Below are positions 1 through 64,000 of a stretch of 64,000 bases of DNA, piece after piece. How positions within the stretch are numbered: position 1 is the first letter of the stretch; each line of letters starts with the position of its first letter. The notes under the pieces were generated by a model. It saw only the letters and a list, made by a program, of their open reading frames with translations, was not told where the DNA came from and did not search any database. Source of the stretch: Marchantia polymorpha subsp. ruderalis (taxonomy: Eukaryota > Streptophyta > Marchantiopsida > Marchantiales > Marchantiaceae); NCBI GenBank assembly GCA_037833965.1, contig AP031356.1:25070501-25134500 (forward strand), given 5' to 3'. The translations under genes were made by a program, and so were the position numbers.

Positions 1-630
1 ATCTGCATCATCACTTTCCCTACAAAAAATCACACAATGAACAGTCAGTGAAACCTTGAAATGAACAGACTGTGGACGTAACTCACCATTATAACTCTCG
101 AAACTAGGCTGAAACAGTTCATTGTCTAACCCACAAGCTCCGTCAGGCTCCGTCAGGCCTGATGTGTCGAGCTGGACATTTCTTCCAATATATACCTAAG
201 ACAGGATTATTATGAATAAAGCTGTGGTGGAACATATGAGAACTCAATCTGGAAGTGCCCATATTTCATCATAGGTTCTGCCTTCATCTGTCTATAATTT
301 TTTCCTAGCTAATAGGTGTCTCGACCGTTCTGATTTGACCTCTGTTCCAGCATGAGATCGATCGCCAGTGGATCAAGGTCCGGATAATCTTGTGCAGCTA
401 ACTTCACAGCCTACAGTAACACTCGCACTCTCTCTGTATAGATGCCTGGGAGGTTCACTCAGGAAGCTAGTCAGGATCATTGGATATCCTCTACAGATCT
501 TAAAGAAGGTGTCCATACACGTACTGGATAAGAACGATTCTTAGCCTTTATACGAGTCCAAATATGGATATGGATGAAGAAGGCTGAGAATTTTCAGCTA
601 GTTCAGACCATGTTTACTGATCTCGTCATT

Positions 631-680
631 GGTGGACCTACACCAATAAGCGATCGGTAGGTCATTGGTATAGGTCCACC
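631..680. repeat. Short inverted repeat
   Basis: Two 17-base arms, 631-647 and 664-680, are inverted copies with one mismatch and a 16-base loop. The arm reads GGTGGACCTACACCAAT. It lies immediately beside the possible Copia fragment. It could be a remnant of a small inverted-repeat element or a chance hairpin. Confidence 0.6.
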
Positions 681-1142
681 TAAAAGTTCGAAATCCTATG
701 CGCAGCTTTGGGTTTGGCTGGACTATAGACTACACGGAAGGTGAACGGAGCTTCCTGCGTCTTCCAAATAGGTGTCAAGGGCATCAATGCTACATACTTG
801 GCCTCACATAATAGTGAGGTTTTTGGTGGATTAAGGCTCAAAATAAATTGGCGTGCCAATATAAAACGGGGAATACTTTGCCCAAGCGTAGCGTAAGCCT
901 CTTCTGCAGTACAGGACAGGCTCCCCAACCCTAACAGGATCTTGGCACTTCCAACCCTCCCAGAACATGACCACCGCATGCTACCAACCATACGACGAAC
1001 ATACAAAGCTTCATATTATCTTTTGTGGGCTCATGACCCGATGGAGGCCAATGAACGGAGTGTAACTAACCACCCACATCCTTCTTTGATCTGGTCAGGA
1101 GACCTAGGAAATACCTCACGGCAGAATCCGCCTTCGCTGTAG
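680..1142 (-). pseudogene. Possible degenerate Copia RNase H fragment
   Basis: On the minus strand a frame contains KTSLLCEAKYVAL followed a few residues later by IW. This resembles the Copia RNase H core, in which a Glu-Ala-x-Tyr-hydrophobic-Ala motif follows the KxTVALS-type strand and precedes an Ile-Trp. The expected upstream Asp-rich strands are not clearly preserved, and the frame is interrupted by stops further upstream. If real, it is an old decayed retrotransposon copy. The match is short and could be coincidence. Confidence 0.3.
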
Positions 1143-3220
1143 TATCGGGAAAATTGTAGAATGTGACCCATCCTAAGTGATATACAAGGAGTGTGCTTCT
1201 TCATTCGAGACTTGTGCTAATTGAAGTGAAATCGTTTGCACCAAATTGACCTCTCGAAGACAGTATCCGAATCAAACTCAGAGAGAATTCGGAGCCAAGA
1301 GAATCTACGTATGGTGTGCTTCCACGAAACTACGAGCATAGCACCATCTTTGGTCACGAGGCATTTCGCAACAATAGAACTGACGATTTTGATAGGGCAA
1401 GGCTCCCTGAGAGAAAATGAGTGTCGGGATGTGTTTGTAAGCCAGACGACGCTGAAGGAGCTCTGCTTGGTGGCTCTCAATTGGAGACACAAGTTTATTA
1501 CCCGGACGTGGACGCGGTTTAATCCCAAAGGAAATCGGGACGTCGGTGGCTGACCTTGTCCTCATTGAAACGCCTCAATAAAACGATGAGGACCGATGGT
1601 TTGGAGGCATAGAAACGCTCCAACGTGACCACGTGAACCACCACTTTTCGGAACTATTACAGACCTGCGTTGGAGAATTACAAGATGCCACTGGGAAAGA
1701 CCACATAGCTCAACCTCCAACCCGGCTGTATGGGCAATGAAGACCTTGCAGACTTCATCGCAGGAGGCTGAGACAAACTGTCTAGAGGTACGATTAAGGA
1801 TTTAAACTGGCCAGAGGAGTTACAGCAATAAATTAAAGTGGGCCTGCAATGGTCCAATTCCTCGTCAGCCTCTTCAATAAGATCAGAAAAGCATCAATGA
1901 CTGCCTTTAGGTGGAGGGTGGGCACCATTGGGTACAGATAAGACTGCATCCGAATAGGCACTAGATATTGGCTAAACATCTCTCTAGACAAGTTTTGAGC
2001 CGTCCTTGATTGCCTCTGGACCGGAAATCATGTGATGAGAAGCAAGAACTTCAAAGTCTCACTCTCGGAGGCGTGTGTGTACTATACGAGAAACATCAAT
2101 AGCGAGATTCAAATCTGACTTTAAATCAACTCTTTAGCTTTCAAGGCACTATCCTCACAGGTTCCTTGTTTTGGTACAGGTTTTGAAACCAATTCAAGCT
2201 GGTGGGACCAATTTTATCTTCAAATTTTCTCGGCCTAGATTCAAAGCCCTACGGTTCCGCTCCTGAGGACTTTCCAGAGTTGTACAAGTCGATGATCTGG
2301 AAAAAGATTTATTGGCTGATACTTGACCAATTAGAACAAACCATAATTTTGTAAACTTCAAGTCCCACTATAAGCGAAACCCTCCCCTCTGTTAAAGAAT
2401 TTCTCCCCTTTCCTCTTCTCACCATTTCTTGTATGTCAGCTGTTGTTACAAGCACCGCACAATCTAGGTCTTCAGGCTATATGAGGTAAATACTTGTGAG
2501 TACGATAAAAAACAAGTTTTCAGATCTGGCACAAATATTAGGATTCATATGAAGTGTCATAGAAGACTAGATACAAATGTTACAAGTTACAAATTTCGAA
2601 ACATGGATCCTTGCAAATTGGAATCCAAGATTAGGCAGTACGTACCTCTAGTCAGAAAGTAAATCCCAGTTGAGGCATCATCTGCCGTGAAGCATGTTTC
2701 TACACTGTACATAGTAGCCTTATCAGACTCAAAAGGAGGGCCGTTGTGAGTCTTCTCATTCATTTGTCGGCAAAAAAATGATGATGATGTTGTGGAAGTA
2801 CGCTCAACTCGAGTCTCCAGAATAGTGTACAAGTGCCAATGAATTTACGTTGCTCTCTCCTTTTCCAAAAGAGGACCTATATGACTTTCAAGAGATGGTG
2901 TCCGATTTAAGATATTCTCCTCGACCTGGTAATTGATATATGCTTTGCCATATCTACAACGTCAGACTTTGAATGTGAGTTGTACTGATCTCCGTGCCAC
3001 ATGCAGATGTTACATAAAGCTCCCTAACTTGGTCAGGTGCTCAGCTGTAATACAAGCGAGAACGATGCTCGACTTGATAGGCAGGGCGGATAGTCAAACA
3101 TAACTTTACATACATGGAGGTCAATTCCTCTGCAATGACCTTCGTCTCCCGACAATGTAGGCGGACCCACCCAATATATTCGCGGACAGCCAGGCTCGTT
3201 GTGTAATTTGTTCTCTTTCG

Positions 3221-6200
3221 TCATCGAACACGCCCTGTATCAGGAGGGGGACCTGAATGTTTCTCATCAGATTCTCTTTTCTTCTCTGGGTCCAATCTGC
3301 AGGGCAATACAAGCAGTCAGGTCAAATCCAGAACTTAAAAAGGAGATGTGAATGACAACCAGGTCAGAAAGGAGGGTACAATAACAACTGTATACAATCC
3401 TTTTCCCAAAATATTGTAACCACATCCTTGTGCTCCTCACAAGATTGCATTACCCAAGATAGTGAAGCTTCACGACGACGGCTTGGAAAACTGATGTATG
3501 ATTGTGACGCGGACAGGGAACAAAACCACGTTGTAGCAATCTACTTTGAATTTTAGTAAATATCAATGACTTGCTTGTATAGCTATAGAAGGCTTGTACT
3601 TGATTCTTGAATGAGCAATCTCAGGCTCTCTAAAGATACTCACTCATTCCGCAACCCAAGAACGAGCCGATGGACAGCTCCTGCGGCTGCGGATGCTGGC
3701 GCTACAGCAGCCGCAGGGGCAGCGCGTAGTGCACTAGCAACAGCCGGCCCTGCCCCACCGCGTTGATACAGCTTGTATGGATTTCCAACCAATGAAGAAG
3801 CTGTCCTCTCAAGTCCACGAGATATGCTTTCGCGGGCCTGTTGTATGCCTTCGCGTGTATCACCTGGCTGTACAGCCTTACTTCGCCGCTCCCCATTTTC
3901 GGCGGTAAATGTACACGGACTCAGCGTTCCACCGACTGCTAGTTCGGTTTGTTGTAGAAATTCATGTGCACCGGCAGCCAGATGCGCTCCAAGACCCAAA
4001 ACCTCCACTGATATACTTCGAAAGAAAGCCATAGCCCCTAAAGAAACACATATCTTTATTTTAGAAAACAACGACTTGCAAGATCTTTTAATCTGGTTTA
4101 CCATATTAACAAAGAAGTACTTCAACAACGATCTGGCACTGCCAGACAGTTGTTGAAGTATCCAAGAATTAGACAGTTAGAGTGTAACTCAATGCGCCTA
4201 AAACGCACAGTGAGGGTTCATGTCCAACTACAAAGAGCCTATTACACACGACATTTCTTGATGACTAGACACTCCAAACTTCAACAACTATCTAAATAAA
4301 AAAAGCTCAATGACAATTTTTCTACTGAAGCACAATAATACATTCTAGTGCTCGAGTTTTCCAAAAGTTGCAAAAAGGTACCTTTGCGCATCCCCAAGAG
4401 CAGACGACGATCTTTCTTGTAATGCTCAACTGGAAGCGCGACCAACTTTGCGGCACCAGAGCCCATTGCATAGAAGGGTCGTATTGGCGCCGCACCTTTG
4501 ACAAATTTGTGCACCTTCGGAATTAACGGAAGAAGGTCAAAATAATCTCTACGGAGATAGTGAAAAGCATATCAACAAAAATCACCCAAAAAAATGACAA
4601 CAAGAGCAAAGACATAATCTGCACACCTCCGAATAGAATCGCAATAACAAAATCGCAAATTCAGTGGAATGCAAGGTCATACGTATTCACTCCTATATTC
4701 TCAAGCAAAGACACAGGAACGTTCAAACAGCAAGTCGCTGTGCTGACTGACATGATATTGACCAATTCTTTCATCAATTGCGGAAGCTGACAACCCGCAG
4801 CGGGTAAAACATAGACACAGAAGGTGACTTCTGTCAACAAAAGCCCAATGTAAAGCTAAGTCGCATGAGCTCGCAGCAAGAAAAGCACAATCGATGACAC
4901 AGGACGTTTGCACAGCTTCGACTTGGACCTGATTTTGCGAGATATCTTCAAGCCATTCTCCCACCATCACACCAGAGAGACTACTCCAGCCGTGGACCCC
5001 TGTCGCTTTGACATGCTTAAGATTAAGCTCTATTCCCTGCAATACTCCACATCAAAAACCTTAATTCAGGTATTGCGTCACCTTTCTTATAAAAGTTATA
5101 TTATAAACCAAGAAAAACGCTTTACGATTGACCTACTCATGGTGGGTGAAGGAAAGAGAGAGGACCTTCCAAGATACAAAGTTCAAGAGCTCGGCATAGT
5201 TGCCCTTTCCTAACGAGCTGATATCAACTCGTCGAGGGACATAATCGACACGTATGGTCAATGGGCGCATCTCACAAATCTAATCTCGCACAAACACACA
5301 CCAAAGCACACGAGGTCAGTGCTCTCTCGTGCTCATTGCAAAATGCCAAATTGCTCCTCACAACAATTACTTCAGATTTGGGTAAAAACAGACCTGAAAA
5401 AAAGGAAGTAGTTCTTCGTCGGTCATTTCATTGATATCAGACGACACATCAGATGCAAGGTTTGACGTGGAATCGGATAGTGGATGGACTGCTTCATCTC
5501 TTGGGGTTACATCAGTTGTGCCAGATCGGTGTTGAGAAAAAAATTGTATACAGAAATCGATGTGTCGCTGGTCCAGATGCAGACTTATTGGGAGCAAGCT
5601 AATTAACAATCTGCAAATCATGCGCGAAATCAATACGAGTAAATTGAATATGAATTCATACTGAAAACTTTTCAAACATAACCCTTCATTCAAAATCAGA
5701 ACTTCTAACTAATGAGAACTATCATTACAGTGCACCCTTTCAAGAGCATATTAAATAAGTTTCAAGTATATCAAGTGGACTAGTCCATATGCCCTACTAG
5801 GCATGTAGTCACGAATATTCATTGTGAACGATTACGAAAGGTTATAAAATATATAGATGCATAGACTGGTATCTGCATACAAACTCCACTATCTTAGTCC
5901 TCTGAACATTCTAGGAGTTGAGATATGTCCATATACACACCTATATTCTTCCAGTGGGGCAGTAGGGTCCGGTCGAACTGCATCCATCTCGATTATAACT
6001 GCTTGCGCGGATGATTCCCGGGGACGACCTTTTGAACGATTGTAACTTACAACCTGAGGATCAAAAGATGACTCATTATGTACCGACACTGATGAGATCC
6101 TGTAAGCCACAAAATTCAAAGAAGGGCATATGCGACACGATATCTTCCATTCCACGTTATTTTACTCCTAATGGATAGCAAGCTGTGAGCGTGGTATTGC

Positions 6201-9200
6201 CATGTGTGAGCGTGACCCCTGGTAGAGGATTAAAGACCATAAGTTTCTCCATTTTAACACTGCTGGCCACATCTGACACCGCGAAGTGAAGGCAATCTCT
6301 TGAATAAGATCGTGCGATGACGTTAGTATTACAAACGACCAGAGCCAATGTGATGCATCTCTCGTGCCAATCTTCACATACTGCCTGATTGAAGACTTTG
6401 GTTACATATCTCTGGTTTGGATGCAAATTCCAGACGTAAATAGAAGGCTTGGAAGAAGGATGCTAGTGACGTTGAAATACTCACCGTCTTCCAAGGAGCA
6501 TCGTTGCTCTCATCATAAACGGCTATGTCCCGAACGGTGACGACAAGTCTCGACGCATAAAGTCCGACTGCCGGGAAGGTATCGTACTGAACTCTCATTT
6601 CGTTCAACAAAACCTCCAGACACACGTTTGACTGACGCCCATTTTCTTCTATGCCTGAATGATACATCGAATCCTTATCATACGTCCTACCTGTTGGCCA
6701 ATCAGAACCTCCATACAAGCGCCACTTCGCTTTGAGATCACTAAGCAGAACCCTCCCGACAGAATTAGGATACTTCTTAGGGAGACTCGGAGCTTTGTTA
6801 GGAGTTTGACCTTCCTTACTCGGATGTTCTCTTATAAATGCACCTTGTTGATCAGCATCCGAGCTAGGTCTCCCTTCAGAAACATGATTTTCCAGCACTT
6901 TCAAGACCTTTCCAGCGTACCATCCACCTCTTCCTTCCACCTCGCGTCCGCCCCCTGAACTGCTTGAGCCTCTCGATGGTCCACCTGATGGCCGTGGTGA
7001 TTCACCAGATTGCTTGGAAAACCCGTCCCCGAGTAGAGACCCTTGTTTTTGCAGGGTAATGTAATAGTCCTCTATGAACTTCGGGGGGCCGGCGTTATTT
7101 AACACAGGGGGTTCCTCAAGAACATCTTGCTGATTCTCTGAAGTTGGAGTAGAAGGTGAACTTCTCTTAGGTTCGTATGCATCTTGTCTTCTGTCGATAG
7201 AATCATTTCTATCCATAGAGCCCACTCGACTATGAAGTAAACTATAGGCACCACTGGAGAGCTGATCATCTCCTCCTGCAACAGAAGAAGGTGAACTTTT
7301 TACACGTGAGAAGGCATCTTCCAAAACCCCTTCAAAGAGATTGATTTCACTGAAATTCTCGTTGACACTGTTATCCATTTCACCGGAAGCTCCTATCCTG
7401 ATGGTCCTGGTACTGGGACTACCAGAGCTGGATCCCCTTCGATCTATGTTGTTGTTGTGCAGATTTACGCTTGTAGGGTCGATTTCTGGGGCGAACAGTT
7501 GTTGAAGTTGAGCAACAAGGCGACCGAACGCTGCTGTTGTATCATGACAGGTTTCAAAATGTAACTGAGAGTTGGCACACTCTACTTCCCACTGACGCCC
7601 GTCCTCACAGTTGATCCTCACTAAAGCCTCCATGACCGCTTCTTTGGCAATCTGCTTCCACAAAATATTATCTGTCAGGATATCAGAACATATGGATAGA
7701 GTCTAATTAAAATTGAAGACTGACCTCGCAAAGCCTGCATTTACAGATAAAACAAACGATTTGAAAAAGAAAGAAGGTTAATGTTAACCTGCACATATCC
7801 TGTACGCTTCATGGAGGCGGTAGTGTAATCTGATGTCAAGTGCTTCCTCAAAGTTGTATCCAGTAAGTGAAGTGCCACATCTCTGAGCCATATATCGAAT
7901 TGCTCACCCTTCGCTTGAGGAACTGCACTGCTTGATACTCTTAGAGCTGCAGCTGCTAGAACACATGCTACTGGTGCATGCATTTGTGATGACTCAAGCG
8001 ACGAGCCGGCACCTCGTCTAAGTGGATCTATTTCTGCTCTTAAGCCTGGACCGATCATTGCCTCGGAACCAGGCTCATAGCACAATGCTGCATCTTGAAA
8101 GTCGAGGAGAAAAAAGAGGTGGGAAGTGGAAGATGAGACACTTTGATCATCCGTAGATTTGTATTCAGCCGTTCCAGCAGACAAAGAATCAGTGCAAGCA
8201 TCTTCCAAGTCTTGGTTGTTCTCAGCGGGGTTCAAAAAAGAAGAGACAGCTAGCAGCCAGTCGAGACGACCACCATGGGCTACGAAAGTGCATCCACGAA
8301 TGGTTCCAGTAAATATAGCACTACCCAAAAGTTCGTCAGCAGGTTCTTGATCAGGCCATACCATATAGGTAAGGGACAATCCTGATGTCCCTGCAGCTAA
8401 GGCATTGCCCCCTCCTCCGTCACCTCGACCTAGTGCTTTGTTTCTGCAAGACAAAAGCAGCACCTCTGATTTTTCATCGGCACCCATAGTGCTATCTTCC
8501 CGATACGAACCAGTGACCTGACCTTCTTCATGATGAACCCATAAGTAAGAGATTTCAGAAACTCCCTCAATTCCAGTCACACAGAGCACCTGAAGCTTCT
8601 CAATGTCGAAGTTGATGACCTCCCAAGGTTTTGGACAATGGATGGAGGTAAGACCCAAAGACTGAGGTGGAAGACACATGTCAACATCGACTTTACCACA
8701 TTGAAGAAGCACACAGATCTGAGGTCTATTAACCGTTTGCAAGTCGGTATGACGTTCGGTGGTATTAGCAAGATTTCTGGATTCCCCAGAACTCTTCTCT
8801 TCACTATCTCCTACGAGTGATTCTGTAAACCGTTTCAAAAGCTCCAACACCCGAGTATAGTGAGGTTCTGCAAGGTGCAGCTGCACTTGCGGGAATTGGA
8901 CTCGAACCACCAACGAAGAGCTAGATATAAGCTCCTTTCGGAGTTGTGAGTTCTGCTCTTCCACGACTTCTGCCGCAGTTGTGGCAGCAGCATATTCCGA
9001 ATTGCTTCCCCCTATGCCTCGGCCTCCATCAGCTTGTATTTGTTGAGCAGCTATCCCATCCCACGTCTTCTTAGCCAACCTGTTACCATCCTTCCCAGCG
9101 TAAAACCACTGGATCTCCACAGAGATACCTTGATCGGGTGGTCTGTCAAGAGTTGGTAACGCTCCCCAAATCGGATCATTATAAAAAACTGTGGATATCT

Positions 9201-12200
9201 CTTTCACAGAAAAAGGGGTAATATCACCTGGCATGGGCCTTTCTGATGGACTAATATCAGTTGATATCAAATTAGCTGCAATATCTTCAAAACGCAATAA
9301 TACAGAAAAACCCGCTCCACCAGTCACAGTCATGTGCTTCTCTTCGACATGTTTGTACACAAGCATAGGTTGGATCACTCCATTATTAAGGGGAGGGCCT
9401 CTTAAATCTAGTCCAATGAAGTCTTCTTGTATAACAGAGCAGAGAGACCGAGTGTCGGCGGGAAAGCAAACAATGACACGGATGCTTGATAAATAAACGT
9501 TCAGCGGGCAAGACATTCTCGGAACAGCATGTGTGTCCTCATTTGCTGCACTTTGTGGCTGATAACTCACGCCCTCTCTACACCCTCCATCCGTTCCATC
9601 TCTTGGCCCCGTCATATCTTGGATGTTCAAGTCGAGTGCAGCAGTCCTTTCACAACTAGCTGCAGATTCTTCATACCTCCGTAGAAGTGACTCAATCCTT
9701 TTCAACGTGCGCAAATCAAGCCAAAAAACCAAAGGCTGCAAGAAGCAGTGGACTTCAGTTAAGCTGAAACTCGTTTTGGACGTAGACTCAAGCGTCAAAG
9801 TTACACGTGCACCATATTCTGGTCCAGTATGTATTGCTACCAAACGTTTCCTCTCGAGGTTTCCTGGTAGAACATTCTTCTCGACCTGCTGTTGAGATCC
9901 ACCCACACTTTGTCTCCCCGCCTTCCAATCATCCGAGGTCCCCTTTTCGCAACTAGAAGTCGTACCTCCTACGGAAGAAGAGCCTAAAGTTGCGGGAAAT
10001 GGAGGTAGAGCAGTTTCTATAGATGCTTGCAAAGATCGCGTATGGTTGAGATATGATTCTCTATCATCTTGCCAACTTTGTGTCCCGGTCGTTTTCAAAC
10101 TTTCTCCAAGTTGTTCGACTTCAGAAATTTCCAAAGTCTTTATAGTTGTAGTGCAATCCACTTGATTTGGAGAAACCTGCAGAAAAAAGCACTCATACTA
10201 GGGTCAATCCTTGAACCTTCCCACCTAAACTACAACAGTTAACAAAGGATGAAACTTTGAATCAGGAGTTCGCATGCAAAGAAAAGTGACCCCATATATT
10301 ACCGTAAAAATACAATAAATTCACAATCGGCTGATACCCATTTCAGATAAAGAATAACGTCAAGATTTTAGCGGACTCCTTGGTACACCATAAGGCAATC
10401 TGGGCTACTACTATATGAAAAGACAATGGAATTAGATTACTACCGTCGCAACAAACTGAATGTCTGACAAGATGGCATCCAAATGCTCTTCAAAAGAGCC
10501 TCCCAAACTTGACGCACTCCTTGGCTCTGATGTATCCTCGGGGTGGAAGAAGTCATAATACAGTTGGAATGATACTCCAGCCAGTTTCGCCTTTATACTG
10601 TACTCCACTTGTTTGAAATTATCTGTGACTGGCGAGCAGAACGGTCAGAACCCATCTGCATTATCTTGACAAACGAATAATCATAAAAACATCCAGCAGC
10701 ACGCAAGCCCCATAATGGAACTGACGACTAGAGACGTACCAGGAGGAATTATTGTAGAGCCCGTTGCCAAGCTTGATGCAGCTGTAATTGCACTGAAAGC
10801 TGAGCGAGGCCAACTCCAGAGGCCACTAGCTTGACTTTGTTGGATGCTCCGAGTACCATCAAAGCACTCAAAAAATTCATCAACACTGAAATGTCCGAAT
10901 CATAAAAAACGACGAGTAAGCATGAAGCTCAAGCCTTTCTTCAATACAGACAGTGAATCCAGTAAGCAAATGTCATTCGGTATCCAGACACTGACATGGA
11001 CATCAACCAGGCACGTGAGGTTCAACAAGATTGCAAATTGGAAGAGTATAAAGTACTGGTTAAACCTCGCTGCCAAGTCTGCATCCCGTACTTCTACGTC
11101 CTTTCTTTGACCTTCACTTGCACCTGAGTACATCCAGTTCCAGGAAATGAACTTTGTAAAAGGTAATAATGACGAATTCGGCGGTGCTGCTTCTGACACT
11201 TGTCCACCATTGATAGGAAAGGGTTCAGCAAATGATCTGTAGATGTCCCTGCTCCTGTCTATGCTGGCAGCAACATAACCTCTGGTTTTGCTCAAGTCTC
11301 CAACACTCACCGCACCCTGAGTTGATGGACTCACAAATGGAAACGAATTGCCCTTATCCATATCTGTTTCCCCTACTGCTGTAAAAACCTGCACTAGACT
11401 GAAAAGCTGACGGATTTCATGCGGTGAGGCCTTCAACTTCACAGTGCCAATCATGATGTCCGCGTGGAACTTCGGTACATCGACTGTTCCGTCTTTCCAA
11501 GGCACACTAAGTTGAATGGTTCCAGTGATGCCATCAAGATCTCCATCGAGAATTTTTACAGGCTTGCGTAGAAATGAAGGCTGCGAGTGATCCATGGTTA
11601 TCGACTCTTCCTCTACATCCCTGGACACTTTAACCTTCAAAACATCTGCAACCTCAACAGTCGCACCTTCAAATTTGACAACTTTGACGAGCATATTTGG
11701 CTCTACTTCATTGGAACCTTTTCCGGTATCATCTACCTCAGGCGGCGCAGTTTCGACTCCATATTCCAGACGTGGAACTCGAACGACAAGAATACTATGA
11801 AATACTGAGGAGCGGTGAGAAGACTTGCGTCTGTCCTGCTCATGTTCACAGGTCCCATTCCCAGACGCCAAATTTTGTTCCTCAAAAACAATAACCAAAT
11901 TTGTTACTTTAACGCGCAAATTTAACAGTATTCTCTCTACCATCTGCGCAATCATCCTGACACCATCATCCACACCCAAGTATGCACCACCTCCTCCAGC
12001 ACTCTGACAATACCCGTCTCCATCTCCGCCCAGATAGTCCTGGCTATCAACAAATCTTACGGCTTCGATTCCAGATGCTGCAAGTGAATCATCTGCACCA
12101 TTTTGACTTGACGGGCGAGGAATCACGACCAGCTTCAAATCCTCCAACTCGATCATACAAGATTCATCCGTCAAGACTCTCAACGGGATCCTGGCCTTAA

Positions 12201-12753
12201 CACTGCCAACGATTCCTTCCTTGATAGCAACTGCTGCATACCCGAGCTGGACACGGAACGTACTCGGAAAATGAGAATTATGTAGAATGTACTCAACCAA
12301 ACCTTCACAAATCTTCAAATGGCATTTCAAAGAACAAGAACTACTCAGAACTGTAAACCCTACGTTCTACTACGAAAGGACGATCTCGTCGAGGTTCCTG
12401 ATCAGCGACAGAAAAGAAAGAAACAAACATTGTTCATAGGCGATTCTTAACTTTCCTGATATAATCCTACTTAAATTACGACGAGGGCAAGAAATATTGC
12501 CATAATGCTCTGTATCCTTCGAAGATCAAACACCTGTGAACATGTCACTGCAACCCTTGTCCCACGTCTGAGAATTCCCAGTTACCTGATCATTTAGATA
12601 GTCCGTGTTAAGGTGTAGGTCCTTGAGTACAATTGTGCCCAGTCCTAGCTGCACGTCAAGCTGATCCAAGTCTACCTCGCTTCTCAGCAACCGCCCTAAC
12701 AGGCGTTTGACGAAAAACTTGCAAACTCTCTTGAAGACCCATTGCGACCACAT
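3221..12753 (-). CDS. ATG2: Autophagy-related protein 2 (ATG2), complete 14-exon gene
   Basis: ATG2 is a rod-shaped bridge-type lipid-transfer protein that moves phospholipids from the ER to the growing phagophore, acting with ATG9 and ATG18/WIPI. Exons (minus strand): 12753-12586, 12246-11066, 10885-10740, 10628-10444, 10176-7789, 7734-7725, 7671-6485, 6053-5941, 5610-5394, 5279-5166, 5036-4929, 4514-4382, 4037-3644 and 3296-3221. They join to 6420 bases, or 2139 residues, a little longer than the roughly 1900 I recall for Arabidopsis ATG2. The chorein-like N-terminus has FKRVCKFF and [10 protein letters not shown]. The conserved C-terminal region has [39 protein letters not shown] and [15 protein letters not shown] Ser/Gly-rich, probably disordered insert lies near residues 1570-1610. 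An in-frame TAG upstream of the ATG fixes the start. All junctions are GT-AG. Confidence 0.93.
7725..7734 (-). other. 10-base micro-exon of ATG2
   Basis: The ATG2 frame between the exon ending at 7789 and the one starting at 7671 is joined only by this 10-base exon, which reads GCTTTGCGAG. It is preceded by CAG and followed by GTCAGT. Including it gives Tyr-Val-Gln then [16 protein letters not shown] in one open frame. Without it the phase does not match. It adds three codons plus one base. Confidence 0.75.
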
Positions 12754-15700
12754 CTTGACGATGATCTTCGTCTATTACGTCGTCAAGAGTTCAAAAGTAC
12801 TCGCCACCTGCACAACCACCAGGAGAAAAGGAGCCAGGGCGACGAGAACTATCTCGGACATGAAAAACTCGTCCTCTGCGTTATTGATTGCGCTCCGCTT
12901 CATTTTTTTTCTTGAATTCTTCTTATGGCTCCTCCTGTTCCTCCTCTGCTGCTTATGACGAGGACCTTCTTCCCGTTCCCACTCGCTTCCCCTTAAACCA
13001 AACGGGAGTTCCCGTCGTGGGGAAGCCTTCACAATTCACAGACGCAGAGGAAGTGCTTCAAATTCAGTGCGCGAAGAATTCTTGGAGACGACCGACGAGG
13101 CGGGAAACCAGGTGAACGACGGCCCGGAGGCGAAGAGCAGAATTTCGGTCCTCCATTCCTCAGACTTCTCCATTTGAAAATTCACGAGCCCCCACACGTC
13201 AGACCTTCAATTTACACGGTTCACGCGGTGAGGAAGAAGATCACCTGTGGCTTCATTTTCGGCCCCTTAGCTCGGAATTGGCACCGCCACACACTATCAC
13301 CTTGCTTCAGCGGCCGGTCCTGCAAATAACACCAGTTTTCACAATCCATACCACCTTCCGTGCGGCTCCCCCGCAATTCCCTGCGGCGAGTATCTCCGAA
13401 AATACCACACTCATCGAAATACTCTACCTGGTCTGACTGATGCTACTCTAGGGTGCCTTCTCGTACAGACCGACTCTGCCACATTCTTGTCACCACTCAC
13501 TATATACAGTACAACATTTCCCTCGATCTTGCGTTCCATGACATCTTCCTTCTTGTATTCCGGGTGATTCACCCTCCTGCGAACCGAAATCGTCTACCGG
13601 AAACTTCGCCGGTTTCCTTCTCGCTCGGTAGCACCGCTGCACAGGTGACGTACTAAAAATACGTCGACGTCAGACGAACCTTATGTGGACAAACTGGTGT
13701 CCAAATGGAGACAAGCGGAGCCGTGACCTTTAAGCTATTAATAGCCCCAATGGATTTCATATGGATTTCCCCATGGCTCTGTCTTCTGCGGTTTCGTGTA
13801 AATTCGTCTCTCCTCCTTCACGTCTTCGTTCGCACGTCGGCGGTGGATGCTCAAGGAAGCATTTTCCAGGCAGAATCAAAGGGTCTCCGTAGACGCAAGA
13901 GCTCGGTTTGATTATCGATCCGAAAATGGGGTGAGATATAAAACCTCCAACTCGCCTTACACAACTCTTTAGTCATCGGGTACGTGAAAAGTTCCGATCC
14001 TAGATGGAGTCTGCGTGGCAGTGACATGGCACAGAGGTGGCATACATTCGTTGCTTCGATCTGGACGTTGGGTGCTCTGCAAATTTATGAGCCGTGCCTG
14101 GATCGTTGTAATGAATGTTTCTGTGAAATTATGGGAGAAAGTGTTCCTTCGAGATGGGATATGCGGAAAAGCTACCTTAGCAGCAAGTTACATGCCTCTT
14201 CAACTACATCATTGGTTAATCAGGGAGTGTGCAAAAGTGCAATGAGCATCATGAGAACTCAACTGCGTTTCAAAGATTAGAGAGTTAACGCGCATAGTGA
14301 TTGACATAGTCTGTGCTAAAAATCCATAGAAGTTATCATTCGCTAAGTTCCTGAATCCGGACTTTGTACTAAGAGTCTTGTAGACGTGCGCTGGGTACAC
14401 ATACTTTTCATGGACTGCCAAGACTGGCGGAATATTTGTAATTTTAGTCTGAGAAATTTTTTAAGATAGCATTCTACACTGCTGTCATCACTGAGTGCAA
14501 CAGGTGGTCTGCAATTTATCCATAGGAATCTATTATTGTTATCCACATAGCGGAGTGCGGTCCAATATTGCGAAAAGAGTGCCTTAATAATTCAACTGCA
14601 TGCTCTCGATTAAATAACTCCGATTTGATGAGTTCTGAGTTATTCTTTCCATTGTAATCTTTTGAAATACAAGCACAAGATGGAAAGAGGATTGTTGTGA
14701 TGCAATAAGAATATTAACATCAGATTCACTTCGCCTTCCATCTGCTGTTCTTCACCAAAGATTTTAGCATCATTAGATGAACAAAAGAAATTTCATAAAT
14801 CTCTAATTTCGTGAGAATATAGCGTTTTCGTTATGATTTATGAATAACTTTTTTGAAAATTGAAAGGCGTAATGAGTTAATTTGGTAAGAAAAGTGCATC
14901 ATATGTCCATTCAAATTAATTTCCAGAAACAGGAGGTAATGATTTTTCATACTCACAATATACTGCAGTTATTTCCGAAGTTATCAGTATATTCTGGTTG
15001 CAATTAGTGTCTTGAAAACACTAATTGTATGCAGAAAAAACGACAGAAACGGAGATGAATTGTCCATTTTTTAAAATAAGATATAAATGCAATATAAAGA
15101 AAGAAAGATACATACTTGATTATAACCCTGTTCATGATATGGACTTCCTGTATAGCCTTCACCATTCGGAGGCTTTGCCTATTTTTTCGAAGGACTTCTC
15201 TGTTCTTATCTCTAGGTCTACAAGAGCTCTGTAGTTCTACCACATGTATTCTTTGCCGATATATTATCGAGTACACCCATTCCATCAGGAGTAATTACCT
15301 TTGAAGCAGGTATGAGCTTTGGGCACTTGAAAATTTCTAATGTCTTGCACCCACACGTTATTGTTTCTTCTCTTTTGTATGCAATTGTTGCCTTTCGCTT
15401 AAATTCTTGTTCAAGAGTCAATGGTGTGAGAATGAATCCATGCAGAACAAAGATGCAAAGAGAGCATATGGCTAACGATAATAATAACGATGACTTCTAA
15501 TATCCATTAACGTGCTTAATTTAGAGACTACAGTATTATGGTCGTGGTAAGGATATGGCACTAATATACATGACGTGAAATCCAGCAAACTTGGAACGCA
15601 ACACAAGCCCTGAATTCATCCCGAAGAAAGGACACATTGCGCCTGGCCCTGTACAAGGGACACACCACAGAACTGTAACTTAAAGAAAGGACAAACTGTG

Positions 15701-17376
15701 TCTTGAACATTCCAGCGCGGTGAAGACAAACTCACGGAATAGATAAAATAGCCGAGGACGTCCTGCACACCGTGGACAGTATCTAAATCCCGCGGCCTAA
15801 CTTTCTAACGTTCATAACTTTGCAGGGAATTTAGAAGTCAGGGATCGGCGACTTAGCAGCCGTTGGCCAAAACCCGCTGCCAGTACGTCGTCGGCTTCAG
15901 GAGAAGGCAGCCTCCACGGTCCAGTGACAGTGTGACAGAGGGCTACGGTACGTACGAGACTGGTCACGAGTGCAACATTATGACGACTTTTTGCTGCTGA
16001 CCAATGGACCGAAGAATCTTTGACTGGTAATGAATTAGCAGGATGATGCAAGTCTCGCCCACGAGCTGCGAGGCCACTTACTGCTTTGTTTGTTTCCCTA
16101 TTCTTGAAGGTTTGGGCTTGAAAAAGGCGTAGGGAACGAGATTGGTGATGCTGTCGGTGCTGAGAGGATGTGGAAGGTGCGACTCTGTTTCCAGTTGCAC
16201 GTTCGTGCTGTTCCGTTTTCTGGCAGCTATTGGAAGCTGACTTTTTGTCGTGCATTTCGATAAGTCTAGGTCTGTATGGCGTTTGAGATAGGCTGGGGGG
16301 TTGTGGCTTTTGCTTTTTGTTTTTGTGAGGGCTCTCATTTGAGTGAAGAGTTACGGGAAGCTGATCTTTCTAGGGGAATTTTCAGACGAGCCTCTGTGGA
16401 AATATCCTTCCCTTATTTTTGTGGATGCGTTGTTTGTGTCGTCGATTATCTAGCATGATGCGAGAGTGTGTTGTTCAGAAAGTAGACTTGCACATTTAGT
16501 TTTTGGGGGAGATGCCGTCAGATATGAGTGCTAGTTTTGGTCAGAAGTTTCAATTTGGATAATGAAATAGAAAATGTGAAACCGGAGAGATTTCCGAGTA
16601 GTAGAAGTTCGATGGTTCTTATTGTCTGATCTCGACACTTGACGAAAGCTGGAAAAAACGCCACATTTCTTGCGCTGTGAGTGGAGGAGAGTCTGCATTA
16701 TCACCTCAAAAATGCCAAAAAAACACTACAAAGGCCTTTTCTGGCATCGATTGTTCGAAAGGTTGAGGACGGAAACTTAGACTGACATAATGCCGGTTGG
16801 TAACGATGATGCAGTGAGTAGGTTTGACGGACGATGGTGGGAATGTGTATAGCGCTCGTTCAAGGTGGTTTTGTACTGCAGTAGCGAGGACAATTTTCAG
16901 TTTTTGTTCCACGTCAACTGGAATACGAGGTGTCAGGCTCTTGGGTTTGAACCCCAATTGACAGGAAAGACGGAGAGGTAGCACTGCGGTGTGCGGATTC
17001 AAGCCAGCTTTTAACCTCGAACGTATTTCCGTACAGATCAGTCCACTGCCGTTGTCCTGGTTGCTAGGGTACTGATAACAATCAAACATTCAATCAAATC
17101 TGAATTCTTCCGAGAAATCAATGTACTTTGTGATGTATGTTTACAGACGCTCTGCCACTGCGCGAGGTCTATGGACTTCTGATTGTGACAGGCACACAAA
17201 AGTGTAAACAGTATTTAGGCGCGCCGCAGGAAACTTGAAGGTTGGGACGTTTAGATCTAATTACATGCTATCGAACCGAATATTTCTTGGCCGAAGGTGA
17301 GATTATAATGCCGTGTTTTTATATTGCAGGTTGCCCTATCGGGTCAGAGAATTGCGTTTTGTTCGAAATTGATTCC
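12754..17376. other. Spacer between the divergent ATG2 and GID4 genes
   Basis: ATG2 (minus) and GID4 (plus) face away from each other across this 4.6 kb. The side near 12754-13700 is moderately GC-rich and should hold the ATG2 5' UTR and promoter. The side near 17330 ends in a pyrimidine-rich stretch plus TTGCAG just before the GID4 start, consistent with an intron in the GID4 5' UTR. The longest open frames, at 15812-16255 and 16706-17089 on the minus strand, resemble no family I recognise and lack splice-supported extension. I do not call them genes. Confidence 0.55.
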
Positions 17377-19782
17377 ATGCCTGGCCAAGCACTTCCACCG
17401 CCTTGCACCTTTTTGAATGTGGGCCAGGTATGTCAGTTAAGTTATCGCAAGCTGACCACAATGAGGACGAATTCAACTTTGATTACTGGTGCCAGTTCTA
17501 CCAGGAATAAATTCTTAGGAAAGTTCTTTCGCTAGTGCGGAGAAACAAAAGGCCGGGCGTTTATTAGGGTTTTCTCATGAGAGAGTATATATTTTGGTGG
17601 TCTGTTGGACGAGTGTTAACATATATGAATGTCAAAAGTTTTCTAAGTGTGGATTCGCATCTCCCTCGCTTGATCCGGTATTCGCAGGCCTTCACTGGTA
17701 CACAGAATGTGTCCAGTGGACAGAAGGACGAGGCATGGAAAGTGAATGTTAGATTACAAGGATGTGACATACAAAAGGGTTACTTGTGTGGAAGCATGGA
17801 AGCTCTGAACGTCCCATCTGCCGAAACACCAGTTAATGTCCGAAACCTAAATGACCTTCTATTGTGTTTCTCCTCCTTCCACGATAGGTCCAGTTGGGCA
17901 AGCCTTTTGTTTCAAGAGGCAGCCTGTGTCTACATTATGGAGATTTCACATGTGATCCTATTGGTTCCAAGATCTAATATCCTCGAATCTCTGTAGCTCA
18001 TCCAGGTTTTCTTTTGTTGATATTTGGTTCATTTCTAGGTGTTGCTGTACTGCCTCGAGATTAATCGAGGTTTGTTTAGATTTTACAGTTGTATATAGCA
18101 ACAGGTTTCCTATAAATTATAGCGTGCTTACATAATTATTTGGCCTGAATTGAGAAGAGCATATTGTCAGAGCTGATCAGTATCCATAGATTTATTGTTC
18201 GTATCACAGCAGCCACCTTCTTTCTTAATATTTGTAAGTAGTCAGAATTATGAATTTAATCGATTCTCACCTGTAATTAAAGCGTTCTCCAGTTCCATCT
18301 GCCTTCGAGGTTACCTGATCAAAGTTGAGGGGTCTCACCAAACGCGGACGAGTGGCAGTTTTCAACATCATTTTTAGTAATTCCTGGAAATGCTGACGGA
18401 AGTCTGTAATGTGCAGGTGGTGACATTCTGGGAAGGTGAAATTGTGGATAACAAGAACTATACATTTTTCACCGGCCAGTGGGATGCGACGTAAGTCTTG
18501 ATTGGCTTGCCGAGAATTTCTTTCAGAAGTCGGATGTCTTGACCGACGATCCTTTCTTCTAGAGGCAAGCTAAGTCTGTACATATATACTTGTTCCTTAG
18601 CGTTAGGGATTTCCCTGTGGTAACTAAAGATCATCAAAATTGTACTTTCAGGCGGGACACGGATGTTAATCACTGGGACAAGTTCCCTTCCTTCGCTGCT
18701 CTGAAGGTACTAAAATTTTTCTATTATGTGACTTCCCGTTGATATGGGTGATTCGATTCTTTGATTATTTAGAAAATGGTGACGTTCAGGTGACTTGGCC
18801 AAAATAGAAAGGTGGGCATGGTAATGATGACGGTCAGCAATCTTTTTTGAGCGTGGTCGTAGGTTGCCTCTGAAATTTGAGCCTGAACATGATGTTCCAC
18901 GAAAACCACAGGAAGACGTAAAGAGAGATGGCGGTCGCTCCGTGGATCTGGCAAACTATCCATTCATGTTTATGGTAATGTCTTTGAATTGATAGTCATA
19001 TTCATGGCGTTTCGTAGCGTAGTATACACCTCGTTCATGAACTAAAGTGTTCAATGTGATATTGATGCACTGATCTTGTTTACTGTAGATCTGAGCAATC
19101 AAAGGAACTGTTCTTAATTGTCTTCTGTGAAGTGTTTTGCTTATAATTGTTTGTCGTCTGGTTGCCGCAGAGATGGAAAGAGAAGTTCTTTGTGAACGTT
19201 GGTACCGATTGTGGGTTGACAATTGCAGGGTTCTACTACGTGTGCTTTTCCAGGAGCAATGGCTCAGTCAATGGATTTTACTACGATCCAAACAGCAGGT
19301 ATGTAACTGAGCCATTAACTGCGTCTGACATGCTGCCCTGGTTGACATGAGTTAAATCGAATCTTGTTCATTTAGAAGTTCGAAGTCTTCAGCTAACTGA
19401 GCCTTGAGGATTCAAGGCGAGAATGGTAATGACTCGACGTGCTGCCGTAGAATTTTTACTCTGGAGAGTCGTGCAGAGCATAACACCGATTCTAGCTTTG
19501 GTTATTCTGCAATGCTAGTGTACTCCTCCTTTTCTTCTCCATCTGACGACACCAAAAAGGAGATAACAGTATATTTCGCATGATGTATAATTACACATCG
19601 TATAAAACCCGAGCTTTTTAGGCAGTGGGTATTTTTGCTCATCAGTATAATCGGGTGTTATACAAATGCCCCTTCTGAGGTTTAACTTTGAGTTATTCTG
19701 CAGTCCCTATCAGAAGCTTGAATTAATGGCAACAAATGAGGGGCGTAGTGGCTACAGCTTTGCTACCTATAAATTTCAATGA
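17377..19782 (+). CDS. GID4: GID4/Vid24-family substrate receptor of the GID/CTLH ubiquitin ligase
   Basis: GID4 binds substrates, classically those with an N-terminal proline degron, and presents them to the GID/CTLH E3 ligase for ubiquitination. Exons: 17377-17427, 17688-17831, 18417-18490, 18652-18706, 18912-18974, 19171-19298 and 19704-19782. They join to 594 bases, or 197 residues, near the size I recall for plant homologues. The beta-barrel Vid24 domain fills the protein: FTGTQNVSSGQKDEAWKV, GYLCGSMEALNVP, VTFWEGEIVD, FFTGQWDAT, LTIAGFYYVCFSR, GFYYDPNS and SPYQKLEL follow in order. It ends with a conserved-looking NEGRSGYSF tail. The start at 17377 (MPGQALPPP) is chosen because it matches plant homologues. 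The frame is also open upstream to 17242, but a probable 3' splice site (ATTGCAG) lies just before, at about 17330, so the upstream part is likely 5' UTR. Confidence 0.92.
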
Positions 19783-21800
19783 GGACGTTTTCTTATGTCA
19801 ACAGGTAGTCCATCATTCCAATTCTTTTGAGTCTCAAGTTATATATTTATGTACACAGTGGGGAGACTCAACAAGCAGCTTCAATCCATTACCTAGACTG
19901 ACCCCACATTGATGCATATTCCAGGAAGAAAGTTGCACTTGAAGCTAGATAAATAGCTCAAAGATTCGCCACAACACATACCGAATCGACTGTGGGCTGC
20001 TTTTTGAGACCAGTAGTTGCAGCGCTGTATTTCTAGATGTACCAAATAGAACCAATATCCTCTTTGATCGACTGCAGAGAAGCTTGCGTCTCTCAGCTTG
20101 TGTTCATCATGATCTCCGTGGTGAACGTGTCTTGCTGCAACTCTTCTGGTTGTTGGTAAAGTTTTCCTTTATGTAGACCAGTTAGTTGTATCGCTGGGAG
20201 CAAGCAGATGCCAAAAGATCTGCACATATTCGCTGTAAAATGTTCCTTTGTTTCCTGCACTGGAATAACTGAAGTTGAATGTGTTTTCCGGGTTGAGATC
20301 TGGCTCACTGCTTTCCTGTGTTTAATAGCAGTTGAGATCAAAAGCGTTTTCTATCTCGAAGAAACGTTCTTGATTGCACTGGCAGACTGCTGACTTTGTG
20401 CAGTCATTCATGTCAGAAGCCAGATTTGTACATAGATCAGCTAAAGCCATGAGTTTTTCACTGTCAAGTTGATGCCCCGCAGTTGGACAGTTGTTGTAAG
20501 ACAGGGACTAAGTGATGTCTTTTTTCACCATGACAATAAATCATCAGGCGTTGTATAGGGCTTGTGTCTGCCTGTCAGATTTTATTTATTCTTTGAAGGT
20601 CTGTAAGTCCCTTGACTTCACATAATGCGATTGGTGGTTGTCGAACTCATTTTTTTCCTATTCCTCATCAATATGTCGTCGATGAAATTGGGTTAGGAGC
20701 GCTGTCGGAACATTTCTGGAAAGGTCCTCGGTTTTCGGTCTATCATGAGGTGTGACTCTAAGATGCCTACGCTGACAAAGCAGCACCTATATCATTTATG
20801 GTTTCACGAAAGGAGGCACACATATGTTCTTTCGCCGTGCAGTAAGCTTGTCAGCAAACGCAGTCCAGAAGTTTCGCAGGATTTGAAGTAGGAAGAAGTT
20901 TTGTTCGTTGGAAAATATTGTGCAAAACGGCAGGGTACTGAAAACATTTCACTTGACTGATCCTTGTAAACTACCATTAGCCCGGGAGTGAAATCTGGCG
21001 AATAACAGCTGGGCTTTATACGTATTGAGCTACTAGACTCATTAGAGAGTTTGGTCCTGAAAGCTGTGATAGGGTAAGCTACGTTGTGGGCTGTACTACG
21101 TAACCAAATCTAAGAGGACTCGCCAACGACTATGTGGCGAGTCGTAGGCGAGTGACGGAGGCCTTAATCTTTGTACCATGTGCAAATCTGAAAAGCTTTG
21201 TATTTATAAATCTTGATAAGACTACATGGCTCGATGTAGTTAGATTCAATGTATCGATATCCATATGTTGTCAGGTGGTATGATGATCAATTAGCTAAAT
21301 CTATATCTGCGGACCTACAGATCTTGAGGAAAAGAAGTTGGCCGTGAATTTGTATGTTCAGAAAGATGAATTGGGAGAATCTTCAATGTTGTCCTGTTCC
21401 TTGGTTCAACGTTTACAAACCACCGAACGCCAGGTGTTGATTAAAAATGCTTTTGGTTAAAAACGCTGAAAGCAAGAATACCTTTTGATCCATTTACAAG
21501 CAGGCTCTTAGCGATTATGATTGACATACAAGTTGTTATTTGCAAACTGGCCAATCTGGAATAGGTTAAAGATGAGCAAATAACCCATTGACCATTCGCT
21601 CCCTAAAAAATCACATTGAGTATGATGTGAAATACCCCATGACACGTCATTACTGATGACTCCCCCAGTTCCCGAAGGAGAACTAACGAATTTCTTGTAC
21701 ACTTAAAGGGAGCATGATCAGCATGCCTGATTGAAGAAGGTAATTTTTTCTTTCATTTTAGCTGACTCAACAACCGTGCTTCGAATCCCTTTCTATTGTT
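19783..21800. other. Intergenic region downstream of GID4
   Basis: This holds the GID4 3' UTR and then about 2 kb of moderate-GC sequence with no supportable gene. Open frames are all under 85 codons and have no recognised motif. There are no obvious repeats. Confidence 0.5.
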
Positions 21801-22449
21801 AATGATGGTAATGTGAAATCCAAAGTGTCCCGCCTCATATAATATGAGATAACTCCACACTCATATCGTCGAAGTAACTTGTTTAAATTCAAGAATACTT
21901 TGCTGCAAAGTATATTATTAAAAAACACTTGGTGTGATGAGTTAATTTTTTTACTTCGTCACCCTTTAGATTTGATTTTGTAACTGTAAAATTGCATCGT
22001 TAATTCTTAGCCAAAATTAACCAAATTTTAGTTTCTCAAACCTTCTAAAAAAATAATAAGACATCTATCTAATAGTATATCATATCACATAATAGTATAT
22101 ATTCACATATTTATCTAAATCATTCTATGTTATAAATTCAATATTTGTAAACAACCAAAAACGAAAAATTGTGTTAATTTTTACAAAATCAATATGAAGA
22201 TTGTAATCTTTGTTACGAATGGTTTGAATCCATCTAAATGTGAAATTTCAATCAAAATTTATGATTATTGAAAGGTAAAAGTTACTTTTAAGATGATTTT
22301 AAACTGAATTTCACAACCAATAAGCCACCTAAAGCAAAATTCAAAATACGATTGCAATCAATTATCTTTCAACTCAATTTAAAGTTCAACGCAAGTATGA
22401 ATTGTACACTCTCTCTTGGTTAAAAATCTCCGAACCCAAGTGATATTTT

Positions 22450-22452
<3 letters not shown>

Positions 22453-22482
<30 letters not shown>
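22453..22482. repeat. (AT)n microsatellite
   Basis: An uninterrupted run of about 15 AT dinucleotides in the AT-rich region. Confidence 0.95.
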
Positions 22483-22486
<4 letters not shown>

Positions 22487-25400
22487 CATTAATTTATTAG
22501 AGGGTATTTGAGTTTTACTCCTTTCAATATTCCAATTTTATTAATCTTCTATATGCCCTCCCCTCCACTTCTCGCCTTGTAATTCAATCTACAATAATAT
22601 TTCACAAATGCTTTGAAAACTACTCAAAATCTCATAAACTTTGTCATAACTCGAACCCAAAACCAAAGCTTTCATACCTATGAATTCGATTTGAAGAAAT
22701 TCGTCACACTGACCACATTTCGTATTTGATACGATCCAATATCCTGTTCTTGAATAATTTTCAACGTACAGTACTGAAACAACAAAGTTGATCCAACGGT
22801 GTCTTCTTAACCAACTCTTAGTCGATGATAAATATGCATGCAAACTATAGGTTGAATTATTTAGTGTTAATCAGATGGTGGTCTGTGCAGGTTTAACTTA
22901 TGCTGACATGGATGCCAGTGCGACATGAACAATCCAGTGAAGTGTGTCCTCTTTGGTACCAACACACCTGACTGCAACTACAAATTTGAGACAGGGTTGA
23001 ACAGAGAATACACTACCACAAGAGATCGAATCTACCTTTCTTTATTTGGTTGATATCCTTTGTGCATTTCGAGCTTCCCCATTACTTCTACCGTTGCTGT
23101 ATTATCTAACATGCACATCGCCACATTTGGATTGGCAACCTGTACAGTGGCCAGAATACACCCACAATGATATTTTTGTATTTGTATCCAGAGACAGAGT
23201 GAGCACCATGTTTACAGAACTCCCCATCTTAGATGTATGTGCAAGTAGATCAGAATCACATACAGATCTGTACCTAACTTCTTAGTAGACATCTATGCAT
23301 AGATCATACGTGTAAGGTGAAGTTGATCTTCCATTGGAGCCCGTTCACTGTGATTGCACCCTTGTAAAAGGAAAAGTACATTGTCATTATATGCTAGATA
23401 TTTCTGTAAAATCTACAACTCGGAAAGATTACGTAAAATCTTCAACTGTGCCTTATGATCTTTTGCATGACCCACAACAGACTGGTACACGACCGCTAGA
23501 TTTTACTGCATGCTTGCAGTTTCGGGAATTAGACCGTTACGCAGATTTTGACACAATCTAGTTACAGCTTTGGGACTAGCAAAAGTTCATGCTGAAAACA
23601 CTCACTCCTAGATCGCCAAACTGGGTGGATCGCATATAGAGAACACTAGCAGATTTGTACAGATGTTAGTTAACGATCAGACGATCAAACACCTATCTGG
23701 ACATGATACTACGCGATTCATGTAGTAAGGAAGAACACAGATCCAACTAGTAAGAATATTTTGATGTCGATCCGGACAGGGGAAAGAGTAGATTTTCTCA
23801 AGCTAACATTAACAATTTTTGTCTCAACTTTGTGCACTTATCACTCAGATGGAGACGGTTCTCGTTGTGAGTAATTTCTTACTAAGTCCCGACATTAGAA
23901 ATTAAGGATGTACTTGATCTAACTGGCTGCAGAGAAAACGTGTAATGCATGATAAGAGCAACGTTTTGATCCTATTTTTGCTACATCAAAACATTACGAC
24001 CAGTATCAGAGTGCAAGGTCTCGTGGATCGAAATTTGGGAGAGGGGGGATCCCTCGGCTTGTGGTGTTGGGTATTTTCGGCAGTGTTGCGAGTACTGACC
24101 TTTATGTTCGGTCTCTGAACATTACCCGTGTCAACACAAAATGATTTACGCACACGGGAAGCATTAAATATGTTTGGATCTAAGAGGAAATATGGCGACA
24201 ACCGGTAAGAACTCCATTCTGTTACCGGAATTTTCGTACAATTTTCGTACCCCCCTCCCAGCTTGAGCACCGGACGTCTTCTCTAATCAGTTCAAAGGTC
24301 TCTGTTCTTCTCATCTTTCCTAATTCAAAGTAACAAACATATCGAAAAGGATGGGAAGAGCCCATCGAGCCGTCTGTTCTTCCCATCTTTCTGGTATCTT
24401 AACTCTTCTTTACAATCTTCAATGAGTCTCAAACTATCTCAGCGATAAGCTGATTGGATAATCGTTTTACTTGCTGAAACGTTTCTCTACGCTGACAATG
24501 AGCAACCAAGTTCTTAATGAGGAGGAAGATGGTACAGTACTTGATTTGATGAAGTTGGAAAGTCAGCACCAAGAAATATAGAGCCACATGTAGTGGGAAC
24601 TTTTTGACAGTTAAAACCCTTGAATCCATGCACAACCAAGACTGAATCTGTGACCCAAGTATAGCGCGAGGATCCAAGCCAATCCTAAAGAAGCAGTTGA
24701 AATACTGATGATAAGGTCAAAACCATTACATCGAACGTCCATGATCTTGTCAAAACATCGCGTACCTCGCTAATCGTTTACATGGATCTCATCATTATCT
24801 TCATGTAACGAGATGATCATAATGGTATGATGAGTTCAGTTGACTTTTACGACTTATATAACTGCACAGTATTATACAGTACGTCCAGGCCTCTCTATAT
24901 AGGGGCGGATTCCTTATGTTCCGTATCTCAACAAAATAAATATAATTCTCAAATCAATATACGAAACTTGACAGTTTTAGGTCGAATTTTGACCTAACTT
25001 TCATGTTTTCGGCCTAATTTGTCGATGATGTAATACACCTTCGAGATAAATGGATGTTATCTTTAATCTCTGAATATACTCTCCGCACCGTTGAAATGGT
25101 GAAACTAATACTACGAAAAACTCCATGAGTTGAAAAAATCTATTCTTTAAATTTGGAATCAGACTTTTCAATCAACAGATTTTTGTGCACCTAGTACATT
25201 TACTTCGTAATGTTATGGATTCACTATTTTATCTATGTAATTTTGTTTCTGAGAAAATTTGAAACTATCTTGATATTTTAAAACTACTTGAATAATTTTT
25301 TGTGGTCTCAAAACTACAAGTGATAGAGATAACTAAGGAAACAAAATACTAGAACTTGGTTGAACTCATAAGGTGTTGCCGCAAAGTTTTAGTCAAGTAC

Positions 25401-25791
25401 TCAGTTAGTTTCTCTAGTAAAGTAATGGTAATCAACAAAGAAATTTTCACAAACGATCACGACAAAGATTTAGCTGAATATTTACGTAAGTTTCTCTAAT
25501 AAAATCATCTACATCAACAAAGATTTGTCAAAAATTGTCACTCCAAAATTTTATCTAAGTGACTCTGTTAGTTTCTCTATTAAAGACACCTAGAAAACAA
25601 AGACTTTTTGTTGGATATACGGAACTTTCAGAAAACGAAATACGGCACTTTGGCCCTCAAGTTCCGTCTATGCCATATTTAAAGAGGCCTGAGTATATCC
25701 AATTCATGTGTCACAAACGAAACTCGTGGTAACAATCTCCCAAACTAAGATTCCCTCTAAGGAGAAACTTTCGTGTACAGTGTTGGTCATC

Positions 25792-26151
25792 ATTCATAGG
25801 ATAGGACATCAATAGGATGGGAAATCAAAACCAAAAAACCTTGAGCCTATTACTCTATTGGAGTACACAATAGATAATTATCGATCGATAGATAACGTAG
25901 AAAACTAACTGGACTTTGAGTGATCTGATTCCATTCCATACATATTTTAGATCTAAATTCAAAATTCTAATATTCATAGGATAGGAGATCAATAGGATGG
26001 GAAATCAAAACCAAAAAACCTTGAGCCTATTACTCAATTGGAGTACACGATAGACAATTATCGATGAATAGATAACGTAGAAAACTAAATGGACTTTGAG
26101 TGATCTGATTCCATTCCACACATATTTTAGATCTAAATTCAAAATTCTAAT
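25792..26151. repeat. Two tandem copies of a 180-base unit
   Basis: Copy 1 (25792-25971) and copy 2 (25972-26151) both begin ATTCATAGGATAGGA and end AAAATTCTAAT. They differ at only about eight positions. The bases after copy 2 restart as ATTCAA, a fragment of a third unit at most. The high identity points to a recent duplication in otherwise eroded sequence. Confidence 0.95.
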
Positions 26152-28137
26152 ATTCAATTCAACTGAACGAAACTTATGAATTTAATAAGTATCATATATT
26201 TAACACCTTAAAATATATTTGAATCTTTTGGAAGTGATAGAGTGATATAATAATCATCACTTCATATCCAAAACCTCATTGATCTAACTTTGAAACATAT
26301 AAAAAAATAGTTTTAGGGGAAGAATTTTGAAAAAATTTGAAAGATTTACATATGTGATGATTCTTATTTCCATTCTGATAAAAAAATGTTTTTAATATAT
26401 TTTTTAAAATTACAAAATTCAATGAAATTCAGAAAAAAAAACTGTGAAATTGGGAATCTCTTAATAAATTTATGTATATTTTATTGATTATAATGTACTT
26501 GAATATGAAATACTTAGAAAAACATATAATAGCATTTTCTACCAACACAAATGTCCTTTTCTACTATCATTAACATATATTTGATGATAATACTCATGCA
26601 ACACTATTCTTTATCAAAATAAATCGTAAAACCAATGCATAATAGAGTATCATTTATTTTTATTTTTACGTTTTATTTTGATCACATGATTATTTATATT
26701 TTTTAAAATTTTTATGATTGAAATCATCATTTAATTCATTGTGATTGATAAAAAAGAAAAAAGTTTAAATTCACCTAAATTTCAAGTAAAAAATTCTAAA
26801 AAACATTCTAGAGTAATATTTCATTCATCAATATCTTTCATAAGCATAAATGGATTTTAAGGAAAAGAATACTAATTTTAATTTAATGCTGAAAAATCAT
26901 TTATACATCTTAAGTTTAATTTTATTGATTTTTTTTAAAAAAAAATATTAATTTGTGAACTTAATCTTTATGAAGAACTGAATTATGAAATTGCATATCA
27001 CATTTTTAGAGATGAAAAATATTAAGGATGAATAGAAATTTTGTTTATAAATATATTTATCATTAAATTTTGGGTAAAAATATTACAAGTTATAATTTAA
27101 TGTTTGTAATATGTATCTGAAATTTTACAAATTTTGTATTTTAAAATCTCAGATTTTTTTAATTCTGACAATGATCTTCTCATGTCTTACTCAATTACTT
27201 ATGTCACAAAATTATCCGAATATGTATAAAAGAGTGATTGTTCATGTTATTAAAGAATATTTTAAAAATATTTCAACTACATGGAGGATTTATCTATTTT
27301 TGTTATGAAAAAAAATTCATAGCTAACATGTTTATAAACAGTCTGTTTTTTAAATATATTTTGATCTCATATGAAGAAAATATTTGACACATATCAAACT
27401 TTAAAATTTTCAAGAAAAAAGATTATTTTTCCAATCCTAAAGAAAACGATATATTTTGATTTTTAAAATCGATACCGGAGCCACGTATTATAATTTTAAT
27501 AGTCTAAGAAATCAATAAATATATCAATCATAAATTATTCATTCATTCTTATGTAAAATATTAAAAATTAAATTAAATTTTTGTAAAATGTATAATTTAT
27601 ATGTAAACTTATTATCGACTTAATCGTTGATATCATCGGAACGTGGGAATTTGAGCTAAATATATCTAGTGTGTATATCTTAGGTCAATATAACATATTC
27701 ATAGATATGATGCTCTTGAGAGCATAATTTATACTTATTATTTGGTCGTATCCATGAATTTAGAGCTGGATAAGCGCTTTCCATTCAGTATTTTATATTA
27801 AGTGTTTCTCTTCTGCTTTTTATTGGTAAGATTGTAGTGCCAGGTGACGTGCATGCGTTGGTATATTGTAGAGGATTCTTTCATTTATGCAGATAACTTC
27901 GTAGAGTTCAGGAACATGCCTCCTCTTATTTTGATATTCAAGTAAATGATTATTATTGGTGCTTATTATAATGCTTATTAGATTATTGTTTGATACTTTG
28001 TGAGAACAATAAAGAAAATATTTTGTTGAACATATTGAATAATTTAGCTAAGACATATACCAATCAAATGCAATGATTCATCATATGTTCGATACCTTGT
28101 ACTCAACAGGATGTTAGACTCAGTTAATGTGATATAT

Positions 28138-28257
28138 TTGGCGCTCATTGTGCTAATTTTGCCAATGGTTTCATCAATGACGGGGTCTGAACATTATTTG
28201 GCGCTCATTGTGCTGATTGAGCCAATGGTTCCATCAATGACAGGGTCTGAACATTAT
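28138..28257. repeat. Two tandem copies of a 60-base unit
   Basis: Units starting near 28138 and 28198 share GGCGCTCATTGTGCT, GCCAATGGTT and TCTGAACATTATTT at the same offsets. They differ at a few positions. They lie just left of the large inverted repeat at 28363-28607. Confidence 0.85.
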
Positions 28258-28362
28258 TTTGTTATAAACTTCGGTAATCATTCGCGATTTGGTCTCGCGC
28301 GGTCTTCCCTCCACCGATAGGGCATAGTAGCTCCATGTGAGAGCCTTTAAAACCATGGATCT

Positions 28363-28607
28363 GGTAATCGTCGACTTTTCCCGTCTCGTCCGGAATTGTT
28401 CCTCTGTCACTATCGGCTGAACCTGGTATACTGTGGAAAACACATAGACTGAGTACCATGATAACTGCTGTCCCCCACTATCGCAACTGAGTACTGTGAC
28501 CATGCCAGGACAAGTGGATGTGTTTGTGTTTTTCCAAAGTATACCAGGTTCAGCCGATAGTGACAGAGGAACAAAACCGGACGAGACGGGAAAAGTCGAC
28601 GATGACC
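28363..28607. repeat. Long inverted repeat, arms of about 83 bases
   Basis: The left arm (28363-28446) and right arm (28525-28607) are reverse complements over almost their whole length, with only a handful of mismatches and small indels. The spacer is about 78 bases. Shared landmarks are GTCGACTTTTCCCGTCTCGTCC on the left strand and its complement on the right. Both arms encode the same peptide when read outward from the centre (YQVQPIVTEEQ). This is either an inverted duplication of a coding fragment or the core of a foldback element. A single-stranded copy would form a long hairpin. Confidence 0.9.
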
Positions 28608-29043
28608 GAAACTGGACTACACGGACGTAAATTTACAGTCAGATGTACTCTGAGACCATTTTCTGGACATCACATCATTGCAAGAGCTCGCACGAGAATC
28701 TTCTGATGCCATCGAGTTTATAAGAGCCATAAATATGAAATTGTTGCTGCAGGTTCCAAAGCTTTTATCGCATCAATCAGTCCTAACGTTCCTGAAACCT
28801 TCCACAATTATTGCTCAGAATGATAGGGATTCGAGCCCGCTTCTCGAGAAGTTCAAAATCTGTCGCTGATGATCAATACAAGGACGACAGGATTTGAATT
28901 GTACGAGAGATTGCGTCTTGAGCACTTGAACGTAATATGGTTGAGCGATTTAATGCTAATCACGACCAGCACTCAAATCGAGTTTCAGCATCAGGGAATC
29001 TTTGACCGGCGACCTCATGTAGGAAGTTACCGGCCTGCAATAC

Positions 29044-29089
29044 TAGGTGGTGACCTGACCTGCAATCTTAGGTAGTGACCTGACCTGCT
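29044..29089. repeat. Short tandem repeat of about 25 bases
   Basis: GTGACCTGACCTGC occurs twice in succession, each preceded by TAGGTGG or TAGGTA. This is a minor local duplication. Confidence 0.7.
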
Positions 29090-31426
29090 ACTGGTTGTGA
29101 AGGAAGTTAATTTGGGTTCGTTCAGTCCATGTAAATAAAAAGTTACTCAAAGCGAATCAAAGTTACGTTGAAGAATTGTATAAAAGATCATGAATTCCCC
29201 ATCAGGCCAAGGGAATGAAATAAGTAATATATTTTAAATCTAGTAAAATTAATTTGAAATACTGTTATTTTATAAAATTGTGCTATGATGATCTAAATAC
29301 TTATATTTTAAAATTTCGAAAGAGAGAAAACAAAAATCAAAATAGATAGTACAAGCGAAATTTAGTTAATAATAATGATACACACTTATAGTTATATGAA
29401 AAATGACATTAGATAAACCATATTCTCTTCTCAAAATGTGAATTATAGATTCAAATACAATCTAATTTTGATTTAACATCTTTACAAAAGATTTCATTGC
29501 AAACAATATCTTAACATTATTTCGCATATCCAAAAACATGTCTATATAATGTAATATCACTAAGTTGATGAAAATCATGAATGAATTAAGATAAGTGCAA
29601 TTTTAATAAGATCTTAGCCCCAAATAAACTTCCACATCCTGTATATTAAAGATAAAATTTTCGATTATCAAATAATGGGTGTAACTCAAAATTTGAAAAA
29701 AATATGTACATTAATATTATAAAACAAAAAAAGAAATGATTTTTGTTACAAATATCACTTCATATATAGAAAAAACTGACTAACTTTTATACTTGCATCA
29801 AAAAGTCATTTCAATGATTATAAATTTCTTTCAAATCGTAAAAATCAAAGTATCATACACATATATAAATATGATGTTGACAATAACAACATAAAAGATG
29901 ATAACATTAAATCTCTTTTACAGTTAGAATAAATTTCTAGAATTTACATTTTAAATCTTTGAAAAAACTATGAATTATGAATAAGTTGAATATCTAGTTT
30001 TTTATTCACAATTTATACAATTAACATTCGTTTCAAAAGATATTTGAAATTTTTAAATGAGTAAAGAACATTAATATTTAAAATCAAGGATCAAGTTAAA
30101 ATACATTTTTATCATGAAAATTGAGGAGCTAACATTGACATTATCAAATAAAATTTACATGAATAATATCTATTGGAAGAGAAACAAATAAATTCAAGCT
30201 AAATTCAAAAAAAAATGATAAGATCTTATAAATTTTAAATATAATATAAAATTATTATTATTACTACTTTTATAACTTGAGACTTAACATGTTCAGGCAA
30301 TCTTATTTAAAAGCTGTAATTTCAAATCTATTATGTTTTATAATTGATAAAGTTTGTACTACAAATATTATTCAATAAAGATATAAGATCACGTTGAAAA
30401 ATTTAATAAGATTTAAAATCTTGAAAGTTATCAGCTATTTAGTAAAATTAGTTTCATTTACCCAATAACAATTAGAAACTCATAAAAATTTTATAATTTT
30501 AATGGATTCTCATTTTTTAATATAAGAAAATAATATTTCAAAACGTTAAAAAACGATATGTTAAAGATTTGACAAAAATAATTAATTAAAAAATGATTTT
30601 TTTTCAGCAATATGATTCAAAATTGTGAAGGATTTCATTAAAAAATATACTCTTAATAAGAAATATATAATATGCTTTCAATCAAAAAAGGCTTATGATG
30701 AAAAATAATGATAATTTTTTATATCAAATGAAAAATATTCAAGAAATTAAAGTTTTTATTTTATCAAAATTCAAATTTTGAACAAAATAAAACGTTGATT
30801 CACTCAAATTTTAATTTTACATGATAGAAAATCACTTTTTGCTATTCATAAAATGTTAATTTCAGAATTTTCCAAATGAAGTTCCAAACAAGTATTTCTT
30901 AAAGTTGATGAGATGTTGATTTTTTAAATACTTCATTTGAATTTTAAACAAGTCTTGAGATTTATGACGTGTTAAAATTTTAAAATTCTTGAGTACAATT
31001 TTATACAAACAATTTTTTAAGATGAAAATATGTGATAATATTATTTTCATATGACACAAATTTTAAAAATTAAAACCATATTAAAAATTTACTTTTTTGA
31101 TGAAATTCATCACATAAAAAATTTGACTTGAAATGATTCATATTTTATATTAAAAATTAAAATAATTTATATAATTGATACTAGACATCTTAAAATATGT
31201 TTTTTAAAATTTATCTATTTAAAATAAAATAAAACGTTAATTTTCTAATTTTTCTAAATTTTACGAGCTTGTTACTTGATTAAGGTTAAAGTTTTGTGAA
31301 CGTTGTTTTATGATCATTACATAGAAGAACAGTTTTTAATGTTGGGTGTTATAGTGTTAGAAGGTTTCTTATTATTTATATAGTAATGTGTAGGTATATT
31401 CTTCTAAATTTTATTTTGTAAAACTG

Positions 31427-31452
31427 ATATATATATATATATATATATATAT
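31427..31452. repeat. (AT)n microsatellite
   Basis: About 13 AT dinucleotides in a row within the AT-rich region. Confidence 0.95.
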
Positions 31453-33899
31453 TAATGGTCATTCGAAATTTATATAGTTATATTTATTCACACATAACGT
31501 AGCTTTTATTTGTTATAGAAATAGTAACTATGCGATTATGCCCACTTACCGGTTTACGCCAACTTCAGTAAGCAAGTCCTAGCCGAAGGTGACAATACAC
31601 CGGTTAGAAATTGGTGAAATGCTACATGCTACTGGTTATAGTAGGTAGGAACAACCTCCTGGGTTCCTTATTGAAACGTACAGTCAGTTTTGGACTTTAT
31701 CATGTGACGATGTCATTGACCCTACCGATGAGGATCCACTTCCGAAAAACCTTTGCAAAAGACTTTTGGGATATCAATAAACATTCACATTTTGCAGGAG
31801 TGTTGTAGAAAATGCAGCGAAGGCGATCATCAAATTTGTCCTCATGTGTAGATGTGAAGAAGTATGTGTCAAGACCCGTGAAGATCTTGAAAACACTAAT
31901 TAAACTACTAAATCAATATAATTCTCTGTGTTCGAAAGCGATCCTTACTCTTCAAACGAGATCTGTGTGCACCTTACTACTCTCTTTGTTACTTTGAGAA
32001 GTACATTGGGAAGCAAAATCGTATTCAACTTGATCTCTGCGGAGGTTACATCCGGGGAAGACTTCGATGTGTGGTTTAATTAAAAAATAGCAGATCCTGG
32101 AACGTTTAGCGCTCCGAATTATTTATTCAGATAGAATAGAAGTAAATATTTGAATCCATAGAATCAGACATATCTGAATTTGAGATAATGTGATAGACGT
32201 ATGGTTCTTGTCTGCTCTAGATAAAAATTAAAACCTCAACATTGGCGCATGGGAAGAAAAGGAAACTAGAGCAGAAAGCACTAGCTGGTTACTTATTCTC
32301 TATATTTGTAACCTATCACTCATCCGTGCATAGACAGTCTCAGGTGAAGTATTAACGACCTCTGATAGCCATATGAAGTCACATTTGCGGTGGCCGGTGG
32401 ATGGTGATCCACTAGAAGTCCGGAATCGGTGTGACCGGGGGCACAGGGGCCATGCCAAGTAGGCCGCAGTAGCCCTGACAGCGTGTCCAGTCAACGAGTC
32501 CTTCAACCACGGCAATCAGCTAACCGAGCACATCTATTTCGGGGAAAGCCGACAGCGCCAGCTGGTGCTTTCGGATGTACATTGTACGTCTTCAGTAGGA
32601 GAGTTGATGTCGGTACCTTCCACCGATCGGGAGAGCTGCATCCTTTTGGCTATATTACTCGGTGAAGTTGCTGGGCTATCTTTGCAGTAAGAACGGACGC
32701 ACCTCCGATTCTCTAACCCGGAAGCCTTGGAGTGCAATATTTTATAGTCCACAGAAAGTAGACGGAAGGAAATCAAAAGCCATTTGAAACACCATTAACT
32801 GGAGCATGCAGCAAAAGCAAGCTAGAAGTCCAACCCAAGGACCAAAATGAAGTAGCCAACAATGTTTTTAAATCACGATGTAACATAATTTGCATGAAGG
32901 TGGCATTTGGTCTAATATCACCTACATGCTGATAACTAAATGTGTGACAACTGGATTTAGATAACTATTCTTTAATCTAAAGATTCTTGCACGGTGAAGT
33001 GACTATTTCAGCCAATATAAACATTGATCTTCAAAAAGAAATAAAGGAAATTTTATTTTAGTAATTTATACCCAATCTTTACGGCAGTATCATCAAGGTC
33101 TAAGCTATAAGTTTGTATCATTAAAAACTATTTAAAATTAAAGTACATCCCTAATCCCGTGACAATGAAAAGTAGTTATATGTTTATTAATGTACAGTTA
33201 CAAATATTTTCTCTGTAATTAAAGTACTTATACTTACTTATAAAACATAAGTTATCCGTATGAAATCCTCACTTTATGTTTTAACTTATGAGGGATTTCT
33301 TTTTATGGGTCATATCTGTTGTGTAATTGTAAACTAGTTTGTGATTTTAAAGTAGCCACCCATCAATGTTTATGCTTTCTTAATTGGAGGTTTGGATGTA
33401 ATGTGTTTCTCTGTTACTTCTAAATAAAGTCTAAATATTGAATCAACTATGCGACGTTTATGGTGAATTTTTTGTTGTATCAATGATAAACCAAAACGCC
33501 CTCGCACAAGAGATAAAGAGCAACTGTGCAATAGTAAGCATTGTCCAGAAATAGATCACGGGAGCTGGAAACTGTTACGATGACATGAGAAACCTCCCCT
33601 GGCCAACTACCGCTCAACTGTTGTTCCATATGTAATGTGTTGAATGTAGCATTGGAGCTTGGCGTCGAAGAGTCCCTCGACGTGTTATAATACTTCTCAC
33701 GAAAGTCGAAAATTGAGCGTACATGTGAAAAGTAATAAAACGAAAAGATGAGATATTGTACGATCATGGGAAATTAATAAATTTTCGTTATAGTAGTGCA
33801 GTTGTGAACAAAGGTTTCCATGTGGCATAGAGTTTGTTCGAACTTGATAGAGGTGCACAGCGGAGAGGAAGTTAAAACAGTTGAAATCTAAACTTTTGT

Positions 33900-35645
33900 A
33901 GGGAAAGTAAAGCGGTAAGACATGGCATGTGTTTATTTCATGTGATTATTGCTATTTCAATCCCGTATTGAGATATTGCTGGTTCGAGAGATTAGGAGCA
34001 AGGATGTAGAATTGCTCGAATCAAACCAGAGTGCTATTTATCGTGGACTGCTATCTGAGAGAGGTAATTCTTAGTCAAGCGGAGACAGCCGTACGGCTGA
34101 TGATATTGAATGGGCAGAACGAGAGTAATTAAATCCACGAGCATGATAGTTTTTAACACCTAAAAGAATAAACAAAATGCACCGATGCTTTAAATTTTTT
34201 TATTGTTGTTGCCCAGTGCTACGTACGAAAGGGTGGAATGAGAAGAACAAAATGAGCGTACAAAATTCTAACAGTTCCGCCCGTCACGAACAGCGAGCGA
34301 GCGATGTGGGCACTGGGTAGCCAATGGTGCGGATTCCAGTCAAAAGTCGGTCCGGATCACGATCCCACGTAGAAGACACCGTTAGAGCTCCTATGCCAGG
34401 ACACAAACCATCACCGCACGTTGTGCAGTCTAATGAATATCGGGTGCTCGTCAAACGCCGTCCCCCGGTCCTGCCCCGGTCCATCGTTCGAAGCACGGCC
34501 CGTGGAACGGTGGGGGCCGACCGTGGGCCTGTTGCAAGAAAATTCAACGCCCCAGGAGAGCAGGAGCAGGAACAGGACGGACGGTATCGACGGTAGTCAA
34601 GGGGAGGGGGGGAGGGGGGGAGGGGAGGGGGCAGGCCTACAGGGTGACAGGGGCCGGAGGTGGGGTACGTGGCAGCAGGAGCACGGGCGGGTATCTATCG
34701 AGGTGGAAAGGGTAGGCTGGTGACTGGAAAAGCTTTTCGGTTAGGGTTTAGGGTAGTGCGGAAAGCGAGAGTTGCAACGCCCGACGAGGCGAACATACCG
34801 GCCGACGGAAAGGAGACTGTGCTGCAGCAGGGGAGGCGACGAGAAAGTACCGCCGAGCAGACACCGACTGGTGGCGGACAACGGACCAGGCCGGTACCTG
34901 TACAATGTACAAGTACTGCTGAATCTGTTGGTGCTGTTGTGGGTTGTTCGTCTGAGGGGGCGTGATACATCTAGCGATTCTACCGATTCTACAGTCGGAT
35001 CCGATAGCGGAGGCCGCAGCATTTAGATCTCTGCGGGCGGGCTGCCGCATGAATCGAGCGCCTGGAAATTAAGCCCCGAGCGAGAGAGACGAAGTGAGGG
35101 AAAAGAAAAGGTAAGTGCCCTCGTCACCGCTAGAGATCAGTAGAGTGGTACCGTAGTCTGGGAATATCAAGTTCTTGATCAAGCGCTGGTGCTGCTCTAG
35201 GGTGGACCGCTGCTGGTGAGACTCATCTATGGCACCTTTTTCTAGAGGGTAGAGCTGAGTTGTAGACTGGTGTGTTTTGTCTTTAATCTTGGATCTGGGC
35301 GTTAAGTGAGCTTATGGACCAGCTTGGGATTCTGTGGTTGCCGAAGAATGCAGACGATAGAAGTCGGAATGCAAGTCAGATAGAGGAACACTGACTAGAA
35401 CTAGCTAGCTGCTGAGTTTCGAGGGTGAGTGGATGAGACAGAGAAACTTAGCTATCGTAGCTGCGCTGCAGTCTACATTTACTTGTCTGTTTCGCTCCTC
35501 ATCTCAGCTCCCTTTCCGAAAGGACATTAGACGATTTGGAAGTTCTTCTCTGTTCGCCCTGTCAATCTTCTCTCAATCCACTCGGCGAAATCGGATTGTT
35601 ACAGGAGCTCTCAGCAAGGGCAGGTTTAGAGTGGACTCTGTGGGA
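33900..35645 (+). promoter_or_regulatory. Upstream region of the spermidine synthase gene
   Basis: Composition switches here from AT-rich to GC-rich. Several overlapping open frames on both strands at 34.3-35.0 kb are compositional artefacts. A G-rich tract lies at 34601-34631 and a plant telo-box (TTAGGGTTT, the complement of AAACCCTAA) at 34742-34750. A strong splice donor (AAAAG then GTAAGTG) at 35110/35111 marks the likely end of a non-coding first exon. The matching acceptor may be the TTGTTACAG ending at 35604. This arrangement, a 5' UTR intron ahead of the start codon, is inferred. Confidence 0.5.
34601..34631 (+). promoter_or_regulatory. G-rich tract with G-quadruplex potential
   Basis: Five runs of four to seven G, each separated by a single A, lie within 31 bases, about 1 kb upstream of the spermidine synthase start. 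This pattern fits the standard quadruplex rule on the plus strand. Function is not shown. Confidence 0.7.
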
Positions 35646-38201
<2,556 letters not shown>

Positions 38202-41200
38202 GTCCTGTTTCGATAGTAACAATAGTCTGTCAAAGGGCATTACTTGTTAGATGATTCCCTCGATTAGTTGAATCTTTTTCCTTTTATTGTAAATTGAGGT
38301 GAGACGGAATCCGGAAGAATTTTGTGTACCATTCCACCAGAAATATCTTCGCAGTAAAGATACCTTCCATGCCAGTGAGCTCTGCTTGAAATGACAGAAA
38401 GGATTATTTTCTTTCTCTATGGTTCCCAACCTAATATTGAGAAGCGTAGCGTTTCCAAGGTCAGGATGGCCAATATCTATTTTCTTTTCACTATCTTTTA
38501 ACTCTGGTTGTAGGTCAGATAAATCATTAGCGATCTTTGAGGGCCCGACCGCTTATTCGATCCATCCACTTGCCAAATGGCAGGACGGTTATTCCGGCCC
38601 TTGTGAAATTACACCTTACACTGCTCGCTGATGACATGTTTTTATCGTCGTTCTATCAATGGCTTATCATATGATTTGGCGCTATTTTAGGCACCTAAAA
38701 TTATCTTTAATCATCGGTTTAGTCAATTCATCATTCGTTTTCTCTAAAATAAGGCGATTGATAATCCTCAATTAAAAAATCGACAACGGATGAAATTGCA
38801 GACTATCCCCTAGATGTTATCTATCTTTTGGTAAATCAATGCTGCTCCAATTTCGTCTTTAGTCACTAGAGACAAATTTGGAATTTGTACACACTAGAGT
38901 CTAGTGTGTACTACAAGCAAGTTTACACTTACTTTGAACATCAGACGTCTAGAGGAATAGTTATTTGAAGGTATATAGTTGCAACTTGATAGATTTGCGT
39001 TTCAAAGTTATTCCAAAAGCTTTCTTAGCAAAAATTGATACTTTTCATTATTGAAAATGGATGTCAACTAATGTAGTAATAATGGAATACATCCTTTTAT
39101 GTTTCATTTTGGTAAGTGCAATGAGCAAGAGATTTTTCCCATCATTCATTTTAACATTATGTTCGGAGAAGTAAAAAGAAAATGGATAAAAAATATTGAA
39201 AATCTTGTGAATTATTCATGTTAGTTGTATATGGAGTTCATGCATGATAATGTTTCATAATGATGGAAGATGTTTTAAGTTTCATCTACAATTAAGCAAA
39301 ATCCATTTATGAATTATCGATCTCAATAACTATTATTTATCTCAAGGCAATGACAGAAACTAGCATTAAAAAAATAAAATGTAATCTTTTTTACTAAGAT
39401 GGATGCAAAAAATTCACTGTCTTTGTTAGAATAATATTGAACATGAAAAAGTAAGTTTTTTTTTACTGTTGAGTGATAACGATATTAGCATTCCTTCATT
39501 TGAAAGTTTAGTGTGTTACTTTTCAGAGTTTTCAAATGGTCTGACTTTAATTTAAAGATTATTATGATATATCAGCATTATGTAATATCTGGATATATGC
39601 AACCACTATCAAAATCTTACAAAATTGACAGTATAGATCATATTACCAGTTTAATTAGCATGAGAAAGACCTTTCTGTCTAATCATCCTAGAATAACTCA
39701 AATATACTTTGTTGATAAAAAGATCATCATCATGCTTGTTCTTGGTTGTTTATCAACATTTAAATATTTAAAAGCATCAGACTTATTAATAGTCTTTAGT
39801 TAGAAATCTATTTCTATTTTTTAACATTTATTATTTTAATATATATATATAATACTCAAGATTTCAAAAATCAAAAGTTTGATTTTCTAGAATGTTGAAA
39901 TCAATGGTAAACTATATATCTTTGTATTCATCGGAAAAATATATTTACTTTATAAAGGAGCATCTTACCGATGCATTTGATAACATGCAATGTAGGTGAT
40001 GAGCCAATCATCACTAATGCATGCACTTTCCTATTCATATTTTTTATGGTATGCATCTGAAGTTGAAATTTACACAACTATTCATTTCACCCACATATCG
40101 TCATCTTTTATGGCCATCAACCTTTATTATCCAATGCTTGATATTCCAAAAATTGATTAAGATTCCTTCAACCTGCTAGTAGATAGTTCGGACTTTGTTC
40201 ATGTAAATTATTTAAAATAAATTGTTCTCTTTTTTGCCATCAAGGTGTAAAATTCCAATCTTTGATACTCCAAATATTCATGCAGATCCCTTCAAACTGT
40301 CTATGATTAGTTCAAATATATTTGATGTAAAATAGATAAACCAAAATATTCATATTCATTGTGCTACAGCTATCAATTTGTGCTTTCTTGTTCCATTTAG
40401 CATCAGCACACGAGGGATAGTCTTCTATAAGCAACACTCCAACGCCTTGGACGTAACTTCGGTTAAACTTTGATTACCTGCACATAAATTAGGCGTATCC
40501 TTTGTAAATTTCGATTTAGTAATTGTCATTTTCAGCAGGCTCTGTTTTTTTGGAAGACAAGTGGGTTGGCTGTCGAACTGCAAGATATATGTGTAATGAA
40601 TGGACTGTTCCAGTAAACACAGAGAAAGTTGGAGGCTGCTGTTGACGTGAATCTCACATTTTGGAGTTCGCGTAGATCAAGATAATTCAGTGCTGCTGGT
40701 GCTACGCTTGTCAAATTATAAGTTGTAGATTTCTTGGTACTCTGTAATTGGATTGATCAGGTAGAAACTACAAGCGTCAATCTAACTCCCCATTTGCAGT
40801 TCTTGCCCAGTGATATAGGATAACAACCCAGTCTCTACATTTGCAGGTCCGGAAATAATTAACATGTCGTGCCTCTAATACCTGAACCGGCCTGGGGAGC
40901 AGACAACAGTTGCAGCTTGCAGGAACAGCAGGTCGTTGCTCACTCGACCTTCGTCAGGAATGATGACGGTTTACATAAATCGAATGCTTGAACATCTAGT
41001 TTTTGATCTCTTGAGCAGTCTTGAAAGACTCAGATATGTGACCGAAGTCTAGGCAAGCTCTCTCTGCAAGGTTTGGTCAATTTGAACAGAAGGTAATAAT
41101 ACTACATTCCCCTTACGGGTCAATCTAAATTATGGCGGAGTGGTGAGTGAGTTGAATGGACAAGGCAGTAGTGACGATGAGAAGATAGGAGCAAAGCATC

Positions 41201-41464
41201 AGCATCCTATATCCTCGATGTGTAGCTAGGTCATTCGTCCCCTACTTAGAATTCCAGACATAATGAAAATTGGTTACAGCCTAGACGGGAGACAATAGTA
41301 CGAAGGTGGATCCATCTGTCTAAAGGATGTTCCAACTCAACACATGGAGAGCTTCATTAGCATGTAAATCATGAGAGGCGTCGTGTCAATGGAGGCAGTA
41401 GATGGCAAAAATCTCCGGTTTTGTCGAGGCCAGAAAAGGCACATTTTATCATGATTGCAGGGAA
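38202..41464. other. Intergenic region between SPDS and the heat-shock gene
   Basis: The SPDS 3' UTR is followed by AT-rich sequence to about 40.4 kb, then moderate-GC sequence to 41.46 kb. No gene is supportable. Open frames below 100 codons have no recognisable motifs. A diverged tandem duplication lies at about 40108-40350. The SPDS and heat-shock genes converge on this spacer. Confidence 0.55.
40108..40350. repeat. Diverged tandem duplication of about 120 bases
   Basis: Two successive blocks follow the same order: a GCCATCAA start, then a TTGATA-TCCAAA core, then a CCTTCAA element, then a GTAAA-AATA-AA tail. Identity is moderate and indels are present, so this is an old duplication. Confidence 0.45.
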
Positions 41465-42942
41465 CTATGGAGGAGGAACTGTCGAGGAGCCAACATTGAC
41501 GTCGAAGGTGCGAGGACGGTGAGGATCAGGGGGTGGATTTTTGGGTACAATCACAGTTAGAAGACCATCTTGACAAGCCGCTGAGATGCCATCCAAGTTG
41601 GCGTTTGCCGGTAAGTTGAATTTGCGCATGAATTTGCCAGCACTCCGCTCCACTCGAACGTACTTGATCTCGGTATCCGACGCAAAGTCGTCGCGCTTTT
41701 TCTCTCCGCTGATCTTCAGCACGCTGTCATTCTCCACTTGTACCTGCACCTTTTATTCACAGCTCAATACCCACCCTCCAAACTGTCAACGTTGATATAC
41801 ATGATCCGTCCACATCTACTGGATTTACTCAATGCAGTTGATGTGAACGACATCTTTATCAATGCAGCAGCGACTGCGCAACGCGGCGTGTCTAGTGAGT
41901 GCAGTAACCACAGAAGAATGACTGAAAAACATCAGACTACATCAAATACATCTCCAGAATTTGACAACGAAAGAGCTCTCTCTACAATCATGAAGTCAAC
42001 GACTGATGTAAACCAATAGGAGGGATCGGAAACCTTCTAGACTCGATTTGACGTTTACACCTAGATTGAATGCTTGTATATTCAAGAGACTAGATTTCCA
42101 CTCCAGTACTTCTCTAGTTTGGAATGCCTCGTTTATTCCGATGCGCATGCACTGCAAGGAGCTCATGTACATGTCAAACTTCATATCTGAAGAGAGTACA
42201 CACAGCTGCAGCCAGAAGTTCGTTGGAATGTACCAACGAGAAATCTAGATCCTGTTGCAACCTGAAACGCCATTCATGTCTCTGAGCATCATCACGCATT
42301 GCTTAGCCTAAAACACTAGGAGTTGATAATGCAGTACTCAAAAAACAGAATAGTATCATGGCATAAACTCGGTATTTGTTACTTCCTACTTTGATCCCCA
42401 ATCGTACCTGCCACAGCAGCTTTCCCTATATTTCTGACTTGAAAGTGACTCACTTTGAAACAGAGCGAAGACTTCGGTAGGTTATATAGAAAATGTGATG
42501 ATCATCCATGAAATTGTTTGTTTCCATTGGACTCACCTGAGTGGGATAGAATACTGTAAAGCACATGACTCAGACATTAGAGTTTGGAACACTTGATACT
42601 TTTATTCTTCGAGTGCTACAGTAATTAAAGCATTCACATCCAGGAGGCTCTACGGCATTTTTATACCTTGATTTCTGAATGCTTCAGCCCAGGCATGTCT
42701 GCAACAAAGACGTAGGAGTTGGGAAGCTCTTTCACGTCCACAGCTGTCGTTGCCATTGCTTCTACCGTCTGCAAAGGAAAAAGCCATATTTCACTTCTCT
42801 GCTCTCGTTTATTCGCTACCTCACAGCTGTTTGTCACTGTCAAGGGGACCAATGTTTCGACGGGTGTGGTGGATCCACTGGGGCTCGGTTTCCGTTCACG
42901 GGACTTTGGAACAGCGAAGCAATTTGGGAATCGTAAGCACAT
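41465..42942 (-). CDS. Small heat-shock protein, cytosolic class II type
   Basis: Small heat-shock proteins are ATP-independent holdases that bind unfolding proteins during heat and other stress. Exons (minus): 42942-42820, 42768-42667 and 41743-41465, giving 167 residues. The last two are secure. [64 protein letters not shown] and [21 protein letters not shown] form a complete alpha-crystallin domain with the class II hallmark Ala-Met-Ala-x-Thr before it. The tail [15 protein letters not shown] matches the class II pattern Pro-rich, then Thr-hydrophobic-x-Val. The first exon (MCLRFPNCF start, through a 51-base intron) is less sure: an AG acceptor just before its ATG leaves open a further upstream exon. 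The intron of 923 bases inside the alpha-crystallin domain is unusual, since most seed-plant class I and II genes lack introns. Confidence 0.82.
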
Positions 42943-43560
42943 GATGTGGCTGAAATTTCACTGATCAACTTTTAATTAATGATTCCGAAGGGGCTTGTAA
43001 TTTATTGTTGAATCTGAGAGTTTGATTTAATAAGTTCCAATGACTTTTCTTCATGGGCGTTGCCATATTACTCAGCTCCCACAAGCCTTCTAGATCCACA
43101 TGCTGCCGGTTAGGGATTGAGGAAGGCAACCGGGTTAGGATTCATACACGTGCACAGTCCTTGAGGCAGAAAGAGAACTTAGCGAAGCAGTTCGACAAAC
43201 ACAAAGACGATCCAGCTGCACAATTAAAACACAGAGAAAATCCTCTACGAATCTGCGACTTAAATCGCTCAGGTATGCATGGACAGCATCCCTGCACAAG
43301 CGCCAGCAATTGCACCCAACACTCAAAACATGCTGGAAATGGTCAGAAGCTGTTGAGTTTGTCTTTGATGAGCTTGAACATCTGTGATCGGGCTTGGAAG
43401 ACGATGAAATTGCTATTGAACCTATGAAAACTGTTGCGATTGTCGCATTTGAAATTTATGAAGTAGGATACTCGGCTCTGATGATGTGTAGAGAAGGGCT
43501 TCCCTACTGATAATATGAAAGGTTCAAGGAGGAAGAAAAGTGAGTTCAAGTTGTTCGAAC
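42943..43560. other. Upstream region of the heat-shock gene
   Basis: This should contain the promoter of the minus-strand heat-shock gene. I looked for canonical heat-shock elements (alternating GAA and TTC blocks) and saw only a one-mismatch TTCTAGAT site near 43087. No confident regulatory site is called. Confidence 0.4.
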
Positions 43561-44087
43561 CTTGTTCTGAGAATGGCCCCCTGACCAGCGCTTCGCTCCT
43601 GAATAAAGACCGTAGTCAAGAAATGTGATATCAGCGTATGGATCCTCTCGTTCGTTACCTTTCAAAAGTTCGTGAGCCTTGGTTTCCGATGGAACCCCGA
43701 GTTGAGACGGTGTTCCTACCGCAATATTGAAAGATGATCCACGTCTGAGAAATTGCGATTTCCTTCCGTCGACTACTTGCAATTGGGCATTGGTGCCATT
43801 TGGAGGTGGTTGCAATTCTGTTCCATTTTCAGATTGGGACTCTGTATCAGCCAGAGGTTGTGACTGTGTTTCAGCCGACGTTTGTGCTCGTGTCCCATCA
43901 CCGGTCACTGCCGTCACTGCGCTGCCGGCAACTGGAGGCGCAGCATGGAGTTGATGAACTTCTACAAACCTGTTATCCAGGTTGCGGGTATTTGTGAGCA
44001 CAACTGGCAATGGCACGCATTAATCTGGACGAATCATTTTCCACGGTCGTGTGCAACATCTCATCTAGGGTTCTGAAGTAGTAACTC
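43561..44087 (-). CDS. Candidate coding exon, unknown protein
   Basis: A long minus-strand frame is open from about 44020 to 43546. It is flanked by a possible acceptor (TTTCAG before 44087, or ATAACAG before about 43963) and a donor (AACAAG then GTTCGA) ending the exon at 43561. The product starts with a Gln/Pro/Ser/Thr-rich, probably disordered stretch. It then turns more ordered: SQFLRRGSSFNIAV, KAHELLKGNEREDPYADI and FLDYGLYSGAKRWSGG. I do not recognise the family. It could belong to the same transcript as the exons at 45391-46230, or to a separate gene. No start codon in frame is visible in this exon, so it would be internal. Confidence 0.3.
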
Positions 44088-44695
44088 CTGAAAGCAATTG
44101 CTCCGACCCAATCTTTGTTATAATCCTCTGATAGGACGATTTGCCTAAAGTCAGTTTCTTCTTCAATCCCTCAAATTGATAGGGTTTAATCCCAAGGGAC
44201 TCTTACGATGGACCGGAGAACGACGTAATAGACGCCCCAGACACAGGGAGCTAAATCTACCATTTCTATTTTTTGTAACGCGCGCATTCTTCCATAAAAC
44301 GATGATTATTAGGTCATGGCTCAAATCTAGGACGGGACAGGGATTCGCAAAGTCTTCACGTGTCAGTGATAGTAGGCCAATTCTCGAAGGGCGGGACGTC
44401 AAGGGTATAAAAAACACGAGTGTACCGTCACGCGAAGAAGGAAGGAAGTCAATCCTTTACCTGCTCCGAGAAGAAACTCTCGCTCACAGAAGGAGAAAAG
44501 AGGCAGATTAGAGAACGAGCTGGCCGGCCTTTCGCATTGACGAGCACCACTAACGGTGGCGGCGTTTAAGCTGGTGCAGATATGGAGCGAGAGGCCGATG
44601 CAGAGATAGCAAGCGAGGCGTCGAAAGGTACACGGCGAGACCGCGGGTTCGCGGCAGAGCAACGTTGGAAGGGGTACGAGGAGGAGGTGGGAAGC

Positions 44696-44746
44696 AAGGA
44701 AGGAAGGAAGGAAGGAAAGAAGGATGGAAGGAAAGAAGGAAGGAAG
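44696..44746. repeat. (GGAA)n-like microsatellite
   Basis: About 12 imperfect tetranucleotide units of GGAA/GAAA/GGAT in 51 bases. It explains the Lys/Gly/Arg-rich open frame read through it. Confidence 0.9.
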
Positions 44747-44805
44747 CAGTGGGACTGTGCTCGGAAGCAGGGGCTGGCCGGACGTGGCAGTTAAAGCTAC
44801 GGGAT

Positions 44806-44829
44806 CTCTGTCTGTCTGTCCGTCCGTCC
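44806..44829. repeat. (GTCT)n/(GTCC)n microsatellite
   Basis: Six tetranucleotide units shift from TCTG to TCCG type. This is a simple repeat. Confidence 0.85.
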
Positions 44830-45390
44830 TTCGCAGAAACAGAGAGATTGACTTGAAGTGCGAGCCCATGCATGCACATGCATGGGAACGCGAACGCGAA
44901 TGATTCCGTCGATCACATACATACATACCGAGAAGGGCAGCATGATGGAAACTACGATACAGGACTCGGGAAGTGACCTCCGGTCATCATTCGCCGAAGT
45001 CACGTGGCACTCCAAGGTACCCGCTCTGTGCTGAATTGAAGTTCGCTATGGAAATGTTGTGTACACCCGGCTAGAAATACCGTCGGAACCGGTCACCATA
45101 CTCAACTCTCTCGACGACGACGAACCGGTGAGGCGTCTGATAGAAAAGTACTGATAGAAAAGAACGCGTTCACACTGGTGAACTTCGAGGCTCGATGCTG
45201 AGGAGAAGTGTCTTCTTATGGCTCGTAGTGGCCTTGACGTAAGGACTTCGTTAGTGTTCGGACGAAGGGCTCGAGTGTCAAATGAACAAATGTGAACGAG
45301 AAATTGTTTCACACTCGAACTGGTCGAATTACATTCTGCGCAGAGGACGGTAGTACTGGAAGATTTTAAGAAATGGGGAGTGAAATTCAC

Positions 45391-46230
45391 CTGGGACTTG
45401 ATAGCTTCGATCTCCACTTCGAGGTACCTGTGATAGGGAAGCCCCAGTGCAGGCCACTGTTGCTGTTGACGAGAGTTCTCCTGTCGATGAAGAGGCTATC
45501 CCAGAACCACTCCTTGCTGTTGAGGAACCAGCCTTTGATTGTGATTGTAGGCGGTTCAGGTACAGGGACTGTCCACTTTCCACTGCACGCATTCCTGTTT
45601 ACACCATGGCAGTCGTTTCCTGGTGGACATTGCAAATTGCCCGGCCACTTCGTTCGTGCGTGGCGATCGCTTCCTACGCTGGCGAGCTGCCACACTTGCC
45701 CTCTCCTACCCCCTGGTCCTTGCATCTCTCCCTGTCTCCCAGTCGTAATGGATTGTCAGAATTGACATGTAGCTTAGCTTCGAAGTGACTTATCGCCGTC
45801 AGTTGTAGACTGCAAAAATCTCCAAAGTTCTTCCTTCCATCCGGAGAATTGCTCCCCTCAGTAGCAGTGAAGATGGAGATCAACATCTGACTCGGATAAT
45901 TTCTTCATGTGCACAACACAACAATCACAACCGATTCCTGCTTCTTCGAATTCTAATGCCCACGGATTTCCGATCGTTGTCAGCCGTCGGTGATATAAAA
46001 AGATGTAGTTTGGTGTTTTGCCTCACCGAGATGCCTGAACCCTGGCAGCAAGCTTTCCCAAGACGACTAATCCATGGAAAATCTTCACTACGAGCTGCCG
46101 TGCAGTGCTCCAAACCTCAAACTCAATCGGTCGGACAGGAAGGGAGAAACACTTGTGCATTTGTCTGATCTCCTCTCGAACTCTGGCCTCTTTTGAGCCC
46201 CAAGCAGGATATGGAAAATCGTGGTCTTCC
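45391..46230 (-). CDS. Candidate multi-exon gene fragment, unknown protein
   Basis: Two coding-like minus-strand exons have good splice signals. Exon 46230-46027 follows a CTGAAG acceptor and ends at GTGAGG. It encodes DHDFPYPAWGSKEARVREE, then a segment with SLPVRPIEFEVWSTARQLV and a hydrophobic stretch (VVKIFHGLVVLGKLAA) that may be membrane-embedded. Exon 45495-45391 follows a GGATAG acceptor and ends at GTGAAT. It encodes 35 residues including RQQQQWPALGLPYHRYLEV and EIEAIKSQ. One or more linking exons are probably missing between them; GEQFSGWKEELWRFLQS near 45840 is a possible one. I do not recognise the family. Alternative frames here are also open, so the model is tentative. Confidence 0.3.
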
Positions 46231-47188
46231 CTTCAGCAATGTTAGCAGCTAACCAAGTAGCTTCCCTGTGAGTGCATCGTCCCTGAGCAGTTACGAAAGA
46301 GTAGGAACGAAAATTAGCACCAGAATCGAAGTTCCGTTATTGACTACATACACGTCACTCCCAGTGCAGAAAATTGATGCCTTTACCGCTGTTTCATTCA
46401 TGGCCTGTACATCTGCCAGCCACGCCAGACTCTTCGGTTTGCACAACATGTTATCGGTTGCCCTGCTACTACTCGCTAGGATCGTTCTCTCCGCATTGAT
46501 AGTTCTTCTGTGCATGATCTATGGCTACATGGTGGCGCTGTTGATCGGGAGAGTGTTTCTCCCGCCGTTCTGAGAGCTCTGAAATTTGCACAGGCTAAAG
46601 CAGTGAGAAGTAGAATTGTAGTATATCAAGACTGTGCGTGTATTTATCCTGGAAGCGCCGTCGATTGCTCAGATCACTGACGCTCTTGAGCAGTAGAAGA
46701 CAGTCGTGACGACTTTCCACAGTCACGCGTGCGGATTTCGTATTTTTTCAGTTGTACGAGATGAGAAGCTTTTCATGGATATTCGAGGTCAGACAAAATT
46801 CTCTTTTGATTCTTGCGATGCACGAGCAATGACACATGCAGAATTGCCTGAAATTGAGCTGCAATGCCCTTCAATATTTGTGACAGACAATGTGAGGCAG
46901 CAAACTCGAGCGAAAGAACAGAACGTCAGGGGGGCAAAATAATTGATCCATCGCAGTGCGAATCCGAGAAGTTAATGTTCTCGCCCTGCACGATAAATTT
47001 GGAGCAAGAGCGCGAGTGATGGATGCTACGAAGAACATATGTGTTTGACCATGTGTAAACCACATCATCCATCACTCGAAGGTTTTGTTCCCGATGCTGT
47101 GAGGTGTGCAATTTCATAACATGGTGATGAAGACTGAGCAGGCACAGGATTTACAAAACAGATGAGTAAAACCCGTGGGGAGAACGTG
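46231..47188. other. No clear gene
   Basis: A 101-codon plus-strand frame at 46268-46573 ends in a hydrophobic stretch but has no recognisable motif or supporting splice context. The opposite strand is also open, with a possible donor (ACAGCG then GTAAAGG) that could end an upstream exon of the minus-strand candidate gene. Nothing firm is called. Confidence 0.4.
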
Positions 47189-47581
47189 TCAGAGAGTGCT
47201 ACGGTGTGAAGATCTAGGGTTAGCCTGGAACCTATGACCAATGTTCGCTTTTCTGGAAAATTTAGTCGTATGATGATGAGAAATCATGAGCTCCGGGGGA
47301 AGAGGAAGGAGAAGACGCGAGAAGACATATTTCCGCTCTCGAGAAAAGGTCCGTCCTGGTAGAGTATGAAAACATAAGTTCTTTGAAATGATACGGAAAC
47401 CAACAACAAGTGCGAGGCCACAGGCGGTTACGATTTCATATGAAGAGAATTCTGAACCGTGCGTGTGAATTCGGGAGAACATCCCTCCTCGGCGTTGGGC
47501 TTTGTCGCTGGTCATTTCCGCAGTGGGTGCGATACACAATTTTGGGAACCTAAACCGTGATTCATTCCTTGAACTCAACAC
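47189..47581 (-). CDS. Possible small membrane protein ORF
   Basis: A 130-codon minus-strand frame starts at 47581 or at an internal ATG at 47515. From the internal start the product begins MTSDKAQRRGGMFSRIHTHG and is followed by a hydrophobic segment, YEIVTACGLALVVGF, that could span a membrane. The remainder is basic and Ser/His-rich and may be intron sequence: a GT (GTATCA) directly follows the hydrophobic segment. Its start is only about 100-200 bases from the first exon of the plus-strand PH/WW gene, a head-to-head arrangement. I do not recognise a family, and chance is a real alternative. Confidence 0.25.
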   Translation of the reverse strand: MLSSRNESRFRFPKLCIAPTAEMTSDKAQRRGGMFSRIHTHGSEFSSYEIVTACGLALVVGFRIISKNLCFHTLPGRTFSRERKYVFSRLLLPLPPELMISHHHTTKFSRKANIGHRFQANPRSSHRSTL

Positions 47582-47809
47582 TTGGACGTAAATTGTGAGC
47601 TTGCCTTACTGCGAGACCTTGGGTGACTCGAGAATTGGCGGGAATTATCAAATCTCGTCGGCAAGATGGTGAGTGCCAATTTTCTTCACGCCCTTCTCTC
47701 CACATTGGTCTTCACCTTCACTTTACACCGTCACTCCTCTGTCGTTTCTTCATAAGTATTTCTTTACCCATCCCCCGTAGTAAGGCTCTGGACATCAGAC
47801 GTATCCACA

Positions 47810-47821
47810 ATGGGCATTTGA
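47810..47821 (+). promoter_or_regulatory. Minimal upstream ORF overlapping the main start
   Basis: The first ATG after the predicted 5' UTR acceptor (CCCGTAG ending at 47780) opens a three-codon frame, Met-Gly-Ile-stop. Its TGA overlaps the ATG of the main frame in the sequence TGATG. Ribosomes would have to leak past it or reinitiate. Whether it matters depends on the true transcript start. Confidence 0.45.
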
Positions 47822-50800
47822 TGTCATCGAAAGTCGGTTATCAAGTCAAAATCCGACCTGTTGGTGAAACTGTGAGTACACGAATGCTGCCTCACACAAT
47901 CTACAGAGTGTGTACGAGTTCTTGCTTTCTGCCACGGATTTTCACCTGAATCACGATTCGTAACATGTCACTTGGGAAGCAACCAAATACGAGCTTCGGT
48001 TGCCACCCTTAGTGTGTTTCGTCACTCAAATCCTTATCATATAGCTGGCAGGCACGTCAGTGTCTCTCACTGTATTCTGTGAGTCGTTCGTAAATTCTGA
48101 CCTGCCACTGATCTAAACTCCCTGCAACATCTGCTTGCCTGTGATATAGATGAATGGACAGCTCCCCCGATTGAGCTACTCCCAACTGTTTTCTTTCCAG
48201 GTTGCTCACAATCTTGTGGCTGCCCAGCAAGCGGGTGAAAGATACCATGTAAACATAAGCGCTTTCAAAGACCTTCTCAAGGTAATCTTGTGTCGTAAGA
48301 AAGCATCTTTGCATAGCACTAAGTCTGTTGCACGTCACGTACGATCCCCTATATTCAATCGGCATGAAGTTGTAGAAACGTTGAAACACCAATGAGTCTT
48401 TTCAGTGCCACACAGCTCGTATCCATCGCCTGCTCAAATCCGCTTTTCGGATGTTAATATCTTTCCAACTTTTGACTCTTGTCTACGGAATTCTTTGAAA
48501 ACCAAGTTTTTCTGCCAAATTGAGGAACATTGTCAGGTAGGTACTAAACTTCAGTATGAACTTTGTTCACAAATACACGCTCACGGAGTATACTTCATTC
48601 TGCAGTCCGATGAATTACCATGAGTATGAGTTCGTTGCTTGCATGAAATCACAAATGCCAGTACGGTGAAGTCTAGATTGATGACTAGGTTATTCTTACC
48701 AGCACTGCCCGCTTGTAATAAGATCGGTAAGATGCATCAAATACACGGCTGCCATTGGAGCTTTGTTACGTTTATAAGCTACAACAGTTACAGAGACGAA
48801 CTGACTCTCCAACCCATCTATGAAATCAGCATGTTTGATGTGTTGAAGTGTTTTGTTTTAAGATACTTAAGATAGATGTAGATCTTGGTGGTTCAGTGCA
48901 GAAAGGCGAGTGGAATAGGTCCATTTTGGAAGTTGACTTCACCAATGGCATGATTTTCTTGCAAGATAAAGATAAAATTATAGCGGTGAGGAACCTTTTT
49001 CCACGTATACACGAGATGTAGTTTAGAAATCACCTCAATCGCAGTAGTCAAATATTCCTGTTAAACACTGAACTAAGTGCGACAATGCTAATCGAATTCG
49101 TCTCCGTTCATACATTGTTCGCATCGTGCGCTTTCAAAGAAAGACTCTTGTGCTTGTTTATGTTAATGTAACGACAAATTAACAAAACTTTTGAATGGGC
49201 TGAAAGGAGTCCTCAACTTCAGAAACGAAGTCTAAAGCCTTTTTGAAAAGTAACCATGGCTAAATTATTGCTCGAGCAGGCTCAACCTTTCTCTGACTTC
49301 AAGAAGTTCGTTGTTTCTGGAGAGGAGTTTGAGGATAATCTTGTGTCCATACGATTCACGTGAGTCCTCGGTCTCTGATGTATTATTCCCACTCTGTGAA
49401 TGGAGTTTCATGCCCTTGTGACTATAAGTAACTCTATTTTTCCTAAGACCACCTAGAGCTTCAATTATTCTTATCTTCTCTGACAGCCTTTCCTGATCGT
49501 GGAGACTATTGAGGAATTGTATTCTACAGCTGTGTAGGTTACTGTATCCATTACCGATGTTGTTGTTTAAAATGTTTTCTTGCGACCAGCGTTAGATGCC
49601 CTCGTATTCGAGTAGAAGTTTGCAGTTTCTTCAATACAAATTGTAAGCCTTTTTTGTCAGGATCTGGTCCACGGTCAGGATGTATTTCAAATGGTCTCAG
49701 TGATAGTTACAGAACTAAAACGTCATCGACGCCTACACCACAAACCGATTTTTGAGTTTCTTTGAAAAAAATCTGAAGATTTGATGTAAAAGGTTGTAAG
49801 TTATCTTACCACAGATAAAGAACTCATTGTTACCTCTGAGTCAAGCTTGCATTCAGGAAAATGTCTAATTATCGATTTCTAGGACCGCCCAGACTGGGCT
49901 CATAACATATGATATTTATCCTATATTTTGAGCGAAACCCAGTTACGATTTTAAGAGCCGCACCGTCTTTGCAGCTGGGTTTTACTTGTCACAAACTGAT
50001 GAGTTCGTAGTACATGTTGTACGATGTTAATTATTGATTTCAAAACGTGCATAAACTAGTCACTAAACACCCCAGTAAAACACTGATGCGTCCGCTTGGT
50101 CATCTTCCAACTTAACAATTTCTGTTGACTGTTACAGTGGACAGCAGTGGCAAATAATGACTCAAAATTCTGCTGAGAAGGCTTGTCTTTTGCACCTTCT
50201 CCAGGTGGGAAACGATTGTAAGTAAGATAGGACATATTTCAAATGCTTGAGCAACACAAAGAATGAAAACGACCAGATCAGATTAACGAGTCTATTGAGC
50301 ATCTTTACCTCAGTTACTTGTAGAACATCAACCTAAGAGCTTCGTTCATGACGATGATAAAGAAACCAAATTGCCAGATTTTGTGGATTTTTCAGTGCGT
50401 CTCAAAGGATACATCAGCTGAAGAGGCCCTCACATCAGCCAATCCTGGAACATTGGGTCTGGTGGGAACCTCGTCCAATCTATGTGTATCAGTTTTCAAG
50501 TACATAATGAAATATGCACATGTGGGAAGAGTAGGGAAATCAGACAAAAAGAGCAAACTGGGAGGTAAGCAATGTGAACTGCAGCGATCATGTATTCTAG
50601 TCATCGGATCATTGTGATTGTCATAGGGCTTAATCCGAAGCTCCTGTATGAAGCAACAGACTTATCTGCTAGGTAGGCGCTAGTTCTCAGTCCATGTGGG
50701 CTGAAGGACTGCAAGAATTAGGCAAACCATGATATTTAAGCAAAGGTTTTTGATAGGTCAAGATATCTGGAGAGGACTTTTCTGTTTACTTTGTTAGATT

Positions 50801-53800
50801 TGCAACTTTCTTGTTCTAAGAACCTCACTGGAAAACTACCTTCTTATGTCTTTAATGCAGAACAAAAGCGTTCTTAGAGCAGGCATCTTGATCCGCAAGG
50901 CGAGAACCCAGTTTAAAAAGGATGAACGCTACTGTGTACTTGTTCCCGGAAAGCTTTTCATGTTCAAGGTTACAAACCACTTTCGGAAATAAAATACCAG
51001 TTGATGTACCAACACGTTGTACATGTATTTGGCGCTTTCTACTTGAATCTGGATTATAAGTTATTAGTCGTGTTCAAGCTGCGAGTGCATTTTACGGTGA
51101 TGTACGATAAATAAAACATCAACTCTACTTCAGTCTGTACAATCTGGAGTTGCTACAGTGTAGAGATTCTCTGAACATGGCTCAACACCATGCTTGGAAG
51201 AATTGGTGGCTCACATCTGCAGCGTTGTCTTTCTCTCTCACATGTTCTTTGTTCTCTGCATTCTTCGCCATGTCGTGTTTGGGTCGTGTTCTGGTACCTA
51301 GTTATGTCCTAATGGACATGAATATCAATCAAGATCTGGATCTTATTTGTTCTTCTAGTTGAGCTTATTACTATTGTTTTCAGATGTGTGTGCTGTATGA
51401 CGGCTCTGAGCAGTGAACCAGATGGCTTTTAAATATACCCGGGATCTATACTTACCCTTCTGGTTCTTGATTGCAGAATCCTAACCTTCCCGGTCAGCAT
51501 GTACGATATGTCACTTCTCTTATGGGAGCAAGTGTTCGAGTGAGTCCATCGCTCCCCGTTGGTGGCTCTTTCAAATCCGAATGTGTTGTGTGAATATAAT
51601 GCTCGTCTTCGTATTATATGCACAGTAATGGCACTCAGAAAACTAATGATAAATGAACCCTCTTTTCGACTTCGTTCCTCGGGACTAACCACATTGAGAG
51701 TTGTGAAACGATTATCGTTCTACATAACGGCAAAGCACAAGTCATTGAATGTCATGAATTAATTTGAGCTGTAGGCAACTAATTAAGTCTATAATCAGTT
51801 GGGTGAGGTAGACAAGCAACATCGGACGCGTGCTGAACATATATTTCGGGTGATACTTTTGTCCACATTATTCAGATATTTCTTTAGCAAGTTATTAGAT
51901 GCCTAGAGTGCTCGAGCAGATACAGTAATTAAAGTTTACTGTCAGTATGAAATGTATATGCTCATGCAAACAGATGCTGCGAGGACTTGAGTTTGAGCTC
52001 TTGGTCCCTGGAACGAAGACTCTCAGCTTCATCCCGGAGAATGTGGTACATGGTCTCATAAGAAGGGGATTTGAAATTGAAATTGTTTTGGAAACTTGTT
52101 GAAAGCTAGATGTGCCTACTTTTTAGGCATCGAAGTCTTTCCATAGTTCTATTCGTATGACAAACGTAGCTTTTTCTGGGACAAGACTTCAGCCAGAAGT
52201 TGGAGCTTGGGTTTCATCTGATCAGAGATTGGTAATTGAGAGATTCTGGACACTACTACAATCTATTAGATCCTCTTATAAAACTTTCTTTCAAGACGAT
52301 CATAAGCTTTTGCAGGACTATGTACTTTCAAGAATTTCCACCAAAAGCACTTTTTCATTGTAGGATATGCACTTACTGCAAACAAGGTTCACAAGTCATT
52401 TTCCACTCTCAGAAGGCATAATATCAATGTGTCAGAGATGAATGAACAAGTCTGTCTTGTTTTGTCTAATTCGTCCTATCTGACTTGCAAGTGTCGTCCT
52501 ATTTTTAACATGTGCCTCAATATGCTTGCAGTCGAACAGACAGTCAAGAGTATCTAGTTGTATAAACCCCACATTAGACAAGGTCCTACACCGAACACAT
52601 ATATCTATGGAACACGGTATGAACTCTGCAGGAAGAAGCAACGGGATGGATGGGAGCTTTGGAAAGGTCAGTGGAGATAGCACAGCAACTGTTAGCGGGT
52701 CAACCTTACGAACAGCCTGATCAAAATGCTTCCAACATGTATCCGGGCATGAATCCAGGCATGAATGCAGGCATGATGCCAGGAATGTCAGGCGGCGGTG
52801 GAGGCTTTATACAGAGTTCTAATCAAAACTTTGGTGCTTACACCAATCCACAGGATTCCAGAAACCTGCAACAACGCATTATGGGAGGTATGGGCGGTGG
52901 GTTTTATCAAAGTTCCAGTCAAGGCAAACCCCTTCTTGGTGTTACCACCCACGTGAGCAATTCGACCCCATTTGGTGTAACTGCGCCATATACAGGAAAT
53001 TTTCAGGCTGCTATGGGTCAGGGGGGTGGAAACTTTCAAAACTCCAATAACCAGCCTCAAGGTAATGTGGGTTTTCAGAGGTCTCCAGGGATGCTTCAGC
53101 AACTCGGACCATCCACGAGTATGCAAGGGCAAGGTGGGGTCATGGGCCAGAACATTGCAGGACCAAGTACTTCGTACAACCAGCCTCAGGGAAATTTTAA
53201 TGTTCAAACTGCTTACAATACTGGAATGACACAAGGAGCCGGTCAGGGACTCCAGCAAGGTTGGAGTCAAGGTCAGCAGGTTAGTCACACCCTGTAGCAA
53301 CTAACTTGACCATTTTATCATATTCCTTACCAATGCAAGTGATGAAAGAAGACCATATCACCACTACATATGCGAATCTGAATCGAATATTTCTTGATCG
53401 CTTTCTTCAGAAGCATGTATCCTATCCACAACGAACATTTCATACTGCTCGTCACCAAGATCTTAGCTTTATTCTTGAAGCCACTTACATGATTTTCTTG
53501 AGCATGGTCGTTTCTATGTACTTCTCTTGTTGTAAATATTTTTCTGTTGCCTCATCTTCACTTCTCGGTCTGGTGTGTAGAATCAAAATGTTCCACCTGG
53601 TGAAACTGGGGTGAGAATGATTCGAAGAGCTACCCAGACATTGAGAGAATTCAACAACAACATGGATCAGTTTCTGGCAACACCCTCAAGTCCTGGTTAC
53701 AGCGGTGCAGCGCCACAATCACAGAACTCTGGATATGGTGGGGCTTCTCCCCAAGCACAAGGTCCTGGGTATGGTAGGGGAGCTCCTCAAACACAGTTTC

Positions 53801-54827
53801 AAGGGTATGGCGGTCCTCAACAAGCACAAGGTCCAGGGTATGGTAGGGGTGCTCCTCAAGCGCAGGTTCAAGGTTATGGTAGAGGAGGCCCTCAAGCCCA
53901 AAATCAAGGTTTTGTTGGTGCTCAACAGGGACAAGTTCAGGGGTATGGTGGCGGAGCTCCCCAAGCACAGAATCAAGGTTTTGGTGGTGCTCAACAAGCT
54001 CCAGCGTTTGGGGGTGGAGCTCCTCAGATGCAGGCTCCAGGATACGGACGCGGAGTCCCCCAGATGCAGAGTCCAGGATATGGACGTGGAGCTCCACAGA
54101 TGCAGAATCCAGGATATGGACGATCAAACCCCATGGTTCCTAATCAAGGACCACGCCTTCAACAGCAGTTTCAAGGACCGCAGCCAGTAAGTATTGGTTT
54201 GTCGACAAAGACGAAGTGAATGCTTTATGATCATGGACGGTTAGCAAGGTTATCCATAAAGAACCATGTTCATTCGTTTCGCTATGTGGATTATGAGTTT
54301 TCATTTGTTTACTAAATTCTTCCGGGTTGTTTTTGGACGCCAGGGAATTTCACCAGCTTCGACTTCTGCTGAGTGGAGAGAATTTACCTCTCCAGATGGC
54401 AGGACGTAAGGATCCCTCTATCAGAATCCTGGCTGTGGATAGCAGAGAATGCCACAAAACGCCGATATTAGATTCCCCATGACCTGCTTTAATACAACCA
54501 TGCAATATTTTTTCTCGTGTTTATATCGTTTGAAGACTGGTTTCGAGCTTTGAATCACACATATTCACGTCTTTCTATTGTTCAATCAAACTTACGGAAG
54601 GCAGCATTCACTATGTGGTCAAGTCTTCCTCCTAAGCTTGATGAAAGTTCTCACTCATCGAGGCGATTGAATTTTTTTTGTAAGGTCAATGCTTGTCTGT
54701 TATCTAGCCTGTATGCACTTCGAGCATCGATCGATTTTTGTGTTAGCATCTAAATTATGTTCAAAATCAATGCAGGTACTATTATAATGAAAGCACGAAA
54801 CAAACAACCTGGACGAGACCCTATTGA
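47821..54827 (+). CDS. PH-domain protein with Gly/Gln-rich repeats and C-terminal WW domain
   Basis: Exons: 47821-47871, 48201-48281, 48902-48985, 49280-49359, 50138-50204, 50396-50564, 50627-50672, 50869-50968, 51477-51539, 51974-52045, 52632-53279, 53581-54186, 54344-54405 and 54776-54827. They join to 2181 bases, or 726 residues. Residues 1-125 look PH-like (VSIRFTGQQWQIMTQNSAEKA). Residues 193-285 look like a PH domain: VLRAGILIRKARTQFKKDER, YCVLVPGKLFMFK, GLEFELLVPGTKTLSF and a C-terminal helix with ATGWMGALERSVEIA. Residues 290-487 are Met/Gly/Asn/Gln-rich. A basic helix RMIRRATQTLREF precedes about 150 residues of GYGRGAPQ-type repeats. A complete WW domain (EWREFTSPDGRTYYYNES to TTWTRPY, tryptophans at 700 and 722) ends at the stop. 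PH suggests membrane or protein contact and WW suggests proline-motif binding. I know no named family with this order. The exon 8 acceptor (ACAAAAG) is chosen to keep the frame. Confidence 0.8.
53680..54150 (+). repeat. Coding tandem repeats, GYGRGAPQ type
   Basis: About a dozen imperfect units of 30 to 45 bases encode variants of GYGRGAPQAQ, GYGGGAPQAQ, GFGGAQQ and GYGRGAPQMQ. The last three units, reading PQMQ, are the most alike and look like the youngest duplications. The units give a low-complexity, prion-like segment rich in Gly, Gln, Tyr, Pro and Ala. Confidence 0.85.
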
Positions 54828-54975
54828 TCTCATGGAGACAGAGAAGAACATATCTTCAACACGAAGACCCTATTGATATCATGGAGAGAAAGAACAGATC
54901 AAAGAGTTGGTGATCATATCCACACCCTGTTGATCTCATGATCACCAACTCTTTGATCAGTTCTTCGTGTTGAAT
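54818..54975. repeat. Compound direct and inverted repeats at the 3' end of the PH/WW gene
   Basis: Three direct copies of a unit of about 21 bases starting ACCCTATTGAT occur at 54818-54838, 54867-54887 and 54924-54941; the first contains the stop codon. A 25-base inverted repeat, 54892-54916 versus 54939-54963, has one mismatch around a 22-base loop and carries GATCAAAGAGTTGGTGATCA. Outside it, 54853-54867 and 54962-54974 pair again (TTCAACACGAAGA). The transcript's 3' UTR could fold into a long two-part hairpin. Confidence 0.88.
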
Positions 54976-57900
54976 TCCATGTATGTATACAGGACTGACT
55001 AACACCAATGCAAGTTAGATAAGTCGAACATGGCCACAGTTTCTCGTTAGTCTGTAAATCAGCATCAGGATCTGTTATTGCCTCATCTTCACTTCGACAT
55101 ATTCCTCGTCTTTACTCGTGAAGACAAGATAGAAAGACTTTTCAGCTGCAGAAGTTGCGTAGTCTTCAGTCGAGGCTTTTAGCATCGGGTAACAAGCTTC
55201 CACGTTTCTAGAGTTTCCATCTTCTGTTTTAGTACATGCCCGTCTTTCATCCCTTCAATTCTTCCTTCATCTGTCTTCTGTACAATTTGTGACATGCAAT
55301 TGGTACTAAAAGTTGATATAAATGGTAAAGATTTACATTCTGAAATACTAGGACAAGAAGTGCGTTTGTAATCGAGTGTCATTCATTGTCATATCAGAAC
55401 ATCATCTGCATTCTATAGCCCATATTCCGTCATGACGTTGAAACCTTCTGTATACAAGCAGTTTAAAGGTGAAAAAAAATAGCGCTTGTAGACTATTTTT
55501 TTGGATTTCTATCTCTCATTATATTGTATTCCTCAACATAGGTCACCCTGATTGTTGTCTACGTTTGTTTTTGTGTTGATTTCGTGTCGCCACAAACAGT
55601 GAACACTGGAAGCTAGAACAGACTCTAAAACTCGATTGGGCCATGTGAAAAAAGTCACGCTGAGGGAGCAGTGAACTCACTGCAGCTCCAAACAAATAAT
55701 TTTAAACACGAAGGCATCGAGCAGTCGGAGATGATTCCCTGTCGTCACTATTCTTCGCATTCAAAGGCAAATCGCTCAGGAAATGGAAACTAAAAAAATC
55801 TCTGACTGACGAACTGATACTTTGTTCCATGGAAACCATTTCAAAACATGACCTACAATACTCTTTTAGCTGATTGAAGCAGCATGTACCACGGCACAAT
55901 TCATATGAGGTAAATAGTGTAACAAGGGTCTTAAAACAATAGCGAAAAGGTAAAGCTGGTACCAAAACTAAATTATAAACCTTACAAAGTCAAAACATAA
56001 TCATAAATCTCAACAAAATTCGCATGGGTGATTGTTATGCGTGCAAATCCAAACTTTATAAGTTTGAACTTACCAGCAATTTGTATGAAATATCTTTATA
56101 ACATTGGATAGTGTTAAAAATGATATTGTAGCTCTGTGTTGTATTGAATAAATTTTTTTTTGTGTATTTAAATTATATGTGATCTTCGAAATGAGCATTA
56201 ATGCCATCTTCAATTTCAAAATTTGCCACAATTTATTGTATTAACTTCAACTAGAACCTTCATCAAGTCACATCAATGAAAGATTTGTCAATGAAAATTC
56301 TACACTTATCGACTAAGAATCTGAAGTCAACTATGATTAATAAAGTTGAAAGCTATCGAATGCAGTAACAAATAATGAAAATAATTTATATTTTCCAATT
56401 CCAGAAAAAAGGGTACCTACTACGATTAAAGTTGAAAGACAATTCAACTTTCTTTGACTGAACTAGCTATCAGTAGCGATATCCTTAATTGTGCAGAAAA
56501 TTACTATCGTGGTTAGCTTATACGAACAAAAACATTGGAAATATAAAAACAAGAACACAGTTATACGTGGGGCATGCACATAAAACCAGGATGGAGATAA
56601 ATCAGTCACAAAGATAAAAAAAAAAATAAAAAAAAAATTTATGAAACATCCACTGAGTAGTCTAAATCAATTCTACCTAAGATATAGCAATACAGCATAA
56701 CTTTACTATCACAATAGTTGAAGATTCAAAACTGAGTCACTCGTTTGTCATGATCTCAAGGCGAGACATTACCTATAATACAAATACAAGGATCGACATT
56801 CTCTATCTGGATTTCGAGATAATATGAAAAGTGAATCAAGTCATAGGAGATAATTCACTTAAGAGAGTTTTCGGTCATAATTTAACATTGTAATTTTGAA
56901 ATAAGTTGCAATAACAGTTCTTGTATTACCATCCAAATATGCGCGACTGCGACATATTCTTAGTATGAGGCAAGAACAAGAGTTTAGATTTGAATTCTTG
57001 TTAAACAAGGAAATAAATTATGATCATTATTTGTTTTATTTTCTAAGTCGTTGGAGTACATACGAACAATTAGCTGCCTTGAGTATGTGACAAGGATGTT
57101 TTGTACGTGGATTTGTTGTAATAGAAAATTACTTGGAGATTTTCTAGGACGGAAGAAGATTTGAGCATTTGTCATGATATATTATATCATGACAATAGCT
57201 TACATAAGTTAGAGAAGAGTTGGGTAGAGCAACATGCGATTGTGAAGATGAAAGGTAGACTATTAGGAAATAATAGTCAGAGTATATGAAAGGTTATCAG
57301 AAGCAGCATAGTTTACTAAATTTATGAACTTGTGTACGTGAATTTGTTGCTGCACTTGTGTACAGCAACAATTTTTGTTGAGAATGAGGTATTGGATTTG
57401 AATTAGGATCGCAATAGTTTTTTTAATGGAGCAACAACATATATGTATATGATAAATTCAATCTCGTACCTTTTAGTAATGTTTACTGATTTGATTCGGC
57501 GGCCCTTCTATCCAATTTTCTTGCATGACACAAAATACCTTTATCTTACAAGGCAATTGATGCATATGTGAACATTCGTTGATACAGGACAACGCTAATA
57601 CATATATGTCGTTGATGAAGAGGGCATTGTTGACTTGTAGATAACGATAATATACACTTACAACCAATATAAATGTTTCTATGCGTACATAATGTAGTGG
57701 GTTTATTATTCCTAAAAAACTTGTGGGAGATCAAACTTGTTAAATCATTGCTACTCAAATCATAAAAACTCTTCTCCTTCGCTACTAGTCCAAGGTCCAG
57801 AATCCCAAATCGTATTCACCTTCAAACTCTAAATGACCATCTTTATCACTCCTCAATATAGCTCAATGACTTGTTACTCGAGAATGATGAATCAAAGATG

Positions 57901-59079
57901 CACCATTTTATTAAAGACAGTAGACAAAATATTCAAAAAATGGCAAAGATTAAGATTCCATGGAAGATAGAGTATGATGGGGCATATCTTGACTTCATTT
58001 AACTTGGAGATGCATGATATAACGCAATCTTTCTTCACATAACATTGATACTTTTTTTGCTGTATGTTCTTGACTTTATCATGATAAATGTTTGGATGTA
58101 CATTTACCTTGACAAATTAAATATAGTTATTTCAAAATTTTTAATTGCAAACCTTAGCTTTTTCACTAGGATGCAAAAGTGCCAAGACTTACATGAATCA
58201 CATATCTTTGTTGCATTTTTATAATGTGAAAGTAGATTCCACATGTATTAGGAAATAAGGTAAGTTCTGGACAGAAAATAAAAAAATAGATGTAGTGAGA
58301 TTAAAGTACTAAGAGATAAAAAAACAAAAAATAGTTGATTTTATCAAATAAGGCAACCAACAACTTCCATACCGTCTCCGATTGGATGACAGTAGGTGCA
58401 GTAGATAAGTATTGAAAGTAGAAGAACCTACCTCACGCGAAAGTATTATGGTCATAATCCAACCTCACCGAAGTTCTTGCAATCATTCGAATAGAAGTAG
58501 TAACGAGTAGGATAATCTCAATAATTGGTATCGATGAACGATGAAGCTCGGTTGCACCCAGCTCACAATCTGGAAGTTAGATAGTGGCAATAGTAGTATT
58601 AGTAGCCGGACTTATAGGATTCAAAATTCTAGGATCTAGTGTATCACTAGGTCGTGAGAACTCCATGTAGGAATCAGTACTTTAGCCCGAAAGGTTTTCC
58701 AAGGCTATTACCGTGTTTTTGTATTCCTTCAGTTTTTAAACATTGAAATAAGATCGGTGTTTTCTTGACGATATGACAAAATCCTGACTAATCGACCAAA
58801 AACCTTACTGGAAGTGTAGAAAAAGTACTAACAGCCGGACCGGAATGTCGTCGTATTCTAGGATTTTATCCTTGATCTCTCTATCAAGTAATTATCCTGT
58901 CCAACAAGAGTAAACATACAAAATATATATCATCATGTTGTTAGAATCGGAACAGTGGATGTCTAACCATCTTTAGTTAGTTAGAACTAAATAGAATTTA
59001 CTCAAAATGTCTATATAGTTACTTTAGCATGCACTAGTCATAGCTGTCACGTCAGCGATCCGCATGCTTCGTAGGTAAG
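54976..59079. other. Intergenic, increasingly AT-rich region
   Basis: The 3' UTR of the PH/WW gene probably ends near its start. The rest, from about 55.9 kb, is AT-rich with an A-rich tract at about 56617-56640 and no supportable gene. Open frames are short and without motifs. It may be part of an older retrotransposon into which the Harbinger element inserted, but I recognised no coding domain here. Confidence 0.5.
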
Positions 59080-59082
59080 TTA
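59080..59082. repeat. Target-site duplication TTA, left
   Basis: TTA immediately precedes the left inverted terminus and matches TTA after the right terminus at 62840-62842. PIF/Harbinger elements typically insert at TTA or TAA. Confidence 0.85.
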
Positions 59083-59111
59083 GCGCCAAACCACACGACC
59101 GGCACCGGCAA
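59083..59111 (+). repeat. Left terminal inverted repeat of the Harbinger element
   Basis: This 29-base terminus aligns to the reverse complement of 62810-62839, with blocks CCACAC, ACCGGCA and CCGGCAA intact. The outermost eight bases are diverged. There is one single-base indel. Confidence 0.88.
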
Positions 59112-59348
59112 AGAATACTCGACTCTCATTGGCAAGCCGGCTGCCCCCCTTACCACACGGGAGCGAGCGGCAATTTGAAAAATACCATGTGGCAAAAAAA
59201 ACTATCGCTCCGGAGTACCAGACACTTCCGCCTGGAAATCCGGTTTTTACACAAACTCCAATTGCACGTGAGCATTCGCGCCTTTTTCAAGTTTCTTCGA
59301 AGAGTACTCCCCACTTGATAGGAGATTTCTTGAGATTTTCTCGACGAG

Positions 59349-60645
59349 ATGAAGTCACAGGGAACTCCGCCATATGATTTCACGAATAATGCATCAGGTT
59401 CCAACTGTCCGGTTATGGCGTCGGACATCAATGCGCAGGGTAGTACTACCATTCCAATGTCGATATTTTTTGGAAATTTTCCACACCTAGGTTTTATTTT
59501 TCCACAGTCCTTCGTGCATTCACTCCCGGGAATGCACTTTCCGCCAGCAAGTCACATTTCTTCGAGCCTCCCTTTTGGATTCAATACTGGTAATGAGAAA
59601 GTTGAATTTAGTGAAGGTGATGCTATATCGACATAAACTAGCAAGAAACAAAGAATTGCTCGTAAAAACCTGAAATTACTCAGATGGATGGCGTGAAAGA
59701 GGAAATCTAGATACTCTCTGTATGATTGCCTTGAAAATCCGTCAATCTCTTCAGATCGAAGTCTTTTGCATGTTCCGGGCCTGTATTTTTATTGCATGAC
59801 AATTTCAATACATATGGGTGTGCCTAGATAGTGCCTTCGTCTGCGCTCTTCAATGATTGTGCGTCTTAACATGTAAATAATATAGCAACTAAATACACTT
59901 GTATGATCTATATTCACTATCTGAGAGCATGTTTATGCGAGTTTCTTTTGGGGTAATATTGTTCTTGCTTTATATTAGACTTTTTGTTAAAGCTGATGAT
60001 TTCTCTTTTTTATTGATGGATAGATGTGTTATTGATGGATAGATGGCATGGCATACTGTACATGATAAGAAACAATGTCCTAGAAGAGTGATATGACCAT
60101 AAAGCTTATCTCAGTGAGTTAGTAATTTGGTGTATGTCAATTCTATTTATTTGTGTTTTTTAATACACTCTTATGTGTTTGTGTTTTGTTCAGGTGTTGA
60201 TAATTGGTCATGACTTCACACGAAGCTTGTGTCAATGTGTCCTGATTTTAATAAAGACAGTGAAGCATGTAGAAAAAAGTGGAATCCATCTATAACGAAT
60301 ACAAAGAAAACAAGGCGATGAATACGAAGTAGGGATCGCAACGATCGGAGAAATGCCGATGGTATCTCTTGAGTGAACGAGTTTATGTTTGACATGGCAA
60401 ACGTTATTTCACATGACCATGCCGATGTTATGGACGGAGATAGAGTGAAGTGCAGCGTCACTTCGGAGACAAATACAACGGAGCAAAAAAGTGGGATGAG
60501 TTCATCAAAATCACCGGAGTCTAAACGAAGAAAAGATTTATTTTTGGAAAGATGTCTTGGATTGCTGAAAGAGAGTAGTAAGATTATGCTAGATAGTTTG
60601 AAGAGCAATGATGATATAAAAATGGCTTTATTAATGAGTATGTAA
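59349..60645 (+). pseudogene. Harbinger ORF1 (Myb/SANT-like), broken
   Basis: ORF1 proteins of this superfamily bind DNA with a Myb/SANT-like trihelix and help the transposase. A first open segment, 59349-59636, is followed by a probable intron ending at a TTGTTCAG acceptor near 60193. The trihelix core then appears as ACRKKW near 60266-60282. It continues in a different frame as SIYNEYKENKAMN, so a one-base loss near 60283 has shifted the frame. An in-frame TAG (60330-60332) follows before SEKCRWY (60345-60365). The last part, 60373-60645, is open and encodes a Ser/Lys-rich C-terminus with a helical end. The shift and the stop make this a pseudogene. Confidence 0.75.
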
Positions 60646-61198
60646 AAAACCATGGAGAAATTGGTTGATAAACTCTAGGTGGAGATGAATTTTGGTGGAC
60701 AATATGTCTGAGAAGTGGACTTTAGATTATTCTTTATGTCTTCACGTCATGAGGTGACAATGTGATCTTCATACTAGAAAATTGACGATGTTTTTTTGTG
60801 GTTTTTTCAAACCTTTTGGGTTCTTTTTGTTTCTTTTTTCAAGAACTAAAGTTGGTTGATTCTTCCAGCACTTTTGAGCTTGCTGTCATGTAGCATAATT
60901 GTCTGTATTCATTTGTATAGAGTTGATCATCTTGGATGCATCATCAATTTGAAGCATGTAAAAGGTAAAATAGTGAGTTCAAAGTGTGTTGAATGCGCAT
61001 GGAATTTCAATTGAAAATAGAATTTTCTGATTATGAAGCATGTACTCGGATCAATAGATGTGGATTTTATTTTATGTAGATATTGCATTAATCCTCATAA
61101 CAGATGTCTAAGGCCACAAGTCTAAGTAGTTCACTAAAAACCTTACTACTTGCTAGCTTCAGAAAATGCACTGAACATCAAATACTATGCTAGTCTAC

Positions 61199-62427
61199 TC
61201 AACATCCATGTGAAATGTTCCGCCTTGCAGACAAATCTTTTGCAGTTTTACCTCCAGGTGTCATTAAATTTTGAAATTCTCTTGCGATCTCTTGTTTGAA
61301 GTACTCCAATGTTTCTAGAAAGTTGTCTTCAATTCCATCAAGGCTATGTAAAGCATGGTTAGCCACCGCAAGCTTCTCTTGTCTCGCAGGACCTGAAGGT
61401 GTCATAAGTGACCATCTATTGTGCACTTCGTCTAATGCCTCTTGCAACTACTCTGTTTTCTAGAAGTTGTCTCCTAAGATGATGCACATGTTATGTAACA
61501 CAAGGCAAGTACTCACCAACTCAAGCATGTTCTTTAGTTTCACATCAACTCTCTTTAACAATATTCGCCACCTACCCCTAAGCATTCCAAATGCTCGCTC
61601 AATGCACATACGAGTGGAACTCTGAACAAAGTTCCAGTTGTATTCCTCTCGAGTTAACCCGTCTTTGTGACCTCTGAAGGGAGCTAACATCCAAGGCCGG
61701 CATGGGTAGGCCGCATCTCCAACCAAAGCATAAGGCGCAAGCTTTTCAGCTTTGCAAAATTGGCCAATTGCAGTTCTTCCCCATAAGTTGGCGTCATGCA
61801 TGGATCCGCTCCATCCTATGTCAAAATTCCAAAATAGTCACTTGCTAGATACAACATCTTGCAATAGTATAGAGTGAAATCCCTTACGATTGTAATAATC
61901 AGCCGCATGTAGACTAGGTGTCACAATTTGTACGTGAGAATCATTTACTACACCAACCACAAACGGTATTCCATGAATATCTTCAAACTCTCCAGCAAAT
62001 TTCTCCATAGTGATGGTGGAAGACCACCAAATGAATTTCTTGAGAAGTAACAAATTCACAACATGAGTGAACTGATTAACAGCGTGTTGACTTGTTGATC
62101 GATCAATCCTATATAAATCCGCAATGCTTTGCATGGAGTTACCTGTGGTCAATCTTGAGATGGAGACCGCCACCTTCACTTGAATCGGTATAGTCGAGCG
62201 CAATGAAAGCGCAAGAGTGGAACACAAGAACTCAAAAGCGGAAAACACATCCATCCGCATGTGACTCTTGAACTCCCTCGGAGTGAATGATCTGAGTAAA
62301 TTTCAATCAAAAAATCCAAGTTCCCCCAACCTCTATCATGGGCCATGAACGTCAAGATCTTGTGACTCTCCCTAACATGAATCTTTGCACCATAATTGAT
62401 ATGGAATAGGTTTGTTGTCAGCTCCAC
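61199..62427 (-). pseudogene. Harbinger DDE transposase (HARBI1-like), broken
   Basis: The DDE_Tnp_4-type nuclease is recognisable across the region. The first acidic motif is VVNDSHVQI and is followed by YYNRKGFHS. The segment DIGWSGSMHDANLW leads to the second acid in VGDAAYPCRPW. EYNWNFVQSSTRMCIERAFG contains the glutamate, followed by LRGRWRIL. An N-terminal helical part (MRMDVFSAFEFLC) precedes. Four defects are visible: a frameshift near 62270 that separates the N-terminal part, an in-frame TGA at 61838-61840 between the first and second acidic motifs, and two TAG codons at 61460-61462 and 61448-61450 near the C-terminus. The catalytic residues themselves remain, but the protein cannot be made whole. 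Confidence 0.88.
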
Positions 62428-62809
62428 ATCAAGATGATACTCTGATCTCTATCAAAAGATTCCATCGTGCAAAACAATGTGAACTGCAATAAAAGAAGAA
62501 AAATGAGACTGTGGACGTCATTGTCCATTGTGGGAATCTATGGAAAGAAAGTGAAGATGAATGATGATTTAGGATGCAAGAGTCTATTGCGGAAGTGAAG
62601 AAAATGAGCACTGAAGCTTAGGAATTCGGAGTGAGAGAGAAGAAATAAAAAAATTTGAGGTGATAGTTTTATCTTTTTCTCGAAAGGTGTACTTTATACC
62701 TCTCTTTTCATTCCTGCCACTGCCGGTCGCGTGGTAACCGTTAGTGGATAATGTCCAGGTGGACGAGGAATGCCTACGAAGATTCTTTCTTTCGCTTGCC
62801 AGGAGCTCG

Positions 62810-62839
62810 TTGCCGGCTGCCGGTAGTGTGGTAAAGACC
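62810..62839 (-). repeat. Right terminal inverted repeat of the Harbinger element
   Basis: This 30-base terminus is complementary to the left terminus at 59083-59111 and is followed by TTA at 62840-62842. Confidence 0.88.
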
Positions 62840-62842
62840 TTA

Positions 62843-63471
62843 GTTGCTTGATAAGTGTGTTAGTTGACAACGTCAGGTCAGCAATCTATGTGCTTGTTAG
62901 GATTATCCGCCACGTCATCCATCCACTAGGAGTGAAATGGATGGTGGATATCAAATCTTATCTTCTTTTCAGTATATTTATGATAAGTCTTTTGGTGTAT
63001 ATTTTACGTCATACTAAATCTAATATATACACAAATTAGATATAATGTAGGTATTTGAGATTCAATGAAGTTTTTTATATTGAATTTATTTGTTATGAAA
63101 CTCGCACAAATGATGTAATTGCAAACATGCAGACAACAACGTGGTCTTTGTATCAAATATAATGAAGTATAAGAAGATTGATGAGTTCTTTCATACTTTT
63201 AATCCATAAATTGAACTTTCTCTTTGTTTTCTTGAACTTTTTTTTTCTATTTCTATTATATTATTTCCATCACTAAAAGTAGAAATCAAATGATAATGAA
63301 AAGTCATCAAATAATGATATTTCATAATCATTTAGTAACATGCTACTCTTTTTATTTTAGATAATATTAAGTATCACATAATTGATATGCAAAAAAAAAG
63401 TCGCATAACTATCATACATGAATTAACTATAGAAATCAAATATGAAGCAGCAAAAGCAAAAATGATTCTAT
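62843..63471. other. Flank between Harbinger and Copia remnants
   Basis: Sequence to the right of the Harbinger element soon becomes AT-rich, with no gene. The first 60 bases (GTCAGCAATCTATGTGCTTG and onward) resemble, at roughly 70 per cent over 25 bases, the sequence at about 59051-59075 on the other side. This may be a chance or older duplication. The part after about 63400 probably belongs to the Copia element. Confidence 0.4.
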
Positions 63472-63741
63472 ATGATTGAAATATTAAACATTGAAATGAG
63501 ATTAAAGCACCATGCTATAAATTTCTATTGTGATAATCGAAGTGCATTACATTTTGAGTATCAATTGATGGATAACAAGATGAAGCACATTAACATCACA
63601 TATCAGTTTTTAAAAAATAGAATCACCAATAAGAAGGTTGACAAACAACTGTTACTTATGATTGATCATGCATTCATCAATGTTATGTTATTTTTAAAAT
63701 GTGTACACATTTTGCAATTTTTGCATAAAACGCACAAGTAA
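63472..63741 (+). pseudogene. Copia RNase H remnant
   Basis: An 89-codon open segment with the RNase H motifs YCDNRSALHFEYQ and MKHINITYQFLKNRI. It is the C-terminal end of a Copia polyprotein; everything upstream is shifted or stopped. See the enclosing mobile element for context. Confidence 0.7.
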
Positions 63742-63943
63742 AGTTTAATATCAATTTTGGTATATATTTATATGATTTTATTCTTGCATTATTTTTTCTA
63801 CGTCTTATTTTTAATTAGTTTTAGTTTGCATAGAGTACTTTGTCAAGTTTACTCTTAGGATTTCTCGCATAAATTCTACAAAGAAACTTGGTTATATGGG
63901 TTGAAGAGTTTAGAGACACCAAAAGATGACTAAATGGGGAGAT

Positions 63944-64000
63944 TGTGAAGAGTTATCTCAAAGCTTGTAAACTCAAGCTAGTGTCATTCTAATTTGTAGA
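63944..64000 (+). repeat. Start of Copia 3' LTR, truncated by the window
   Basis: TGTGAAGAGTTATCTC directly follows a polypurine tract and has the TG start expected of an LTR. I did not find a matching 5' LTR in the window, so the boundary rests on the tract alone. Confidence 0.5.

Follow-up and report, generated by a model that had tools for sequence, protein, structure and literature searches.

A predicted plant gene joining a PH domain, long glycine- and glutamine-rich repeats and a PRP40-like WW domain

The window analysed here is a stretch of 64,000 nucleotides on contig 7 of a genome of 241.5 Mb in 9 contigs. The organism is taken to be a land plant, probably a liverwort of the Marchantia type, with nine chromosomes. 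A predicted gene on its forward strand raises the question of whether a single protein combines a PH domain, a long low-complexity region and a terminal WW domain and, if it does, what such a protein could do. The first-pass annotation of the window described this gene and knew of no named plant family with the same architecture. On this point it agrees with our searches of Pfam and of the open-licence literature, in which no protein with the same domain order was recognised, although this is weak evidence of absence. The association of a PH domain, long G/Q repeats and a PRP40-like WW domain is unusual.

Some known proteins bring together part of these elements. In WW-PLEKHA proteins (PLEKHA5/6/7), WW and PH domains occur in one protein, according to the accessible part of PMC8458771. 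These animal junction proteins have tandem WW domains, whereas the window protein has one C-terminal WW. In WW-PLEKHA proteins, the WW domains precede the PH domain, and the WW domain also comes first in Fe65 (APBB1) and in the WW-PH RhoGAPs, where WW and PH-fold domains are found together. To our knowledge, GYG-type repeats occur in none of them. No RhoGAP match was found in the Pfam-scanned parts of the window protein. A ciliary paper, PMC11190437, was set aside as not relevant to the window protein as far as its accessible part goes.

Gene model and coding evidence

The 14 predicted coding exons (Table 1) extend from 47821 to 54827 on the forward strand. Once rejoined through 13 GT-AG introns they remain in one open frame, as the first-pass annotation had proposed, and its statement that the WW domain ends exactly at the stop also holds, the stop codon lying directly after that domain. 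The length of the protein needs an adjustment. The 726 residues given earlier are exact if exon 3 starts at 48902, but the acceptor at 48863 is preferred because a T-rich tract precedes it and because the piece it adds, ILKIDVDLGGSVQ, has a coding score of +3.3 nats. With this acceptor, the predicted spliced protein has 739 residues. For exon 8, a start at 50869 is required, since with the acceptor at 50861 the frame is lost and 12 stops appear. At the 5' end, an optional ATG exon (47666-47668 joined to 47785-47871) would supply 13 extra in-frame residues.

Table 1. Predicted exons of the gene and adjoining features (positions in the window)
Feature	Positions	Strand	Remarks
Candidate start exon further upstream, ATG followed by gtgagt	47666..47668	+	Uncertain; neutral coding score
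Exon 1, from the ATG of the first-pass annotation	47821..47871	+	
Exon 2	48201..48281	+	
Exon 3	48863..48985	+	Alternative acceptor 48902
Exon 4	49280..49359	+	
Exon 5	50138..50204	+	
Exon 6	50396..50564	+	
Exon 7	50627..50672	+	46 nt
Exon 8	50869..50968	+	PH domain start
Exon 9	51477..51539	+	PH domain
Exon 10	51974..52045	+	PH domain
Exon 11	52632..53279	+	PH domain end, running on into the low-complexity region (first half); all four PGM motifs
Exon 12	53581..54186	+	Island at 53602-53679, likely helical, followed by repeats of the GYGRGAPQ type from about 53731 to 54122
Exon 13	54344..54405	+	Low-complexity end; WW domain, first half; phase 2 at the exon end
Exon 14	54776..54827	+	Remaining half of the WW domain, with the stop codon
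Local repeats from the last codons and near-perfect hairpin	54816..54974	+	Presumed 3' UTR

The longest stop-free frames in the stretches with exons 11 and 12 have 224 and 212 residues, lengths that were reached in 1/1000 and 8/1000 first-order Markov shuffles of the 1000-base stretches, respectively. Using a codon score trained on the neighbouring long minus-strand frames (6374-12366), exons 11 and 12 reach +40.8 and +57.0 nats, exons 1-10 lie between +0.1 and +4.9 nats, exon 13 has +3.5 nats and exon 14 has -2.1 nats. An alternative frame outscores the frame used in exons 5, 6, and 10, where it contains stops, and in exon 14, where it is stop-free. Because their codon scores are weak, the N-terminal exons are supported less by codon bias than by their reading frame and splice sites. 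Likewise, in view of its score, exon 14 rests on a WW match that crosses its junction with exon 13.

The weak scores of exons 1-10 and the negative score of exon 14 would fit a wrong join or two neighbouring genes, one transcript holding the PH exons and another the repeat/WW exons. However, the end of the PH domain and the start of the repeats are carried by one exon, and the WW match runs from exon 13 into exon 14. Moreover, introns 11 and 12, with 301 and 157 nt, seem short for accommodating a transcript end and a promoter. Two separate transcripts are, in our opinion, most improbable. On its predicted model, a gene for a PH domain, G/Q repeats and a PRP40-like WW domain looks real and is believable.

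When the genome was searched with the N-terminal 325 residues, all ten matches fell at the window gene. A search with the WW piece found the two exons that encode it and, more weakly, two other WW genes, and no second copy of the gene was found in its genome. Among viral and prokaryote contigs no relatives were confirmed, the 2 and 24 pattern matches having failed in tblastn, as expected for a plant gene.

The PH domain and the low-complexity region

The PH domain recognised in the first-pass annotation corresponds to about residues 209-298, encoded by exons 8-11, and is marginally supported by sequence comparison. PF00169 gives 27.5 bits on a 121-residue piece and 24.6 bits on a 325-residue query, for a cut-off of 25.1. 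When two PH domains of the same genome are aligned and the region is compared with them by hhalign, the probability is 80%. The best PDB match, PLEKHA6, is not significant (E=0.16) and stands in a list that also contains unrelated proteins.

An additional PH-like segment had been proposed at the N-terminus. The corresponding residues, about 140 in number, have no Pfam match up to E=10, and hhalign rates their PH likeness at 0.1%. Against PDB sequences, a cytochrome P450-like chain is the only match (E=0.34 and 0.12) and was judged to be due to chance. A Chou-Fasman pass was too weak for use. The domain order described earlier stands for the PH domain, the low-complexity repeats and the terminal WW domain, but the N-terminal PH-like segment finds no sequence support.

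In phosphoinositide-binding PH domains, a basic motif, K-Xn-[KR]-X-R, is found at the start of the domain. This motif bears on the membrane contact proposed in the first-pass annotation, and on a scaffold in which the PH domain would bind phosphoinositides, the repeats would condense on the membrane and the WW domain would recruit proline-rich clients. A point in favour of such a scaffold is that the protein has both the PH domain and the low-complexity repeats that it requires. Against it, K-Xn-[KR]-X-R is absent from residues 181-330, where only a looser R-initial form fits once, at residue 209, and the second PH-like domain is the one that finds no sequence support. From the absence of the motif, lipid binding by the PH domain appears doubtful, membrane contact loses its sequence argument and a membrane-condensate scaffold seems to us unlikely.

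Between the PH and WW domains, where about 400 low-complexity residues had been noticed, 406 are counted (306-711), with 21.2% Gly and 17.5% Gln. In the second half, they are arranged in tandem units of about 11-12 residues. The two halves are separated by an island, ETGVRMIRRATQTLREFNNNMDQFLA, that is likely helical as judged by eye. Leaving it out, they contain 17 Tyr, 10 Arg, 3 acidic residues and 1 Lys. The island could also be a binding motif. The repeat units give a pN/pS of 0.27, which was set aside as evidence of selection because the 7 units were chosen by peptide pattern, divergent units being left out.

The low-complexity region may also be considered as a ligand for the WW domain of the same protein. 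It had been remarked that the repeats contain no obvious PPxY. Indeed, PPxY, PPLP, and PPPP are all absent from the whole predicted protein, which has a single PP, and self-binding via PPxY or PPLP is thereby ruled out. Four PGM motifs are present, at residues 322, 326, 334, and 436; three of them cluster at 52743-52787, early in the low-complexity region, in a 12-nt tandem repeat. A review table (PMC8409303, accessible part) counts PGM among the ligands of WW domains, and self-binding via these motifs is possible. They are nevertheless a weaker candidate than PPLP/polyproline ligands and are likely due to chance in a tract rich in P, G, and M.

The WW domain, its expected ligands and its intron

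The WW domain is the strongest domain of the predicted protein. It scores 45 bits with PF00397, for a cut-off of 26.9, and has two Trp and the final Pro, which confirms the C-terminal WW of the first-pass annotation. Its best PDB relative is PRPF40A (E=2.4e-16), at the head of 52 sequences with an E-value no higher than 0.01. Over 27 residues, it shares 18 with WW1 of human PRPF40A, and 17 and 14, respectively, with WW2 and WW1 of the PRP40A/B-type gene of the same genome, in an identity table that left out the WW rows L002 and L004 for their differing lengths. As judged from these comparisons, the window WW is PRP40-like.

The genome scan gave 15 WW rows, one of which is the second half of the WW domain of the window gene. 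Two others, on contig C3, belong to the PRP40A/B-type gene, which carries FF domains. Both WW domains of this gene are interrupted by a predicted intron located just before Y-Y-[YH]-N, after the second base of the codon (AG|G, AA|G). The predicted junction of the window gene (AC|G) is at the same place, with the same codon and phase. Furthermore, the window gene has a phase-0 start for the exon preceding the cut, and so, as read by eye, does PRP40 WW1. In the remaining 12 of the 15 rows the frame is open across this place, with the proviso that for L007, L009, and L004 the frame in view starts only a few residues upstream of it; L007 has an apparent intron, also read by eye, about three codons earlier.

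The common codon and phase suggest that the window gene and the splicing factor share a WW module, a point that identity alone does not settle. In a search of the genome with the whole WW domain, the best match beyond the gene itself is a WW domain on contig C8, with 52% identity over 25 residues, the search being blind to a complete PRP40A/B WW because an intron splits it. Over 22 residues, the window WW shares 12 with the C8 WW, 12 with WW1 of the PRP40A/B-type gene and 14 with WW2. Thus, the case from identity is weakened by the C8 WW, which is as close as WW1, and the intron becomes a better argument for PRP40 than identity. The C8 WW (L010, G000:C8:19302335-19302400, minus strand) is tyrosine-rich (EWTEHTSPEGYKYYYN...) and is preceded by a Pro-rich stretch.

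The common intron could instead date far back in a subclass of WW domains, in which case it would not be the trace of a transfer from PRP40A/B. This explanation gains from the fact that the comparison covers one genome and that the C8 WW, about as close in sequence as WW1, has no intron at the PRP40A/B place. It is opposed by the 12 rows that read through this place, including two of an FF-bearing gene on contig C6. A domain of 27 residues gives little ground for tracing ancestry. We regard an old intron as a credible possibility, if short of probable.

Several features of the window WW are those of PRP40 and of PRPF40A (FBP11), namely its sequence, its ligand-contact aromatics as aligned by eye, and, as compared within this genome, the place and phase of its intron. 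The overall organisation is different. PRP40 has two N-terminal WW domains followed by FF domains (PMC6700278, accessible part), whereas the window protein has a single C-terminal WW without tandem partner, a PH domain and no FF domain found. In the genome, all ten FF matches are on C3 and C6, and none is on the contig of the window, C7.

As to the ligands, WW1 of PRPF40A contacts a PPLP-containing ligand via His149, Tyr157, Tyr159, and Trp168 (PMC11079029, in its accessible part). In an alignment made by eye, these positions correspond to Phe, Tyr, Tyr, and Trp in the window protein. Because the WW is PRP40-like and has the common intron, PPLP or polyproline ligands are expected; our best guess is that they would be bound rather than PPxY. 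The likely SF1 of the genome, identified by an SF1-HH match of 105.4 bits, contains one PPLP and three PPPP in 848 residues of a 1025-residue frame, and a PPLP in such a Pro-rich protein can be chance.

A nuclear function is conceivable from these data. As a splicing or transcription adaptor, the protein would use its PRP40-like WW to touch SF1 or the tail of RNA polymerase II, thereby competing with PRP40 or assisting it. The likeness of the WW, the intron in common with a PRP40A/B-type gene and the PPLP of the likely SF1 argue in this direction, as does the binding of Arabidopsis PRP40s to the Pol II tail, via the WW domains for AtPRP40B (PMC6700278, same part). The distribution of FF matches and the lone WW argue against it, and we find a nuclear adaptor improbable.

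A tentative function and the surroundings of the gene

The explanation that we favor, tentatively and as one that comes near to being probable, is that this single-copy gene encodes an adaptor made of a PH docking fold, a possibly self-associating linker and a probably PRP40-derived WW domain for PPLP/polyproline partners. The PH domain would serve for docking, more likely onto a protein, or weakly onto lipid, than onto a specific phosphoinositide. The G/Q/N-rich region, with its Tyr and Arg residues, would provide a flexible linker and may self-associate, while the C-terminal WW would recruit partners bearing PPLP or polyproline. The two WW exons probably came together, as one module, from a PRP40A/B-type gene. 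The docking role, the self-association, the ligand class and the direction of the WW transfer are those we infer from the predicted protein. The PRP40 link adds to the earlier reading of the locus, and the mechanism attached to it is inferential.

A bolder version can be imagined, in which exon shuffling moved the WW of a splicing factor onto a PH/prion-like scaffold, and a condensate gathers SF1-type (PPLP) or Pol II partners away from the U1 snRNP and perhaps on a membrane; we hold it to be decidedly unlikely. Returning to the adaptor, if its WW comes from PRP40, the gene would offer a traceable case of exon shuffling, from a spliceosomal ligand-binding module to a PH and low-complexity scaffold, in an apparent early-branching land plant. 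It would also predict that the window protein and PRP40 have PPLP/polyproline ligands in common. If the WW does not come from PRP40, the protein would be an ordinary uncharacterised multidomain adaptor.

Immediately downstream, the local repeats listed in Table 1 comprise three diverged 30-nt units that start in the last codons, the third being 67% like the first. The hairpin has 28-nt arms that are 96% complementary, together with 13-nt perfect outer arms, and its fold has a z-score of -4.89. A mobile-element origin finds no support, the genome search having found only the two strands of the hairpin itself. Repeats and hairpin are probably outside the function of the protein, and the hairpin could be a young small-RNA hairpin.

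Other features are visible in the window. On the minus strand, a frame at 61838-62302, read by eye, resembles a Harbinger-type transposase, for which Pfam gives no support. At 17568-17996 on the forward strand, a Vacuolar import and degradation (Vid24-like) match reaches 26.6 bits, under the cut-off of 27. Finally, the region 3640-12366 of the minus strand is, from its Pfam matches, a probable ATG2 autophagy gene. Its end, at 3640-4176, is the only part over the Pfam cut-off (83.8 bits for a cut-off of 50). The long frames at 7741-12366 match ATG2 and VPS13 only below the threshold, but appear to belong to this gene.
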